Below the pieces are notes generated by a model that saw only the letters and a program-made list of their open reading frames with translations, searched no databases and had not been told where the DNA came from. From Gammaproteobacteria bacterium (GTDB taxonomy: Bacteria; Pseudomonadota; Gammaproteobacteria; JAABTG01): 64,000 nucleotides of DNA. Position 1 is the stretch's first letter. The number at the start of each line of letters is the position of its first letter. Positions 1 to 64,000 of this stretch are shown in pieces. Location of the stretch: the NCBI GenBank assembly GCA_034522055.1, contig JAXHLS010000006.1:310001-374000 (forward strand). The letters are read 5' to 3'. Made by a program: the position numbers and the translations under genes.

Positions 1-518
1 TGGCGTACGCGTGAGGCCGTCTCCGGCTTCTCTGTCCAGATGGGCTTCAGGACATTGACGACCGCGTCCGTGTCCACCTGGGAAACGTCCAGGTCACCGA
101 GGGTGGGAAAGGCGTAGCGCTCCAGGGTCGAGGTCCACTGGGCGGCGTGCTTGGCGTTGCGCCAGCCGTGCTGCTTTGATTCGATGAGCGCGGTTGCTGC
201 GGCGAGGAAGGTGGCCCGCTTCCGTGCCCTGTGCTTTCCTCTGGCCTCCAGGGGGTCAACCTGATCCACCAGGTGAGCCCGCTGCTCTTCGGCCTTCTTG
301 CGGGCCGTGGCGAGGTCGATGGTGGGGTAGGGGCCGAGCCCCATGTCCCGGCGCCTGCCGTTCAACATGTAGCGCAGGGTCCAACTCTTGGTGCCGGAGG
401 GCTGGACCACCAGGTAGAGCCCGCGGCCGTCGGCATGATAGCCTCGCTTGGCGGTCTTGACCTTGGCGGCGCTCAGCCAGTAGGCCCCACTCCGCTTGGG
501 GCGTCGTGTCTCTGTCAT
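1..518 (-). CDS. Tyrosine recombinase (P4-type integrase), N-terminal part
   Basis: An open frame runs from an ATG at 516-518 off the left edge, so only about 172 codons are seen. The translation carries the N-terminal DUF4102-type arm-binding domain of P4/CP4-57 integrases (GRGLYLVVQPSG, then SWTLRYMLNGRRRDMGLG, then a DLATARKKAEE helix) and the start of the core-binding domain (WTSTLERYAFPTLGDLDV). The catalytic R-H-R-Y half lies outside the window. The enzyme would catalyse site-specific integration and excision of a genomic island. It reads away from the tRNA-Ser fragment at 821-876, which fits an integrase beside its own attachment site. Whether the full gene is intact cannot be judged. 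Confidence 0.9.
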   Translation of the reverse strand, partial: MTETRRPKRSGAYWLSAAKVKTAKRGYHADGRGLYLVVQPSGTKSWTLRYMLNGRRRDMGLGPYPTIDLATARKKAEEQRAHLVDQVDPLEARGKHRARKRATFLAAATALIESKQHGWRNAKHAAQWTSTLERYAFPTLGDLDVSQVDTDAVVNVLKPIWTEKPETASRVR

Positions 519-681
519 CCCATCAAAACGGTCGAATCGTCGTGGCAGGCTTAGCATGTTTCGGTCTTAGCCCAGTTCAGCGCACCTTGGACCGGAACGG
601 CGGCCAGCGGGCGGCGAGGTTGGCAGGATCCGGCCGGACGGGTTGGATGCTGTGGGCAAGGGCGGGGAGGACGGGTGGTAT

Positions 682-704
682 TTGGTGCAAAAAGGGTGCA
701 CCAA
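682..704. promoter_or_regulatory. Perfect inverted repeat between integrase and att site
   Basis: An 8-bp perfect stem (TTGGTGCA / TGCACCAA) with a 7-nt loop lies between the integrase start and the tRNA fragment. No U-tract follows on either strand, so it is not an obvious terminator. Integrase arm sites or an excisionase/operator site are possible by position only. Confidence 0.45.
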
Positions 705-820
705 CCTGCTCAAACAGTCTTAAACGAACACAAACGCCAGTCTAGTGAAGTGACCTTAAGCTATTGTTTTAAGGGAGAATATGCAGCCTTTCGTTTGTGC
801 TGATTTGAGTCCAGGGGGGA

Positions 821-876
821 CTTGAAAACCGGCGACGGGCGACCGTCCGTGGGTTCGAATCCCACCCTCTCCGCCA
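821..876 (+). other. Attachment site: 3' fragment of tRNA-Ser(UGA)
   Basis: From the anticodon loop (CTTGAAA, anticodon TGA at 823-825) through the long variable arm, the T-arm (GTGGGTTCGAATCCCAC) and the acceptor end TCTCCGCCA, the sequence matches the 3' half of tRNA-Ser(UGA). The 5' half is absent: bases before 821 give neither the matching anticodon stem nor a D-arm. Islands that integrate into tRNA genes leave such a 3' duplication at the distal junction. The intact tRNA should lie to the left of the window and ordinary chromosome to the right of 877. Confidence 0.85.
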
Positions 877-1216
877 TTTGCAATGTGGGCCCGTGAGCTC
901 TTTCCTTTTCTGTGCTATTCCGCGGGTGAAGTGCCTGCACTAATCGATCCTCTCGGGCGCTATTCGCCGCCATGATCGGCAACGCAGGCATCCGTAACGC
1001 GTTGTAATCTTAAGAGTGTCAGGGAAAGTGGATTGTGTTAAGTTGATTTTGCAAGGCCATGGAGATCCCGTGGCAGGTGGCCGGCTCCGGGTTCTGACCC
1101 TGTCCCTTCGCCATTAGGAACCATTGCCTATCAATCCGATTTCGTCACCCGCGCGCCGCGGGGCCGCGGGAGCGTTGAGCGGGCATTCCCGGGATTTGGT
1201 CGCACAAGGAGGTCCA
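877..1216. other. Intergenic, no gene seen
   Basis: This 340-nt stretch lies between the att fragment and the first chromosomal gene. It holds no convincing frame except the TTG-started extension of the downstream gene, which I reject in favour of the start with a good ribosome site. Confidence 0.5.
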
Positions 1217-2209
1217 TTGATAGAGCCACCCTCTCCCCAGCCAGGCGCCGCGAACGCCGTCCCCGACAGTCGGGCGCGCTACCGCGGCGCCTTGCTGGGC
1301 CTCGCCGCCGGGGATGCCCTGGGCACCACGCTGGAGTTCGAGCCACCGGGTACCTTCACGCCCATAACGGACATGGTGGGGGGTGGACCGTTCGGCCTCG
1401 AGGCCGGCGAGTGGACCGATGACACCGCCATGGCCCTGTGCCTGGCGGCGAGCCTGGTGGAGTGTGAGGGCTTCGATCTGGTGGACCAGATGGAGCGCTA
1501 CGTGCGCTGGTATCGTAACGGCTATATGAGCGCCACCGGAAGCTGTTTCGACATCGGCCATACCGTGGCCGCAGCCCTCGCCCGTTTCGAGTCCCGCGGC
1601 AACCCCTTCGCGGGGGATCGCGCCCCCCGTTTCGGCGGCAATGGGTCCCTGATGCGTCTGGCCCCCGTGCCCCTGGCCTTCGCTCATGACCCGTACGAGG
1701 CCATCCGGCTGGCCGCTGTCATGTCCCGCACCACTCATTCGGCTGCGGAGCCCGTGAGCGCATGTCGCTACCTGGCCGGGCTCATGGTGGGGGCGCTGCG
1801 GGGCGTGCCCAAGGAGCGCTTGCTGGCCGCCCGTTACAGCCCCATGCCCGAGCTGTGGGACCATCACCCGCTGGCGCCGCGCGTGGATGCCGTGGCGGCC
1901 GGCTCTTTCAAGACCCGCCGGCCTCCGGATATTCGGGGAACGGGTTACGTGGTTCAAACCCTCGAGGCGGCGTTGTGGGCCTTCTGGACCACCGACGATT
2001 TCGCGTCCGGGGCCCTGGCGGCGGTCAACCTCGGCGAGGACGCGGATACCACCGGCGCCGTCTATGGCCAACTCGCCGGGGCCTGGTACGGCATCGACGG
2101 CATTCCACGGCCCTGGATCGACCGCATTGCCATGAAGGAACAGATCCTCGATCTGGCGGACGGGCTCCTGGCCTTGGCCACGGCTCCGGCCCTTTCCGAG
2201 GTGCCTTGA
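1217..2209 (+). CDS. ADP-ribosylglycohydrolase (DraG-like)
   Basis: The product removes ADP-ribose from protein or small-molecule targets with a binuclear Mg centre. The family marks are visible: GLAAGDALG at the N-terminus, GEWTDDTAMALCLA (paired Asp metal ligands), GGNGSLMR in the middle and NLGEDADTTGAVYG near the end (second Asp group). I choose the TTG at 1217 because AAGGAGG lies four bases upstream; a longer frame from TTG 1124 has no such site. That gives about 330 residues, normal for the family. No DraT or nitrogenase gene is near, so the substrate is unknown. A second member sits at 33954-34739. Confidence 0.88.
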   Translation: MIEPPSPQPGAANAVPDSRARYRGALLGLAAGDALGTTLEFEPPGTFTPITDMVGGGPFGLEAGEWTDDTAMALCLAASLVECEGFDLVDQMERYVRWYRNGYMSATGSCFDIGHTVAAALARFESRGNPFAGDRAPRFGGNGSLMRLAPVPLAFAHDPYEAIRLAAVMSRTTHSAAEPVSACRYLAGLMVGALRGVPKERLLAARYSPMPELWDHHPLAPRVDAVAAGSFKTRRPPDIRGTGYVVQTLEAALWAFWTTDDFASGALAAVNLGEDADTTGAVYGQLAGAWYGIDGIPRPWIDRIAMKEQILDLADGLLALATAPALSEVP

Positions 2210-2553
2210 CGAGCCAGCCGTCCCGGGCCCGCCCGAGGACGGGAACCCGCGAGTAAACATCGAGCAAAGCCTTTCCTGGCCGTGCTCAGTCGCGCTTGTG
2301 GGGCGTAGGTCGGCGTAATCCTCCGCGCGACCGTCACTGCCGCATACCCTGCGTCCTTCGGCGGTCGGTCTTCCCCCCGGCCGTCGTAGGGGAGCGTAGT
2401 AATACGCATGTCTATCCGTACACATTCCACTTAGCCTTCAGCCACGCGGCGGCTAGGCTAGACCCTACGTCGAGTGATGGCATCCAAGGGCCATGCTTTG
2501 CGAACTGTACGATTCGATTATTCCAACCCGTGGTCTCTGTGGAGGAGACAATA
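2210..2553. other. Intergenic, no gene seen
   Basis: The frame of the next gene stays open back to 2296, but this part has a different composition and no ribosome site. The last 130 bases are less GC-rich and probably hold the promoter of the 2554 gene; no clear -35/-10 pair was recognised. Confidence 0.45.
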
Positions 2554-2832
2554 ATGCTGAAATCCGCTCTTGAAAGAGATATGAAGGCGCGACCCTTCGA
2601 GAAGCCCATGAGGGAATTCGGGGAAGTGTTGAAAGACGATGAGGGGCTTTACAAACGGTTGAGCGACACCCCCAGCAAAGAGAGTTTCATGACGCTGTAT
2701 CTGGATATGGCGGCCGAGCGGGGCTTCAACTTCAGCCATGACGATCTGGAGGTGGCCGTGCAAGAACAGAAACAAGGCCAGAACTGGATAATTCCCCCGA
2801 AGATCCAGCGTCTTGTCCGGGAACGTTTCTGA
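2554..2832 (+). CDS. Nif11-like domain protein
   Basis: This small protein of 92 residues starts at an ATG preceded by GGAGGAGA. The segment from about residue 25 (EVLKDDEGLYKRL), followed by ESFMTLYLDMAAERGFNFS and DDLEVAV, has the spacing and pattern of the Nif11 domain (short helix, then an A-x-E-x-G-F-x-F turn and a second helix). Nif11 domains occur in nitrogen-fixation regions and as leader parts of some RiPP precursors. There is no GG-type cleavage site or Cys-rich core, so a precursor role is not supported. The next gene follows after 35 nt and probably shares the transcript. Function unknown. Confidence 0.6.
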   Translation: MLKSALERDMKARPFEKPMREFGEVLKDDEGLYKRLSDTPSKESFMTLYLDMAAERGFNFSHDDLEVAVQEQKQGQNWIIPPKIQRLVRERF

Positions 2833-2867
2833 GCCAACCTATTTCGAGCGCAGGAGGAAGGATCATC

Positions 2868-3170
2868 ATGAGTGATGAAATAACGACCGACGCCGGCCGC
2901 ATCGTGGGTAGCTGGAACGGACAACACGTGAATGATCTGGAACAGGAGCTGCAACGTATTCGTCAACAGATCCAGACGGAAGGCACCAAGGAACGTCTGG
3001 TGGCCCGTGAAATGCCTCACCGGGATCAACTGCCCGAGGACCTCCACAACTTCAAGGCATATCACATATGGGGATGTGACGTCCAAGGCAACTGTCTGGT
3101 GGGAACGCACGCAAATCGCGTGGAACCCGTAGAAAAGGTAAGGACGTTTTCATTGATCGACCATCATTAA
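2868..3170 (+). CDS. Conserved small protein of unknown function
   Basis: This is a 100-residue soluble protein with a strong ribosome site (AGGAGGAAGG) before its ATG. Residues 20-45 form a charged, helix-prone stretch (DLEQELQRIRQQIQTEG). Its only two cysteines are close together in WGCDVQGNCLVG near residue 70, which could bind a metal or form a disulfide. I do not recognise a family. It follows the Nif11-like gene and precedes the acyl-CoA dehydrogenase-like gene, all on the same strand, so it may belong to the oxidation cluster. Confidence 0.6.
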   Translation: MSDEITTDAGRIVGSWNGQHVNDLEQELQRIRQQIQTEGTKERLVAREMPHRDQLPEDLHNFKAYHIWGCDVQGNCLVGTHANRVEPVEKVRTFSLIDHH

Positions 3171-3221
3171 TTAATGGTTCATGTTCCCTGGTTGAACATA
3201 ACGTATGCTAAGGTCCCCTGA

Positions 3222-4436
3222 GTGGTGGAAACGGTATACATTTCTGACTTCAAGAGGCGAGCCCTGCATCGTCCTACGGAAGAGGATGCCAACGCGATTC
3301 TGTCTCGTGTGCAGGAAATCGCCAAGGAGATCGTAGCACCGGGCAGTGAGGAAACGGACAAGCAGGCCCGCTGGCCCGCCGAGGGGCTACGGGCATTGCA
3401 ACATGCGGGGCTCGGTGGCCTGGTGGTGCCGCCCGAGTATGGTGGAAAGGGACAGGGCCTGCTGACACTGACCAAGGTATGCGAGATCCTCGGCAGGGAG
3501 TGCGCCTCCACCGCCATCTGTTTCGGCATGCATTGCGTGGGGGCATCGGTCATTGCGGCCAATGCCACCCTGGATCAACAGATCCGCTACCTGGCTCACA
3601 TCTGTGAGGGCCGGCATATCACCACCCTGTCCCTGAGCGAGTCGGGTACGGGCGCTCACTTTTATTTTCCCAAGACTGCCCTGGAATATGTCGACGAAGG
3701 GCATTTTCTGTTGCGGGGCGGCAAGACCTTCGTCACCAATGGGGGCCAGGCGGACTCCTATGTGGTTTCCGCGGTGGCCGCGGATCCCGAGGCACCGGTA
3801 GGCCAGTTCTCCTGCGTGGTGGTGGATGGTGACGCCGCGGGTATCAAGTGGGGACCGCCGTGGGAAGGCCTGGGGATGCGGGGCAACTCATCGCGTTCCA
3901 TGGAACTGGATGGGGTCAGGATTTCCCGCAACAACCTGCTGGGGAAGGAAGGTGACCAGATCTGGTATATCTTCAACGTGGTCACACCCTATTTCCTGGT
4001 GGCCATGGCCGGTACCTTCCTGGGGGTGGCGAGCACCGCGCTGGAGGAGGCGCGCCGGCACATGATGCGGCGCTATCATGCCCACACCGGGGGCAATCTG
4101 GCCCAGTCCACCGTGCTCCAGCACCGGCTGGCCGTCCTCTTCGGCATGGTCGAGCGCACGCGCGCCCTCGTTTATCGCTCCGCCAGCCGTTACGATGCCG
4201 GCGAACCCGATGCCCTGGTGGCTGTTATGGCGGCCAAGGCGGAGGTGGCCGATTGCGCCGTCCAACTGGTCAACGAATCCATGACTCTGATGGGGGGTAT
4301 CGGATACCGAGACGGTTCGCGGCTGCATCGCCTGCTCCGAGATGCGCGGGCGGCCCATCTCATGTCGCCTACTACCGACGTGCTTCGCGTGTGGATAGGC
4401 CGGGCATTGCTGGGCCAACCCCTGTTCTCCGATTAA
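3222..4436 (+). CDS. Acyl-CoA dehydrogenase-like flavoprotein, catalytic Glu missing
   Basis: The 404-residue product (GTG start) has the acyl-CoA dehydrogenase fold throughout: GGLVVPPEYGGKG, the FAD/substrate loop LSESGTGAHF, KTFVTNGGQADSYVV, and the C-terminal MGGIGYRDGSRLHRLLRDARAAH. Family members remove two hydrogens from acyl-CoA using FAD and a Glu base, often in an EGT motif near the C-terminus. Here the aligned position reads LMSPTTDVLR, with Ser382 where Glu is expected, and I see no obvious replacement Glu of the isovaleryl-CoA dehydrogenase type. It may therefore be a flavin oxygenase or act on another substrate. It is followed after five bases by the sensor kinase, so it is probably co-transcribed. 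Confidence 0.85.
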   Translation: MVETVYISDFKRRALHRPTEEDANAILSRVQEIAKEIVAPGSEETDKQARWPAEGLRALQHAGLGGLVVPPEYGGKGQGLLTLTKVCEILGRECASTAICFGMHCVGASVIAANATLDQQIRYLAHICEGRHITTLSLSESGTGAHFYFPKTALEYVDEGHFLLRGGKTFVTNGGQADSYVVSAVAADPEAPVGQFSCVVVDGDAAGIKWGPPWEGLGMRGNSSRSMELDGVRISRNNLLGKEGDQIWYIFNVVTPYFLVAMAGTFLGVASTALEEARRHMMRRYHAHTGGNLAQSTVLQHRLAVLFGMVERTRALVYRSASRYDAGEPDALVAVMAAKAEVADCAVQLVNESMTLMGGIGYRDGSRLHRLLRDARAAHLMSPTTDVLRVWIGRALLGQPLFSD

Positions 4437-4441
4437 TTGCC

Positions 4442-6895
4442 GTGAAATCGCTGGCCCCGGACAATCAGGAGGTGGTGGGCTGCGCAAGCATTGTCGGGGT
4501 CGATCCGCGATTGCTGGAAAAGATCGACCGCATGTTTCCCGACGACCTCGTCGTGGATTTCATGGATGATCTGGAAGAGCTGTTCCAGCAGCTGGAAAGC
4601 GGGGACATGCTGGTTGATGCCGTGGTGTTGGGCATGGGGGCCGAGGACGCCGTGCGGGCGGCCCAGCGCATCAACACCTACGACAAGCTGATCCCGGTGC
4701 TTATCCTGGCCGCGCCGGCCGTCAGCGAGGAACTCAAGCGTACCCTGCTGTTCAGTCCCTTCCTCGGCAATGAGGTGGCCGTGTGGCCCACCGACGACAT
4801 GGACATCCTGCCCGCCGCCCTGCGTGATGCCGTCATTCGTCGCCGCCAACGGTTACGGTATCGCGATACCCTCTCCAATGCACAGATCCGATTGGAGAAG
4901 TTCCCCCTCCAGAAGCCCGAGGCGACCCACTACCTGGACCGGTTGCTCGATTATGCCCCCGTGGGCGTGGTGACCGTGGATCTCGAGGGTACCATCACCA
5001 CCCTGAACCGCCGGGCTCAGGAACTGCTGACGAGTACGGAACGTCCGGTGCTCGGCCAGCCCTTGGGCGCCTTCTTCGCGGCGGCGGAGCGCGAGCGCCT
5101 GGTCACGCTGCAGGAACGATGCGCGGCGGATGACAAGTATCAGGGCCGTGCCGTGCTCGAGATTCATTCTCTCGCCGGTGAGGCATCGTATATCGAGGTG
5201 ACCATCGCGCCGCTGGCCTATCGCACGGGGCAGCGGGGTTTCATGTTGATCCTCCAGGATGTCACTTCGCGAGTGGAGGCCGAGGAGGACATGGGCCGCC
5301 ACGTTACGGTTTTGCGCAAATTTCACGGCATCATTTCCTCCGAATCCCTTTCCTTGGAGGAGAAACTGGACGAAGTATTATGCCTCGGCTGTGAGCAGTT
5401 CAGGTTACCCGTAGGCGTACTGTCGCGCATCGACGGTTCCTACCTCGATGTGTTGCGTTCCGTCGGTGGAGAGAATCGGTATCCGGCGGGCGCACGGTAT
5501 CCGATAGATCAGACCTACTGCGGAAAATCCATCGTGGCGCCGGAGCCGCTGGCCATCGCCAATGCGGGGGAAGAGCCGGAATGGGCCGACCACCCGGCCC
5601 ATCGTGGTGCGGGCCTCGAGGCCTATATCGGCACCGTGGTGCAGGTCGACGAGGGTGTCAATGGCACGCTGTGTTTCCTCGGCGAGAGTCCCCGCAACAG
5701 GCCATTCACCTCCGCCGACAACGAACTGTTGAAGCTCATGTCCCGCTGGGTGGCGAGCGAACTCCAGCGGGAGCGCGCAGATGCGCGCATGCGCAAGCTG
5801 TCGGGGGCGCTGGAGCAGACGGCCGATATCGTCACCATCACCGACCGTAACCGCTACATCGAGTACGTCAATCCGGCGTTCGAGCGGCTGACGGGATACG
5901 CGCAGCAGGAGGTGCTGGGGCGCAAGACCCATTTCCTGCGTTCCGGCTTCCATAACGCCGTGTTCTACAACGATTTGAACGATACCATCAATAAGGGGGA
6001 GGTGTATCGGGGTACCCTCACCAACCGGAAGAAAGACGGTACCCTCTATTACGAACAGAAGACCATCAGTCCGCTCAAGGACCGCAATGGCGAGATCACC
6101 CACTTCATATCCACCGGCCGGGATATCACCGCCCTGCTGGAAGCCGAGGAGAAGGCTCGGGCGCGGCAGGCGGAACTCACCCATGTGGCGCGTTTGAGCA
6201 CCCTCGGGGAGATGACCTCCGGGTTGGCCCACGAGTTGAATCAGCCCTTGTGTGCCATAACCACCTATGCCCAGGGTTGCCTGCAGATCCTTCAGCGCGG
6301 TGACTGTGAGCCGGAGCGGGTGCGCTACGGTCTCAAGCAGGTGGTGAAACAGGCGGAACTCGCCGGGGGAATTTTCCGCCACCTGCGGGACTTCGCCCGC
6401 AAGGGCGAGATGCACCGGGAGTCGCTGCGGATGGCGGCCATCATTGAGGAGGTACTGGACTTCGTGAGCGCCGAGGCGCGACAGAAGATGATGGACACCC
6501 ATGTGGATTTGCCGGCCGACCTGCCTCCCGTGTATGCCGACAGCATCCAGGTGGAGCAGGTGCTGCTCAACCTCGTGCGCAACGCCTTCGATGCCCTCGC
6601 CCATCTCGATGCAGGCGAACGGCGGATCTTCCTGGCCGCCTTTGAAGACCCGGCCGGATTCGTGACGGTGGAGTTCAGGGATACCGGTCCCGGCTGCCCG
6701 GCGGGCACGACCGAGCGCCTGTTCGACCCCTTCGTGACATCCAAGCCCGAGGGGTTGGGTATCGGCCTGAGTATCAGTCAAAGCATCATCGAGAGCCATG
6801 GCGGCAAGATGTGGCTGGCGGAGAACTCAGCCGGCGGGGCGGTGTTCCGGTTCACACTCCCCGTGGCCGTCGAGGCGGGCACTGGACATGCCTAG
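4442..6895 (+). CDS. PAS/GAF hybrid sensor histidine kinase
   Basis: The protein has about 817 residues from GTG 4442, five bases after the preceding stop; an in-frame extension into that gene is rejected. Order of parts: an N-terminal receiver-like region (about 1-120, without a clear phospho-acceptor motif), PAS (about 150-270, DYAPVGVVTVDLEGTI), GAF (about 290-450), second PAS (about 460-580, ADIVTITDRNRYIEYVNPAF), HisKA with the phospho-acceptor in LAHELNQPL, and HATPase (NLVRNAFDAL, DTGPG, GLGIGLSIS). No membrane segment is seen, so it is probably a cytoplasmic sensor like FixL, TodS or StyS. It overlaps the response-regulator gene by eight bases and the pair should act together, plausibly on the hydroxylase genes downstream. 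The ligand is unknown. Confidence 0.92.
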   Translation: MKSLAPDNQEVVGCASIVGVDPRLLEKIDRMFPDDLVVDFMDDLEELFQQLESGDMLVDAVVLGMGAEDAVRAAQRINTYDKLIPVLILAAPAVSEELKRTLLFSPFLGNEVAVWPTDDMDILPAALRDAVIRRRQRLRYRDTLSNAQIRLEKFPLQKPEATHYLDRLLDYAPVGVVTVDLEGTITTLNRRAQELLTSTERPVLGQPLGAFFAAAERERLVTLQERCAADDKYQGRAVLEIHSLAGEASYIEVTIAPLAYRTGQRGFMLILQDVTSRVEAEEDMGRHVTVLRKFHGIISSESLSLEEKLDEVLCLGCEQFRLPVGVLSRIDGSYLDVLRSVGGENRYPAGARYPIDQTYCGKSIVAPEPLAIANAGEEPEWADHPAHRGAGLEAYIGTVVQVDEGVNGTLCFLGESPRNRPFTSADNELLKLMSRWVASELQRERADARMRKLSGALEQTADIVTITDRNRYIEYVNPAFERLTGYAQQEVLGRKTHFLRSGFHNAVFYNDLNDTINKGEVYRGTLTNRKKDGTLYYEQKTISPLKDRNGEITHFISTGRDITALLEAEEKARARQAELTHVARLSTLGEMTSGLAHELNQPLCAITTYAQGCLQILQRGDCEPERVRYGLKQVVKQAELAGGIFRHLRDFARKGEMHRESLRMAAIIEEVLDFVSAEARQKMMDTHVDLPADLPPVYADSIQVEQVLLNLVRNAFDALAHLDAGERRIFLAAFEDPAGFVTVEFRDTGPGCPAGTTERLFDPFVTSKPEGLGIGLSISQSIIESHGGKMWLAENSAGGAVFRFTLPVAVEAGTGHA

Positions 6896-7529
6896 GAAGC
6901 CGAACGGTGGCCGCACGACCGTGCATGTAGTGGATGACAATGCGGCGGTGCGGGATGCCATCTGTTGGCTGGTAGAGCAGGTGGGCCTGATGGGCAGGCC
7001 TTATCCGTCGGGCCAGGAATTTCTGGCCCAGTGCGATGAGAACTGTCGCGGCTGTCTGGTGCTGGATATCCGGATGCCGGGTATGAGCGGGTTAGAGTTG
7101 CAGGATCGGCTGCAGGGACTGGGTGTCCATATGCCGGTCATCATCATCACGGGCCACGGTGACGTGCCCATTACCGTGCGTGCCATGAAGGCCGGTGCCT
7201 TCGAGTTTCTCCAGAAACCGTTCAACGACCAGGAATTGCTGGATTCCATCCAGGCAGGCCTGGACCGCTACGCCGCGGTATGGGATAAACAGGACGAAGA
7301 GGCGGCCCTCCGGGCCAATCTGGCGAGCCTCACGCCGCGGGAATGGGAGGTGCTGGAACACCTCGGCCTGGGCAAACCCAACAAGCTGATTGCCTATGAG
7401 ATGGATCTCTCGGTCAGAACCGTGGAGGGCTATCGCGCGAAGATCATGAGCAAGCTCGGCGCCCGTACCATTGGTGAACTCATGCAGATCGTACTCGACG
7501 CCGGGCTCGATAACCGGGATAAGCACTGA
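6888..7529 (+). CDS. FixJ/NarL-type response regulator
   Basis: The 213-residue regulator has a receiver domain (VHVVDDNAAVRD, phospho-acceptor Asp in VLDIRMPGMSG, KPF at the end) and a C-terminal LuxR-type helix-turn-helix (LTPREWEVLEHLGLG, then NKLIAYEMDLSVRTVEGYRAKIM split by the turn). The ATG at 6888 overlaps the end of the kinase gene, so translation is coupled. Domain order and linker resemble FixJ, StyR and TodT, which activate oxygenase or respiration genes. The next gene on the strand is the AlkB-like hydroxylase, with a 297-base gap holding a palindrome, so control of that gene is likely. Confidence 0.93.
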   Translation: MPRKPNGGRTTVHVVDDNAAVRDAICWLVEQVGLMGRPYPSGQEFLAQCDENCRGCLVLDIRMPGMSGLELQDRLQGLGVHMPVIIITGHGDVPITVRAMKAGAFEFLQKPFNDQELLDSIQAGLDRYAAVWDKQDEEAALRANLASLTPREWEVLEHLGLGKPNKLIAYEMDLSVRTVEGYRAKIMSKLGARTIGELMQIVLDAGLDNRDKH

Positions 7530-7739
7530 AGAGAGCCCGACGGGTTCTTGGCCTTCCGGGGGCGGTAAGACGATTACCACTATCACCGAGCCCACGATAG
7601 GCCCGCAACCCATACGATTGAACGCCCCCGCCTACCGGGACCCTAACGTCGCGCCTGGCGTCGCGGCCATCAGACCCTACTGTAGATCACGCTGCCCCGA
7701 TAAGTAGTTTTACGGCTGTTCGGACCTGCCCTCCAAACT

Positions 7740-7782
7740 TTATAAATGACTACAGGTAGGTAACCGCATCGTGTCGATGCGG
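7740..7782 (+). promoter_or_regulatory. Likely promoter -10 box and operator palindrome upstream of hydroxylase
   Basis: A -10-like TTATAAAT at 7740-7747 is followed by a perfect palindrome, CCGCATCG-TGT-CGATGCGG, at 7764-7782. No matching -35 hexamer is evident, as expected for an activator-dependent promoter. The palindrome could be an operator or a 5' leader hairpin. The gene's ribosome site AGGAGGA is at 7811-7817. Confidence 0.4.
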
Positions 7783-7826
7783 GAATCACCACAGATGTTT
7801 CAATATCACTAGGAGGAGCAGTAAAA

Positions 7827-9125
7827 ATGCGCAAGCTAATCTTCGGACATTTGGTCTATATGTATACGCCCATCGGCCTGCTGGCCTGTTTGGCCGGTGT
7901 ACTCCTCGGAGGCCCCTGGGTTTGGATCGGCGCCGGCATATTTGCCGTCAACATCGTCATGGATACCGTCTCCGGTATCTTCCACACCAGCGGTGCGGCG
8001 ACGGACCGCAAGGGGCGTCCCGCCGGGTGGGGGCCGCTACTGAACCTAATCATGTATCTTCAGCTGCCCGTTTTCATCTCGCTGCAGCTGGCCCTCGCAT
8101 GGCGGGTGTTCCAGTATGTGAGCGGCGTGCCCGTGGAGCCTATGGTAGTTACCGGCACAGTGTTGGGTAACGAGTACAGTGTGGCCTACACCAACGGGAT
8201 TACGGGGCTGGGACTGATGGGCGCGACCCTGTCGGTGGCCCTGCACCAAGGGTTGGGCATCATCTTTGGACACGAACTGTCCCATACCAAGGGCATCGGC
8301 TTCCTGATCTCCCGCTGGATCATGGCCCTGTCGGGTGCCGCCCACTTTTGTTTCGCCCACGTCTACAACCATCATCTGGAACTCGGTCGTGCGTGGCTCG
8401 GGCCAGAAGGCAACAAGATGGGTGACGATACCGATCCGGCCACCGCGCCGCGCGGTCGCAGCCTCTACAAGCACTTCATCGTCTCCTATGTGGGCCAGTC
8501 CTACTTCGGCATCATGACGGAGAAGAAGCGTCTCACCCGCCAGGGCAAGAGCTTCCTCTCGCCGTCGAACCGCTGGATTCGGGGTTACCTCATGAGCCTG
8601 CCGACGGTGGCCTTGTTCGCCGGAGCCGGTTATATGGGCGGTGGCACCGAGGGTCTACTGGTGGGCCTCGGCGTGATGCTGTACGTGTGGGTCATCTCCA
8701 ACTTCGAACTCGAGGCCCTCAACTACATGGAGCATTACGGCCTCATCCGCGTGAAGGACGAGCCCATCGAGTACCGGCACTCCTGGGATAACGACAATGC
8801 CTTCACCAGCTGGGCATTCATCGAAATCGGTCGCCAGGCCGATCATCATGACCGCGGTGAAACCCACTTCTGGGAGCTGTCCAGTGTCGGTGGCGCGCCT
8901 GAAGGGGCACCCAACACGGGCATGGGCTATTACGCGGAGTTCGTGCTGGCCCTGGTGCCGCCCCTGTGGCACTACGTCATGAAGCGCAAACTGGCCATCT
9001 GGGATCGTGACTTCGCCAGCCCCGCCGAGCGCAAGATCGCGGAAGAGATAAACAGGAAGGTGGGCTATGAGGTCGATCCGAAGGAGGTGGATGGTCGTAA
9101 CCTGACGGTGAGCTACGCGATGTAA
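7827..9125 (+). CDS. AlkB-family membrane diiron hydroxylase
   Basis: This 432-residue integral membrane protein has several hydrophobic segments in its first 150 residues and again near 255-290. It carries the fatty-acid hydroxylase/AlkB marks: HELSH at 149, HVYNHH at 178 and the AlkB signature NYMEHYG at 299. The third histidine box reads RQADHH at 336-341, where AlkB and XylM have RHSDHH or RHADHH, so the first metal-ligand His is replaced by Gln337. The C-terminal ALVPPLWHYVM also matches AlkB. The reaction should be O2-dependent hydroxylation of a hydrophobic substrate using electrons from the reductase at 9679. Similarity to AlkB versus XylM cannot be settled by eye, and the substrate is unknown. 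Confidence 0.88.
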   Translation: MRKLIFGHLVYMYTPIGLLACLAGVLLGGPWVWIGAGIFAVNIVMDTVSGIFHTSGAATDRKGRPAGWGPLLNLIMYLQLPVFISLQLALAWRVFQYVSGVPVEPMVVTGTVLGNEYSVAYTNGITGLGLMGATLSVALHQGLGIIFGHELSHTKGIGFLISRWIMALSGAAHFCFAHVYNHHLELGRAWLGPEGNKMGDDTDPATAPRGRSLYKHFIVSYVGQSYFGIMTEKKRLTRQGKSFLSPSNRWIRGYLMSLPTVALFAGAGYMGGGTEGLLVGLGVMLYVWVISNFELEALNYMEHYGLIRVKDEPIEYRHSWDNDNAFTSWAFIEIGRQADHHDRGETHFWELSSVGGAPEGAPNTGMGYYAEFVLALVPPLWHYVMKRKLAIWDRDFASPAERKIAEEINRKVGYEVDPKEVDGRNLTVSYAM

Positions 9126-9148
9126 CTAATAGCGAGCGGAAAAAAGGA

Positions 9149-9178
9149 GTCTGCGGCCGTCGCTGAACGGCCTCAGAC
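9149..9178 (+). promoter_or_regulatory. Intercistronic hairpin
   Basis: GTCTGCGGCCGT and ACGGCCTCAGAC pair with one mismatch around a six-base loop. It lies between the hydroxylase stop and the globin gene. Without a T-run it is more likely an mRNA-processing or stability element than a terminator. Confidence 0.5.
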
Positions 9179-9218
9179 TTCCTCTACCCTGAAGAAGACG
9201 GATAACTGGAGAACAAGT

Positions 9219-9620
9219 ATGAGCGCAACGAGTGAGGCAGTGACTCACCATCAGGCCGCAGAGTCGGCCAGCCTTTACGAACGTTTGGGCCGGCGCCCCG
9301 GCATCGAAGCCATCGTCGAGGATATATGGAATAACCACATCAAAAATCCCCTGATAAACAAACGTTATGCCGCGAGCGATCCGAACGAGGTCAAGCGCCT
9401 GGTGACGGAGATGTGTTGTGCCGGATTCGGTGGGCCGGAATCCTACACGGGCAAGGATATGATCGCCGCCCACAAGGGCATGAACATCAACGATACGGAG
9501 TTCGTTGCGGTATGCGATGATGTGCTCGCGGCCCTCGACAAGAACAACGTGGGCCAGCGGGAGCGGGATGAGGTATTGTGCATCCTGTACTCACTGAAGC
9601 CCGAAGTGGTCTATCTTTAG
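9219..9620 (+). CDS. Group 1 truncated haemoglobin
   Basis: The 133-residue protein aligns with TrHbN/cyanoglobin: SLYERLGRRPGIEAIVED at the start, then CCAGFGGPESYTGKDM, then AAHKGMNINDTEF, which supplies the proximal His. Group 1 globins bind O2 and NO and often work as NO dioxygenases or O2 carriers. Its place between an O2-dependent hydroxylase and the reductase suggests it supplies O2, protects the diiron centre from NO, or draws electrons from the same reductase. Only the family assignment rests on sequence. Confidence 0.92.
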   Translation: MSATSEAVTHHQAAESASLYERLGRRPGIEAIVEDIWNNHIKNPLINKRYAASDPNEVKRLVTEMCCAGFGGPESYTGKDMIAAHKGMNINDTEFVAVCDDVLAALDKNNVGQRERDEVLCILYSLKPEVVYL

Positions 9621-9678
9621 TCCCGAACTCATTGGTCACGCAGACGTGTCGACCGCCCCCAGAGCCCAAGGATTTCTT

Positions 9679-10746
9679 ATGCTTTTTGGATTATTCGCCC
9701 CCAAAGGGCCATTCGATGCGAAGGTGTCCCCCAGCGGTGAAACCATCACCGTAAAGAAGGGCGAGAATCTCCTGAAGGCGGGGCTCGAGGCCGGTCTGGC
9801 ATGGCCCCACGATTGTCGCGTTGGCAGCTGCGGCACCTGCCGCACGAAGTTGTTGAGCGGCAAGATCAAGGAGCTGAACGACTTCAGCTACGTGCTGGAT
9901 AAGGACGAACTGGACGCCGGTATGATCCTGGCGTGCCAGACGGCCCTGCGCAGTGACGTGGAGGTGGAGGTCCAACTGGATACGGACCATGTGCAGCAAC
10001 CCATCAAGGTGGTCCCCGGCGTCATCGACACGTACAAACCGCTTACCCATGACATCGTGGAGATCGGCGTGCAGCTCGACGAACCCCTGCCGCTCTACAT
10101 GGCGGGACATTACGCCGACATTGCGGTACCGGGATCCATAGACAAGCCCCGCAACTACTCTTTCGCCGAAGCTCCCGACGGCGGCGAGGTCCGGCATGTC
10201 TCGTTCTTCGTGCGCCTGGTACCCGGCGGCGAGATGACCACCTGGCTGCACGAGCAGGACCGTCAGGGCCAGCGGGTGCAAGTGAGCGGGCCCTATGGGA
10301 CCTTCTTCCTGCGGGAGTCCGAGGCGCCCATCGTGTGCATCGCCGGGGGCAGCGGCCTGGCACCCATCAAGGCGCTGCTGGAGCAACTGGCCGCCGAGGG
10401 GTTCAAGCGCAAGACGGTGTTCCTGTTCGGGGCGCGTACCCAGAAGGATCTGTATTGTCTGGATGAGATGAAGGCGTTCGAGGAGCAGGGCAAGGGGAAC
10501 TTCGAATTCATCCCGGTGCTGTCTGAAGAGCCTGATGACAGCGACTGGCGGGGGCGGCGCGGGCTGGTCACCGAATTCGTGGCGGAGGCGGTCCCCGATG
10601 TGAAGGCGTGCCATGCCTATCTCTGCGGCCCACCCCCAATGGTGGACGCCGCCATAGCCACTTTGGGGGAGCAGGGGCTTGGCAAGGAATCCATTTTCTT
10701 CGACAAGTTCCTGGATGCGTCCCATCTGCCGGGGGGACGCCACTAG
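9679..10746 (+). CDS. NAD(P)H oxidoreductase with N-terminal 2Fe-2S ferredoxin domain
   Basis: I prefer the ATG at 9679, preceded by AAGGA, over an upstream GTG at 9646; this gives 355 residues. Residues 1-90 are a plant-type ferredoxin with the cluster motif CRVGSCGTC and a later Cys in LACQTAL. Next come an FAD domain (RNYSF) and an NAD domain (GGSGLAPIKALL, CGPPPMVDAA). The layout is that of XylA, phenol hydroxylase reductase and related enzymes. It should pass electrons from NAD(P)H through FAD and the cluster to the hydroxylase at 7827, as XylA does for XylM. Some AlkB systems use rubredoxin instead, so this reductase makes the system more XylMA-like. Confidence 0.92.
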   Translation: MLFGLFAPKGPFDAKVSPSGETITVKKGENLLKAGLEAGLAWPHDCRVGSCGTCRTKLLSGKIKELNDFSYVLDKDELDAGMILACQTALRSDVEVEVQLDTDHVQQPIKVVPGVIDTYKPLTHDIVEIGVQLDEPLPLYMAGHYADIAVPGSIDKPRNYSFAEAPDGGEVRHVSFFVRLVPGGEMTTWLHEQDRQGQRVQVSGPYGTFFLRESEAPIVCIAGGSGLAPIKALLEQLAAEGFKRKTVFLFGARTQKDLYCLDEMKAFEEQGKGNFEFIPVLSEEPDDSDWRGRRGLVTEFVAEAVPDVKACHAYLCGPPPMVDAAIATLGEQGLGKESIFFDKFLDASHLPGGRH

Positions 10747-10880
10747 CGAAACGCCGAATCGTTCAGCGTTTTCCGGCGATCCCCCCACGGTCAGGCGCCC
10801 GCTATACCCAGGGAGAAGTTTGGTTGTATCTTTCGCGTTATTTCGCGTCTTTCGTGGTTAATAAAAGGTTTTAGGCAGTT

Positions 10881-11663
10881 TCAAATCCCCAGGAAACGGG
10901 ACAAGGGATATTGAAAGGTATCCTCATGACACTTGAGGGCATTCAGCACCCCGCTGCCCGAGAACAGGCGGACATCGTATTGACACAGGCTCACGACGGG
11001 GAACCGGTGCGCCAGTGAACAGTTGAATCGGGTTTCGAACGCCATCAGTTCGCCAAGGTCCAGGCCCTGGTCCAGGAACCAGGCCATATCGCCGAGGACC
11101 CGCAAGGCCTGACCACCATCACGCAGGGCCATGACGAAGCTGTATTCGAAATAGTCCAGCATCTCCTGCGCGCTCCCCATACCATCGCTCACCACCAGCT
11201 GTCCGCTTCCCACGGCTCGCTCCAGGTCGGGATAGACTTCTTGCAGGTTTTCGAGGATCGCATCTCGCGTTGGTGCCGTGGCCACGAGGTAGCAGATGTC
11301 TCCGCTATGCAGACCGTCGGCCAAAAAAGGCACGCTCAGCTTGAGGCGGCCGAGTTCGCTTTCGTAGAACGTACACAGATGGCTGCCGTATTCGATGGAG
11401 ATGCCTTCCAGGGTGATGTGTGCCGAGGGCAGAGGCTGGTCTGACACGCGGCCGTTCAGGGCTGCGGGGGTATCCCTGTCTTCTACGAAGGCCTGCAGAT
11501 CCTCGCGGCGGAATCTTCGTTCACGGCGACGGCCTACACGCGAGCACTTGAGGCGCCCTGAGTCGGTCCAGCGCCGGAGGGAGACCTCACTGACGTTCAG
11601 CAAGGCTGCAGCCTGCTTGATATTCAATAATGGGTCGCTCGATTCCAAGGCGTTCATCTCCAT
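10881..11663 (-). CDS. DcmR-like regulator: MerR-type helix-turn-helix plus MEDS domain
   Basis: From the ATG at 11663 the product has 260 residues. Residues 10-60 are an excisionase/MerR-type DNA-binding domain (LLNIKQAAALLNVSEVSLRRW, FRREDLQAFVE). The rest (about 85-260) matches the MEDS domain (GSHLCTFYESE, FLADGLHSGDICYLVA, LGDMAWFLDQGL). The same domain is found in DcmR, the regulator of dichloromethane dehalogenase, and in methanogen/methylotroph regulators. It is the only minus-strand gene in this cluster and faces away from the NrtS-like and hydrolase genes, so the 229-base gap upstream is a probable divergent promoter region. The ligand is unknown. Confidence 0.85.
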   Translation of the reverse strand: MEMNALESSDPLLNIKQAAALLNVSEVSLRRWTDSGRLKCSRVGRRRERRFRREDLQAFVEDRDTPAALNGRVSDQPLPSAHITLEGISIEYGSHLCTFYESELGRLKLSVPFLADGLHSGDICYLVATAPTRDAILENLQEVYPDLERAVGSGQLVVSDGMGSAQEMLDYFEYSFVMALRDGGQALRVLGDMAWFLDQGLDLGELMAFETRFNCSLAHRFPVVSLCQYDVRLFSGSGVLNALKCHEDTFQYPLSRFLGI

Positions 11664-11892
11664 GGTCTGAGTGCGAGCGAGTGCCGCCCCATCTCCACAC
11701 GTGATGCAAACATCGGCCCGGAGCCATCCTCGCTGGCGTCCCGAGGCCCTTTGGTACCGACTCCGCGCTTGCTCGGAACCGCCGGTGGTGGCCGGTGAGG
11801 CCCGGCAGATTGCCATGCACAGCATGATAACTTGATCAGGATAGTTATCAATACTACGCTTTGTTCATCATTAATGCTCACAAAATGGATTT

Positions 11893-12129
11893 ATGTCATC
11901 CATGAAGGAGTTTCTTATCATCGGTTGCCGTATTCAGATTTGCCGCCGCGCCGTGCTGGTGGCCCTGGTTGTGGGGACCCTGCTGAACCTCATCAACCAT
12001 TATGACGTGGCGTTGGGCGCAGTCGTGGATATCGAGAAAGCGATGCAGATCGTCCTCACCTATCTCGTTCCGTACTTCGTGTCTACCCATGGCCAGGTCG
12101 TCGCGACGATAGGTGATCGAAACGCGTGA
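11893..12129 (+). CDS. NrtS-like small nitrate/nitrite transporter
   Basis: The 78-residue protein has two hydrophobic helices. The pattern RRAVLVALVVGTLLNLIN, then an acidic loop, then LTYLVPYFVSTHGQV resembles the NrtS family of small nitrate/nitrite transport proteins known from cyanobacteria and proteobacteria. It precedes the alpha/beta hydrolase gene by 93 bases on the same strand. Why such a protein should lie in an oxidation cluster is unclear; it may simply be a neighbour. The family call rests on motif memory. Confidence 0.65.
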   Translation: MSSMKEFLIIGCRIQICRRAVLVALVVGTLLNLINHYDVALGAVVDIEKAMQIVLTYLVPYFVSTHGQVVATIGDRNA

Positions 12130-12222
12130 ATCCACATGAGCCCCCGCCACCGCGTTCCCGCGGGCGGCGACAGTCAGTGGCCCGTGGACGTAAAACGATG
12201 AAAACCACCCAGGAGGATACAT

Positions 12223-13500
12223 ATGAATACCAGAATTGTAGACGGCGATTTCTATGGCGCCCTCAGCCATGCTCCCGTGAGGGCGGCCGGCAACGATGTG
12301 GACCTCAATATCTATCGCGGTGGGGGCGAGACCCAATACGGCACGTACCGATACAAGGCCCCTTTTTCCGGCCTGGTGCAGACCGGTTGGCCCGATGATC
12401 CGAAGACCGAGTGGACGGACGAATTCGATATTGCCTGGACCAAGGTCGGGGATGCGGGTCCCTTGTGTCTGTTCATCCACGGCGTACCGTGCAACCGCGG
12501 ACAATGGGAGGAGGTGCAACGCTTCGTGGGCCGGTTCTGCGAGACCATCGCCATCGACATGCTGGGCATGGGTGAGAGTACCCAGCCGCGCATGTACGGG
12601 CGTAGGGACGACCAGGACAATGTCGAGCCCAACGAACGCTGGCACTGGAACAACGACGTGGATTATGTCGAGAAGCTGATGCAGCATGAGTATCCGGGGC
12701 GCAAGTTCATCCTCATCGCGGATGACTGGGGCAGCGGCATCGCCTCACATTATGCGGCCAGGCACAACGATCGGCTTGAGGCGCTGATCCAACTCGACGC
12801 CATCACCTTCGATGGTTACCCGGTCAACGAGATCCAGGCCATTGGCCGGGCCTCTCAGATCCCCAATAACCCGGAGGGCGACGCCATGTTCGCCCAGCTC
12901 TTCGGGGCCTTCGATCAGACTCTGGTGCAGATCCTCAAGACCATGGTCTGGAACCCCGCCGTCTATAACCAGTACAAGGTTCGGTTACTGACGTTTCCTT
13001 ATGTCGAGGTGGACTACCATCGCAACGGCGCGGGCGACGGGTTAACAGACGTGGCCAAGTCCGTCACCCTGCGCCAGAACGTGCACAATATGCGCGTGCT
13101 TGCCGATCGGGCGGCGATCCTGAGCCCGGCCCTGCTTCTCCCCTATGATGCCGGCCGCAATCCCAACGGCGTCGATTACGGCAACATCACGGTACCGGCC
13201 CTCATCGCCTGGGGCGAGTTCGATAACATGATGCCGGCGGCTCAGACCCAGCGCTTCGCCCACGTGCTGGGTTCCGATGACGTGCAGATCGCCTATATCG
13301 CCCGTGCCGGACACTTTGCCCACACGGACCAGCCCCTGCTGGTCGCCGATACCATTCTCAATTTCGTACGCCGGGTCGCCGGACGCAGCGCGCTTGCGGA
13401 TATCTACATCGGCAACGAAGGCATATGGAAGGGGGACGAACGGCAGATGATCGATGATCTTCGTGACATCTACGGGATAAAGGCCGCTCCCCTGGTGTGA
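12223..13500 (+). CDS. Alpha/beta hydrolase with Asp nucleophile (epoxide hydrolase / haloalkane dehalogenase group)
   Basis: The product has 425 residues, longer than the usual 300 because of an N-terminal extension of about 65 residues and a C-terminal tail. Strong ribosome site AGGAGG. The core shows the oxyanion motif FIHGVPCNRGQW, the strand motif AIDMLGMGES and the nucleophile elbow IADDWGSG, with Asp168 before Trp; the likely catalytic His is His364 in AGHFAH. Asp before Trp is typical of haloalkane dehalogenases and epoxide hydrolases. HGxP favours the epoxide hydrolase side, since dehalogenases usually have HGN or HGE. It could hydrolyse a halogenated compound or an epoxide formed by the hydroxylase upstream. 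Confidence 0.85.
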   Translation: MNTRIVDGDFYGALSHAPVRAAGNDVDLNIYRGGGETQYGTYRYKAPFSGLVQTGWPDDPKTEWTDEFDIAWTKVGDAGPLCLFIHGVPCNRGQWEEVQRFVGRFCETIAIDMLGMGESTQPRMYGRRDDQDNVEPNERWHWNNDVDYVEKLMQHEYPGRKFILIADDWGSGIASHYAARHNDRLEALIQLDAITFDGYPVNEIQAIGRASQIPNNPEGDAMFAQLFGAFDQTLVQILKTMVWNPAVYNQYKVRLLTFPYVEVDYHRNGAGDGLTDVAKSVTLRQNVHNMRVLADRAAILSPALLLPYDAGRNPNGVDYGNITVPALIAWGEFDNMMPAAQTQRFAHVLGSDDVQIAYIARAGHFAHTDQPLLVADTILNFVRRVAGRSALADIYIGNEGIWKGDERQMIDDLRDIYGIKAAPLV

Positions 13501-13745
13501 CCCGGGCGCCCCGGCAGGCACATCTTCGCCGGCCGTCCCCGGCGAGCCTTGTTGTAGCCGCCGGGGACGACTGGGGTACGGGCGCCACACTGCAGGGGCG
13601 TCCCCGGGGCCGGGATGACCGCCGCTTCCAGGATGGATGGGGGCCCTGAACCGCGCGACAAGCGCGGCCTGCGTAGATGTGCCCGTGGCGACCGTGGTAA
13701 AAAGGGGGCCAGCCAGTCCCACTGTCCCCGGAGACCCATGTTGCC

Positions 13746-14228
13746 ATGAGCGAGCTATCCCACGTCGACCCCGAGGGCCGTGCCCGCATGGTGGACGTAT
13801 CCGCCAAGGATGACACCGTGCGGGTGGCCACTGCCGCCGCCGCCGTGCGTATGCAACCCGCCACCCTGGCGTTGATTCTGGAAGGAGGCCACCACAAGGG
13901 CGATGTCTTCGCGGTGGCCCGCATCGCCGGGATCCAGGCGGCCAAGCAGACCTCGACCCTCATCCCCCTGTGCCATCCCCTGATGATCAACAGCGTGGAG
14001 GTGGAGTTGTCCGCCGATGTCCCGGCGGCCACCGTGCACATCCGCGCCACCTGCCGGGTCACGGGCAAGACGGGGGTGGAGATGGAGGCCCTCACCGCGG
14101 CCTCGGTGGCCGCCCTCACGGTCTATGACATGTGCAAGGCGGTGGACCGCGGCATGATCATCGAGGGCGTCCACCTGCTGGAGAAGATGGGTGGGCGCAG
14201 CGGCCACTGGCAGGCGTCGTCGTCATGA
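13746..14228 (+). CDS. moaC: Cyclic pyranopterin monophosphate synthase
   Basis: The 160-residue protein matches MoaC along its length: [14 protein letters not shown], the active-site segment [28 protein letters not shown] and [11 protein letters not shown]. It converts the MoaA product to cyclic pyranopterin monophosphate in molybdenum cofactor synthesis. It opens a three-gene run; its last codons overlap moaD by four bases. moaA and moaB are not in the window. The 245 bases upstream are very GC-rich and show no recognisable Moco riboswitch. Confidence 0.97.
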
Positions 14229-14476
14229 AGGTGCTGTACTTCGCCAGCCTGCGGGAGGCCGTGGGCACGGAATCCGAGGAGTTGGAGCCCGCGGCCCACG
14301 TGCGCAACGTGGGCGATCTGGTGGCGTGGCTGGCGGCGCGGGGCGAGCCCTGGAGCGGCGCCTTCGCCGCGGGCAACCGGGTGCAGTGTGCCGTCAACCA
14401 GGTGATGGCCCGCCCCGACACGCCCGTCTCCGCGGCCGATGAGGTGGCCTTCTTTCCCCGCGTGACCGGAGGCTGA
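14225..14476 (+). CDS. moaD: Molybdopterin synthase small subunit (sulfur carrier)
   Basis: The 83-residue protein has the beta-grasp fold pattern ([14 protein letters not shown]) and ends in ...FPRVTGG. The C-terminal Gly-Gly becomes the thiocarboxylate that donates sulfur to the pterin precursor. The start codon overlaps the moaC stop and the moaE gene begins four bases after its stop, so the three are translationally coupled. Confidence 0.96.
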
Positions 14477-14480
14477 GGCG

Positions 14481-14939
14481 GTGCAGGTACGGGTACAGAC
14501 CGAAGACTTCGATCCCGGCCACGTGATCCACGACCTCGGGAACGGACGCCCGGACATGGGGGCCATCGTCACCTTCGTGGGGCTGGTGCGGGATATGAGT
14601 GGTACGGGCGCCGTCAACGCCATGACCCTGGAACACTATCCCGGCATGACGGAACAGTCCCTGGAGGCCATCGTGGCCGAGGCGGAGGCGCGTTGGGATC
14701 TGCAGGACGTCACGGTGATCCACCGGGTGGGGCGGCTGGAGCCGGCCGATCGCATCGTCATGGTGGCGGTGGCGAGCGCCCACCGCGGGGATGCCTTCGC
14801 GGCCTGCGAATTCATCATGGATTACCTCAAGACCCGCGCTCCCTTCTGGAAAAAAGAAGAGACCGCGCAGGGCGCCCGCTGGGTGGAGGCCAGGGACAGC
14901 GACGACAGCGCGGCGGCCCGCTGGGAGGACCGCGGATAA
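14481..14939 (+). CDS. moaE: Molybdopterin synthase large subunit
   Basis: From a GTG start the 152-residue product shows the MoaE marks GAIVTFVGLVRD, LEHYPGMTE, IHRVGRLEPADRIV, SAHRGDAFAACEFIMD, and Lys residues in FWKKEET. It binds MoaD and inserts two sulfurs into the pterin to give molybdopterin. The C-terminal tail (residues 135-152) is acidic and not conserved. Confidence 0.96.
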   Translation: MQVRVQTEDFDPGHVIHDLGNGRPDMGAIVTFVGLVRDMSGTGAVNAMTLEHYPGMTEQSLEAIVAEAEARWDLQDVTVIHRVGRLEPADRIVMVAVASAHRGDAFAACEFIMDYLKTRAPFWKKEETAQGARWVEARDSDDSAAARWEDRG

Positions 14940-14981
14940 GCGGCGCCCCGCCATCGGCCCGCGGCGGATCCAACCAATCCT

Positions 14982-15509
14982 CTACATATTGGCCGGCGTT
15001 TTCCGGTTCCCGCCTTCCGCATAGTGTCGAATGGCGCCAATGAAATGCAGCGCCAGCAAAGCCGGGAGTAGATATATACCGATATTCACATGAAGCCATT
15101 CCATGGGCTCATGGATGATCGATAAACTCTCCAGCGGCAGACAAACGGAAAACCACCCAAAAACATTTAGGCATTCATTTTCGGTGAACAGATACATCGG
15201 GCCCGTAACCACTTGAAGCGCTATGAGAATCAATATCGCCCTGTGAGCTATATAGGCAGCCCGGCGTTCCAGCGCGCTTTTCCCTATATTCTCAGGGAAA
15301 CCCTCCCACAGTCTGAATATCACGCGCCAAGCTATGAAGAGAAACACAAAGAAACCCAGAGAAATATGAACGCCCAGGACATAATCTTCGATTGTCTCTG
15401 ATGGCGCCGCTGCCGTTGCATAGCCCAGCGCGAGCATCACAACGACGAGAAGTGCGGTAACCCAATGATTAATTGTGGATATTGGAGAGTAGCGGTTTTG
15501 ATTTGACAT
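14982..15509 (-). CDS. Cytochrome b561 family membrane protein
   Basis: The 175-residue protein has four membrane segments. Histidines suited to two b hemes sit in TINHWVT, LGVHISLG, AYIAHRAI and the C-terminal LALHFIGAIRH. Bacterial b561 proteins move electrons between quinone and a periplasmic acceptor, or quench superoxide. It lies 141 bases downstream of the PepSY gene on the same strand; both diverge from a two-component system. Base composition here is lower in GC than in neighbouring genes. Confidence 0.88.
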   Translation of the reverse strand: MSNQNRYSPISTINHWVTALLVVVMLALGYATAAAPSETIEDYVLGVHISLGFFVFLFIAWRVIFRLWEGFPENIGKSALERRAAYIAHRAILILIALQVVTGPMYLFTENECLNVFGWFSVCLPLESLSIIHEPMEWLHVNIGIYLLPALLALHFIGAIRHYAEGGNRKTPANM

Positions 15510-15650
15510 GGTTTCCCCTTTGCTCGCTGGTCAAGCCTGTTGTGCGGTATTGGCACCGCCGTGTCACGGACTCAGGATAAAAGCCATGCAACGCAGCAAG
15601 CGAAGACAGCAGTTGTCGGCAGGCGCGATTGCTCCGTTGCACGTGGCGCA

Positions 15651-16046
15651 TCACTTCATCTCGACTTCCGGGGTTGAGTCCTGTTCGCTTAGCGGATGAC
15701 CCGGTGAGGCCTTGTGCTGCAGCGACGCGGGGGTCTTAGCACCTTTCAGGTAACGGGATGGGTCGGAGCCGGGGCGGAACTCCACCTCGAGTTCCCTCAA
15801 GGCGAGACTCGCCGGGTCAAGCTTCAGTTCAACCTTGTTGCGGTCGCTGTCGTGTCCCTTGATCTCGTAGCAGCCATCGTCGATCTTCAGTCGACTGACT
15901 TGAATGCCGAGCTTGGCCGCGTGCTGCACGACGGCGTCCTGCGGCTGCCATTGCGACATCGGGCTGTGGCAGTCGTCATCGGCGAAGGCTGCGTCCACTC
16001 TGAAGAACGAAACGGCAAGGATTGCGGGGGTAAGAATACGTGGCAT
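15651..16046 (-). CDS. PepSY-domain periplasmic protein
   Basis: I start at the ATG at 16046, preceded by AAGGAG, giving 131 residues. A signal peptide ends near AAFA. The mature part has a PepSY-like pattern: AAKLGIQVSRLKIDDGCYEI, then a KVELKLDPASL strand. Small PepSY proteins are often found with b-type cytochromes and with QseBC/PmrAB-type systems. The C-terminal 30 residues are low-complexity. The exact role is unknown. Confidence 0.8.
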   Translation of the reverse strand: MPRILTPAILAVSFFRVDAAFADDDCHSPMSQWQPQDAVVQHAAKLGIQVSRLKIDDGCYEIKGHDSDRNKVELKLDPASLALRELEVEFRPGSDPSRYLKGAKTPASLQHKASPGHPLSEQDSTPEVEMK

Positions 16047-16187
16047 GGGAAGACTCCTTCGTTTGCGATGGTGCCCTTTGTCGCATGCCAGACTGACGCG
16101 AAGCTGAAGCCCGCACATCTTATGCTTCAGTTTCCTGTCAGGCGGGGTCGCTCCAGGCAGGATAGGACAAAAAAGTTACAATGAACC

Positions 16188-16847
16188 ATGCGTATTCTGC
16201 TTGTTGAGGACGATACGACCCTTGGTGCCGCCATTCGCGACCAGATCGCGGGCGATGGACAGTCGGTCGATTGGGTGACGCGGCTCGACGACGCCAGCGG
16301 TGCCCTCAGGGTCGCTGGGTTCGACTTGATCCTGCTCGATCTGATGCTGCCTGACGGGCGCGGTATCCCCTATCTGGAATCCCTGCGCGCAAAGGGCGAT
16401 GTGACACCGGTCATTATTCTGACGGCGCTCGACCAGGTGTCGGAGCGCATCGCGGGGCTGAACGCGGGAGCTGACGACTATCTCGTGAAACCCTTCGATC
16501 TGGCCGAGCTGAGCGCGCGAATCGGCTCGGTCGCGCGGCGCTATACCGGTAACCCTAATCCGCGGATCAGCCATGGCGAACTCGACATCGACCTGGCCGC
16601 GCGGCGCGTAACACGCTTGGGCCGCCTCGTGACGCTGACCGCGCGGGAGTGGGCCTTGTTCGAGGCGTTGCTCGCGAGGCCAGGGCAACTCCTGTCCAAG
16701 GCCCAGCTGGAAGAGAAGCTTTACGCATTCGACGCCGAGTTCGAAAGCAATACCATCGAGGTTCATGTGAGTCGCCTGCGCAAAAAGCTGGGCCGCGAAG
16801 TGATCGTGACCGAACGGGGTCTGGGCTACCGTCTGGGTCTGGCATGA
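16188..16847 (+). CDS. OmpR-type response regulator
   Basis: The 219-residue regulator has a receiver domain (MRILLVEDDTTLG, Asp in LILLDLMLPDGRG, LVKPFDLAEL) and a winged-helix C-terminus (LTAREWALFEALLA, SNTIEVHVSRLRKKLG, GLGYRLG). It overlaps the kinase gene by four bases. Its start lies 141 bases from the divergent PepSY gene, so it probably regulates both the shared intergenic region and itself. It resembles the QseB/PmrA group. Confidence 0.94.
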   Translation: MRILLVEDDTTLGAAIRDQIAGDGQSVDWVTRLDDASGALRVAGFDLILLDLMLPDGRGIPYLESLRAKGDVTPVIILTALDQVSERIAGLNAGADDYLVKPFDLAELSARIGSVARRYTGNPNPRISHGELDIDLAARRVTRLGRLVTLTAREWALFEALLARPGQLLSKAQLEEKLYAFDAEFESNTIEVHVSRLRKKLGREVIVTERGLGYRLGLA

Positions 16848-18178
16848 GCTGGCCGGACAGCCTTCAGAGCCGGCTTGCGCTGAGTCTCGGCCTGGCGTTG
16901 ACGGTGCTGTGGCTTGCCGCGACGACGTGGACGGTGATCGATCTGCGCCACGAAATGGACGAGGTGTTCGATTCGGCCTTGCAGGAAACCGCGCAGCGCC
17001 TGCTGCCCCTTGCCGTGACTGAGATCGTCAACCGTGACCCGGCGGGCGGTGTGCAACGGCTCGCGCCGATCAGCGAGCATGAAGAGTACTTCACCTATCT
17101 GGTGCGCGATGCCGACGGCGTGATTCTGATGCAATCGCACGCCGCCGATGCGGCCATGTTTCCCGCTTGGGACGGCCCCGGCTTTCGCCACAGCGCCACG
17201 CACCGCTTCTACAACGAGGCGACGCTGCAGGATTCTATCCGCCTGACCGTGGCTGAGCCGCTGGCAAAACGGCAGGACGTGGCGCGCGAGATTGTGCTGC
17301 GTCTGGGCCTTCCCCTTTTGCTGGTGCTGCCGGTGACTTTGCTCGCGGTCGTGGGGCTGGTACGTCTGGGCCTTGCAGGGCTGCAACGCTTTCGGGTGGG
17401 TATCGCCGGGCGCGGGGCCCGCGACCTTTCTGCGGTGCCGGTGGAGGGCCTGGCCAGCGAACTGCGTCCCATCGCCGATACGGTGAACGATCTGCTTGCC
17501 CGGCTTTCGGCCGCCTTTGAGGCTGAGCGTGGCTTTGCCTCCAATGCCGCGCACGAGTTGCGCACCCCGCTGGCAGGCGCGATTGCACAGGCGCAGCGGC
17601 TACGCCACGAGACCGCCGATCCTGCTGCCGCTGAGCGTGCGCGGGTGATCGAAGCGACCCTCAAGCGCCTGGTCCGTACCGCCGAACGCCTGATGCAGCT
17701 TGCCCGCGCCGAGGGCGGACGGCTGCGCAGCGATGCGCTAATCGATCTGCGCCCCGTGCTGCGCATGGTGAGGGATGAGATCGGGCGCACCGGCGCCGCA
17801 GATCGGCTCAGGCTCGACCTGCCCGATACGCCGGTGCTCTCGGATCTCGACCCGGACGCACTGGCTATTCTCTCGCACAATCTGATGGACAACGCACTGC
17901 GTCACGGCACGGTGGAAGGACCGATCGAAATCAGCCTGGATCCGAGCGGGCGCCTGGCCGTCGCGAATGACGGGCCGCCGGTCCCGCCGGAGCAGTTGCC
18001 GCGGCTGACCGATCGATTCGCTCGCGCCGGTCAGGCTGAAGGCAGCGGCCTTGGCCTCGCCATCGTCGCTGCCATTGCCAGGCGCACAGGCGGAACATTG
18101 CAGCTGCAGTCGCCGAGATCCGGGTCCGATAGGGGGTTCGAGGCCATTGTCTGGCTCCCTGTCGCCGCGCGGCCTTAA
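16844..18178 (+). CDS. Membrane sensor histidine kinase, partner of the regulator at 16188
   Basis: The ATG at 16844 overlaps the regulator stop, giving 444 residues. One membrane helix lies at about 10-32, then a periplasmic domain to about 145, a second helix (LPLLLVLPVTLLAVVGL), HisKA with NAAHELRTPLAGA and a HATPase (NLMDNALRHG, GSGLGLAIVAAIA). The layout is QseC/PmrB-like. The neighbouring periplasmic PepSY protein and cytochrome b561 are candidate accessory factors or targets. Confidence 0.94.
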   Translation: MSWPDSLQSRLALSLGLALTVLWLAATTWTVIDLRHEMDEVFDSALQETAQRLLPLAVTEIVNRDPAGGVQRLAPISEHEEYFTYLVRDADGVILMQSHAADAAMFPAWDGPGFRHSATHRFYNEATLQDSIRLTVAEPLAKRQDVAREIVLRLGLPLLLVLPVTLLAVVGLVRLGLAGLQRFRVGIAGRGARDLSAVPVEGLASELRPIADTVNDLLARLSAAFEAERGFASNAAHELRTPLAGAIAQAQRLRHETADPAAAERARVIEATLKRLVRTAERLMQLARAEGGRLRSDALIDLRPVLRMVRDEIGRTGAADRLRLDLPDTPVLSDLDPDALAILSHNLMDNALRHGTVEGPIEISLDPSGRLAVANDGPPVPPEQLPRLTDRFARAGQAEGSGLGLAIVAAIARRTGGTLQLQSPRSGSDRGFEAIVWLPVAARP

Positions 18179-18263
18179 GGGTAACGCCTTACGCGAGAGG
18201 GTACCTCCATGGGCGTCCCGGGAGGTGCCGAAGTACGGGCCGTGGCGCGCTGGTGCCCCTTAA

Positions 18264-19031
18264 TCAAGCCGCGTGGGCGTAGACGAAGGGAGCGGCGAGG
18301 CCGACCCGGTTGTCCTGGCGCCACTCCACGTCGTAGTCCTTGTAGAATGCATTCCGGGAATAGCCTATCTCCAAGGGATGGCTGGGAGAGACCGCCAGGG
18401 GGTGATTGCTCACCATCACCTTGCCGCCGTCCTCGCCCTCCAGGGCATGGGTGAAATTCCTGCCGATCCCCGGGATCTGCAGGAAATGTTCACCGTGTTC
18501 TTCTTTGAATTCGATGGGCACGGATTTGACCCCCATGAGTTCTCCCACCAGGCTGGCCAGCACGGCCGGGTGACCACCCACCTCGCCGCCGAAGATCCGG
18601 GTGAGGGCGGTGGTTTGCGCTTCGTCGGCGCGATCATCCAGGTATAGGGCCAGGCGCCATCCGCCATCGGTGAGCATGCCCGGTGAATGCAGCCATGCGG
18701 CGATGTTGAGGCCGTCGAGGTTCACGTCGCCCATATGCCCCTGGTCCACATGCCAGCCCACGAAGGCCTCGCAGAACCCCTTAGTGGGCGGGCGCAGGAA
18801 GATGCAGGGGCACACGAGGTCACAATTGCAGGACTCGAAATAGTTGCCCTCGAGTTTCCAGACGGTGTCATTGGCCATGGTGCCTCTCTCCAATTCGGGG
18901 GTGTGGGAATCGTTTTGGGGTGTTGCCGATGCGTCGCGGGCAACGGCCCCCATGCCGGCCAGGGAGGCGGCACCCGCCACACCCGCGACACCCGCGTCTT
19001 TCAGGAATCTGCGTCTAGCGAAGTTCATCAT
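18264..19031 (-). CDS. DUF1326 protein with a Tat signal peptide
   Basis: From ATG 19031, with AAAGGGG upstream, the product has 255 residues. Residues 4-30 form a twin-arginine signal (FARRRFLKDAG). The DUF1326 domain begins at about residue 52 (WKLEGNYFESCNCDLVCPC), with its conserved Cys cluster, followed by FCEAFVGWHVDQGH. A second ATG with its own GAGAGAGG site precedes that domain, so a cytoplasmic form starting at MANDTVWK is possible. DUF1326 genes are often near DUF2182 genes, as here (divergent, 281-base gap). Function unknown; the Cys cluster suggests metal binding. Confidence 0.85.
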   Translation of the reverse strand: MMNFARRRFLKDAGVAGVAGAASLAGMGAVARDASATPQNDSHTPELERGTMANDTVWKLEGNYFESCNCDLVCPCIFLRPPTKGFCEAFVGWHVDQGHMGDVNLDGLNIAAWLHSPGMLTDGGWRLALYLDDRADEAQTTALTRIFGGEVGGHPAVLASLVGELMGVKSVPIEFKEEHGEHFLQIPGIGRNFTHALEGEDGGKVMVSNHPLAVSPSHPLEIGYSRNAFYKDYDVEWRQDNRVGLAAPFVYAHAA

Positions 19032-19312
19032 TTTGAGTCCCCTTTGATGTGTGTGCTCGAGAAGCTGCCAATGCCCGGCGAAATATAGCGGGCCTCGTTC
19101 AGCGATCGCTCCCATCCCTGCATGCCGCTCGCCCGGGGGGCCGTGTTCCGCCAAACACCGGCTCTTGGGGTTCAGGCTATTAGCTCACGCACCCGAGGCA
19201 TATACGTATAAACACCTGCATCGCCCGTAGTTATCTACAAAAACGCGGGTAACCGGCTTTGGTAGACTGACTTTTCCCCGTTTCCATACCTCGTCACCAG
19301 GCGACTTCCGTT

Positions 19313-20128
19313 ATGACAGACGCAGCCCCGCACACCGTCTCCGCCGCAGCGCCGCCCCGGCTCACCGCTCGGGAGTACCTGGTAGTGGGCGGCGGGCTGG
19401 CGGGCATCGCCCTCGCTGGCTGGGCCTACATGGTCTACATGGCGTGGGCCATGGCCAACATGGACAAGGTGGATATGTGGATGCCCCCCATGGGGGACGT
19501 GGCGTGGAGCGCCTGGGATTTCACCATGCTGTTCGTCATGTGGGCCACCATGATGGTGGCCATGATGACCCCGTCCATCCTCCCCATGGTGTCCATGTTC
19601 GCCACCCTGAACCGCAACCGGCGGGCGCGGCAGCAATCCTATACCCCAACCTTCATCTTCGTGGCCGGCTATCTGGTGGCCTGGAGCGGGTTCAGCGTGC
19701 TGGCCACGGTGGCCCAGTGGCCCCTGCACATTGCCGGTCTGTTGAACCCCATGATGGACAGCCGCAGTTATCTCATGAGTGGCACGGTGCTGGTGGCCGC
19801 CGGCATCTACCAGTGGACACCCTTCAAGGACGCCTGCCTGACCTCCTGCCGCAGCCCCCTGGGCTTTCTCCTCACCGAGTGGCGTGACGGTACGGGCGGG
19901 GCCCTGATGATGGGGATCCGCCACGGCATCTACTGCGTCGGCTGTTGCTGGGCCCTGATGCTGGTGCTGTTCGCCGTCGGCGTCATGAACATGCTGTGGG
20001 TGCTCCTCATCACGGCCTTCGTGGTGCTGGAGAAGATCCTGCCTGCCCCTGGTGCCCTGCGTGCCGCCAGTGGCCTCGGGCTGGTGGCGTGGGGCGGCTA
20101 CTGGATCGGTCTTTATTTCTCCTTGTGA
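19313..20128 (+). CDS. DUF2182 integral membrane protein
   Basis: This 271-residue membrane protein is rich in Met: MVYMAWAMANMDKVDMWM, MLFVMWATMMVAMMTPS and NMLWVLL. The long Met-rich helices and the CVGCCW motif near residue 210 are typical of DUF2182, described as a predicted metal-binding membrane protein. It diverges from the DUF1326 gene and precedes the bufferin operon by 160 bases on the same strand. A role in copper handling is an inference from its Met/Cys content and neighbours. Confidence 0.85.
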   Translation: MTDAAPHTVSAAAPPRLTAREYLVVGGGLAGIALAGWAYMVYMAWAMANMDKVDMWMPPMGDVAWSAWDFTMLFVMWATMMVAMMTPSILPMVSMFATLNRNRRARQQSYTPTFIFVAGYLVAWSGFSVLATVAQWPLHIAGLLNPMMDSRSYLMSGTVLVAAGIYQWTPFKDACLTSCRSPLGFLLTEWRDGTGGALMMGIRHGIYCVGCCWALMLVLFAVGVMNMLWVLLITAFVVLEKILPAPGALRAASGLGLVAWGGYWIGLYFSL

Positions 20129-20236
20129 AGGGCACTCGTCACGGCGCCGTCAGGGCTGAGTCCGAGCCGGCCGGGGCGCCGCGACCCGTGTCGCGGCTAT
20201 CGGATGCAATCAAAGGGCCGGTGCCTTCGTCTAGAG

Positions 20237-20264
20237 GTAGAGGGCCCGCGAAGCGGGCCCCTAC
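20237..20264 (+). promoter_or_regulatory. Strong hairpin just upstream of the bufferin precursor gene
   Basis: GTAGAGGGCCCGC and GCGGGCCCCTAC pair around GAA, with one bulge. It ends nine bases before the AAAGGAGAG ribosome site of the next gene. No U-tract follows, so it is a leader hairpin or a dispersed palindrome rather than a terminator for the DUF2182 gene. Confidence 0.5.
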
Positions 20265-20288
20265 CCTCAGACAAAGGAGAGATGAAAC

Positions 20289-20576
20289 ATGAACGATCCC
20301 CATCACAAGCTCGGTACCGCCGTCGCCGGTATCTTCGCCGCCTCCGCCCTGTTCATGGCCGCCCCCGCCCACGCCGTGCCCGACGCCCCGGATACCTGGG
20401 AGAAGTGTGCCGGAGTGGCCAAGAAGGGCATGAACGACTGCGGTTCCCTGGATGGCAAGCATGCCTGCGCCGGCCAGGCCAAGGTGGACGACGATCCCAA
20501 CGAGTGGGTCTACACCCCGGAGGGCACCTGCGCCAAGATCGGCGGCGAGGTGGCCATGACCAAACCGGCCAAGTAA
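20289..20576 (+). CDS. bufA: Bufferin-type RiPP precursor (DUF2282)
   Basis: The 95-residue protein has a Sec signal peptide with probable cleavage after AHA at residue 29. The mature part carries four cysteines (40, 51, 60, 81) in the family pattern [14 protein letters not shown], then HACAG, then TPEGTC. In characterised bufferins the DUF692/MNIO enzyme modifies core cysteines (thiooxazole formation is reported) and the exported product binds copper. The modifying enzyme and its partner follow directly. This copy fits the group with a long signal peptide and no separate leader. The metal for this strain is inferred. Confidence 0.9.
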
Positions 20577-20595
20577 GGTCCGGGGCGCCGCACGG

Positions 20596-21432
20596 ATGGT
20601 CGGTGAACCTGCAGGCGCCGGCGTCGGCCTGCGGGGCTGTCACATGGCCGAGGTCCTGGACCGTGGCACCGACGTGCCGTGGTTCGAGCTGCTGGCGGAT
20701 AATCACATGGCGCGCGGTGGCGTGACGGCGGCCCAGGTGGAGGCCCTGCGGGGCCGCTGGCCCCTCACCCTGCACTGCGTGGGCATGAACCTGGGCGGCG
20801 TGGACCCCCTGGACCAGGCCTATCTGGCGGGTGTCGTCCACCTCGCCCGGCGTATCGGCGCGGCCTGGATCTCCGACCATCTGTGTTTCACGGCCTGTCA
20901 CGGCCGCCATTACCACGATCTCCTGCCCCTGCCCTATACGGAGCAGGCCCTGACCCACGTGGCGGCCCGGGTGCACGAGGTGCAGGAGCGTCTCGGCCAG
21001 GCGCTGGTGGTGGAGAACGTGTCGGCCTATCTGCGCTATGGTGAGTCCGCCCTCGGCGAGGCCCAGTTCCTGGCCGAGCTGGTGGCGCGCACCGGCTGTG
21101 GCATCCTGCTGGATGTGAATAATCTCTACGTCAATCATTTCAACCACGGCGACGACGTGGCCGCCTACCTCGACGCCCTGCCCCTGGCGGCGGTCAGAGA
21201 GATCCACCTCGCCGGCTATCAGCACCAGGGGGACTACCTGCTGGATGCCCACAACGGCCCCGTCGCCGCCCCCGTTTGGGCGCTGTTCGAGGAGGTGGCG
21301 GGGCTGCTGCCCCGGGTCCCGGTGCTCATCGAGTGGGACGACCGCATTCCGCCCTTCGCCGTGCTTCGGGAAGAGGCCCGGCGGGCCGAGGCCGTGATGG
21401 CACGCTGCGCCGAGACGGTCTCCCATGCCTGA
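20596..21432 (+). CDS. bufB: MNIO-family RiPP-modifying enzyme (DUF692)
   Basis: The 278-residue protein shows the DUF692 TIM-barrel motifs in order: FELLADN, LTLHCVGMNLGG, WISDHLCF, HDLLPLPYT, VVENVSAYL, GILLDVNNLYVN, EIHLAGY and LIEWD. These supply the His/Asp/Glu ligands of a multinuclear iron centre that oxidises cysteine residues of the precursor. It starts 19 bases after bufA and overlaps the next gene by eight bases, so the three genes form one operon. Confidence 0.92.
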   Translation: MVGEPAGAGVGLRGCHMAEVLDRGTDVPWFELLADNHMARGGVTAAQVEALRGRWPLTLHCVGMNLGGVDPLDQAYLAGVVHLARRIGAAWISDHLCFTACHGRHYHDLLPLPYTEQALTHVAARVHEVQERLGQALVVENVSAYLRYGESALGEAQFLAELVARTGCGILLDVNNLYVNHFNHGDDVAAYLDALPLAAVREIHLAGYQHQGDYLLDAHNGPVAAPVWALFEEVAGLLPRVPVLIEWDDRIPPFAVLREEARRAEAVMARCAETVSHA

Positions 21433-22216
21433 GTTGGCCGTTACCCTCGAATTGTTTACCCGGGCCCTGGACGGCGACGATGAGGCGGCTGCGGCCTTCG
21501 GGCACCTGGTGGCGGAGCGTCCCCCGCTGACGGCGGCCCAACGCCTGGCCGTATATGGGGACAGCTCCAGGGCCGCCCGTATCCGCGCCCTGGAGCAGGT
21601 CTATCCCGTATGCGGCGCGGTGCTGGGGGAACGGTGCCTGCGGGCCCTGGCGCGGGACCATGTGCTGGCCTGCCCGTCCCGCCATCCGGACCTGGAGCGT
21701 TTCGGCGCAGACTTCGATGAAACCCTGGCGACCTTTCTGGAACAACGGGCGGGTCCGGCCTTCTCAGGCATGGCGTATCTGCCCGACCTGGCGCGTCTCG
21801 AGTGGCTGTGGCACCTGATTCACGATGGCGCCGACGACCCGGGTTTCGACGGCCCGGGATTCCTGCGGGCCGCCGCGGATGCCCCGGAGCGTATCGTCCT
21901 CAGGCCCTCCCACTCCCTGCGGCTGTTCGCATCGCCATGGCCGGTGCACGGCCTGTGGCGGCGTCGTGGATTGCCGTCGGAGGGCGAGCAGGACACCGTG
22001 GGGCCGGACCGCGTGGTGCTGTGGCGGCGCGGCCTCGAGCGCCATGCCGAGGCGGTGGATGACGCGACCTTCGAACTGTTGCAGCAGCTGGTGGCGGGGG
22101 CGACCCTGGAAGAACTGGCCGCCACCGCCCCGCAGGAGCTGTTAGCGCATGCTGTGGCCACGGGCTGGGTGGCCGGTTACGAGATGCGGGATCCCCATGA
22201 CCGGCGCTCCTTTTGA
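21425..22216 (+). CDS. bufC: DUF2063 bufferin partner protein
   Basis: The 263-residue product begins with the DUF2063 domain (AAQRLAVYGDSSRAARI, ALEQVYPVCGAVLGE, HPDLERFGADFDETL). In bufferin and related MNIO systems this protein binds the precursor and presents it to the MNIO enzyme. The N-terminal domain takes up about 110 residues; the rest is the less conserved second domain. The last 20 bases overlap the sigma-factor gene. Confidence 0.9.
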   Translation: MPELAVTLELFTRALDGDDEAAAAFGHLVAERPPLTAAQRLAVYGDSSRAARIRALEQVYPVCGAVLGERCLRALARDHVLACPSRHPDLERFGADFDETLATFLEQRAGPAFSGMAYLPDLARLEWLWHLIHDGADDPGFDGPGFLRAAADAPERIVLRPSHSLRLFASPWPVHGLWRRRGLPSEGEQDTVGPDRVVLWRRGLERHAEAVDDATFELLQQLVAGATLEELAATAPQELLAHAVATGWVAGYEMRDPHDRRSF

Positions 22217-22697
22217 CCGCGAGGCGCTGCAAAGCGCCTATCGCTACTGCCTGGCCCTGACGGGCCACGAGGCGGCGGCCTACGATTTACTGCAGGACGG
22301 CTTGGAACGTTACCTGCGCGGCGTCGAGGCGGCGGAGAATCCCCGGGCCATGCTCTACCGCATCCTGCACAATCGCTTCATCGATACCCGGCGCACCAGC
22401 CGCGACACTCTGCATGACGACATCGATGCCCTGGACGACCATTGCCTGAGCCTCGGTTTCCACGGCCTCGATGACATGGTCATCGCCCAGCAGGAACTCG
22501 CCATCATCTGGCAGGGCCTGGCCCCGGCGGAAAGGGAATTGCTGCATCTGTGGGCGGTGGAGGGCCACACCGCCCAGGAGGTGGCCGAGCAGCTGGGGGA
22601 GCCGCGGGGCACGGTGCTGTCCCGCATCCATCGCCTGCGCCGGCGCCTCGAGGCGGAACGCGCCCACCGTTCCGGAAATCAGGGGGGCGTGGCATGA
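22197..22697 (+). CDS. ECF-type RNA polymerase sigma factor
   Basis: The start at 22197 inside the end of bufC gives 166 residues; a longer frame from 22149 has no ribosome site. Region 2 is seen in AAYDLLQDGLERYLRG and RAMLYRILHNRFIDTRR, and region 4 in LAPAERELLHLWAVEG, VAEQLGEPRGTVLSRIHRL. It is coupled to bufC and to the anti-sigma gene behind it. It probably directs transcription of the buf operon under a periplasmic or metal signal; the target promoter was not identified. Confidence 0.9.
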   Translation: MTGAPFDREALQSAYRYCLALTGHEAAAYDLLQDGLERYLRGVEAAENPRAMLYRILHNRFIDTRRTSRDTLHDDIDALDDHCLSLGFHGLDDMVIAQQELAIIWQGLAPAERELLHLWAVEGHTAQEVAEQLGEPRGTVLSRIHRLRRRLEAERAHRSGNQGGVA

Positions 22698-23320
22698 AGC
22701 CGACATCCAGGGTCGTGCCCCTAAAAGATGCCGTGCGGGAGCAGCAGTCCCGCTACCATTTGCACCCTCACCAGCTGGATCGGCTGCTGGCGATGCAGGG
22801 GAAGGGGATGGAAGCCTCCCGCCGCCGCACACCGCCCCGGGGGCTCATGTCGGCCGTCGCGGGCATGGTGTTGGCCTTCGGTCTGGGCTGGCTCGCGGTC
22901 TGGTACAGCCAGCCGCCGGCCCAGTCCATCACCGAACTCATCGCCGACGAGGTGGCACGCAACCATCTCAAGCTGAAGCCCATGGAGGTGCGGGATGACG
23001 AGCTGCCCGTCCTCAGGGAGTATTTCGATCAACTGGACTTCCGGCCCGTGGACAGCCCGCTGCTGGCCGCCAACGATATCCGTCTGCTCGGGGGGCGCTA
23101 CTGCTCCCTCCAGGGCCATATCGCCGCCCAGTTGCGGTTCAGGACCGCGGACGGGGACCGCGGGACCCTCTATCAGGCGCGCTATGACCCGGAGGTGTTC
23201 GGCCCCCTGCCGCGGCGCGGCCAGGGCGAGACCCCTATCACCGTCGAGGCCCGGGGACTGGCCGTGACCATCTGGGTGGAGCAGGGGGTGGTGTTCGCCA
23301 TGACGGGTGCGAGTCCCTGA
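22694..23320 (+). CDS. Membrane anti-sigma factor, probable
   Basis: The ATG overlaps the sigma stop by four bases; 208 residues. The cytoplasmic N-terminus (1-48) is basic, a single membrane helix spans about 51-72 (AVAGMVLAFGLGWLAVWY) and a periplasmic domain of about 135 residues follows, with one Cys in GGRYCSLQG. Position and topology are those of an anti-sigma factor; a zinc-binding HxxxCxxC motif is absent. The periplasmic domain could sense the metal bound by the bufferin. Confidence 0.78.
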   Translation: MKPTSRVVPLKDAVREQQSRYHLHPHQLDRLLAMQGKGMEASRRRTPPRGLMSAVAGMVLAFGLGWLAVWYSQPPAQSITELIADEVARNHLKLKPMEVRDDELPVLREYFDQLDFRPVDSPLLAANDIRLLGGRYCSLQGHIAAQLRFRTADGDRGTLYQARYDPEVFGPLPRRGQGETPITVEARGLAVTIWVEQGVVFAMTGASP

Positions 23321-23538
23321 AAACAGCTGTCGGGCCGGGCTAAGGCATGCCCGCCGCCTCGCATTGCGAGGTCCCGTCGTTACGGCACAGGCCGGGCCCA
23401 AGCGCGTAGCCCGTTGCATGCCTCCTGAGCGGTCCGAAGGGCGAGCGCAGGCAGCGGGTAATCCGGGGTCGGTGGCCACCACGCAGGCTCGTCGCCGTGT
23501 TGTGATGCCGTGGCGCTTAGGCCCGTTAGATTCTCCGC

Positions 23539-24807
23539 TCAGGGGGTGTTGGCAGGAGGCTCCACCACCTCGGATTCCGGATTGAAGACCAGCCACGCGA
23601 AGGCGAAATGCACGCCGGCATCCACCTGGGTGAGTCGTTGGCCTTTCAGGGGGCCGGCGACGGCGTGGCCGAGGATGTTCCATTCGGAGCCCGTCTCCCG
23701 GTCCATCACCGCGTCTCCGCGACGTTCGAAAGAGAGGGTGCGTTCCTTCAGACGCCGATCATAGGCGGCCGCGGCCGGCACCCGGCGGGAGGCCCGGATC
23801 TCGCCGGCATCCAGGGCGGAGAGGGTTCCGGCCTTGGCGAACACGGCGATGGGGGTGTCCCCCACCTCGTCCGCCAGGGGCGCGGCGGCGGCGAGCCGGG
23901 ACAGGGGATAGACCTTCGTTTCACTACCCGCCTGGACGCCGAGCACCCGCTCCATGGCGGGCAGGCGGGGATCGGCGGGTTGGCGCAACAGGAAGGGCTG
24001 GTCGCCGATGCGGTCATAGCCCCGGTAAGGATTCTGGCCGTAGTCCCGGCGGTGGCCGGTCTGGCGGGACAGCACATCGCCGCCGGGATGGGCGTCCCGG
24101 AAGTCCTCGAAGGCGACGATGGGGGCGGCGATGCGCTCCAGTTCCCGCCCGGCGTAGTCACCGGCGATGGCGGTGCCGGAGAATTGTTGCCACCAGGATT
24201 CGGTCTGGCGGTCGTACATGACGAGGTCGCTCAGACGCAGCTTGCCGGTGGTGCCGAAATCCAATACCCGCCCCGCCAGGCGCCTATCGAACACGATGGC
24301 GGCGTTGCACAGCGGACAGAAGGTCACGGACACCGGCGTACCGGCCAGGGTGTCGTTGACGATCTCGTGCCAGATGAGGATCTGCAGGGGATAGGCCCGG
24401 GCCTGGCCTTCGATATCGAGGGCGATCACCGGTTCCCGGGGATGAAGCCAGGCGGCTGCCTCCTCGGTCGTCTCTAAGCGCGGCCGGTCGATGGCCGGGA
24501 TGCCATCCTTGGGCGGCCCACCGGAGATGATCTCCGATACATCCACGGTAGTGTGTTCGAAGTCCGTACGGGGCCACTGGTCGCCGAACTTGTTCCGCCA
24601 CTCGTTGGCCGAGACCCCGCCGGCCATGAGGGCGAACAGGACGGCGCCAAGGAGGACGAAGGCCTGCCACGGCGCACCATGCCCGGGTTGTGATATACCG
24701 CCGGCGTCGGATGGACGGGATATCCGACGAAATGTCCGACGAACGGTCGGGTTATAAGAAGGTGTGGCCGTGGGTCGCTTCGCGGACAGGAAGGGGGTTG
24801 TGTGCAC
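23539..24807 (-). CDS. DUF3179 family protein
   Basis: The 422-residue protein has a membrane helix at about 48-65, probably a signal anchor, then the DUF3179 domain: DGIPAIDRPR, DIEGQARAYPLQILIWHEIVND (motif in two parts), SVTFCPLCNAAIVF with its CPLC, FGTTGKLRLSDLVMYDRQTES, WWQQFSG. The domain has no known reaction; CPLC suggests a redox or metal role. It converges with the anti-sigma gene across about 220 bases in which I see no gene. Confidence 0.88.
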   Translation of the reverse strand: MHTTPFLSAKRPTATPSYNPTVRRTFRRISRPSDAGGISQPGHGAPWQAFVLLGAVLFALMAGGVSANEWRNKFGDQWPRTDFEHTTVDVSEIISGGPPKDGIPAIDRPRLETTEEAAAWLHPREPVIALDIEGQARAYPLQILIWHEIVNDTLAGTPVSVTFCPLCNAAIVFDRRLAGRVLDFGTTGKLRLSDLVMYDRQTESWWQQFSGTAIAGDYAGRELERIAAPIVAFEDFRDAHPGGDVLSRQTGHRRDYGQNPYRGYDRIGDQPFLLRQPADPRLPAMERVLGVQAGSETKVYPLSRLAAAAPLADEVGDTPIAVFAKAGTLSALDAGEIRASRRVPAAAAYDRRLKERTLSFERRGDAVMDRETGSEWNILGHAVAGPLKGQRLTQVDAGVHFAFAWLVFNPESEVVEPPANTP

Positions 24808-24917
24808 TGCGCTGCTCCTGGGTCATGATCCGGCACCGGCCTTTTATGAACCGGGCCTCGTTGGGATCCTGACCCTGGGCGAGGGAACATTCTTACCTGT
24901 TTCGGGGCCAGTTTTAA

Positions 24918-25299
24918 TGTCGGGATGAATCCCGACCTACAAAAAGCGTTACCGCGAAAGACGCGAGTGACGCGAAAAGGGAGAAGGTCAGGGAGGAATG
25001 GCAGTTCGAAAAGGCGCAGTTGTGTAGGTCGGGCTGTAGGTCGGGCTTCAGCCCGACACCGAACCCTGGCGGGGATTCCAACCCGGCGTGGGGTGCGTGA
25101 GGCGGGGTTTAATGTCGGGATGAATCCCGACCTACATCCGTGCCAAAGGAATGGGCGTTGGGGGTGTCGTGTGGGTCGGGCTGTTGGGCTGTAGGTCGGG
25201 CTTCAGCCCGACAGCCCGCCGGCGGGGATTCCGACCCGGCGTGGGGTGCGCGGGGCGGGGTTTAATGTCGGGATGAATCCCGACCTACAGCCCGACACC
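24918..25299. repeat. Array of GTCGGG palindromes (REP-like), five units
   Basis: Five short palindromes lie between the DUF3179 and prpD genes. Units at 24918-24940, 25113-25135 and 25266-25288 read TGTCGGGATGAATCCCGACC followed by TAC. Units at 25035-25058 and 25190-25213 have the other core, GTCGGGCTTCAGCCCGAC, in opposite orientation. Each has an 8-bp stem and a 2-nt loop flanked by TAC/GTA. Alternating orientation is typical of REP-type arrays. Same family at 46808-46990, 55519-55540 and 56841-57220. Confidence 0.9.
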
Positions 25300-25314
25300 C
25301 AACTGTCCCCGTAT

Positions 25315-26763
25315 TCAGATCACGAGCAGGTCGACGAAGCGGTGCACGGGCGTGGCCGCCAGGGCCTCGGCGTCGAGGCACAGGTCGTATACCCGCCGGG
25401 CCTGAACCCGGGGCAGGCGGGTTCGGAGGGCATCGAGGAATTTCTGCTCCAGCAGGGCAATCCCTTCGGCCCGGCGGCGGCGATGGCCGACGGGGTACTC
25501 CACCTCCACCTTTTCGGTAACGGTGCCGTCCTTGAAGAACACCTGCACGGCATTGGCGATGGAGCGCCTGTCGGGATCCAGGTAGTCGCGGCTGTAGCGG
25601 GGGTCCTCCGTCACCGTCATCTTGTCCCGCAGGGCATCGATGCGCGCGTCCGCGGCCACTTCGTCCTCGTAGTGGGCCGCGGTCAGGGCGCCGTGGATGA
25701 GGGGCACGGCCACCATGTATTGCAGGCAGTGGTCCCGGTCCGCCGGGTTGTACAGGGGGCCCTCCTTGCTGATGATGCGGATGGCCGATTCCTGGGTGGT
25801 GAGCTCCACCCGCTCGATGTCGTCGATGCGGTCGTTCACCTGGCCGTGCAGCGCCAGGGCGGCCTCGACGGCGGTTTGGGCATGGAACTCGGCGGGGAAG
25901 CTGATCTTGAACAGGATGTGCTCCATCACGTAGCTGCCGTAGTCCTGGGTGCGCTCGAAGGGCCGGCCCTCGAACAGCACATCGTAGAAGCCCCAGCGCG
26001 GCGCCGTCAGCGCCGAAGGCAGGCCCATCTCGCCCTTCATCACCATGAGGGCCAGGCGTACGCCGCGGGAGGAGGCGTCACCGGCGGCCCACGACTTGCG
26101 CGAGCCGGTGTTGGGGGCGTGGCGGTAGGTACGCAGGCTCTGGCCGTCCACCCAGGCGTGGGACAGGGCATCCACCACCTGGTCCTGGTCCGCCCCCATC
26201 ATGCGTGCCGCCACCGCCGTGGAGGCCACCTTCACCAACACCACGTGGTCGAGGCCCACGCGGTTGAAGGCGTTCTCCAGGGCCAGGACGCCCTGGATCT
26301 CGTGGGCCTTCACCATCCATCGCAGCACGTCGCCCATGATCATGGGGGCGTCGCCCCGGGCCACGGCTTCCCGGGACAGCCAGTCCGCCACCCCCAGGAT
26401 GGCCCCCAGGTTGTCGGAGGGATGGCCCCACTCGGCGGCCAGCCAGGTGTCGTTGAAATCCAGCCAGCGCACCATGGCGCCGATGTCCCAGGCCGCCTTC
26501 ACCGGGTCCAGCTGATGGGGCGTGCCGGGCACCCGGGCGCCGTTGGGCACCACGGTGCCGGGCACGATGGGGCCGAGGTGCTTGGTGCACTCCGGGAACT
26601 GCAGGGCCAGCAGGGCACAGCCCAGGCTGTCCATCAGGCAGTTGCGGGCGGTGTCCAGGGCCTCGGCGGAGTCGATGGGGCTCTCGCAGACGTAGCAGGC
26701 GATGTCCACCAGCTCGGGGTCGGGAGTGGGCCTGACGTTAGCGTCGGCGTGATGGCTGCTCAT
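25315..26763 (-). CDS. prpD: 2-methylcitrate dehydratase
   Basis: The 482-residue protein matches PrpD of the MmgE/PrpD family: [62 protein letters not shown] (in parts) and [15 protein letters not shown]. It dehydrates 2-methylcitrate to 2-methyl-cis-aconitate in propionyl-CoA breakdown. It is separated from prpC by 491 bases holding nested inverted repeats, so it may have its own promoter. No acnD or prpF is in the window. Confidence 0.95.
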
Positions 26764-26884
26764 GCGCTTACTCCTATTGAGGGGACAGTTTACTTAATTC
26801 GATCGGGCATCCTTGACGCGGCGGGAGTACGGGGCGAATTAAGGGGCTTGTCGGCAGAATTCGTGTGTGTAGAGAGCAGAGTTC

Positions 26885-27253
26885 CTCTCGCCAAGACACC
26901 AAGATCGCCGAGTCAGGGATCATTCTTGGTACTGGCTGCCGTACTCCTTAACCCCTGGGTCACCGGATATTGATTAGGCCTGCAATATATAGTCTCTCAC
27001 GGAGGCACAGAGGCACAGAGAAATACAGATGCAGGGTCTGAAGGCAGCTTTGACTTCGTGGTGAGAGTCCGCCCCACCCCCACTGCGGAAGGCCACCCTC
27101 GACACAAGGCAGAATCGGCAAGTCCCATAACCTCAGTGCCTCTGTGCCTCCGTGAGAGATGATGCTTATTTGGTCAACGACGAACAGGCCACTAATACAA
27201 GGAAAAACAATCAGCTTAAAGTGTTCTTGGCGATCTTGGCGCCTTGGCGAGAG
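26885..27253. repeat. Nested inverted repeats between prpD and prpC
   Basis: The outer arms at 26885-26911 and 27226-27253 are versions of CTCTCGCCAAGACACCAAG. The inner arms at 26994-27020 and 27132-27158 carry CACGGAGGCACAGAGGCACA and its complement, with about 25 of 27 matches. No frame inside is convincing. Words of this kind (also TTTCGCGTCTTTCGTGGTTA near 10840) are dispersed repeats in many environmental genomes. Confidence 0.75.
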
Positions 27254-27254
27254 G

Positions 27255-28400
27255 TTAGTTTTTCCGTTCCTGGATGGGCACCCAGGGCAGGTTCTCCGGC
27301 CCGGTGTAGTGGGCACTGGGGCGGATGATCTTGCCGTCCTCGCGCTGCTCGATGACGTGGGCCACCCAGCCGGTGGCGCGGGAGATGACGAAGATGGGCG
27401 TGAACATGGCAGTGGGGATCCGCATCATGTGGTAGGAGACCGCCGAGAACCAGTCCAGGTTGGGGAACATGCGCTTGGCGTCCCACATCACCGATTCCAG
27501 GCGCTCCGCCACCGCGTACATGGTGGTGTCGCCGTCCTCCTCGGACAGGCGCCGCGCCACATCCTTGATGACCCGGTTGCGGGGGTCGCCGGTGGTATAC
27601 ACGGGATGGCCGAAGCCGATGATGATCTCCTTCCTCGCCACCCGCTCGCGGATATCGGCCTCGGCCTCGTCGGGGCCGGCATAGCGTTGCTGGATCGCGC
27701 AGGCGGCCTCGTTGGCCCCGCCGTGCTTGGGGCCGCGCAGGGCGCCGATGGCCGCGGTGACGGCGGAGTAGATGTCGGAGTTGGTGCCGGCCACCACCCG
27801 GGCGGTGAAGGTGGAGGCGTTGAACTCGTGCTCGGCGTACAGGATGAGGGAGGTGTCCATGGCCCGCACCCAGGAGGCCCGCGGGGTCACGCCGTGGAGC
27901 AGGGTGAGGAAATGGCCGCCGATGGAGTCGTCGTCCGTGTCCAGTTCGATGCGCCGGCCGTGGTGGCTGAAGTGGTACCAGTAGAGGAGCATGGAGCCGA
28001 AGCAGGCGATGAGGCGGTCGCCGATGTCCCGTGCCCGCGCGGCGTCCATGTCCGCTGGTTCCGGCGCCAGGGTGCCCAGCACCGAGCAGCCGGTGCGCAT
28101 CACGTCCATGGGGTGGGCGGAGGCGGGCAGGCACTCCAGGGCCCCCTTGAGGGGGGCGGGCAGGCCACGCAGTTCCCGCAGCTTGCGTTTGTAGGCATCG
28201 AGCTCCGCCGCGGTGGGCAGCCGGCCGTGGATCAGCAGGTGGGCGATCTCCTCGAATTCGGCCTCGTCCGCGAAGTCCAGGATGTCGTAGCCGCGGTAGT
28301 GGAGATCGTCGCCGCTGATGCCCACGGTGCAGATGGCGGTATTGCCGGCGGTGGTGCCCGACAGCACCACGCCCTTCTTGATCTTCTTCGCCTCAGACAT
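27255..28400 (-). CDS. prpC: 2-methylcitrate synthase
   Basis: From ATG 28400 the product has 381 residues. Citrate synthase-family motifs are present: [47 protein letters not shown] with its His, [28 protein letters not shown] and [17 protein letters not shown]. It condenses propionyl-CoA with oxaloacetate. The gene overlaps prpB by eight bases. The PrpC rather than GltA assignment rests on length and on its prp neighbours. Confidence 0.95.
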
Positions 28401-29286
28401 GCTCGTTGTCCCCCTCCTGCGCGAACAGCGCATCCAGCTTCTCTTCGTAGTGGTGGTAGTCCAGGATCTCGTAGAGTTCCTGGCGGGTCTGCATCTGGGC
28501 CAGCACGCCCTGCTGGCTGCCTTCGGTGCGAATGGTCCGGTACACCTCCAGGGCCGCCTTGTTCATGGCGCGGAAGGCGGACAGGGGATAGAGGATGAGG
28601 CCGACCCCGGTGGCCGCCAGCTCGTCGCGGGTGAACAGGGGCGTATGGCCGAACTCGGTGATGTTGGCCAGCACCGGCACCCCCACGCGCTCCACGAAGG
28701 TGCGGTACTGGGCGAGCTCGGTCATGGCCTCCGGAAACACCATGTCGGCACCGGCCTCGACGCAGGCCGCGGCCCGCTCCAGGGCCCCCTCCATGCCCTC
28801 CACCGCCAGGGCATCGGTGCGCGCCATGATGACGAAATCGTCATCGCGGGCATCCACCGCGGCCTTGATGCGGTCCACCATCTCGGCCCGGGACACGATG
28901 GCCTTACCCGGCCGGTGGCCGCAACGCTTGCTCTGCACTTGGTCCTCGATATGGATGCCGGCGGCGCCGGCGCGCATCATCTCCCTTACCGTGCGGGCGA
29001 TGTTGAAGGCGCCGCCCCAGCCGGTGTCGGCATCCACCAGCAGGGGGAGATCCGTGGCGTAGGTGATGCGGCGCACGTCGATGAGCACATCTTCGAGGGA
29101 GGTGATGCCGAGGTCCGGCAGGCCGCAGGAGGCGGCGGCCACGCCACCCCCCGAGAGGTAGATGGCCTGGAAACCGGCATGTTCGGCGAGCATGGCGTGA
29201 TAGGCGTTGACGGCGCCCGCCACCTGCAGGGGGCGCTCGGTGGTGAGGGCGGTCCTGAGGCGTCGTCCGGGGGAGCTGGTGGTCAT
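28393..29286 (-). CDS. prpB: 2-methylisocitrate lyase
   Basis: The 297-residue protein has the PEP mutase/ICL fold with the active-site motif KRCGHRPGK, substrate and metal residues in [14 protein letters not shown], and [12 protein letters not shown]. It splits 2-methylisocitrate into pyruvate and succinate. The ATG overlaps the stop of the GntR gene, so regulator, prpB and prpC are one operon. Confidence 0.96.
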
Positions 29287-29987
29287 GGCGGGTCCTGGGT
29301 CGGGGCGGCGGTGGCCACCGCTTGGGGATCGAGCTGGCGCTGGGCGTTGAGGCGCGACTGGCGTATATGGCGGCGCATGAGCAACTCGGCCAACTCGCCG
29401 TCGCCGTCGGCGATGGCATCGACGATGTGCCGGTGCTCCCTCAGGGCATGGGTGATCCGCGGGCCGGCGGTGCCGAACTGGGCACGGTACATGCGCACCT
29501 GGGAGTAGAGGTCGCGCCAGAACACCTCGATGAGCTTGCGGTTCCTGCTGCCCTGGATGATGCGGAAGTGGAAATCCAGGTCGCCCCCCTGCTGGTAGTA
29601 GACCGGGGCCTCCCGTCCCTCCATCTCGAGGCGCTGGGCGTCCAGCAGGCGGCGCAGATCCGCCACCTCGGTGGCGGACATGTGTTGGGCGGCGAGGCGG
29701 CAGGCCATGCCCTCCAGGGCCTCGCGAACATAGTAGATGTCGAAGAGCCCCTCGAGGGTGAGCGCCGCCACCCGTGCCCCCACGTTGGCGCGACGCACCA
29801 CCAGCCCCGAGGATTCGAGGCGCCGGATGGCCTCCCGCAGGGGGCCCCGGCTGACACCGTAGATACGGGCGATCTCCGGCTCGCTGATCTTGCTGCCGGG
29901 TGCCATGCGGCCGCTGACGATGGCATCCTGCAACTGCTGGAAGAGGCTGTCGGCAAGGGTGGTGACGGTGGGTTCCGGGTTATTCAT
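29283..29987 (-). CDS. GntR-family regulator (FadR/FCD subgroup) of the methylcitrate genes
   Basis: The 234-residue protein has an N-terminal winged helix ([43 protein letters not shown]) and a helical FCD-type ligand domain ([35 protein letters not shown]). Such proteins usually repress catabolic genes until a CoA ester or organic acid binds. It is the first gene of the prpBC transcript. Two near-identical sites in its upstream gap are likely operators, making it autoregulatory and a probable regulator of ppsA. Confidence 0.92.
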
Positions 29988-29998
29988 GGCTGCCTAAT

Positions 29999-30014
29999 AT
30001 TGTCGACATTCTTG
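29999..30014. promoter_or_regulatory. Operator copy 1 (ATTGTCGACAT palindrome)
   Basis: ATTGTCGACATTCTTG contains the perfect palindrome TGTCGACA at 30001-30008. It lies 12 bases upstream of the GntR start codon, within the region expected for that gene's transcript start. A TGTCGACA-type core suits a FadR-subgroup GntR protein. Confidence 0.65.
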
Positions 30015-30072
30015 AGGGTGATTGCCATTCAAGCCGGATATAATCGTTGACTGCATGGGGTGAAATTCTATA

Positions 30073-30088
30073 ATTGTCGACATCTTTG
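30073..30088. promoter_or_regulatory. Operator copy 2 (ATTGTCGACAT palindrome)
   Basis: ATTGTCGACATCTTTG repeats copy 1 with two differences, 74 bases away (about seven helix turns), and lies 39 bases before the ppsA start. Two copies on one helix face in a divergent gap suggest cooperative or looping control of both transcripts. Confidence 0.65.
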
Positions 30089-30126
30089 TCAAGCATGCCC
30101 CATCACCGAATAGTGGAGGAAGTCTG

Positions 30127-32496
30127 ATGCCGAGCTATGTCGTCCCCCTGGAGGAACTCGGAAAAGATGACGTGGACCGCGTGGGCGGCAAGAACGCCTC
30201 CCTGGGCGAGATGATCCGTCATCTCCGGGAGGCGGGAGTGGCGGTGCCGGGGGGCTTCGCCACCACCGCCGAGGCCTATCGGGATTTCATCAGCCACAAC
30301 GACCTCGACGCCCGCATCCACGAGTTGCTGGATGCCCTGGACGTGGACGACGTCACCCGGCTGGCCGAGGTGGGGCGCCAGTTGCGCCAGTGGATCGCCG
30401 AGGCCCCCCTGCAACCGGCCCTGGACCAGGCCATCGACGAGGCCTACGCGCGCATCATGGCCGATGGCGAGCACGCCGTGGCGGTGCGCTCGTCGGCCAC
30501 CGCCGAGGACCTGCCCGACGCCTCCTTCGCGGGCCAGCAGGAGACCTTCCTCAACATCAACGGCCTCGGGCAGACCAAACGGGCCATCAAGGATGTCTTC
30601 GCCTCCCTCTTCAACGACCGCGCCATCTCCTACCGCGTGCACCAGGGCTTCGACCACCGCGAGGTGGCCCTGTCCGCCGGTGTGCAGCGCATGGTGCGCA
30701 GCGACATCGGCGCCAGCGGCGTCATGTTCACCCTGGATACCGAGTCGGGTTTCACCGATGCCGTGTTCATCACCGCGGCCTACGGCCTGGGGGAGACGGT
30801 GGTCCAGGGCCAGGTGAACCCCGACGAGTTCTATGTCTACAAGCCGGCCCTGGCGGCGGGACGTGCGGCCATCCTGCGGCGCACCGTGGGCAGCAAGGCC
30901 ATCCGCATGGTGTATGCCGACAGCGACGACCATCACGGCACCGTCAAAGTGGAGGAGGTGCCCGGGGAGCTGCGGCGGCGCTTCTGCATCGACGACGACG
31001 ACGTCAACACCCTGGCGCGTCAGGCCCTCGTCATCGAGGAACATTACGGCTGTCCCATGGATATCGAATGGGCCAAGGACGGTGAGGATGGAAGACTCTA
31101 CATCGTGCAGGCACGGCCGGAGACGGTGCAGAGCCGGCGCGCCCGGGTGCTGGAGCGCTTCCATCTCCAGGGCACCGGCACGGTACTCTCCGAGGGCCGC
31201 GCCATCGGCCAGCGTATCGGCACCGGCAAGGCCCGCATCGTCGAGGGCATCCACCAGATGTCCAAGGTGGAACCCGGGGATGTGCTCATCACCGACATGA
31301 CGGATCCGGACTGGGAGCCGGTGATGAAGCGGGCCGCCGCCATCGTCACCAACCGCGGCGGGCGCACCTGCCATGCCGCCATCATCGCCCGCGAGCTGGG
31401 GATCCCGGCGGTGGTGGGTTGCGGCGACGCCACCAAGGCCATCCCCGAGGGCGTGGAGGTGACGGTGTCCTGTGCCGAGGGCGACACCGGTCACGTCTAC
31501 GAGGGGATCCTGGACTACGAGGTGCGCCGCACCGAGCTCGATGCCATGCCCGAGCTGCCCCTCAAGATCATGATGAACGTGGGCAATCCCGATCAGGCCT
31601 TCGATTTCGCGGGCCTGCCCAACGCCGGTGTGGGCCTCGCCCGGCTGGAGTTCATCATCAACCGCGCCATCGGCATCCATCCCAAGGCGCTGCTGGAGTT
31701 CGATGACCTGCCCGCCGACCTCAAGAAGCAGGTGAGCGAGCGCATCGCGGCCTACGGTGACCCCGTGCGCTACTACGTGGAACGCCTGGCCGAGGGCATC
31801 GCCACCATCGGCGCGGCCTTCGCCCCCAACCCGGTGATCGTGCGGCTGTCGGACTTCAAGTCCAACGAGTATGCGAACCTGCTGGGGGGCGAGCGCTACG
31901 AGCCCGAGGAGGAGAACCCCATGCTGGGTTTCCGGGGTGCCTCGCGTTATCTCGCCGACAGCTTCCAGGACTGCTTCGCCCTGGAGTGCGAGGCCATGCG
32001 CCGGGTGCGCGACGACATGGGGCTCACCAACGTGGAGGTAATGATCCCCTTCGTGCGCACGGTGGACGAGGCCCGGGGAGTGGTGGAGCTGATGGCGGCC
32101 AACGGCCTGGTGCGGGGCGAGAACGGCCTGCGGGTGATCATGATGTGTGAGCTGCCCTCCAACGCCCTGCTGGCGGATCAGTTTCTCGAGCACTTCGACG
32201 GCTTCTCCATCGGCTCCAACGACCTCACCCAGCTCACCCTCGGTCTCGATCGGGACTCCGGCCTGGTGGCCCGCATCTTCGACGAGCGCAACGATGCGGT
32301 GAAGGCCCTTCTGTCTATGGCTATCCAGGCCTGCCACAAGGCGGGCAAGTACGTGGGGATCTGCGGCCAGGGCCCTTCCGACCACCCCGATCTGGCCCGC
32401 TGGCTCCTGGAGCAGGGCATCGACAGCGTGTCCCTGAACCCCGACACGGTCATCGAGACCTGGCTGTATCTGGCGGAAGAGGTGGTCAAGGACTGA
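30127..32496 (+). CDS. ppsA: Phosphoenolpyruvate synthase
   Basis: The 789-residue protein has the PEP synthase order: pyruvate/ATP-binding N-terminal domain ([33 protein letters not shown]), the phosphohistidine swivel domain ([17 protein letters not shown]) and the C-terminal PEP-utilising barrel ([32 protein letters not shown]). It makes PEP from pyruvate, ATP and water. Pyruvate is the product of the divergent methylcitrate genes, so shared control would link propionate use with gluconeogenesis. Start ATG 30127 with a GGAGGA site. Confidence 0.97.
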
Positions 32497-32547
32497 GGGC
32501 CCGGCCCGTCCATGCCCGGACCGCGCGGACCCGAATCGATGCTTATA

Positions 32548-32585
32548 CCCCATTTGCGCAGGTGCAATGGGGGCCGTTCTTTATT
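32548..32585 (+). terminator. Possible terminator of ppsA
   Basis: CCCATTTGC and GCAATGGG pair with a bulge, followed by GGGCCGTTCTTTATTT. The stem is weak and the T-run broken. Confidence 0.35.
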
Positions 32586-32687
32586 TAATCTATGGGCACC
32601 GCACACCGGGCGGCATGCCGCGCGCAGCGCCGCCCGGCACCGTCCATTGCAAACGGGGCGTCTGCCCCCAGGAAACAGGAGACGAAC

Positions 32688-32903
32688 ATGTCAGGTACAT
32701 TTTCATTCAAGGGAGACACACTGGTCCATAAGGCGGAGGATCCCGGCTACCGGGTGGGCTGGAAGTACAAGTATCAGTTCGAGAAGGGGCATCTGGACGA
32801 CGAGATGAGCTATGGGGAGGCCCTGAAGAAGAGTGGCGAGCTGGCGGCCAAGGAGCCCGAGAAGACCTTCTGGCCCGAGTTGGTGCTCACGCCCAATTTC
32901 TGA
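32688..32903 (+). CDS. Small conserved protein of unknown function
   Basis: The 71-residue soluble protein starts at an ATG preceded by ACAGGAGA. It is rich in Lys, Glu and aromatic residues (YRVGWKYKYQFEKG, EEPEKTFWPELV-like C-terminus) and lacks Cys and membrane segments. It stands alone between ppsA and a strong terminator, so it is probably a single-gene unit. I do not recognise the family. Confidence 0.65.
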   Translation: MSGTFSFKGDTLVHKAEDPGYRVGWKYKYQFEKGHLDDEMSYGEALKKSGELAAKEPEKTFWPELVLTPNF

Positions 32904-32927
32904 CGGCCCTGGACGAGGGATCCCAAG

Positions 32928-32953
32928 AACCCCGCCCCGCGCGGGGTTTTTTT
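32928..32953 (+). terminator. Rho-independent terminator
   Basis: AACCCCGC and GCGGGGTT pair around CCCGC, followed by seven T in total. It ends the 71-residue gene and runs up to the stop of the converging acuI-like gene. Confidence 0.9.
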
Positions 32954-33950
32954 ACGTCCCCAGGTCCACCACCACCCGCCCCGTCACGCCGCCTGCCAGG
33001 ATGGTATCGATGTAGGGGTCCAGCCCCTCGAGGCCGACCACCGTGGCCATCCCTTCGAGCGCGGCGGGCCTCCAGTCGCTGGCCAGGCGTTGCCAGACCC
33101 GCCGGCGTCGCTCCATGGGGCAGCCCTGGGAGTCGATGCCGGCCAGGGTGATGCCCCGGAGGATGAAGGGAAATATGGTGAGATGCAGCTCCGTCGAGGC
33201 CACCATGCCGCAGCAGGTGACCACGCCGAAGGGTTGGGTGGCCTTGATGCCCGATACCAGGAGATCGCCCCCCACCGTGTCCACCATGCCGGCCCAGCGG
33301 GGTCGCGCCAGGGGGCGGGCCGTCTCTTCCAGGGCCTCCTCGCGGCCGATGATGCGCGCGGCCCCCAGGGCCCTGAGAGTCGCCGCGGCCTCGGGCTTGC
33401 CCGTCACCGCCACGGGCGCGTAACCCAGGCGGGCCAGGATGGCGACGCTGAGGCTGCCCACGCCGCCGCTGGCGCCGGTGACGAGGATCTCCCCCTGGTC
33501 CGGGGTGATGGTCCCGGCCAGGGCCTCCACCGACAGGCCGGCGGTGAGGCCTGCGGTGCCCAGGACCATGCTCTCCTGCAGGGTCAGGCCGCGGGGCAGG
33601 GGGACCACCCACGCCGCCGGCACGCGGATGTACTGGCCGAAGCCCCCCGGCGTGTCCATGCCGAGGTCGTAGCTGGTGACGATGACCTGGTCACCCTCGG
33701 CGATCCCCGGAGCGGTGCTGGCCGCCACCACCCCGGCGGCGTCGATGCCGGGGGTATGGGGGTAGTGGCGGGTGATGCCCCTGGCGCCGGTGGCCGACAG
33801 GGCGTCCTTGTAGTTGAGCGACGACCACGCCACCCGCACCAGTACCTCGCCGGGCGGCAGTTCACCCACGGCGCGCCGGCGCAGCACGCGCCTGAACTGC
33901 CCGTCCCCGGCCTGCTCCGCCACCAGGGCCATGAATGCTTGTTCATTCAT
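32952..33950 (-). CDS. acuI: AcuI/YhdH-type zinc-free MDR oxidoreductase
   Basis: The 332-residue protein has the YhdH/AcuI marks: SSLNYKDALSATG, PHTPGIDAAGVV, the glycine-rich nucleotide motif VTGASGGVGSLSVAIL and CCGMVASTELHLTIFPFILRG (in parts). AcuI reduces acryloyl-CoA to propionyl-CoA with NADPH. That fits a genome with a methylcitrate pathway, since the product would enter it. The substrate is inferred from family membership. It is followed in the same direction by the gene at 33954, three bases away on its upstream side. Confidence 0.85.
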   Translation of the reverse strand: MNEQAFMALVAEQAGDGQFRRVLRRRAVGELPPGEVLVRVAWSSLNYKDALSATGARGITRHYPHTPGIDAAGVVAASTAPGIAEGDQVIVTSYDLGMDTPGGFGQYIRVPAAWVVPLPRGLTLQESMVLGTAGLTAGLSVEALAGTITPDQGEILVTGASGGVGSLSVAILARLGYAPVAVTGKPEAAATLRALGAARIIGREEALEETARPLARPRWAGMVDTVGGDLLVSGIKATQPFGVVTCCGMVASTELHLTIFPFILRGITLAGIDSQGCPMERRRRVWQRLASDWRPAALEGMATVVGLEGLDPYIDTILAGGVTGRVVVDLGT

Positions 33951-33953
33951 TGC

Positions 33954-34739
33954 TTATCTCCCCCTTTCGTGTCGGCCGAAACGCGCCTGGAAGGCTTCCA
34001 CCACCACCCGCAGATCGGGGGTCAGGAGGGACAGGACGGTGTCACGGATGGTGTCAGGCACGCCGCCATAGAAGGCCTCCGCCATGCCGCCGGCGATGCA
34101 GGCGAGGGTATCGCTGTCGCCACCCAGGGAGACGGCGTTGCGCACGGCGTCCTCGAAGGAGTCGGAGTCGAGGAAGGCGATGATGGCCTCGGGCACCGTG
34201 CCCTGACAGGACACGTCGAAGCCGTAGCCGGGACGGATGTCTTCCACGCTGCGTTCGAGGTCGTAGTCGAAACGTTCGGCGATGAGCGCCCTGATGGCCT
34301 CCTTGTCGTGCCCGGTGCGGGCCAGGAAGACGGCGAGGGCGGTGGCCTGGGCCCCCTTGATGCCTTCCGGATGATCATGGGTGAATGCCGCCGTCTTCGC
34401 GGCTTCCGCCAACACGTCCCGTTCGGTGTCGAAGGCAAAACCCACGGGGCTCACGCGCATGGCGGCGCCGTTGCCCCAACTGTGGTAGGGGCGCGGCGCG
34501 GCGGCGAACAGCCAGCTTATGAAGCGCCCACCGTAGCCGGCATCGGGATGGCGGCGCCCGAACTCACGCACCGCGTCCTCGTAGGGTCGCCCGCCCAGAA
34601 TCGCATCGGCGATGGCTACCGTCAGCACGGAGTCGTCGGTGAATCGGCCCTGGGGATGAAACAGCGGGAAGTCCTTGGTCTTGATGGGCCATGCCTCGTA
34701 GACCGAGCCGATGATGTCGCCGGCGATGGCCCCGATCAT
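33954..34739 (-). CDS. ADP-ribosylglycohydrolase, second copy
   Basis: The 261-residue protein has both metal-ligand motifs of the family: GRFTDDSVLTVAIA near residue 32 and SLGGDSDTLACIAGG near 208. It is shorter than the protein at 1217 and closer to the compact bacterial type. It is immediately upstream of the acuI-like gene with only a three-base gap, so the two are probably co-transcribed. Substrate unknown. Confidence 0.9.
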   Translation of the reverse strand: MIGAIAGDIIGSVYEAWPIKTKDFPLFHPQGRFTDDSVLTVAIADAILGGRPYEDAVREFGRRHPDAGYGGRFISWLFAAAPRPYHSWGNGAAMRVSPVGFAFDTERDVLAEAAKTAAFTHDHPEGIKGAQATALAVFLARTGHDKEAIRALIAERFDYDLERSVEDIRPGYGFDVSCQGTVPEAIIAFLDSDSFEDAVRNAVSLGGDSDTLACIAGGMAEAFYGGVPDTIRDTVLSLLTPDLRVVVEAFQARFGRHERGR

Positions 34740-34906
34740 GGCGCGGTCCCACGCTTGATGAGAACCCCATTCATGGGCGGTCCGCTCCCCTGCGCCAGCG
34801 GATGGAGGGCCATGGAATGATGCACGGGAAAGGAAACCATGGCATCAGGGTAGCCCACGGATACCCTTGAACAAAACCGGAGCGACAGGGCCGAAAAGTC
34901 GGGCGC

Positions 34907-34931
34907 AAAAAAACCCCTCCGTGGGGAGGGG
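34907..34931 (-). terminator. Rho-independent terminator of the DUF302 gene
   Basis: Read on the minus strand, CCCCTCC pairs with GGAGGGG around a four-base loop and is followed by seven T. It lies about 50 bases after the stop of the DUF302 gene. Confidence 0.85.
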
Positions 34932-34978
34932 GGAGTCGAAACCGGTGGGGCAGTGGCTGGGGAGAGTGGAACGGGTAT

Positions 34979-35557
34979 TCAGAAGTCTCCCATGGCCGCA
35001 CGCTCGATGAGTTCGTTGAGGGCGGCGCTGACCTCCAGGGCCCCTTGCTTCAGATCGGGCGGCAGGGTCTTGCCGCCGTGGATCAACATGTCCAGATCCA
35101 TCATCTGTAACCACAGGGTGCCGTCGGGGTCGGCGACCAGGGCGATGCGGCAGGGCATGAAGGCGGTGTAAGTGTTGTTGTAATCCGCCATCATGGCGCC
35201 CACCCGGGCATCGCAGAAGGAGAAGAAGTTGATGTAGCGGTAGGGCTCGCCCGTCACGGCCTCCACCTGCTTGTAGAAGGGTGCCTCGCCCACGAACAGC
35301 AGGTCGAGGTCCACCGCGACGCTCTTCAGGGACTCGGCGACGTCCTCGGGCGTCAGGCCTTCCTTTACCTTTTCCACTCGCACCAGGGCGGTGCCGGGGT
35401 CCAGGGTTTCCAAAAACCGACCGCCCACTTCCTGGTAGACCCGAAAGGCTTCGGGATCGAGTTTCGCGGCGAAGCTCTGAAACTGGATATAGCCAATTCC
35501 TGCCAGGATCAGCGCCAGGGCCCCTATGAGAGCGAGCAGATTTCTAATGATGTTCAT
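34979..35557 (-). CDS. DUF302 domain protein, membrane-anchored
   Basis: The 192-residue protein has one N-terminal membrane helix (LLALIGALALILAGIGYI) and a DUF302-type C-terminal domain (FFSFCDARVGAMMADYNN, FMPCRIALV, LWLQMMDLDMLI). DUF302 proteins are found in many sulfur-oxidising bacteria, and this one lies just downstream of fccAB, beyond their terminator. Function unknown. Confidence 0.82.
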   Translation of the reverse strand: MNIIRNLLALIGALALILAGIGYIQFQSFAAKLDPEAFRVYQEVGGRFLETLDPGTALVRVEKVKEGLTPEDVAESLKSVAVDLDLLFVGEAPFYKQVEAVTGEPYRYINFFSFCDARVGAMMADYNNTYTAFMPCRIALVADPDGTLWLQMMDLDMLIHGGKTLPPDLKQGALEVSAALNELIERAAMGDF

Positions 35558-35580
35558 GACGTGACTCCCTCGAATGTCAT

Positions 35581-35614
35581 AAAAAACGCCGCGGGGTCCG
35601 TTAGTCCCGCGGCG
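35581..35614 (-). terminator. Rho-independent terminator of fccAB
   Basis: Read on the minus strand, CGCCGCGGG pairs perfectly with CCCGCGGCG around a ten-base loop, followed by six T. It lies between the fccB stop and the DUF302 start. Confidence 0.92.
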
Positions 35615-35677
35615 CGATGGTTATCGATCCCGCCCACCCCCTGACCGTTGCCCGGCCATGGTGTGGGCGGGGAACCC

Positions 35678-36955
35678 TCAGGTGAACATATCGGCCGTGA
35701 TATTGTTGAACCAGCTTCTCTGGTACACCGCCTCCCGTTTCCGGATTTCGGGGCTGGCATCGCTGGGGGAAACTCCGCTGGCGCCTTCGACCGCGACAAT
35801 CTTGCCATCTTTGTATTGATAGACTGCCGCTACCGAGATGCCGTAGTCCGGTGTAACGATACTGTAGCAGGTGTTGACATAGGAGGGCTCAGGTTCCTCC
35901 CGGCCGTTGACCCGAGCGGCAATCATGGCGGCACACACTTTACCCTGGGAGTTGGCGGCGTAGGCGGACTTCGGCATCGCACCCGCGATGCAGGAGTCGC
36001 CGATGACGAACACGTCCTTGTGCAACGAGGACTCGAAGGTGCGCTGGTCCACCGGGCACCAGCCGGAATCGTCCACCAGGCCGCTGCGGGTGGCCACCGC
36101 ACCGGCGCGCTGGGGCGGGATGATGTTGGCGACGTCCGCCTTGTGCTCGCTGAAGTCCGTGATCAGCAGGCCTTTCTTGGCATCCACCGCCATTACCTTG
36201 CCGTCCTCGGCGCCCGACACCCAGGAAATCATGTCCCCGTAAGCCTGTTTCCAGCCGGCGGTGAACAGGCCCTGCTTGGAGAACTTGGTCTTGTGGTCCA
36301 GAACCATGACCTTGGATTTGGGCTTGTGCTGTTTCAGATAATGGGCGATCTGGGCGGCACGCTCGTAAGGTCCGGGGGGGCAGCGGAAGGGATTGGGCGG
36401 GGCCGATATGAATACCACCCCACCATCCGGCATGGCCTCGAGCTGCTTGCGCAGGAGCAGGGTCTGGGGCCCGGCCTTCCAGGCATGGGGCATCAGCTCG
36501 GCGGCCGCCTCGTCATAACCGTCGATGGCTTCCCACTTGAAGTCGATTCCTGGGGCCACCACCGCGTAGTCATACTTCAGGGCGTCACCACCCTTGACCT
36601 TCACCTGCTTGTTGGCGGCGTCGATGGCTTCGACCTCTCCGTGCACCACTTTGACGCCATGGCCTTTCAGACCATCGTAGCCGAAGGTCAGGCTGTCTAT
36701 GGTGCGATCACCGGCCAGTACCTCGTTGCTCGAGGGGCAGGATATGAACTTGGAATTCTTCTCGACCAGGGTCACGTCGATGCCCGGGTCGGCCATGCGC
36801 AGGTACTTGGCGGCAATGGCGCCGGAATAACCCCCGCCGACCACTACTACACGTGCCTTGGTGCCGGCGCGGGCCAGCCAGGGCGTTCCGGCGAGGCTGA
36901 GCACCGCCGCGCTACCCGCCAGCTTGACGAACGTTCTACGATTCAACTGAGACAT
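35678..36955 (-). CDS. fccB: Flavocytochrome c sulfide dehydrogenase, flavoprotein subunit
   Basis: The 425-residue protein begins with a Tat signal (LNRRTFVKLAGS), then an FAD Rossmann motif (ARVVVVGGGYSGAIAAKYL), the redox-region Cys in FISCPSSNEVLAG, a proline-rich loop with Cys (PNPFRCPPGPYERA) and a C-terminal SVAAVYQYKDGKI. It oxidises sulfide in the periplasm and passes electrons through FAD to the heme subunit. fccA lies 24 bases upstream in the same operon. Confidence 0.95.
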   Translation of the reverse strand: MSQLNRRTFVKLAGSAAVLSLAGTPWLARAGTKARVVVVGGGYSGAIAAKYLRMADPGIDVTLVEKNSKFISCPSSNEVLAGDRTIDSLTFGYDGLKGHGVKVVHGEVEAIDAANKQVKVKGGDALKYDYAVVAPGIDFKWEAIDGYDEAAAELMPHAWKAGPQTLLLRKQLEAMPDGGVVFISAPPNPFRCPPGPYERAAQIAHYLKQHKPKSKVMVLDHKTKFSKQGLFTAGWKQAYGDMISWVSGAEDGKVMAVDAKKGLLITDFSEHKADVANIIPPQRAGAVATRSGLVDDSGWCPVDQRTFESSLHKDVFVIGDSCIAGAMPKSAYAANSQGKVCAAMIAARVNGREEPEPSYVNTCYSIVTPDYGISVAAVYQYKDGKIVAVEGASGVSPSDASPEIRKREAVYQRSWFNNITADMFT

Positions 36956-36979
36956 ACTTTACTTCCTCCGTGGGTGGAC

Positions 36980-37570
36980 TTACTGCTGGCTGGCGTAGAA
37001 ATGAGCCAGGGCCTTGAGGTCATCTTCGGTCAGGGCCTGGAACAGGGTGCGCATCATCTTGGAGCCTTCGGATATGGGCGTATCCGGGTTGGCGATGTCC
37101 AGCATCTGGAAGTAAAGGTACCCGGCGTACTGACCGGCGATTTGAGGCGTGGTGTCATTCGACATCTCCCCGCCGGCACCGTGGCATCCACCGCAGAACT
37201 TCTCTCCGTGCAGCGTCTGGCCCCTCGCCACCAACTCGGGGTCCGTCTCCTGAGCCGCCGGCTTCCAGGTCTGCTCCGCAAAAAACGTCGCCATGGCGTC
37301 GATCTCCGCGTCGCTATAGCCCTTGGCGATGCGGCCCATGATGGTGGAGTAACGGGAATCGTCCCGGTAGGTCTTCATGGCCGATACAAGGTATTCCTTG
37401 GGCAGGCCGGCGATGGTCGGTGCCTCGCCTTCGCTCACTCCATTGGTACCGTGGCAGCCGGCGCAGGTATTGCTGACCATGGCGGCATCCACCCCGCCGG
37501 CGATCGCCGGTGCGGTGGCCAGCAGCATGGCCGCCGCCGTCAGGGATACTGTCAGGTTACGGGTATGCAT
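36980..37570 (-). CDS. fccA: Flavocytochrome c sulfide dehydrogenase, diheme cytochrome subunit
   Basis: The ATG at 37570, with GGAGAGAGG upstream, gives 196 residues; the longer frame is rejected. A Sec signal ends near AIAGG. Two heme c motifs, CAGCH and CGGCH, sit in tandem class I domains with distal Met residues. It takes electrons from FccB and hands them to small periplasmic cytochromes. Promoter signals in the AT-rich region upstream were not resolved. Confidence 0.94.
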   Translation of the reverse strand: MHTRNLTVSLTAAAMLLATAPAIAGGVDAAMVSNTCAGCHGTNGVSEGEAPTIAGLPKEYLVSAMKTYRDDSRYSTIMGRIAKGYSDAEIDAMATFFAEQTWKPAAQETDPELVARGQTLHGEKFCGGCHGAGGEMSNDTTPQIAGQYAGYLYFQMLDIANPDTPISEGSKMMRTLFQALTEDDLKALAHFYASQQ

Positions 37571-38195
37571 AAAAGTTCCTCTCTCCTTCGATGGATATAT
37601 TGGTAGTTGGGAGGGCGGTGTAACCGCCTCCTGCGAACTCCATTCGCGGTGTCGTCCGAGTCTCCATGGTGTACGGGACATCGAATGTTCCCATTCAATT
37701 CTTAGCCTCAGCGCATGACGCTGGACCCTTAAAAGAGTAGGTGTAATTTCTTAAGAAAACCTTAAAAAGAAATCTTTGTTGAGCCAATAATCGATTTATT
37801 AATCTATATCTATTCCACCATTACCGCCTGTATTTAAATATAACGAAATAATTACTAACTTATATATTCAATCTATTGATCCTCATCATGTCCGATGCAG
37901 CTGTCGATTGACAGGAGTACCTCTCCATTTAGACTCTGCAGGCGCGTAACCATAGCCTTATCGAACCACGTGGTAGCCGGTTTACTTGTAGCGTGGTTCG
38001 ACCGGCATGCAAGGACGATGGAAGTTCGGATCGTTAATCTTTCGTCTACGACATCGATGGAGTAGTTTCGCGCCCGCCTATTGCGCTAACATCATCGAGT
38101 CGAAGGCAGAAAAGCGGATGATAAGCGTCCGGCTCGGACCGACTGCGCGGTGCATGACATACCATCCTGTCTTCGCGCTGAGCCGACGTTCATAA
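37571..38195. other. Intergenic, AT-rich, no gene seen
   Basis: The segment around 37740-37880 is much richer in A and T than the rest of the window (runs such as TTAAATATAACGAAATAATT). It separates the divergent fccAB and cytochrome operons and probably contains their promoters. A 62-codon frame at 38007 shows no ribosome site or known motif. Confidence 0.6.
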
Positions 38196-38325
38196 GTTAA
38201 CGTGAAAGTCGCGAAGCACGATCTCCCCCTCTCCCTCTGGGAGAGGGATGGGGTGAGGGAACGAACATGGCGATACGCGCTCCTCTTTCATCCTCTTGGG
38301 CGGCGCGTATCGCCATGAGAGTTAA
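38196..38325. repeat. 130-bp dispersed element, copy 1
   Basis: The element starts GTTAACGTGAAAGTCGCGAA and ends GCCATGAGAGTTAA. Inside are the palindrome CTCTCCCTCTGGGAGAG and the separated inverted pair ATGGCGATACGCGC / GCGCGTATCGCCAT. Copies of equal length are at 57880-58009 and, enlarged, at 62402-62603. It is non-coding and lies 130 bases upstream of the cytochrome gene. Confidence 0.9.
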
Positions 38326-38455
38326 TGTGATGTCGTTTGGATAGGTTTCATCTGTAATTGAAATGGAAGGGTTACCCGGGATTATTCATGTCATCTCGGA
38401 ATAACTTAAATTAAATAATAACCGGGATAAATGGGCCCGGGAGGAGGAGTCAAGC

Positions 38456-38977
38456 ATGAGCACGAGGCCATCACCGCGGGCCCATATCTATCGCCTGATA
38501 GTCATACTGGTAGCTGCATTGGCCGTCATCGGCTGGGGCGGTCAGGCGCTGGTACCGGACACATGGGACAGCGATAACTGGTATCGCAAGGCAGCGCTTG
38601 TGGAATTGGCACAGAGACCGCCGCTGCATGGCGGGAACATGTCTTGCGAGACATCGTCCTGCCACGATGGCTCCGACGAGCAGCATGCCAAGCGTCTCGC
38701 GGAGCTGCCGAAGGGGACACACTACGGCTTGGCCTGTGAGTCCTGTCACGGCCCCCTTGCGTCTCATGTGGAGAATGGTCGTAAGACGGCCGACGCGCGC
38801 ATCATGCGCACCGGCGAGGCCTGCCTCACCTGCCATGCAAACCTCCTCGGCCGGGACGGCAAGGTCGGCCAGTTTTCCAGTGAGCACCCGATTCACAAGG
38901 CCATGCAGGTGACGGAGGCGAAGTACTGTGGCCAATGCCATAACCCTCACCTTCCCAAACCCCGGAAGAATCAATAA
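38456..38977 (+). CDS. Tetraheme c-type cytochrome, periplasmic, membrane-anchored
   Basis: The 173-residue protein has an N-terminal membrane helix (about 14-32). Four heme-binding motifs follow: C64-x4-C69-H70 (CETSSCH, unusual spacing), C94ESC97H, C123LTC126H and C158GQC161H. The layout resembles NrfB, DmsE and the multiheme subunits of NrfD-type complexes. It is the first of three genes encoding a quinone-linked redox complex. AGGAGGAG upstream of the ATG. Confidence 0.88.
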   Translation: MSTRPSPRAHIYRLIVILVAALAVIGWGGQALVPDTWDSDNWYRKAALVELAQRPPLHGGNMSCETSSCHDGSDEQHAKRLAELPKGTHYGLACESCHGPLASHVENGRKTADARIMRTGEACLTCHANLLGRDGKVGQFSSEHPIHKAMQVTEAKYCGQCHNPHLPKPRKNQ

Positions 38978-38992
38978 GGAGGTTGTCTGGAT

Positions 38993-39751
38993 ATGAGTAC
39001 CATGACCACGAGTCGCCGCAGCTTCCTGCGTGCCTTGGTGGCGGTGGCCGGTTCGGCCGCCGTCGCTTACCGTCCTTCAGCGCTGGCCTCCCTCGTCGGT
39101 GGCAAGGGCTCCATGGATACCACCGACGCCGACTATGTCTTCGTAGTCGATATCGACCGTTGTATCGGCTGCGGTAAGTGTGTGCAGGCCTGTTCGGTGG
39201 AGAATCATGTGCCTGCGGGGCATTTCAGGACCTGGGTGGAGCGTTATGTGCGCACCGCCGAAGGCACCTGGATTGATTCCCCGGACGGTGCCATCAACAG
39301 CTTTCCCCCGCTTGCCGAAGACGTCACGGCCGCGGCAAAAGAGACCACGTTCGTCCCCAAGTTGTGTAACCAATGCGATAACGCACCGTGCGTGCAGGTC
39401 TGTCCGGTGGGTGCCACGTTCAAGGCACCGGGCGGGTTCGTGCTCATCGATCCGGAGCACTGCATGGGTTGCAGCTACTGTATTCAGGCCTGTCCTTTCG
39501 GCGTGCGGTTCCTGAATCCCGCCACCCACATGGCTGACAAGTGCGACTGGTGTTACCACCGTGTCTCCAACGGGCTCCAACCCGCCTGCGCCACCGTATG
39601 CCCCACCGGGGCGCGGGCCTTCGGCGACCGCAATAAGCCGGAGGGTACGGTGGCGGAGGCCCTCGAAGAGGATCGCTGGAGGATACTCAAACCCGGCATG
39701 CATGCCCACAATCGGGTTCTCTATCGCCGTCTGCCCCGGGAGGTTATCTGA
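38993..39751 (+). CDS. Tat-exported ferredoxin subunit (PsrB/NrfC/DsrO-like)
   Basis: The 252-residue protein has a Tat signal (SRRSFLRALVA) and four [4Fe-4S] cluster sets: DIDRCIGCGKCVQAC, CNQCDNAPCVQVCP, HCMGCSYCIQACP and CDWCYH with CATVCP. It should sit on the periplasmic face and carry electrons between the tetraheme cytochrome and the NrfD-like protein. AAGGAGG precedes the start. The stop is one base before the next ATG. Confidence 0.93.
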   Translation: MSTMTTSRRSFLRALVAVAGSAAVAYRPSALASLVGGKGSMDTTDADYVFVVDIDRCIGCGKCVQACSVENHVPAGHFRTWVERYVRTAEGTWIDSPDGAINSFPPLAEDVTAAAKETTFVPKLCNQCDNAPCVQVCPVGATFKAPGGFVLIDPEHCMGCSYCIQACPFGVRFLNPATHMADKCDWCYHRVSNGLQPACATVCPTGARAFGDRNKPEGTVAEALEEDRWRILKPGMHAHNRVLYRRLPREVI

Positions 39752-39752
39752 A

Positions 39753-40931
39753 ATGACCAGTTCCACGTTACCGAACGAAGCATTGGTAAACTACATATTT
39801 CCGAATACGCACATCGACTGGTCGTTGATGATCGTGATCTACCCCTATATCACGGGCCTGGTGGCCGGGGCGTTCGTGGTCTCGGCCTTGTACCACGTAT
39901 TCAATGTAAAGACCTTCGAACGCATATCGCGTTTCGCCCTGATCGCGGCATTTTGTTTCGGCCTGTTCGCGGGCGTACCGTTATTGTTGCATCTGGGACA
40001 ACCGCAACGGGCGTTTAATATCTTCCTCACGCCCAATACCACGTCGGCGATGAGCATCTTCGGCTATGTCTACGCGAGTTATATGCTGCTGCTCACCGTC
40101 GAACTCTGGCTAACCTATCGCGAGTACATCATTCAAAGGGCCAAGGAGACGAAAGGAATTCCGGGGGTGATATGGAATGTGCTTACCCTGGGGGTCAGGA
40201 CCTACACGCCGGAAGCGGCGCGCGTGGACCACAAGGTCACGGTGTTCCTGGCCGCCATCGGTATTCCCTGGGCCTTCCTGCTGCACGGCTACGTCGGGTT
40301 CATCTTCGGCTCCGTCAAGGCCAACGCATGGTGGGCCACGCCCCTCCAGCCCATCGTGTTCCTGGTATCGGCCATCGTCAGCGGCATGGCCATGCTGTTG
40401 TTGATGTATACCTTCATCCGCTGGCGTGCCCGCAAGGCCTATGATCTGGACATGATCAAGACCATGACCATCTACCTGTGGTGCATATTCCTGCTGGCCT
40501 TTACGCTGGAGACCCTGGAGGTGGTGTATGCGGCCTATGAACAGGGACATCACTGGACGGTCATAGGCCCGTTGCTGGCCGGACCGCTGTTCGACAGTTT
40601 CGTCATCGGCCAGGTGCTCACCCTTTCGGTATTGCCGATCCTAATTCTGGGTTATGCCGCATTGTCGAATGTCTGGGGCAAGCCGCTGTTATACCTCGTC
40701 AATATTGGTGCCTTCCTGCTGGTGTTGCAGGTGTTGTTCATGCGCTTCAACGTCGTGGTCGGTGGCCAGATGCTGAGCAAATCGGACCGCGGGTTTGCGG
40801 AGTTCCATCTCGAGGTCCTCGGTCGGGAGGGATTGATCATGGCGATCATCGTATTCGCGGCACCTTTCGTCACCTATTACATCATCAGCCGCATAATCCC
40901 GATATTCGATGACCAGCCGGTTCGGGGCTGA
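39753..40931 (+). CDS. NrfD/PsrC-like quinone-interacting membrane subunit
   Basis: From ATG 39753 the product has 392 residues and about nine or ten membrane helices. It shows the NrfD family pattern: YPYITGLVAGAFVVSALY, FCFGLFAGVPLLLHLGQPQRAF in part and TPNTTSAMSIFGY. It exchanges electrons with the quinone pool. No molybdopterin or other catalytic subunit is beside it. Confidence 0.92.
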   Translation: MTSSTLPNEALVNYIFPNTHIDWSLMIVIYPYITGLVAGAFVVSALYHVFNVKTFERISRFALIAAFCFGLFAGVPLLLHLGQPQRAFNIFLTPNTTSAMSIFGYVYASYMLLLTVELWLTYREYIIQRAKETKGIPGVIWNVLTLGVRTYTPEAARVDHKVTVFLAAIGIPWAFLLHGYVGFIFGSVKANAWWATPLQPIVFLVSAIVSGMAMLLLMYTFIRWRARKAYDLDMIKTMTIYLWCIFLLAFTLETLEVVYAAYEQGHHWTVIGPLLAGPLFDSFVIGQVLTLSVLPILILGYAALSNVWGKPLLYLVNIGAFLLVLQVLFMRFNVVVGGQMLSKSDRGFAEFHLEVLGREGLIMAIIVFAAPFVTYYIISRIIPIFDDQPVRG

Positions 40932-40975
40932 TATTGACGGGTTGGCGCCAGCGGCCTATTGGTTAAGGAGCAATC

Positions 40976-41962
40976 ATGAAGAATTTCAAAAAGATAATCA
41001 TCTGTGCCCATCCCAAGTTCACGGATCTCGAGGCTGTGGAACGGCTTGCGGGTATCGCCAAGAACAGCGGCGCTCATATCACGGTGATGCATGTGGTCAG
41101 TGATTATCCCGAAGATGTACGGGAATGGTGGAACGTTCGAAATCCCGATAAGTTGAAGGAAAAGATCGTCAACGAGCGGCAAGGGTTCCTGGATGAAGTG
41201 GCGGGTCGGCTCATCCGGCTGGGTGCGCCGTCGGCGGATACGCGTTTGCTGTGGGGCAAGGAATTCATCGAGGTCACCCATGAGGTACTGGAAAAGTGCT
41301 ATGACCTGGTGGTCCTTACCACCCGCAGGAAAACACCTCAATCCAAACGTCTCAAGGAATGTCCGTCCCGTGAGATGTTACGCCACTGTCCGTGTACGCT
41401 CTGGCTCACCAACGGTGTAATGACGGGCCGTTTCCACCGCGTACTGGCGGCCATCAAGGGCAACGGCGCGGAGGTGGACTGTAAGGGGCTGGATGGCAAG
41501 ATCCTCGCGACCGCGGCCGCGGTGGCCGAGTCGGAGGGCAGTGAGCTACACGTGGTCCATAGTCTTCCAAGCGTCGGCCGGCCTCAACGCAAGGGCAAGC
41601 CAATGCCCGTGGACCTCGCGGAGTACATGGCTAAACTTCGCAAAAGTATTCGGGATAGCTGCACGGAGATCACCGGTAAGGCCCTGCTGAAGGAGGAGAA
41701 CGTCCATCTGCCTCTGGGCCAGCCCATCGACGCCATCCCCGCCCTCGTCCGCGAGGTGGAGGCGGACCTGCTGGTGATGGGTACCGCCACCCGACCGGGA
41801 TTGCGGGCGGTCCTCGGTGGCAATCCGACGGAGAAGATGCTCGATGTGATTGGGTGTGGAATGCTCGTGGTCAAGCCGGATGATTTCGTATCGCTGGTGG
41901 AACTCGAGGAGGAACTCGATGGTAAGCTGCAAAGGAAATGCGATACCGAGGAGACCTCCTGA
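40976..41962 (+). CDS. Tandem universal stress protein (UspE-like)
   Basis: The 328-residue cytoplasmic protein has two Usp domains. The first (1-145) begins FKKIIICAHPK and includes MHVVSDYP and a variant nucleotide loop; the second (about 150-310) contains VLAAIKGN, LLVMGTATRPGL and GCGMLVVKPDDF. It follows the NrfD gene by 44 bases with AAGGAG upstream. Usp proteins in respiratory operons are thought to adjust energy metabolism; the specific role is unknown. Confidence 0.85.
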   Translation: MKNFKKIIICAHPKFTDLEAVERLAGIAKNSGAHITVMHVVSDYPEDVREWWNVRNPDKLKEKIVNERQGFLDEVAGRLIRLGAPSADTRLLWGKEFIEVTHEVLEKCYDLVVLTTRRKTPQSKRLKECPSREMLRHCPCTLWLTNGVMTGRFHRVLAAIKGNGAEVDCKGLDGKILATAAAVAESEGSELHVVHSLPSVGRPQRKGKPMPVDLAEYMAKLRKSIRDSCTEITGKALLKEENVHLPLGQPIDAIPALVREVEADLLVMGTATRPGLRAVLGGNPTEKMLDVIGCGMLVVKPDDFVSLVELEEELDGKLQRKCDTEETS

Positions 41963-42121
41963 CCCCGGCAGCGCCCCATGCACCACTGGCCCATGCTCCA
42001 CTGGCTTATGGCGCCGGGAGCCGGCAACCGGCGTCGGGCTCGCTGAAGGTTCCAATGCTATCGCGAGGTGCACGCACGGTGGGCGTTCAAGCCCGAACCG
42101 CCGGGGGGCTGTCGTTTTTCC

Positions 42122-43834
42122 ATGGCGCTGAATGAATCGGTCCATGGGCCGGTGGTGAACACGGACGCGCCAGGCGAGGATACGGAAAGTACCGCGCGGG
42201 CGGCGGCGCGAGACTTTCTGGAGCGCGTACCGCCGCCGGAAGCGCCTACAGTGACCTATCGTTCCGCGGGACGGGTGGTGCTGTGGGGAGACGGATCCGT
42301 GGCTATCCAGGCGGCGCAGGAACTGGGGCGCCGTGGGCTTGCCTGCACCGTGATCATCGAGGGTGGCGTGGTGCCGGTCCGAGAGGGGCGGGGCCCGGAA
42401 TACGGGTTCACCGTGGTGCAGGGACGCATGGTCTCCGTGCAAGGCCATCTCGGTGCGTTCCGGGTGGCGCTCCAGGACGGCGAAAACACGGTAGACCTGG
42501 CCGAGTATCTGGGGCTCTCCGGTTTCGATATCGTGGTGGATATGGGCGCCACGCCGTATCTGGATTGGCCCGTGCTCCCTCTCGGTTATCACGCCTGTGG
42601 ACCCGATCCGACCCGCCTCGCTCAGGCCCTTGACCAGGCTGCGCGACTGGTGGGTGATTTCAGTAAGCCACGCTTCTTTGCCTATGATCCTCAGATCTGC
42701 GCTCACGGTGCGGCCGGGGTAAACGGATGCACCCGCTGCCTCGATAGCTGTCCCACCCGCGCCATCCTATCCGTCAAGGATCGCATCCAGGTGGACCCCT
42801 ATCTCTGTCAGGGGGAGGGGATTTGCTCGACGGTCTGTCCTACGGGGGCCATTCGCTACGCCTATCCGGCATTCGACAGCCTGCTGGCCAACCTCAGGGA
42901 GGCCCTGGCGCGGTATCGTCAGGCGGGTGGGATCCAGCCGGCATTGATGTTTCACGACCTCGACGACCATGCCCTCGAACAGGCCCTGTCCGGGGTGCCC
43001 GAGTACGTGGTGCCGGTGGCCCTGAAAAGAATGGCCGCGGCAGGTATCGAACTGTGGCTGTTGGCCCTGGCACATGGCGTGCGCCAGGTATTGTTGATAG
43101 GCAGGGCCGGCATGCCCCGGGACGTGTTCCGGGCCCTGAATGCACAAGTCGTTCTGGCCCAGGCCTTTCTGGGAAGCCTCGGTTATGACCCGGCGCGAGT
43201 CCTTTCACTGACTTTCCGGGGGGAGCAAGGGCTGGAGCGAAGGGTTTCCCGCATACCACCTCTGGACCCGACCGCCGACCGGGAACTGCCGGTGGTGGAA
43301 GGCAAACGCGAGGCCATGGGGCGCGCCCTCGAAGCGCTGTATGACCGCGCTCCTGCCCATCCTGCGGTTTCGGAACTGCCGGAGGGGGCCCCTTACGGCG
43401 AGGTCCGGATCGATCCGGATGGCTGTATTCTTTGCATGGCATGTGTCCACGTGTGTCCTGGGAGGGCGTTGCGCGGTGAGGCGGGCACGCCGCGGCTGTT
43501 CTTTGTCGAGGATGACTGCGTGCAATGTGGCCTGTGTGCGGGCAATTGTCCCGAGGGAGCTGTCACCCTTGCCCCCCGTTTCGTCTGGTCCCGGCAGACC
43601 AGGAAGTCAGCCCGTCTCCTGCACGAGGAACGGCCCTTCCATTGCATTCGCTGCGGTACGCCGTTCACCACCGCGAGCATGCTGCAGCGCATGACCGAGC
43701 GTCTGGAAGGCAACTGGGTGTTCGCCCAATCGGCGAGCGCCCGGCGTCTGCAGATGTGCCCGCGCTGCCGCATGTTGGACGTCTCCGCGGAGGGCATGCC
43801 GGGGCCGCCCGGAGCAGAGACGGGAGAGGTTTGA
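42122..43834 (+). CDS. Multi-cluster 4Fe-4S protein (cytoplasmic polyferredoxin)
   Basis: I choose ATG 42122; an ATG at 42068 is possible. About 570 residues. An N-terminal region with a nucleotide-binding look (AGRVVLWGDGSVAIQAAQEL) precedes paired clusters at about 205-255 (GCTRCLDSCP, CQGEGICSTVCP), a middle domain without Cys clusters, a second pair at about 435-485 (CILCMACVHVCP, CVQCGLCAGNCP) and a C-terminal zinc-ribbon-like part (CIRCG, MCPRCRM). Similar proteins accompany formate dehydrogenase and heterodisulfide reductase-like genes. It probably links the quinone complex to cytoplasmic electron carriers. Confidence 0.8.
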   Translation: MALNESVHGPVVNTDAPGEDTESTARAAARDFLERVPPPEAPTVTYRSAGRVVLWGDGSVAIQAAQELGRRGLACTVIIEGGVVPVREGRGPEYGFTVVQGRMVSVQGHLGAFRVALQDGENTVDLAEYLGLSGFDIVVDMGATPYLDWPVLPLGYHACGPDPTRLAQALDQAARLVGDFSKPRFFAYDPQICAHGAAGVNGCTRCLDSCPTRAILSVKDRIQVDPYLCQGEGICSTVCPTGAIRYAYPAFDSLLANLREALARYRQAGGIQPALMFHDLDDHALEQALSGVPEYVVPVALKRMAAAGIELWLLALAHGVRQVLLIGRAGMPRDVFRALNAQVVLAQAFLGSLGYDPARVLSLTFRGEQGLERRVSRIPPLDPTADRELPVVEGKREAMGRALEALYDRAPAHPAVSELPEGAPYGEVRIDPDGCILCMACVHVCPGRALRGEAGTPRLFFVEDDCVQCGLCAGNCPEGAVTLAPRFVWSRQTRKSARLLHEERPFHCIRCGTPFTTASMLQRMTERLEGNWVFAQSASARRLQMCPRCRMLDVSAEGMPGPPGAETGEV

Positions 43835-43875
43835 CCCTCGTAATCCGGGCCCGGTATGGGTCAGATAAGCGTTTT

Positions 43876-44343
43876 CTATGGGTCCTGAGGAAGGCCGTTC
43901 CGGAGTTCGTCCGCAGTGGCGTCCCGTACATCGACGATCTCGATGTCGAACTGGAGGGTCAGGCCGGCGAGGGGATGGTTGCCGTCCAGGAAGACGTTGT
44001 CTGAGACGACCTCAGTGACGACGAACAGGCGCTGGTTCAGTCCGCTGCCGAAGTGAAACTGCATGCCCGGTTCGAGTTCGTCAGGGCCGTCGAATTGCGA
44101 GCGATGCGCCTTGATTAGCAACTCATCGTCCTTGTCTCCGTAGGCCTTTTCCGGCGGAATCGTGATATGGAGCCTGTCGCCGGCCGCGTGACCTTCCATT
44201 CCTTCGTCCAGACCCGCGATGACGTTCCCCGCGCCGTGGATATAAGTCAGCGGCCCCCGCCCTTGGGTGGTGTCCAGAACCAGGCCTTCACTGTCAGTCA
44301 GGGTGTAATGGAGAGAGACGACCTTGTTGGTATCGATGAGCAT
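43876..44343 (-). CDS. slyD: SlyD-type FKBP peptidyl-prolyl isomerase
   Basis: The 155-residue protein has the FKBP start (KVVSLHYTLTDSEGLVLDTT), GRGPLTYIHGAGNVIAGLDE in parts, an inserted chaperone flap (about 70-125) and the C-terminal FDIEIVDVRDAT. It lacks the His-rich metal-binding tail of E. coli SlyD. It assists folding of proline-containing proteins in the cytoplasm. It converges with the polyferredoxin gene. Confidence 0.93.
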   Translation of the reverse strand: MLIDTNKVVSLHYTLTDSEGLVLDTTQGRGPLTYIHGAGNVIAGLDEGMEGHAAGDRLHITIPPEKAYGDKDDELLIKAHRSQFDGPDELEPGMQFHFGSGLNQRLFVVTEVVSDNVFLDGNHPLAGLTLQFDIEIVDVRDATADELRNGLPQDP

Positions 44344-44789
44344 CGACGGTTCCTTATCCGGTGACGGGTTGGTATTCCAAATAGCGCGGTAGACGGGAGG
44401 AGATTAAAGTCTTCCCGAAGGGACATCAATTCAGTGCAGGCAGGGTATCAGACCCTCGCCGGTTCCCACCCTGGCATGCCTCCCGCCCGGGAACGCAAGG
44501 TGCCGCCGGGCTTCGTCATGATCTGGATCAACGCTCATGGTCGGCACGGTGGTGTTATGCGATACAGGGGGGTCTAATCGGTTTGCAAAACAAACCAAAT
44601 AAAAATAGCCGAGAGATTTGGTCGAGTATAATGCGCATCGATTGCCGCGGTGCCTGCATCCATGGTTCGGCATTCCCGAGTGTTCCGGAGAGGCTTATGC
44701 TGTCCGCCCGTTGGAGGCGGCGAGCCGATGTTTGCGGCTGGCGTTTTGGGGGGCGCCGGGGTCAACGATGAGAACGGGAGATTCGCAGC
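44344..44789. other. Intergenic, divergent promoter region
   Basis: No convincing gene. A perfect -10 hexamer TATAAT lies at 44627-44632 on the plus strand, without a good -35 at 17 bases, and could drive the two-component genes at 44790. The 62-65-codon frames here lack ribosome sites. Confidence 0.45.
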
Positions 44790-45455
44790 ATGCATGTACT
44801 GCTTATTGAGGATGACACGGTCCTCGTGGATAGCCTGACGAAGCTGTTGTCCGGTCATGGCCATAGCGTGACCGCGGTCACCGACATTCCGGAGGCCCGA
44901 TGTGCCCTGCCCCAGGGCCACTTCGACGCCGTGGTGCTGGATCTCAACCTGCCGCGTGGCGATGGTATGGATCTGCTCAAGAGTTTCCGTACGGTCTTCG
45001 AGCGCGTGCCGGTCCTCGTGCTCACCGGGCGCACGGATCTCGCCAACAAACTTCGCGCCTTCAACATGGGGGCGGACGACTACCTGGCGAAGCCGTTCGA
45101 GTTCGCGGAGCTGCGCGCCCGCCTCGGGGCCATATGCCGTCGCTATCGCGAACGCTCCGAGGGCCTCATCGCCCACGGTGGTATAGTCCTCGACGTGGAG
45201 GGACAGACCGCCACCGTCGATGGCAAGCCCCTTCCCTTGTCCATGAGGGAACTTTCCATTCTTCGCTGCCTGCTGGAGAGCCGTGGCAAGGTGGTATCGC
45301 GTCCCCGTCTGGAGGAGAACCTCTACGGCCTTTTCGGCGCCATCTCCAGCAATGCCGTCGAGGTGCATATCCACAATCTGCGCAAGAAGATTCCGGCCGA
45401 TACCATCAAAACGGTACACGGCCTCGGCTACACGGTGGAATCGCGCATCGGATGA
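44790..45455 (+). CDS. OmpR-type response regulator
   Basis: The 221-residue protein has a receiver domain (HVLLIEDDTVLVDSL, Asp in VVLDLNLPRGDG, LAKPFEFAEL) and a winged helix (LSMRELSILRCLLE, SSNAVEVHIHNLRKKIP, HGLGYTVES). It overlaps the kinase gene by four bases. QseB/TctD group. The regulon is unknown. Confidence 0.94.
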   Translation: MHVLLIEDDTVLVDSLTKLLSGHGHSVTAVTDIPEARCALPQGHFDAVVLDLNLPRGDGMDLLKSFRTVFERVPVLVLTGRTDLANKLRAFNMGADDYLAKPFEFAELRARLGAICRRYRERSEGLIAHGGIVLDVEGQTATVDGKPLPLSMRELSILRCLLESRGKVVSRPRLEENLYGLFGAISSNAVEVHIHNLRKKIPADTIKTVHGLGYTVESRIG

Positions 45456-46774
45456 TGTCTCTCCGCCGCCAGCTGCTCTCCACCCTGGGCACGATCATCG
45501 TGGTGATCTGGCTGGTGGTTACCGTTGCCACGGTACTCGCCACCCGACAGGAAGTAGGGCGGTTGCTGGATGCCCGGCTGGCAGCGGTGGCTCACGCGCT
45601 GTCCACCGCCACAGATGAGGCGGAAGCCGCAGCCGGCAGCGAACTCAAAGGTGCCGCCAATCCCGGCCTGGTGTCCCTGGTCTACCAGGTGTGGTCGCCG
45701 TCGGGCCGCCTGCTGAGCGCCAGCCCCGACGCGCCCGTCACACCCCTCTCCGGTCCCACGCCGGGCTACGGGGAAGCGCATGTGGAAGGCCACGGCTGGC
45801 GCCTCCTGACCGCGTCTCTACAGGAGGGGGACGTCATCCATGTCGCGGTCCGCTCCGCCGATCGTGATGAGCTGATGCTGGCGGCCCTCGGAAGGGCCCT
45901 GATGCCGGTATTCCTGGCGCTCCTGTTTATTCTCGCGGGGCTATGGTTCGGTATTCGCACCTGCCTGCACCCTCTCGCTCGTCTGTCGGCGGAGATTGCC
46001 ACGCGGGACGCGAACAATCTGGAGCCCCTGCAGGTGCGACGTGTGCCGCAGGAGATCCGTCCCCTGGTGGCTGAAGTGAACTCTATGCTGGGCCGACTGG
46101 AAGAGGCCTTCGGCCGTTTCGACCGCTTCGCCGCCGATGCCGCCCACGAGCTGCGGGCCCCGGTGACTGCGATCCGGAATCAGGCCGAGGCCGGTCTGGC
46201 GGTGGCGACGGAGGATGAGCGACGGCACGCCCTGAAGCAGATCCTCAAGGTATCGAAGAACTGCAGCGAACTGGTGGAACAGGTCCTGTTGCTGGCGCGC
46301 CTCGAGGGCGATTGGAACGTGATGATGGACAGCGAACTCGAACTCGAGGCCCTGTCCCGGGATGTCATGAGCGATGTGGCGCCGAAGGCGCTGGTGAAGG
46401 GACTCGATCTATCCTTCCGGGGACATGGGCCGGTGTATGTTCGTGGCAATGAGGAACTCATGCGGGTGCTGATCCGCAACCTCCTCGACAACGCCATTCG
46501 CTGCACCCCGGCTGGCGGCAGTGTAAAGCTGGATATCAGCGGCGATGCCAACGGTATCCATATGTTCGTGGAGGATACCGGTCCGGGGATACCCGCCAAG
46601 AAGCGCAGCCAGGTATTGCAGCGTTTCTGCCGGCTGCCCGCGGCCGTGGGCGAGGGTTACGGTATCGGGCTGTCCATCGTCGAGCGCATCGCCGAGGTCC
46701 ATAAGGGACGCGTGCTGCTGGAAGACGGTAGCAGTGGCAGGGGGCTCAAGGTCGGCGTGTGCTTCCGCGCCTGA
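45452..46774 (+). CDS. Sensor histidine kinase, partner of the regulator at 44790
   Basis: The ATGATG start at 45452 overlaps the regulator stop; 440 residues. Membrane helix at about 8-30, periplasmic domain to about 150, second helix (LMPVFLALLFILAGLWF), HisKA with DAAHELRAPVTAI and HATPase (NLLDNAIRCTPAGG, DTGPGIP, GYGIGLSIVERIA). It belongs to the QseC/TctE group. The signal is unknown. Confidence 0.93.
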   Translation: MMSLRRQLLSTLGTIIVVIWLVVTVATVLATRQEVGRLLDARLAAVAHALSTATDEAEAAAGSELKGAANPGLVSLVYQVWSPSGRLLSASPDAPVTPLSGPTPGYGEAHVEGHGWRLLTASLQEGDVIHVAVRSADRDELMLAALGRALMPVFLALLFILAGLWFGIRTCLHPLARLSAEIATRDANNLEPLQVRRVPQEIRPLVAEVNSMLGRLEEAFGRFDRFAADAAHELRAPVTAIRNQAEAGLAVATEDERRHALKQILKVSKNCSELVEQVLLLARLEGDWNVMMDSELELEALSRDVMSDVAPKALVKGLDLSFRGHGPVYVRGNEELMRVLIRNLLDNAIRCTPAGGSVKLDISGDANGIHMFVEDTGPGIPAKKRSQVLQRFCRLPAAVGEGYGIGLSIVERIAEVHKGRVLLEDGSSGRGLKVGVCFRA

Positions 46775-46807
46775 TGTCCCTCCGGGAACAGGCGGTGGGG
46801 GGATATC

Positions 46808-46990
46808 TGTAGGTCGGGATTCATCCCGACACCCAACATTGGCGGGATTCATCCCGACATCCAACATTGGGGGTTCCGCCCCGGCGCGGGTGCATGGCAT
46901 GGCACCGGATGTCGGGATGAATCCCGACCTACATCCGTGCCGTTGGAACGGGCGAGGGGGGGATCTGTAGGTCGGGCTTCAGCCCGACAG
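46808..46990. repeat. GTCGGG palindromes (REP-like), four units
   Basis: Units at 46808-46831, 46849-46860 (degenerate), 46908-46933 (inverted) and 46966-46989 have the same stems as the 24918 array, including the flank ACATCCGTGCC also seen at 25132. They fill most of the gap between the kinase and the chemoreceptor gene. Confidence 0.85.
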
Positions 46991-47062
46991 CCCGCCGATG
47001 GGGGTTCCGCCCCGGTGCGGGTGCATGGCCCGCTTCAGGCCGATGATCCGGCTTGCGGGGGG

Positions 47063-49009
47063 CTAGAAATCGGAGAGGTCGTCGTCGTCCAATGGGATGG
47101 CCCTTTCCGCGGCGCTCTTTTTCCCTGGCCCATGTCGCCCCGGGGACAGTGAGCGTGCGGTCACGGCGTGACGGTGGTTCGGGGCGGGATGCGGTGGCCG
47201 CGGAGGGGCGGCCGCGGAGGGGCCTTCATCTGCGGTCGAGCCGTTGCCGTCGATCAGGATCTCGAGGGCGTGCACGGCACGCGACATCTCGGCGGCCTGG
47301 GCCGAGAGTTCTTCGGCGGCGCTGGCGGATTCCTCGGAGTCGGCGGCATTCTGCTGCACCACCTTGTCCATCTCGGTGGTGGCCGTGTTCACTTGGTCGA
47401 TACCCCCCGCCTGCTCCTTGGAGGCGGCGGCGATCTCACCCACGAGGGTGCTTACCGCGATGGAGGAGTCGCGAATCGTCTCCAGCTGTTTCGCCACTTC
47501 CCCGGCCATGGTGACGCCGTCGCCGGCGATCTTCTGCGACTGTTCGATGAGCTGGCCGGTGTTGCGGGCAGCCTCGGCGGAGCGCTGGGCCAGATTCCTC
47601 ACTTCCTCGGCCACCACGGCGAAACCCTTGCCGGATTCGCCGGCGCGGGCGGCCTCGACGGCGGCGTTGAGTGCCAGGAGGTTGGTTTGAAAAGCGATGT
47701 CGTCGATGGTCTTGATGATGTTGGAGGTCTGCTTGGCCGAGCTGGCGATCTCCTTGATGACGGCGTTCATGTGCTCCATGGAGGTGACGCCGGAGTTGAC
47801 GGCATTGACGGTGTCCTTGATGGAGCGGTCGGCCTGATCGGCGTGGTCGGCGTTCTGGCGGGTCTGGGCGGCCATCTCCTCGAGGGCCGATGAGGTCTCT
47901 TCCAGGGATGCGGCCTGCTCGCTCGCTCCCTCGGCCAGCTGCTGGCTGGCGTCCGCCACCTGATGGGCCGCCTGGGCGACCTGGCCGGCTCCCGAGGACA
48001 GACCCGTGATGATGTGGGTGATGGGCCGGGTAAAGGATTTCGTGATCAGCCAGGCGACGAGGACCACGGCAGCGATGCCGATGAGGGCCACCACCGAGCC
48101 GGAGAGCCCCAGGGCCGACAGGACGGCGGTGCGCTCCCGTTGGGGCACGGCTATGAGCAGCGAGAATTCCCGTACCGGGGTGCCATCGAGGGAGACGCCC
48201 AGCCGTTCGAGCCTGTGGGGGGCGCCGTCGATGCGGGTGTGGCCCGCCTCATCTCGGGAGGACCCCAGGAAGGCCGCGGCGAGATCGTGGTCGAAGGTGG
48301 CGCCGTAGACCAGCAGTCGTTGTCCGGCATAGTGCCGGCTGTCGACCTGGTACTTCGACTTGACGGTGGCGTCGATGGGCTTGTCGCGGTTTTCCATCAC
48401 CACGGCCGCCTCGGCGTCGAGCAGGCCCTTTAATTCTTCGAGATTGCGGGATTTGGGGTAGTAGCCGACCTTGAACAGGCCCGCGAAGCGGCCGCCGGCC
48501 TCGACCGGGGTGATGGCATCGAAGCTCAGCAGGCCGGTGGAGGAGGACACATTGACCCCGGCCTCGGCCGTCCTGGACTTGAGGGCATTGCCGAACAGGC
48601 GCGTCTTGGACTTGTCGTCGCCGGACTTCGCGGGATTGTGCCCGCGCACCAGGACGATACCGTGGGCATCCGTCACCTCGATGGTGTTGATGTCCTGGTC
48701 CAACTGATGAAGCCGCTGGAAGAGGGGCGGCAGGATGGCCTGCAGGGCCGTGCTGTCACCCGCCGCTACCGCGGCGGCGATGGCCTCGTCACCGGCGAGA
48801 ATGTGGGAATAGGTGGCCAGTTTCTCCACTTTCCCGGCGAAGTAATGGTCGGCCACGCCCTGGAGGACGGAGACCCGTTGTTCGTGAATGGTGTCGAGGG
48901 AGCCGGAGGTCCTGACGAAGATGATGCCGAGGGTGGACAGGATGACCAGGACCATGAGGGCTCCGACCATCAGCTGCAGCTTCGTCGCCAGTTTGAGTCT
49001 GGACGCCAT
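47063..49009 (-). CDS. Methyl-accepting chemotaxis protein
   Basis: The 648-residue receptor has a membrane helix at about 12-34, a periplasmic sensor domain (about 35-300, sCache-like), a second helix ([17 protein letters not shown]), HAMP, and a signalling domain with the conserved tip [20 protein letters not shown] and [14 protein letters not shown]. The C-terminal tail is low-complexity, rich in Pro and Ala, and ends in LDDDDLSDF; it is not a CheR-binding pentapeptide. The ligand is unknown. Confidence 0.95.
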
Positions 49010-49186
49010 GGTGTTCCCTCATATGTGGTCTTGTGATGATTCCCCGTTTCCTAAGTCGTCATGGCATGAGAAAACTTTATGACGAGTTACATTCGTCATG
49101 CCGGGCTTGACCCGGCATCCAGTTAACAGGGTTGAATCGTGCGCGGGGCCGGGGATCACTTCACCGTTTCTGCCCGCGAGTCTCCC

Positions 49187-49328
49187 CTGCCAATTGGATG
49201 GTGGGTCCGCTGCGCTTGACCCACCCTACGGTGCTGCCAATTGGATGGTGGGTCCGCTGCGCTTGACCCACCCTACGGTGCTGCCAATTGGATGGTGGGT
49301 CCGCTGCGCTTGACCCACCCTACGGTGC
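49187..49328. repeat. Three tandem copies of a 47-bp unit
   Basis: The unit starts CTGCCAATTGGATGGTGGGT and contains a hairpin (GGTGGGTC / GACCCACC). Copies begin at 49187, 49234 and 49281 with almost no differences, which points to recent duplication. Without spacers of varied sequence it is not a CRISPR array. Confidence 0.92.
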
Positions 49329-49368
49329 TTCGGGTTGACCCTTCCAATCACTCCCGGGCCAGACTCTG

Positions 49369-49456
49369 CCATTTCCCATTTCCCATTTCCCATTTCCCAT
49401 TTCCCATTTCCCATTTCCCATTTCCCATTTCCCATTTCCCATTTCCCATTTCCCAT
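49369..49456. repeat. Heptamer tandem repeat (TTTCCCA), about 12.5 units
   Basis: An unbroken run of CCCATTT units lies directly after the stop codon of the lytic transglycosylase gene (two bases away). On the transcribed strand it reads TGGGAAA repeats. Such arrays change length by slippage. Confidence 0.95.
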
Positions 49457-49458
49457 CC

Positions 49459-50115
49459 TCATCCCCCCTCCGCCACCTTACGCGCCGCCTGGCGCTCCAA
49501 CCCCTGCCGGAACAGCCCCATCACCTTGCGCACGTAGTGCCGGGTCTCGGGATAGGGTGGGACCTGGTTGTCGAAGCGGGCCACGGCGGTTTCGCCGGCG
49601 TTGTAGGCGGCGAGGGCGAGTTCGAGATTCAGGTAGCGGTCCATGAGTCGGCGCAGGTAGCGGGTCGCGCCCTCGATGTTCTGGGCCGGATCGTTGGGAT
49701 CGGCGACGCCGAAGGCGCGGGCGGTGTCGGGCATGAGCTGCATGAGGCCCATGGCCCCGGCGCTGGACAGGGCATCGGGGTTGTAACCCGACTCGGCGGT
49801 GATGACGGCATCGATGAGGGCCTGATTGAGGCCGTGGCGGCGGGCGGCGGCGTCCACCAGGGGCCAGAAGCGGGCGCGGTTCTCGGGCATGGGCCGGACG
49901 CGGTCCGGCGACCAGGCCTTGCGGGTGCGCACGATGAGCTTCCAGTCATCACCCGCGGGCTTGTCCGAGAGGTGGATGACGCCCTGTTCGTCGATGAGGC
50001 GGTAGATATCGGCCGCCACCGGCGCGGCCGCGGCCAGCAGTGCGGGCAGGAGCAGTGCCGGGATGCGGGTGCCCGGTGGTCGGGGGCGTTCCCGGGATCC
50101 GGCGGTCCCGATCAT
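49459..50115 (-). CDS. Lytic transglycosylase (SLT domain), secreted
   Basis: The 218-residue protein has a signal peptide (ALLLPALLAAAAPVAA), a short DUF4124-like segment (DIYRLIDEQGVIHLSDKP) and the SLT domain with catalytic Glu in ITAESGYNPDALS, AGAMGLMQLMP and ALAAYNAGETAV. It cuts peptidoglycan glycan strands. It is the last gene of the mfd - csiV operon; its ATG lies one base after the csiV stop. Confidence 0.93.
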   Translation of the reverse strand: MIGTAGSRERPRPPGTRIPALLLPALLAAAAPVAADIYRLIDEQGVIHLSDKPAGDDWKLIVRTRKAWSPDRVRPMPENRARFWPLVDAAARRHGLNQALIDAVITAESGYNPDALSSAGAMGLMQLMPDTARAFGVADPNDPAQNIEGATRYLRRLMDRYLNLELALAAYNAGETAVARFDNQVPPYPETRHYVRKVMGLFRQGLERQAARKVAEGG

Positions 50116-50116
50116 G

Positions 50117-50893
50117 TCACGGGCTAGGAGCGGTAGCCGACGGTTCGTCAGACCGGCCGGTCACGGGCACCGGGGGCTCCGGCTCGGGAAACTTGTAGCG
50201 TCGGATCTCGGCGATGAGGCCGAAGACGGGGTGGTCCACGTAGTGGATCTCGCCGGAGCGCATGCGCCGGCTCTGGCTGAGGCGAAAGACGGCATTGGCC
50301 GGCCGGGGCGCGGCTGCGCCGCCGTCCGCCGCCGCCGGCGTATCGACCGGGCCTGTCTCATCGGGTCGTCCCGGGGGGATGTCCCGGGCGTAGACCAGGT
50401 CGGCGCGGAGATGCAGGTAACGGGACAGGTGGACCCGCAGGGTTCCTTCCAGCAGCGGCGCTTCGTTGGGCGGGCCGACGCGCACCAGGATGGAGGTGGC
50501 GTGCCGCTCGTCGCGCCCGGCCTGGCGCCAGGCCATGTGGACCAGGGGCTCATAGGTCGATGAACGCCTGAGGGCGCGCACGATGCCCGTGAGCTGGCGT
50601 CCACCGGCGGTGGCGGGGAGGAGGGGCGACATTTTGCCGGCGGCGGTGTCCACCAGGGGCATGCCGTCCGGTGTCAGGGGCACGGCGGCGGTGAGGTCCG
50701 GCCGGCCGGGGGCCTCGGGCCAGATCTCCTCACCGAGTCCCGCGGTCCCCTTATGGGCGAATACCACCACCTCCACCGTGAACCACGGGATAGCGGGGGC
50801 ATCCTGGGCCGGCGCGGCCCCGGGCGCCAGCCAGGCCATGACCGCCATGAGCAGGGGAGGGAATCGTCGGGACCTTGCCATGGCGCGGATCAT
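50117..50893 (-). CDS. csiV: CsiV-family periplasmic protein
   Basis: The 258-residue protein has a signal peptide ending at APAQ and the CsiV pattern: WFTVEVVVFAHKG, GTLRVHLSRYLHLRADLVY in parts, RLSQSRRMRSGEIHYVDHPV in parts and FGLIAEIRRY. CsiV is required for the bifunctional peptidoglycan synthase/activator pathway in Vibrio, and the family is found downstream of mfd in gammaproteobacteria. An internal ATG at 50881 is an alternative start. Confidence 0.85.
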   Translation of the reverse strand: MIRAMARSRRFPPLLMAVMAWLAPGAAPAQDAPAIPWFTVEVVVFAHKGTAGLGEEIWPEAPGRPDLTAAVPLTPDGMPLVDTAAGKMSPLLPATAGGRQLTGIVRALRRSSTYEPLVHMAWRQAGRDERHATSILVRVGPPNEAPLLEGTLRVHLSRYLHLRADLVYARDIPPGRPDETGPVDTPAAADGGAAAPRPANAVFRLSQSRRMRSGEIHYVDHPVFGLIAEIRRYKFPEPEPPVPVTGRSDEPSATAPSP

Positions 50894-50899
50894 AACCCG

Positions 50900-53800
50900 T
50901 CACGCCACCGCGGTGGTGGTGAGGCGATCGAAGACCCCTTCCAGGGCGTGGATGCGGCTGTCCAGGTCCGGCATGTCTCCGAGAAGACGCAGGCGGTCGC
51001 CGCCCTCGAGACGAAACTCGCCGGGGCGGTCCTGGATGAGGTTGATGATGGCCACGGGATCCACGTTGGGCTGCTCGTCGAAGATGATGCGCCCGCCGGC
51101 GTTGCCCACGTCCACCTTGCGTACGCCCAGAGGCGTCGCCCGGAGCTTGAGCTGGGTGATGCGGAACAGGGTCTGGGTCTGCTCCGGCAGCAGGCCGAAG
51201 CGGTCGATCATCTCCACCTTGAGGTCCTTTAGGGCCGCCAGGGAGTCGGCGGCGGCGATGCGCTTGTACATGATGAGGCGGGTGTGGACGTCGGGCACGT
51301 AGGTCTCGGGGATGATGGCCGGGATGTGGAGGTCCACCTCGGTGCCATGGTCCAGCGGGCGGTCGAGCTGAGGACTGCGGCCGGCCTTGAGGGCCGCCAC
51401 GGCGCGCTCCAGCAGATCGGCGTACATGGAGAAGCCCACCTCATGGATCTGGCCGCTCTGGTCCTGGCCCAGCAGTTCGCCGGCGCCGCGGATCTCCAGG
51501 TCGTGGGTGGCCAGGGTGAAGCCCACCCCCAGGTCCTCGAGGGACTCCACCGCCTCCAGCCGCTTCACGGCGTCCGCGGTCATGGCCTTGGGATGGGGCA
51601 CCAGCAGGTAGGCGTAGGCGCGGTGGTGGGAGCGCCCCACGCGGCCACGCAACTGGTGGAGCTGGGCCAGGCCGAAGCGGTCGGCGCGGTTGATGACGAT
51701 GGTGTTGGCGGTGGGGATGTCGATGCCGGTCTCGATGATGGTGGTGCACACCAGCACGTTGAATCGCCGGTGGTAGAAATCCAGCATCACCCGCTCCAGA
51801 TCGCGTTCCGGCATCTGGCCGTGGGCGATGCCCACCGCGGCCTCGGGCACCAGTTCCGCCAGCTCGCGGGCGATGCGCGGGATGGTGTCCACCTCGTTGT
51901 GAAGGAAGAACACCTGGCCGCCGCGCCGCAACTCGCGCTGGCAGGCCTCGCGCACCACGGTGTTGTCCCACTGCTGGACGAAGGTCTTGATGGACAGCCG
52001 CTTGGCCGGCGGCGTGGCGATGAGGGACAGGTCGCGCATGCCCGACATGGCCATGTTGAGGGTGCGGGGGATGGGGGTGGCGGTGAGGGTGAGGATGTCC
52101 ACCTCCGCCCGCAGGGCCTTGAAGCGCTCCTTGTGGCGCACCCCGAAACGGTGTTCCTCGTCGATCACCACCAGGCCCAGGTTCTTGAAGTGGATGTCGC
52201 TGCCCAGCAGCTTGTGGGTGCCGATGATGATGTCCACGCGACCGTCCGTCAGGGCCTTGAGGGTGGCCGTCTGTTCCTTCTTGGAACGGAAGCGCGACAG
52301 ATGTTCGATGCGCACCGGCCAGTCGGCGAAGCGGTCACGGAAGTTCTGGTAGTGCTGTTGGGTGAGCAGGGTGGTGGGCACGAGGACGGCGACCTGGCGG
52401 CCGCCCTGCACGGCGATGAACGCGGCGCGCATGGCCACCTCGGTCTTGCCGAAGCCGACGTCGCCGCACACCAGGCGGTCCATGGGGCGGTCGGCGCGCA
52501 TGTCGGCCACCACCTGCTCGATGGCCGTCTGCTGGTCCGGGGTCTCCTCGAAGGGAAAGGCCTGGGCGAAGGCGCGGTAGTGGCCGTCGTCGATGTCGAA
52601 GGCATGGCCGGGGCGGGCGGCGCGGCGGGCCTGGAGGTCCAGCAGCTCGGCGGCCACGTCCCAGGCCTTCTCGGCGGCCTTGCGCCTGGCCTTCTGCCAC
52701 TGGCCGCTGCCCAGGCGGTGCAGGGGAGCGGTGTCGGGGTCCGTGCCGGTGTAGCGGCTGATGAGATGCAGCGAGGACACCGGCACGTAGAGCTTGTCGC
52801 CGCCGGCGTATTCCAGGTGCAGGAACTCGTTGGTCATGCCCCCCACGTCCAGGGTGGTGAGGCCGAGGTAGCGGCCGACGCCGTGGTCCTCGTGCACCAC
52901 GGCGGCGCCCTCCCGCAACTCCGTGAGGTTACGCACCACCGCCTCGGCGTCCCGCGAGGGTGCGCCGCGGCGCCGGCTCTGGGCGGCGCGGGCACCGAAG
53001 AGCTGGGACTCGGTGACCACCGCCAGGGGCGGTTCCTCGATGACGACGCCCTGTTCCAGCTCGGCCACTGCGATGGCCAGGGCCATGTCGCCGGCGACGA
53101 AGGCCTGCCAGTCCGCCACCACCTCCGGGCGCAGGCCATTGTCGGCGAAGGTCTCCAGCAGGGCCTCGCGGCGTCCGGCGCTCTCGGCCGCCAGCAGGAT
53201 GCGCCCGCCGAAGGTATCCCGGAAGCGCTTGAAGTGGTCGAGGGGGTCCGGGGCCCGCGCCTCCACCGGCAGGGCGACGGGGGCGCGGGTGGCGAAGTTG
53301 GCGGCCTCGGCGGCCGGGTCCTCGAAGGTGGAGAGGTCGACCCGGGGCAGGCGGTTCAGTCGTGCCTCGATGTCCTCCGGCCCCAGGAACAGGCGCGCGG
53401 GCTCGAGGAGGGGTTGCTCGCGGTCATGGCGGCGGTTCTCGTAGCGCTCCGCGGCCTCCCGCCAGAAGGCCTCCGCACCCGCTGCGGCCTCCCCGAGCAC
53501 TATCGCCAGGCTGTGGTCCGGCAGGTAGTCGAACAGAGTCTGGGTGTCATCGAAAAACAGCGGCAGGTAGTACTCCACTCCCGGTGGCGCATGGCCGTTG
53601 GAGACATCCCGGTAGATGCCGCAGCTGCTGGGGTCGCCCTCGAACTCACGCCGCCAGGCCTGGCGGAAGGTGGCGATGGCGTCCTCGTCCAGGGGGAACT
53701 CCCGGGCCGGCAGCAGGCGGACGGAATCCACCCGCTCCAGTGAACGCTGAGTCTCGGGATCGAACTGGCGCAGGGTCTCGATCTCGTCGTCGAAGAGGTC

Positions 53801-54358
53801 GATGCGGTAGGGCGCGGAACTGCCCATGGGGAAGAGGTCGAAGATGGCGCCCCGCACGGCGAATTCCCCGTGCTCCATCACCTGGCTCACGCAGCGGTAG
53901 CCGCTCCTCTCCAGGCGCTCGCGCATGGACTCCACGTCGAAGCGCTGGCCGCGGTCCAGCACCAGGCTGTGGCCGTCGATGTGGCTGCGGGGCGGCAGGC
54001 GCACCATCAGGGTGTTCGCCGGCACCACCAGCACTCCCCGCTCCAGTCCCGCCAGGCGTACCAGCACCGACAGGCGCTCGGAGATGATGTCCTGGTGGGG
54101 CGAGAAGGGGTCGTAGGGCAGGGTCTCCCAGTCCGGAAAATGCAGCACCGGCAGGTCGTCATCGGCGTCGCCGAAGAAGCGTATCTCCGCCTCCAGGCGC
54201 GCCGCCGCCAGGGAATCCGGCGCCACCACCAGCAATGGGCCGTTGTGCTCCGCGGCGGCGCGGGCAATGGCCAGGCCGCCGGCACCGCCGTACAGCCGGC
54301 TCCAGTGGACCGGATGGCCGGCGCGGTCCGGGCTCGGGGGATAAAATGGATTCAGCAC
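50900..54358 (-). CDS. mfd: Transcription-repair coupling factor
   Basis: The 1152-residue protein has the full Mfd order: UvrB-like N-terminal domains, RNA polymerase-interacting domain (about 480-550, VHEDHGVGRYLGL), RecG-like translocase with Walker A (GDVGFGKTEVAMRA), DEEHRFGV and TATPIPRTL, QLRGRVGRSHHRAYAYL, and a C-terminal autoinhibitory domain. It displaces stalled RNA polymerase and recruits UvrA. Normal length; csiV follows after six bases. Confidence 0.98.
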   Translation of the reverse strand: MLNPFYPPSPDRAGHPVHWSRLYGGAGGLAIARAAAEHNGPLLVVAPDSLAAARLEAEIRFFGDADDDLPVLHFPDWETLPYDPFSPHQDIISERLSVLVRLAGLERGVLVVPANTLMVRLPPRSHIDGHSLVLDRGQRFDVESMRERLERSGYRCVSQVMEHGEFAVRGAIFDLFPMGSSAPYRIDLFDDEIETLRQFDPETQRSLERVDSVRLLPAREFPLDEDAIATFRQAWRREFEGDPSSCGIYRDVSNGHAPPGVEYYLPLFFDDTQTLFDYLPDHSLAIVLGEAAAGAEAFWREAAERYENRRHDREQPLLEPARLFLGPEDIEARLNRLPRVDLSTFEDPAAEAANFATRAPVALPVEARAPDPLDHFKRFRDTFGGRILLAAESAGRREALLETFADNGLRPEVVADWQAFVAGDMALAIAVAELEQGVVIEEPPLAVVTESQLFGARAAQSRRRGAPSRDAEAVVRNLTELREGAAVVHEDHGVGRYLGLTTLDVGGMTNEFLHLEYAGGDKLYVPVSSLHLISRYTGTDPDTAPLHRLGSGQWQKARRKAAEKAWDVAAELLDLQARRAARPGHAFDIDDGHYRAFAQAFPFEETPDQQTAIEQVVADMRADRPMDRLVCGDVGFGKTEVAMRAAFIAVQGGRQVAVLVPTTLLTQQHYQNFRDRFADWPVRIEHLSRFRSKKEQTATLKALTDGRVDIIIGTHKLLGSDIHFKNLGLVVIDEEHRFGVRHKERFKALRAEVDILTLTATPIPRTLNMAMSGMRDLSLIATPPAKRLSIKTFVQQWDNTVVREACQRELRRGGQVFFLHNEVDTIPRIARELAELVPEAAVGIAHGQMPERDLERVMLDFYHRRFNVLVCTTIIETGIDIPTANTIVINRADRFGLAQLHQLRGRVGRSHHRAYAYLLVPHPKAMTADAVKRLEAVESLEDLGVGFTLATHDLEIRGAGELLGQDQSGQIHEVGFSMYADLLERAVAALKAGRSPQLDRPLDHGTEVDLHIPAIIPETYVPDVHTRLIMYKRIAAADSLAALKDLKVEMIDRFGLLPEQTQTLFRITQLKLRATPLGVRKVDVGNAGGRIIFDEQPNVDPVAIINLIQDRPGEFRLEGGDRLRLLGDMPDLDSRIHALEGVFDRLTTTAVA

Positions 54359-54389
54359 TGGATCTAGGGGCTGATAGCTGCGGGTTGCG

Positions 54390-54632
54390 TCAGGGCTGCA
54401 ATCCCTTGTGGCTGCCGTCGCAGTAAGGTGGAGTGGCCGTCTGCTTGCAGGCGCAGTAGCCGCGCTTGCGCTGCTCGGTCACGGTGAACATCAACGGCGT
54501 GATGTCCGTGCCCGCATGGGAGCCGTCACAAAACGGTTGGTTGCGGGAGCGGCCACAGGCGCACCAGAAATAGTCGCCGGGCTCGAGTTCCAGCACGTAA
54601 GGCGTGGTGCCGGCACAACGGGGGTCGGGCAT
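54390..54632 (-). CDS. CDGSH iron-sulfur protein, two motifs
   Basis: The 80-residue protein contains two CDGSH-type 2Fe-2S sites: CACGRSRNQPFCDGSH and CACKQTATPPYCDGSH (each C-x-C...C...H). Tandem CDGSH proteins are small bacterial redox or cluster-transfer proteins. It stands upstream of mfd on the same strand, 31 bases from its start, so it could be co-transcribed. Confidence 0.93.
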   Translation of the reverse strand: MPDPRCAGTTPYVLELEPGDYFWCACGRSRNQPFCDGSHAGTDITPLMFTVTEQRKRGYCACKQTATPPYCDGSHKGLQP

Positions 54633-54726
54633 TTCATCCTCCTGTATGGCATCGCGATGGGGTCTCGAGGAGCGGGATCTTAGCAGGATGGGACGGTGGA
54701 AAGCCCCTGCCGGGAGGATGAAATGC

Positions 54727-54753
54727 CAATTTTTAATTTTTAATTTTTAATTG
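54727..54753. repeat. Short A+T heptamer repeat (TTTTTAA)
   Basis: Three units of TTTTTAA lie in an otherwise GC-rich gap between the CDGSH and DsrE genes. A related A+T run (ATTAATTAAAAATTCAAAAT) at about 54871-54891 could form a stem with it. Confidence 0.7.
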
Positions 54754-54908
54754 CTGTGGCGCGTCGCTGCGCTTGCGCCTCTCTTTTAAGTGAAACTGAC
54801 TGATTGAACCGCTTGCCCGGACATTAAACGATGGCCTTGGGGTTCAAGGACTTGCGAGCGCCAGCGAGCGCATTAATTAAAAATTCAAAATTCGTGCAGC
54901 GTAAGGCG

Positions 54909-55484
54909 CTAGCGTATTTCTTCGATGGTGAAATGCTTCTCCGGTACCTGCGGGATCAGCAGCGCGTAGCCTTGCTGCTGCCAGTGGACCAGCTCGGTCA
55001 TGGCGGACGGCGCCACTTCGATGAAGTCCTGGAGATCCGCCGGCGTGTAGCCGTAATCCTCCGCCGCCAGCCCGCATACTCTGAATTTGACGCCCAACTG
55101 GGCGTAGTATTTCATGCGGTCCACGATGGTCTTGTACTTGTCATAGTTCCGATTGGCAACGGTGACCAGCTCGGTGCCATGGATGACCACCACGATGTTC
55201 ATGAACTCCGGCGCCATGCCGTAGGGCTCTTCCATCAGCGGGTTGATGAAGGCACGTAGCCAGTGCAGGGCACCGGCGGCCTTCTCGGGACGGTCGAAGT
55301 AGAATTCGACGACCACCTTGGGGTCTTCGTAGGGCGGTTCCACCACGGTGGCACCGCCGCCTTCCGCGCGGGCCCCGGGAAGGGCGGCCAGCAGCAGGGT
55401 GAGAACCACAAGCGAGCGCCGGAGCCAAGACGCCGCCAGTGGCGACCGCAGTGCCGCGGTGTGTCCGATGCCGGATATCTTCAT
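54909..55484 (-). CDS. DsrE-family protein with signal peptide
   Basis: The 191-residue protein has a signal peptide (VVLTLLLAALPGARA) and a DsrE/F-like domain (VVVEFYFDRPEKAAGALHWL, MNIVVVIHGTELVTVANRNY in parts, GVKFRVCGLAAEDYG). Exported DsrE-like proteins are frequent in sulfur oxidisers; the conserved Cys in FRVCGLA is the expected persulfide site. Single gene, next to the IS element. Its sulfur role is inferred from the family. Confidence 0.85.
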   Translation of the reverse strand: MKISGIGHTAALRSPLAASWLRRSLVVLTLLLAALPGARAEGGGATVVEPPYEDPKVVVEFYFDRPEKAAGALHWLRAFINPLMEEPYGMAPEFMNIVVVIHGTELVTVANRNYDKYKTIVDRMKYYAQLGVKFRVCGLAAEDYGYTPADLQDFIEVAPSAMTELVHWQQQGYALLIPQVPEKHFTIEEIR

Positions 55485-55569
55485 GGGCGTTACTCTCCCC
55501 GAGGGCGCCGTCCGTTCGGTGTCGGGCTGAAGCCCGACCTTGTATGTTGGAGTTATCTGGCATGTTAGG

Positions 55570-55785
55570 TTTTTTGCCAGACACCGGGGAAGCCGTCCCG
55601 ACCTGGAGGCAGGAAGTTTCTGACCTCGCGCGTAGATGGGCTCCCCGCCTCATTGCCGATTTCGAGGAGTATCGGGAAGCCAGCCTGGCTGGACTTCGTA
55701 TCACAAGGTCGAACCGGCAAGAAATGCGAGGTCGGGGAACCGGTGATCAGTGTGACGCAACCGACCCCAGAAGGGAAAGGAGGAA
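55570..55785 (+). ncRNA. Predicted bridge RNA of the IS110 element
   Basis: Two internal-loop hairpins are readable. Target loop: outer stem GGGGAAGCC (55586-55594) / GGCTCCCC (55639-55646), apical stem GAGGCAG (55606-55612) / CTGACCTC (55620-55627). Its left strand carries CCCGACCT (55597-55604), identical to the left target plus core, and its right strand GTAG (55632-55635), complementary to CTAC of the right target. Donor loop: outer stem TTGCCG..TTCGA (55653-55665) / TCGAA..CGGCAA (55709-55720), apical stem GAAGCCAG / CTGGACTTC. Its left strand carries GGAGTATC (55666-55673), identical to the element's right end, and its right strand ACAAG (55703-55707), complementary to CTTGT at the core-left-end junction. 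Exact RNA ends are unknown. Confidence 0.82.
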
Positions 55786-55790
55786 CAACG

Positions 55791-56786
55791 ATGAGCGTTT
55801 ATATCGGCATTGATGTCGCCGCACGCTCCTTCGACTTGCTCTGCCGTCGTGACGGCAAGAACAGTAAGGTCTACACCTTCCCACAGACTGCCCAAGGTCA
55901 CGCCCAGGCGATCCGCAAGCTGCAGGCGCTGCAACCGGCGGGCATCGTGCTGGAGGCCACTGGCATCTACTACCTGGACCTCGCGCTGGCCCTGCACGAG
56001 GCCGGGCTGCCGGTGTCCGTGATCAACCCGCGCAGCTTCCGGCATTTCGCCGAAATTACGCTGCGCGGCAGTAAGACCGACCCGCTCGACACCGCCCTGT
56101 TGGCCGAATACGCCGAACGCATGACGCCTAGGCGCTGGACCCCGCCGCCATCGACCTATCGGGCCCTACGCGACTTCGGCCGGCATCTCAACCGCCTAAT
56201 GGACGCGCGGACCCAGGCCAAGAACCACCTGCACGCCCTGAAGGCGCAACGGGGCACGCCAGCCCTGCTGATCGAGGATGCCGAGGAAAGCATCGCTCAA
56301 CTGGACCAACGCATCGAACGGGTGCAACAAGCGGCCCAGGACTTGATCCAGCAGACCCCCGAGCTGGCGCAACATCAGGCCCATCTCTGTGCCGCCACCG
56401 GCCTCGCGGCAGCCAGCAGCCTGGCTCTGCTGGCCGAGCTATCCACACTGCCCAGGGACCTGAAGGCCAAACAAGTCGCTCGTCATGCTGGGCTGGACGT
56501 GCGCCTGCATGAGTCGGGCTCTAGCGTCCATCGACCCGGGCGCCTAGCCAAGACCGGCAATGCCTACCTGCGTAGCGCCCTGTACATGCCAGCGATGGTG
56601 GCGATCGTGCATGACCCGTATGCCAAGGCGTTCTATAACGCTCTGGTGGCCCGGGGCAAAAAGCGGATCCAAGCCTTGTGCGCCGTCATGCGCAAGTACC
56701 TCACCGGAATCTGGGCCTGCATGCAGCATGATCAGCCTTTCGACTCCTCCAAGCTGTTTAGCGATCAGCATCTCCAAACCGCTTGA
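55791..56786 (+). CDS. IS110-family bridge-RNA-guided recombinase
   Basis: The ATG at 55791 follows AAAGGAGGAA; 331 residues. The N-terminal DEDD RuvC-like domain starts YIGIDVAARSFDLLC and includes VLEATGIYYLDLALAL, INPRSFRHFA and SKTDPLDTALLAEYA. A coiled-coil region spans about 160-220, and the C-terminal Tnp domain with the putative catalytic Ser lies in LHESGSSVHRPGRLAKTGN. Frame intact. It should move the element by RNA-guided recombination at CT cores. Confidence 0.94.
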   Translation: MSVYIGIDVAARSFDLLCRRDGKNSKVYTFPQTAQGHAQAIRKLQALQPAGIVLEATGIYYLDLALALHEAGLPVSVINPRSFRHFAEITLRGSKTDPLDTALLAEYAERMTPRRWTPPPSTYRALRDFGRHLNRLMDARTQAKNHLHALKAQRGTPALLIEDAEESIAQLDQRIERVQQAAQDLIQQTPELAQHQAHLCAATGLAAASSLALLAELSTLPRDLKAKQVARHAGLDVRLHESGSSVHRPGRLAKTGNAYLRSALYMPAMVAIVHDPYAKAFYNALVARGKKRIQALCAVMRKYLTGIWACMQHDQPFDSSKLFSDQHLQTA

Positions 56787-56803
56787 CAGGAAACGGAGTA
56801 TCT

Positions 56804-57220
56804 ACAGATACACCCCCGCCGCCTGTTCCTTCGGCACGAATGTAGGTCGGGATTCATCCCGACATTAACGCCCGCCGCGCACACCACGGGCCGGGCCGGA
56901 ACCTCCCGCAGGCTGTCGGGCTGAAGCCCGACCTACAGATACACCCTCACCGCCTGTTCCTTCGGCACGGATGTAGGTCGGGATTCATCCCGACATCCCG
57001 GCCCGTAGATGCGCCCAGCGCCTGTTCCTTCGGCACGAATGTAGGTCGGGATTCATCCCGACATTAACGCCCGCCGCGCACACCACGGGCCGGGCCGGAA
57101 CCTCCACCGCTGACTGTCGGGCTGAAGCCCGACCTACAAAAACGAAGCCCGACCTACAGATACACCCCCACCGCCGGTTCCTTCGGCACGAATGTAGGTC
57201 GGGATTCATCCCGACATCCG
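56804..57220. repeat. Array of GTCGGG palindromes with longer shared spacers
   Basis: Units of both cores alternate: GTCGGGATTCATCCCGAC at about 56846, 56977, 57047 and 57198, and GTCGGGCTGAAGCCCGAC at about 56915 and 57116. They are joined by repeated spacers such as CCTGTTCCTTCGGCACGAAT and GCGCACACCACGGGCC. One unit at the left was split by the IS110 element. The array ends six bases before the stop of the mlaC-like gene. Confidence 0.9.
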
Positions 57221-57225
57221 GGGGG

Positions 57226-57864
57226 TTAGCGATAGTAGGGCTGGCGCATCTGGTTGAACTGCTGGCGGTAGTAGCTGACCGCACTGATGCCGTTGGCCGT
57301 GACGTCGAAGACCTTCCAGCCGGAGTTGCCGCGGTAGAAGCGGAACTGCAGGCGTACCGGCTGCTCGTACATGGAACCTCGCACCAGGGCCCCCACGGCG
57401 ACCTGACGGGCGTCGCGTCGCACGCGGGAACCGAAGATATCGATACGGGGCGGCGGGTTGGACAGGGCCTTGAGGTTCTTGGCCAGGGCGCTGAAGAACA
57501 TGCCCTTGAGGCGCTGGGTGAACTCGCTCTTCTGACCCTCGCTCATCTGGTCATAGCCGCGCCCCAGTACCCAGCGGGACATGAGCGGAAAGTCGAAGTA
57601 GGGCGCGATCTCGTTATCCAGGAAGGCGAGCAGTTCCTGAGGGTCGAGGCTGCCCTGGGATAGGAAGCCCTGCATGCGGTCGAGTCCCTGGCGCAGTATC
57701 TGCTCGGGTGTCTCCACCTCAGAAGGGGCCTGGGCCGGGCGCGCCATGGGGGCGCCCTGGGGGGCGTAACCGGGGTGGTAGGCGCGAGCCCCGTAGGGTT
57801 GGGCCTGGGCCGCGGTTGCCGCGAACAAGAGCACTGCCGTAGCTGCCAGAAATGGCTTTTTCAT
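57226..57864 (-). CDS. MlaC/Ttg2D-family periplasmic lipid-transport protein
   Basis: From ATG 57864 (site GGAAGGAG) the product has 212 residues with a signal peptide ending near AAQA and a Pro/Ala/Gln-rich linker. The MlaC domain includes IAPYFDFPLMSRWVLGRGYD in parts, FTQRLKGMFFSALAKNL and WKVFDVTANGISAVSYYRQQF in parts. MlaC ferries phospholipid between outer and inner membrane. The rest of the mla operon is not adjacent, so this is a stand-alone homologue. Confidence 0.87.
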   Translation of the reverse strand: MKKPFLAATAVLLFAATAAQAQPYGARAYHPGYAPQGAPMARPAQAPSEVETPEQILRQGLDRMQGFLSQGSLDPQELLAFLDNEIAPYFDFPLMSRWVLGRGYDQMSEGQKSEFTQRLKGMFFSALAKNLKALSNPPPRIDIFGSRVRRDARQVAVGALVRGSMYEQPVRLQFRFYRGNSGWKVFDVTANGISAVSYYRQQFNQMRQPYYR

Positions 57865-57879
57865 GGTTTCTCCTTCCTC

Positions 57880-58009
57880 GTTAACGTGAAAGTCGCGAAG
57901 CACGGACTCCCCCTCTCCCTCTGGGAGAGGGATGGGGTGAGGGAACGAACATGGCGATACGCGCTCCTCTTTCATCATCTTGGGCGGCGCGTATCGCCAT
58001 GAGAGTTAA
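57880..58009. repeat. 130-bp dispersed element, copy 2
   Basis: Equal in length to copy 1 with very few differences. It abuts the ribosome site of the mlaC-like gene (15 bases from the ATG), so the transcript of that gene either starts within it or carries it as a leader. Confidence 0.9.
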
Positions 58010-58166
58010 GATTGCGTCGGTCGGTCGGGGACGGGGCAGGCAACGTTTCCGGCCCGCCCGCGTTCGCCGCCAAAGATGCGGCGCCCCACCATCCCCATAC
58101 CTTAACCGGACACCGGCGCGATAGCCATGGTGCCGGCTCGGGGGCAGGCCGTGCGATGGGGAGCGC

Positions 58167-60434
58167 TCAGAGGTCGCCCACCAACTCCTCGAGTTCGAAT
58201 TCGAAGACGATATCGTCGCCGTCGCTGTCGATGCGCACATGGCCGCCCTTCTCGAGCTTACCAAAGAGCAGCTCTTCGGCCAGCCCTTTCTTTATCTTCT
58301 CCTGGATGAGCCGGGCCATGGGCCGCGCACCCATGAGGGGGTCGTAGCCGTTGGCGGCCAGCCAGGCCCGCGCCTCCTCGGACACCTCGAGGGTGACGTT
58401 CTTGTCCTGGAGCTGGGCCTCCAACTCGAACACGAACTTGTCCACGACGCTGCCGATGGTGGCGGGGTCCAGGGGCTTGAAGTTGACGATGGCATCCAGG
58501 CGGTTGCGGAACTCCGGTGTGAAGGTCTTCTCAATGGCCTCCCTGGAGTCCCCGGAGTGGTCCTGCCGGGTGAAGCCAATGGAGGCCCGGCTCAGGCGCT
58601 CGGCGCCCGCGTTGGTGGTCATCACCAGGATGACGTTGCGGAAGTCCGCCTTGCGGCCGTTGTTGTCGGTGAGGGTACCGTGGTCCATGACCTGCAGCAG
58701 CAGATTGAACACGTCCGGGTGGGCCTTCTCGATCTCGTCCAGCAACAGCACCGAGTGGGGATGCTTGTTGATGGCATCGGTGAGCAGCCCGCCCTGGTCG
58801 AAGCCCACGTAGCCCGGCGGGGCACCGATGAGCCGGGATACCGTGTGGCGCTCCATGTACTCGGACATGTCGAAGCGCACCAGCTCGATGCCCATGATGC
58901 GGGCCATCTGGCGGGTCACCTCGGTCTTGCCCACGCCGGTGGGGCCGGCGAACAGGAAGGAGCCGATGGGCTTGTCCTGGTTGCCGAGGCCGGAGCGGGT
59001 CATCTTGATGGCCGTTCCGAGGGTGGAGATGGCTTCCTCCTGGCCGTAGACCACCATCTTGAGGTCACGCTCAAGGTTGCGCAGTACATCCTTGTCGTTG
59101 CGGGACACGCTCTTTTCGGGGATGCGGGCCATCTTGGCGACGATGGATTCCACCTCGCCCACGCCGATGGTCTTGCGGCGTCGCGACGGTGGTATCAGGC
59201 GCTGGCGGGCGCCGGCCTCGTCGATGATGTCGATGGCCTTGTCCGGCAGGTGGCGGTCGTTGATGTAACGGTCCGCCAGCTCGGCGGCGGTGCGCAGGGC
59301 CTGGCGGGAGTATTTCACCTGGTGGTGCTCCTCGAAGCGAGACTTGAGGCCCTCGAGGATCTTCACCGTGTCGTCCACCGATGGCTCGCTGATGTCGATC
59401 TTCTGGAAACGCCGGGCCAGGGCGCGGTCCTTCTCGAAGATGCCGCGGTATTCCTGGTAGGTGGTGGAGCCCACGCACTTGAGTTCGCCCGAGGCCAGCA
59501 TGGGCTTGATGAGGTTGGAGGCGTCCATGACGCCGCCGGAAGCGGCGCCGGCACCGATGATGGTGTGGATCTCGTCGATGAACAGGATCGCTCCTTCCTC
59601 CTTGCGGAGCTGGGCCAGCAGGGCCTTGAGGCGCTTCTCGAAGTCGCCGCGGTACTTGGTGCCGGCGAGCAGGGCCCCGAGGTCGAGGCTGTAGATGACG
59701 GCATTGGAGAGGATCTCCGGCACCGCCCCGTCCACCACCATCTTGGCCAGGCCCTCGGCGATGGCGGTCTTGCCGACCCCCGCCTCGCCCACGAACAGGG
59801 GGTTGTTCTTGCGCCGCCGGCACAGGATCTGCACCGTGCGCTGGACCTCGTCGCGGCGCCCGATGAGAGGGTCTATCTTGCCCAGCAGGGCCTGCTCGTT
59901 GAGGTTGATGGCGTAGTTTTCCAGGGGGCTGTTGGAGCCGCCCTCGGCAGGCTTCTCGTCGTCGCCGGCCAGACCCGCATCCTCGCTCTCCTCGGCCCCG
60001 GATACCTTGGAGATGCCGTGGGAGAGGAACTTCACCACGTCGAGGCGGGAGATGTCCTGTTTGGACAGGAAGTATACGGCCTGGGACTCCCGCTCGCCGA
60101 AGATGGCCACCAGCACGTTGGCGCCCGTGACCTCCTTCTTGCCCGATGACTGGACGTGGAAGACCGCCCGCTGCAGCACCCGCTGAAAGCCCAGGGTGGG
60201 CTGGGTCTCGCGGTCCTCGTCCGGCCCCAGCAGGGGGGTGTTCTGGTCGACGAATTCCAGCAGCTCGGCGCGCAGGCGCTCCAGATCCGCACCGCAGGAG
60301 CGCAGCACCCTGGAGGCCGCAGGCTCGTCCACCAGGGCCAGCAGCAGGTGTTCCACCGTGACGAACTCATGGCGCTTGTCACGGGCCGCCCTGAAGGCGG
60401 AATTCAGCGTGTATTCGAGTTCTTTGCTCAACAT
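58167..60434 (-). CDS. clpA: ATP-dependent Clp protease ATP-binding subunit
   Basis: The 755-residue protein has an N-domain (1-145), AAA+ module 1 (Walker A GEAGVGKTAIAEGLA, FIDEIHTIIGAGA) and module 2 (GPTGVGKTEVTRQMA, LLLDEIEKAHPDVF), and the IGL-type ClpP loop region. It unfolds substrates for ClpP. It lies 27 bases after clpS on the same strand, the standard order. Confidence 0.98.
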   Translation of the reverse strand: MLSKELEYTLNSAFRAARDKRHEFVTVEHLLLALVDEPAASRVLRSCGADLERLRAELLEFVDQNTPLLGPDEDRETQPTLGFQRVLQRAVFHVQSSGKKEVTGANVLVAIFGERESQAVYFLSKQDISRLDVVKFLSHGISKVSGAEESEDAGLAGDDEKPAEGGSNSPLENYAINLNEQALLGKIDPLIGRRDEVQRTVQILCRRRKNNPLFVGEAGVGKTAIAEGLAKMVVDGAVPEILSNAVIYSLDLGALLAGTKYRGDFEKRLKALLAQLRKEEGAILFIDEIHTIIGAGAASGGVMDASNLIKPMLASGELKCVGSTTYQEYRGIFEKDRALARRFQKIDISEPSVDDTVKILEGLKSRFEEHHQVKYSRQALRTAAELADRYINDRHLPDKAIDIIDEAGARQRLIPPSRRRKTIGVGEVESIVAKMARIPEKSVSRNDKDVLRNLERDLKMVVYGQEEAISTLGTAIKMTRSGLGNQDKPIGSFLFAGPTGVGKTEVTRQMARIMGIELVRFDMSEYMERHTVSRLIGAPPGYVGFDQGGLLTDAINKHPHSVLLLDEIEKAHPDVFNLLLQVMDHGTLTDNNGRKADFRNVILVMTTNAGAERLSRASIGFTRQDHSGDSREAIEKTFTPEFRNRLDAIVNFKPLDPATIGSVVDKFVFELEAQLQDKNVTLEVSEEARAWLAANGYDPLMGARPMARLIQEKIKKGLAEELLFGKLEKGGHVRIDSDGDDIVFEFELEELVGDL

Positions 60435-60461
60435 GTGGGCGCTCCAGAGTCAGTCACCGGC

Positions 60462-60782
60462 TCAGGCCGGTTCCATGGTGCACAGCAGCGGATGCTGGTG
60501 TTCACGGGAATGCATATTCACCTGGTGGACCTTCGTTTCGGCGATCTCCCGCGTGTACTGCCCGCAGGTGCCCCGCCCCTCGGTGTGGATCTGCAACATG
60601 ATGCGTGTCGCCTTGTCCCGTGGCAGGTTGAAGAAGGTCTCCAGGATCTCGACGACGAAATCCATGGGCGTGTAGTCGTCGTTCAACAAAATCACGTTGA
60701 ACAGGGGGGGAACCTTGAGTTTTGGCCGCGCCTTTTCTACGGCGAGGTCATCGTCATTGATGCGTTCCGGTAAATCAGCCAT
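60462..60782 (-). CDS. clpS: ClpA adaptor
   Basis: From ATG 60782 the product has 106 residues, the usual length. Visible: [33 protein letters not shown] and [11 protein letters not shown]. It binds the ClpA N-domain and delivers N-degron substrates. A longer frame to 60851 lacks a ribosome site. Confidence 0.97.
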
Positions 60783-60988
60783 GGGAGTTACGGTGTCTCT
60801 CTTGTCTCTGAAATTGACGGCGCGCGGCGCAGGGAGTTCCCCCCGTCGCACTCTTCCTACCGGAATAAGGATAGTAGGAGATGGGGCCGCTGCGAAGGGG
60901 GCGCCGGAAATCGGCGCAAGCGACTGGGCCTGGCGCCGGATGCCGGCGACGAACCCAGTCTAGGCAGGCCCCGGGGGGCTTTGCAGGG

Positions 60989-62248
<1,260 letters not shown>

Positions 62249-62401
62249 GATTAGTCGTCCTGGAGGTCGGGATAAAGTGTGAAATTTAACCGCAGTTTAA
62301 CATGGTGTCCCGGCGAGGATGCCCGAGTAATCCAGGACGGGTGGTCCCTGCGGGCGCAATGGTCACTATCCGGCTCGGGGTGATGGCGCCCTGGATACCG
62401 G

Positions 62402-62603
62402 GTTAACGTAAAAGTCGCGAAGCACGAACTCCCCCTCTCCCTCTGGGACAAATCCGTCGGGAACGGATTTGAACGCGCCTTGGCGCGGCCCGCAGGGCGA
62501 AGGGCAGGATGCCCGGAGTACAGGGCTGGGGTGAGGGAACGAACATGGCGATACGCGCTCCTCTTTCATCATTTCGGGTGGCGCGTATCGCCATGAGAGT
62601 TAA
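62402..62603. repeat. 130-bp dispersed element, copy 3, carrying a 72-bp net insertion
   Basis: The ends match copies 1 and 2, but the central GGGAGAGGGATGGGG segment is replaced by a longer sequence (about 62448-62529). That sequence contains the palindrome AAATCCGT-CGGG-ACGGATTT and a further GC-rich inverted repeat. The element lies about 150 bases upstream of icd. Confidence 0.88.
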
Positions 62604-62680
62604 GCCCGGCAGGACGGTTGAGGAGGCCGGCCTGCCGGTGTAAGTGGCCAGCGCCGGATACGGAGGTGGCCGGTACGGGC

Positions 62681-63814
<1,134 letters not shown>

Positions 63815-64000
63815 TCAGTCCTCGTCCGGGGTCTTGGCCCTGATGGACAGGGCGTGGATCTCCGATTCCATGGCGTCACCCATGGCGTCGTAGACCATGC
63901 GGTGGCGCTTGATGAGGGGGATGCCTTCGAAGGCCGCGGATACCACTAGAACGTTGAAGTGGCCGCCGCCGGCCTGGGCACCGGGATGACCCGCGTGCTT
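63815..64000 (-). CDS. BolA-family protein, C-terminal part
   Basis: An open frame enters from the right edge and ends at TGA 63815-63817, giving 61 codons. The residues HAGHPGAQAGGGHFNVLVVS, then FEGIPLIKRHRMVYDAMGD, then EIHALSIRAKTPDED are the conserved part of BolA proteins (the GGHF strand and RHRxVYxA helix). BolA proteins work with monothiol glutaredoxins in iron-sulfur trafficking. The stop is six bases before the dapE start, so the two are likely co-transcribed. Confidence 0.92.
   Translation of the reverse strand, partial: KHAGHPGAQAGGGHFNVLVVSAAFEGIPLIKRHRMVYDAMGDAMESEIHALSIRAKTPDED

Follow-up and report, generated by a model that had tools for sequence, protein, structure and literature searches.

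An IS110-group insertion sequence whose predicted bridge RNA carries guides matching its REP target and its own ends

The insertion sequence at positions 55541–56803 of the 64 kb stretch of DNA analysed here (the window; features given by window position lie on its forward strand) very probably belongs to the IS110 group, is IS621-like, and inserts under the guidance of a bridge RNA as published for IS621. The main supports are a single target shared by seven copies, a homologous and conserved RNA, covariation between guides and targets, and a recombinase that has kept its catalytic residues. A preliminary description had read the bridge RNA guides against the target and ends of the element, and this reading is supported by the sequence comparisons presented below. 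The bridge-RNA mechanism is known, having been published in 2024, with guide–target covariation reported over thousands of IS110 elements (PMC11208160); REP targeting by IS110 elements has also been published (PMC1525189). The present element is a well-supported new example, not a new mechanism.

The element, its ends and its recombinase

The insertion was proposed to have split a GTCGGG palindrome repeat, with intact copies nearby fixing both ends and a CT core. This proved correct, since two uninterrupted paralogous copies of the local repeat GAAGCCCGACCTACAGATACACCC are present in the window at 56923 and 57144. The left junction reads GCCCGACCT/TGTATGTTGG with the core at 55539–55540, and the right junction reads CGGAGTATCT/ACAGATACACC with the core at 56802–56803, the latter being counted as part of the element. 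The interrupted host site consists of the REP palindrome GTCGGGCTGAAGCCCGAC and an adjoining CTAC, and CT is left at either side of the element. In terms of the split target, the left part (TGTCGGGCTGAAGCCCGAC plus the CT core) occupies 55520–55540, and the second core with the right part (ACAGATACAC) occupies 56802–56813; both assignments draw on the sequence, the genomic copies and the paralogous sites. REP palindromes are very numerous genome-wide and form mosaic arrays, one of which lies in the window at 56841–57222.

The genome (5.1 Mb) contains seven essentially identical copies, six full and one interrupted. All seven sit in one REP palindrome at CCCGACCT/ACA, with the target consensus GTCGGG[CA]TGAA[GT]CCCGACCT/ACA. 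Since the copies are nearly identical, transposition appears to have been recent, and the element is probably recently active and autonomous. The interrupted copy (L007 and L009, contig C2:182357–185261 of this genome, G000) carries an insert of ~1.6 kb near nucleotide 28 of the element, flanked by a repeated 5 bp GTTAG. A solo left end of 31 bp, CT/TGTATGTTGG, is found in the same REP at C2:144793–144823 (L008) with the rest of the element absent.

The recombinase (331 aa, 55791–56786) is identified as an IS110 DEDD enzyme from its domains, family model, catalytic residues and PDB matches. DEDD_Tnp_IS110 and its partner Transposase_20 (the PF01548/PF02371 pair) score 92.5 and 62.9 bits, both above their cut-offs, and the NCBIfam model for the IS110 family RNA-guided transposase (NF033542) scores 190.3 bits against a cut-off of 140. 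Residues D8, E55, D97, D100, S242 and G243 are invariant in an alignment of four homologues. Sequence matches were obtained to the IS621 and ISCro4 recombinases, both of known structure (PDB: 8wt6, 9t56), and the aligned region agrees with ISCro4. To judge from its sequence, it is an intact IS110 recombinase with an open frame and its catalytic residues retained. Distant relatives were found on viral contigs (four) and plasmids (one).

The layout is that of the IS110 group, in which a left end of 250 nt holds the bridge RNA model match and the right end spans 17 nt including the core. The defining feature of the IS1111 group, a guide RNA in the right end, is absent from this element, its right end being 17 nt and its RNA being in the left end. 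IS1111 elements with seekRNA (PMC11187229) likewise have a DEDD recombinase whose target is chosen through an RNA, but they possess subterminal inverted repeats and carry this RNA in their right end. The genome studied here contains six more IS110-family genes, all from other subgroups (L019, L027–L029, L030 and L031), of which three score identically. The covariance model of the window RNA, described below, gave no match at the four of these six that were examined.

The leader RNA and its guide segments

The bridge RNA is predicted to extend over approximately 55553–55745, with a modelled core at 55581–55745. A 5' stem-loop (CTGGCA/TGCCAG, 55557–55580) is suggested by the sequence and a single-sequence fold, in a part of the leader where relatives align poorly. 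The target-binding loop follows at 55586–55646, with the outer stem GGGGAAGCC/GGCTCCCC and the apical stem GAGGCAG/CTGACCTC, and then the donor-binding loop at 55653–55720, with the outer stem TTGCCG/CGGCAA and the apical stem GAAGCC/GGACTTC. Thus, the leader is predicted to form two stem-loops with internal loops, the target loop first.

The structure evaluated across relatives was specified on the window sequence and comprised, for each loop, an outer and an apical stem. Overall, 92.1% of cells are paired and compensatory changes occur in 18 of the 36 pairs; neither the double changes nor the covariation score was reached by any of 500 shuffles, and pairing falls to about 50% when the structure is slid by one base. 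The claim that both loops are well paired holds for the target loop, whose helices 1 and 2 are paired in 97.2% and 99.5% of cells with compensatory changes, and less fully for the donor loop (helices 4 to 6), whose outer stem, helix 4, is the weakest at 72.6%. RNAalifold analysis of 29 leaders recovered the target stem-loop and, for the donor loop, the apical stem. The single-sequence fold of the leader is less favorable (z = −1.19), with the left target guide partly paired; the comparative structure has the two loops and places the guides in internal loops, which speaks against the full pairing of the guides elsewhere that the preliminary description had named as grounds for rejecting its reading.

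A covariance search had also been suggested. Since Rfam has no matching family at the leader, and returned no bridge RNA match, a purpose-built model was made from the leaders of 28 other elements with the window left out. It matches 55581–55745 with 169.7 bits (E = 8.8e-48), has no other significant match in the 64 kb window, and also detects the RNA in more distant relatives.

Four guide segments are placed within this structure. The left target guide TCCCGACCT (55596–55604) matches GCCCGACCT at eight of nine positions, and the segment CCCGACCT, the left target plus core that the target loop was said to carry, is indeed found at 55597–55604. The right target guide GTAG (55632–55635), recognized from the sequence and from relatives, pairs with CTAC as proposed; the next guide base does not extend the pairing, because the guide has C where U is needed and all seven targets read ACA. 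The left donor guide GGAGTATC (55666–55673) equals the right end plus the C of the core. The right donor guide was described as ACAAG (55703–55707), and this segment is present; it should be corrected to include AT at 55700–55701, one base upstream, so that the full guide AT-c-ACAAG (55700–55707) complements CTTGT and AT in the left end and is split as in IS621. Judged by sequence complementarity and covariation, the guides would pair across the core with each strand of both target and donor.

Each of CCCGACCT, GTAG, GGAGTATC and ACAAG occurs once in the leader. Among 20,000 dinucleotide-shuffled leaders, CCCGACCT arose 116 times and GGAGTATC 51 times, while all four segments in this order and spacing arose in none. 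The published IS621 guides comprise a left target guide of 9 nt, a right target guide of 4 nt, a left donor guide of 8 nt and a split right donor guide (PMC11208158), and the order and lengths found here agree with them, as had been stated from the IS621 model.

Because its right target guide is mismatched at the fifth base, the element might be taken for a dead relic, its RNA and ends no longer working. This is extremely improbable given the essential identity of all seven copies (six full, one interrupted), the open frame and the retained catalytic residues, all of which point to recent transposition.

Several features are shared with IS621 and ISCro4 (PMC11208160, PMC11208158): a DEDD and serine recombinase, the CT core, the guide lengths, the split right donor guide, an RNA in the left end with a 5' stem-loop, target loop and then donor loop (the IS621 RNA by its published description), a REP target ending in CTAC, and a promoter that, in the present element, would be rebuilt at the predicted circle junction. 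In contrast, the target here is CCCGACCTAC and not ATCAGGCCTAC, the ends differ as well, and the recombinases share only distant similarity (phmmer E ≈ 1e-46).

Guides, targets and host repeats across relatives

With the alignment of four homologues as the query, 68 loci were identified in public genomes. A comparable left junction was available for 41 elements, including the window and one locus from the whole-genome search, and the leaders of the compared elements align. In 40 of the 41, window included, the four core-adjacent bases of the CCCGACCT homologue are identical to those in the left flank of that element, against a mean of 13.8 and a maximum of 23 in 20,000 permutations. The permutations ignore relatedness; with near-copies dropped, the match is 32 of 33 and the result is unchanged. 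In the one exception (L134) the guide does not match its own flank. Ten left targets are represented (CGAC, GCTC, GAGC, GGCC, CAAC, CACC, TGAC, CATC, ACTC and CGCC). Homologous copies at other targets with an unchanged segment would have spoken against the initial reading; relatives at other targets instead carry an altered CCCGACCT homologue. On the right side, the guide base before GTAG tracks the right-flank base that follows CTAC in 32 of 38 elements (expected 20.8, reached in 0 of 20,000), and the second base before GTAG does so more weakly. That guides follow targets across species is thus supported at the level of sequence.

The donor guides are nearly constant among relatives because the element ends are nearly constant. 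Where ends do change, as in L126 (TAAGTAT) and in L131, L133 and L138 (GAGTGT), end and donor guide are altered together; in L131, a change of AT to AC in the left end is accompanied by AT to GT in the split right donor guide. A donor guide mismatch is found in L124.

In this genome there are 494 exact copies of CCCGACCTACA compared to 23 of the reversed pattern. Sites of CCGACCTACA number 564 here (control 36), 14 in G311 (control 24) and 4 in G264 (control 26), whereas sites of CGCTCCTACA number 9 here (control 31), 162 in G311 (control 21) and 48 in G264 (control 6). From these counts, the guide matches the common repeat of its host in all three genomes, and the target repeat that is very common in this genome is rare in relatives with differing guides. 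No excess of the ACA form was seen in G143, where the element flanks read ACG and the count covered the ACA form.

The recombinase might instead recognize its target by DNA structure, namely the REP hairpin, and the matches to the guides would then be incidental. Most targets are palindromic in that a stem of at least five pairs is present in 20 of 37 left flanks, compared to 10% of shuffled flanks. The other 17 flanks lack such a stem by the same measure, the guides vary base for base with ten left targets, and IS621 targeting has been shown to be guide-dependent (PMC11208160). Recognition of the hairpin is therefore considered very improbable and guidance by the bridge RNA is preferred.

The clade is a clear-cut natural experiment in bridge-RNA targeting, spanning many gammaproteobacterial genera and ten left targets with a nearly constant donor. 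The REP signature CTAC is retained in its guides, and their variation falls where the REP families of the hosts differ. It may serve as a ready set for the study of natural guide re-programming and could supply recombinases that differ in their natural target.

Junction promoter, proposed mechanism and solo right ends

The right end contains TTGACA (56783–56788) and the left end TATGTT (55543–55548), which from their layout would be the −35 and −10 halves of a promoter. Joining the right end to the left end gives TTGACA-N17-TATGTT, and the layout TTGANN-N17-TAT/TAC is kept in 33 of 39 elements; the same layout has been described for IS621, where the promoter is rebuilt at the joined ends. By analogy with the published mechanism, the recombinase would excise the element as a circle, and the rebuilt promoter would drive a bridge RNA of ~190 nt from the leader. 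The target loop would base-pair with the REP foot CCCGAC-CT-AC and the donor loop with the circle junction GGAGTAT-CT-TGTAT, on both strands in each case, and a recombinase tetramer would swap strands at CT.

Apart from complete copies, 14 non-IS loci of this genome carry only about the last 23 bp of the element (GCTTGACAGGAAACGGAGTATCT). These solo right ends are located on contig C2 at 185399, 230372, 307385, 529138, 804973, 2245401, 2423692, 2998412, 3289468, 3620747 and 3621075, and on contig C6 at 134455, 885639 and 1050437 (together, loci L033–L052). The right junction is exactly CT/AC at 13 of the 14, with several right flanks, and the core is AT at one. The locus at C2:804968 has the appearance of an element that simply lost its interior. 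Ten of the 14 close a REP-bounded repeat unit of 115–299 bp that starts CT/ACAAAAAGCG, or CT/ACTCAAAGCG in one case. The unit also occurs without a right end in the same genome, and fragments of it are present in the sister species G001, none of whose matches extends to the right-end part. A tree of units with and without the right end fits one origin or several.

It is conceivable, if unlikely, that the bridge-RNA recombinase has also moved these right-end-only units, with the upstream intact REP, CCCGAC-CT-ACA, standing in for the left end. Excision from the REP to the solo right end would then give the junction GGAGTAT-CT-ACAAAAAG. Since the units are without the left end TGTATG, good pairing of the donor loop would be confined to one side. 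If such movement does occur, a stretch of DNA flanked by a REP and a solo right end would be mobile. Alternatively, the units may have been carried by REP-associated Y1 transposases of the same genome, in which 17 Y1-transposase matches were found.

A parallel is provided by ISPpu9 of Pseudomonas putida (PMC8450116, PMC1525189), an IS110-family element that is likewise present in seven copies, all in REP sequences, with small RNAs beside the transposase gene and orphan derivatives of element parts. It differs in its reported duplication, AG, and in that its RNAs are described as regulators at both sides of the gene.
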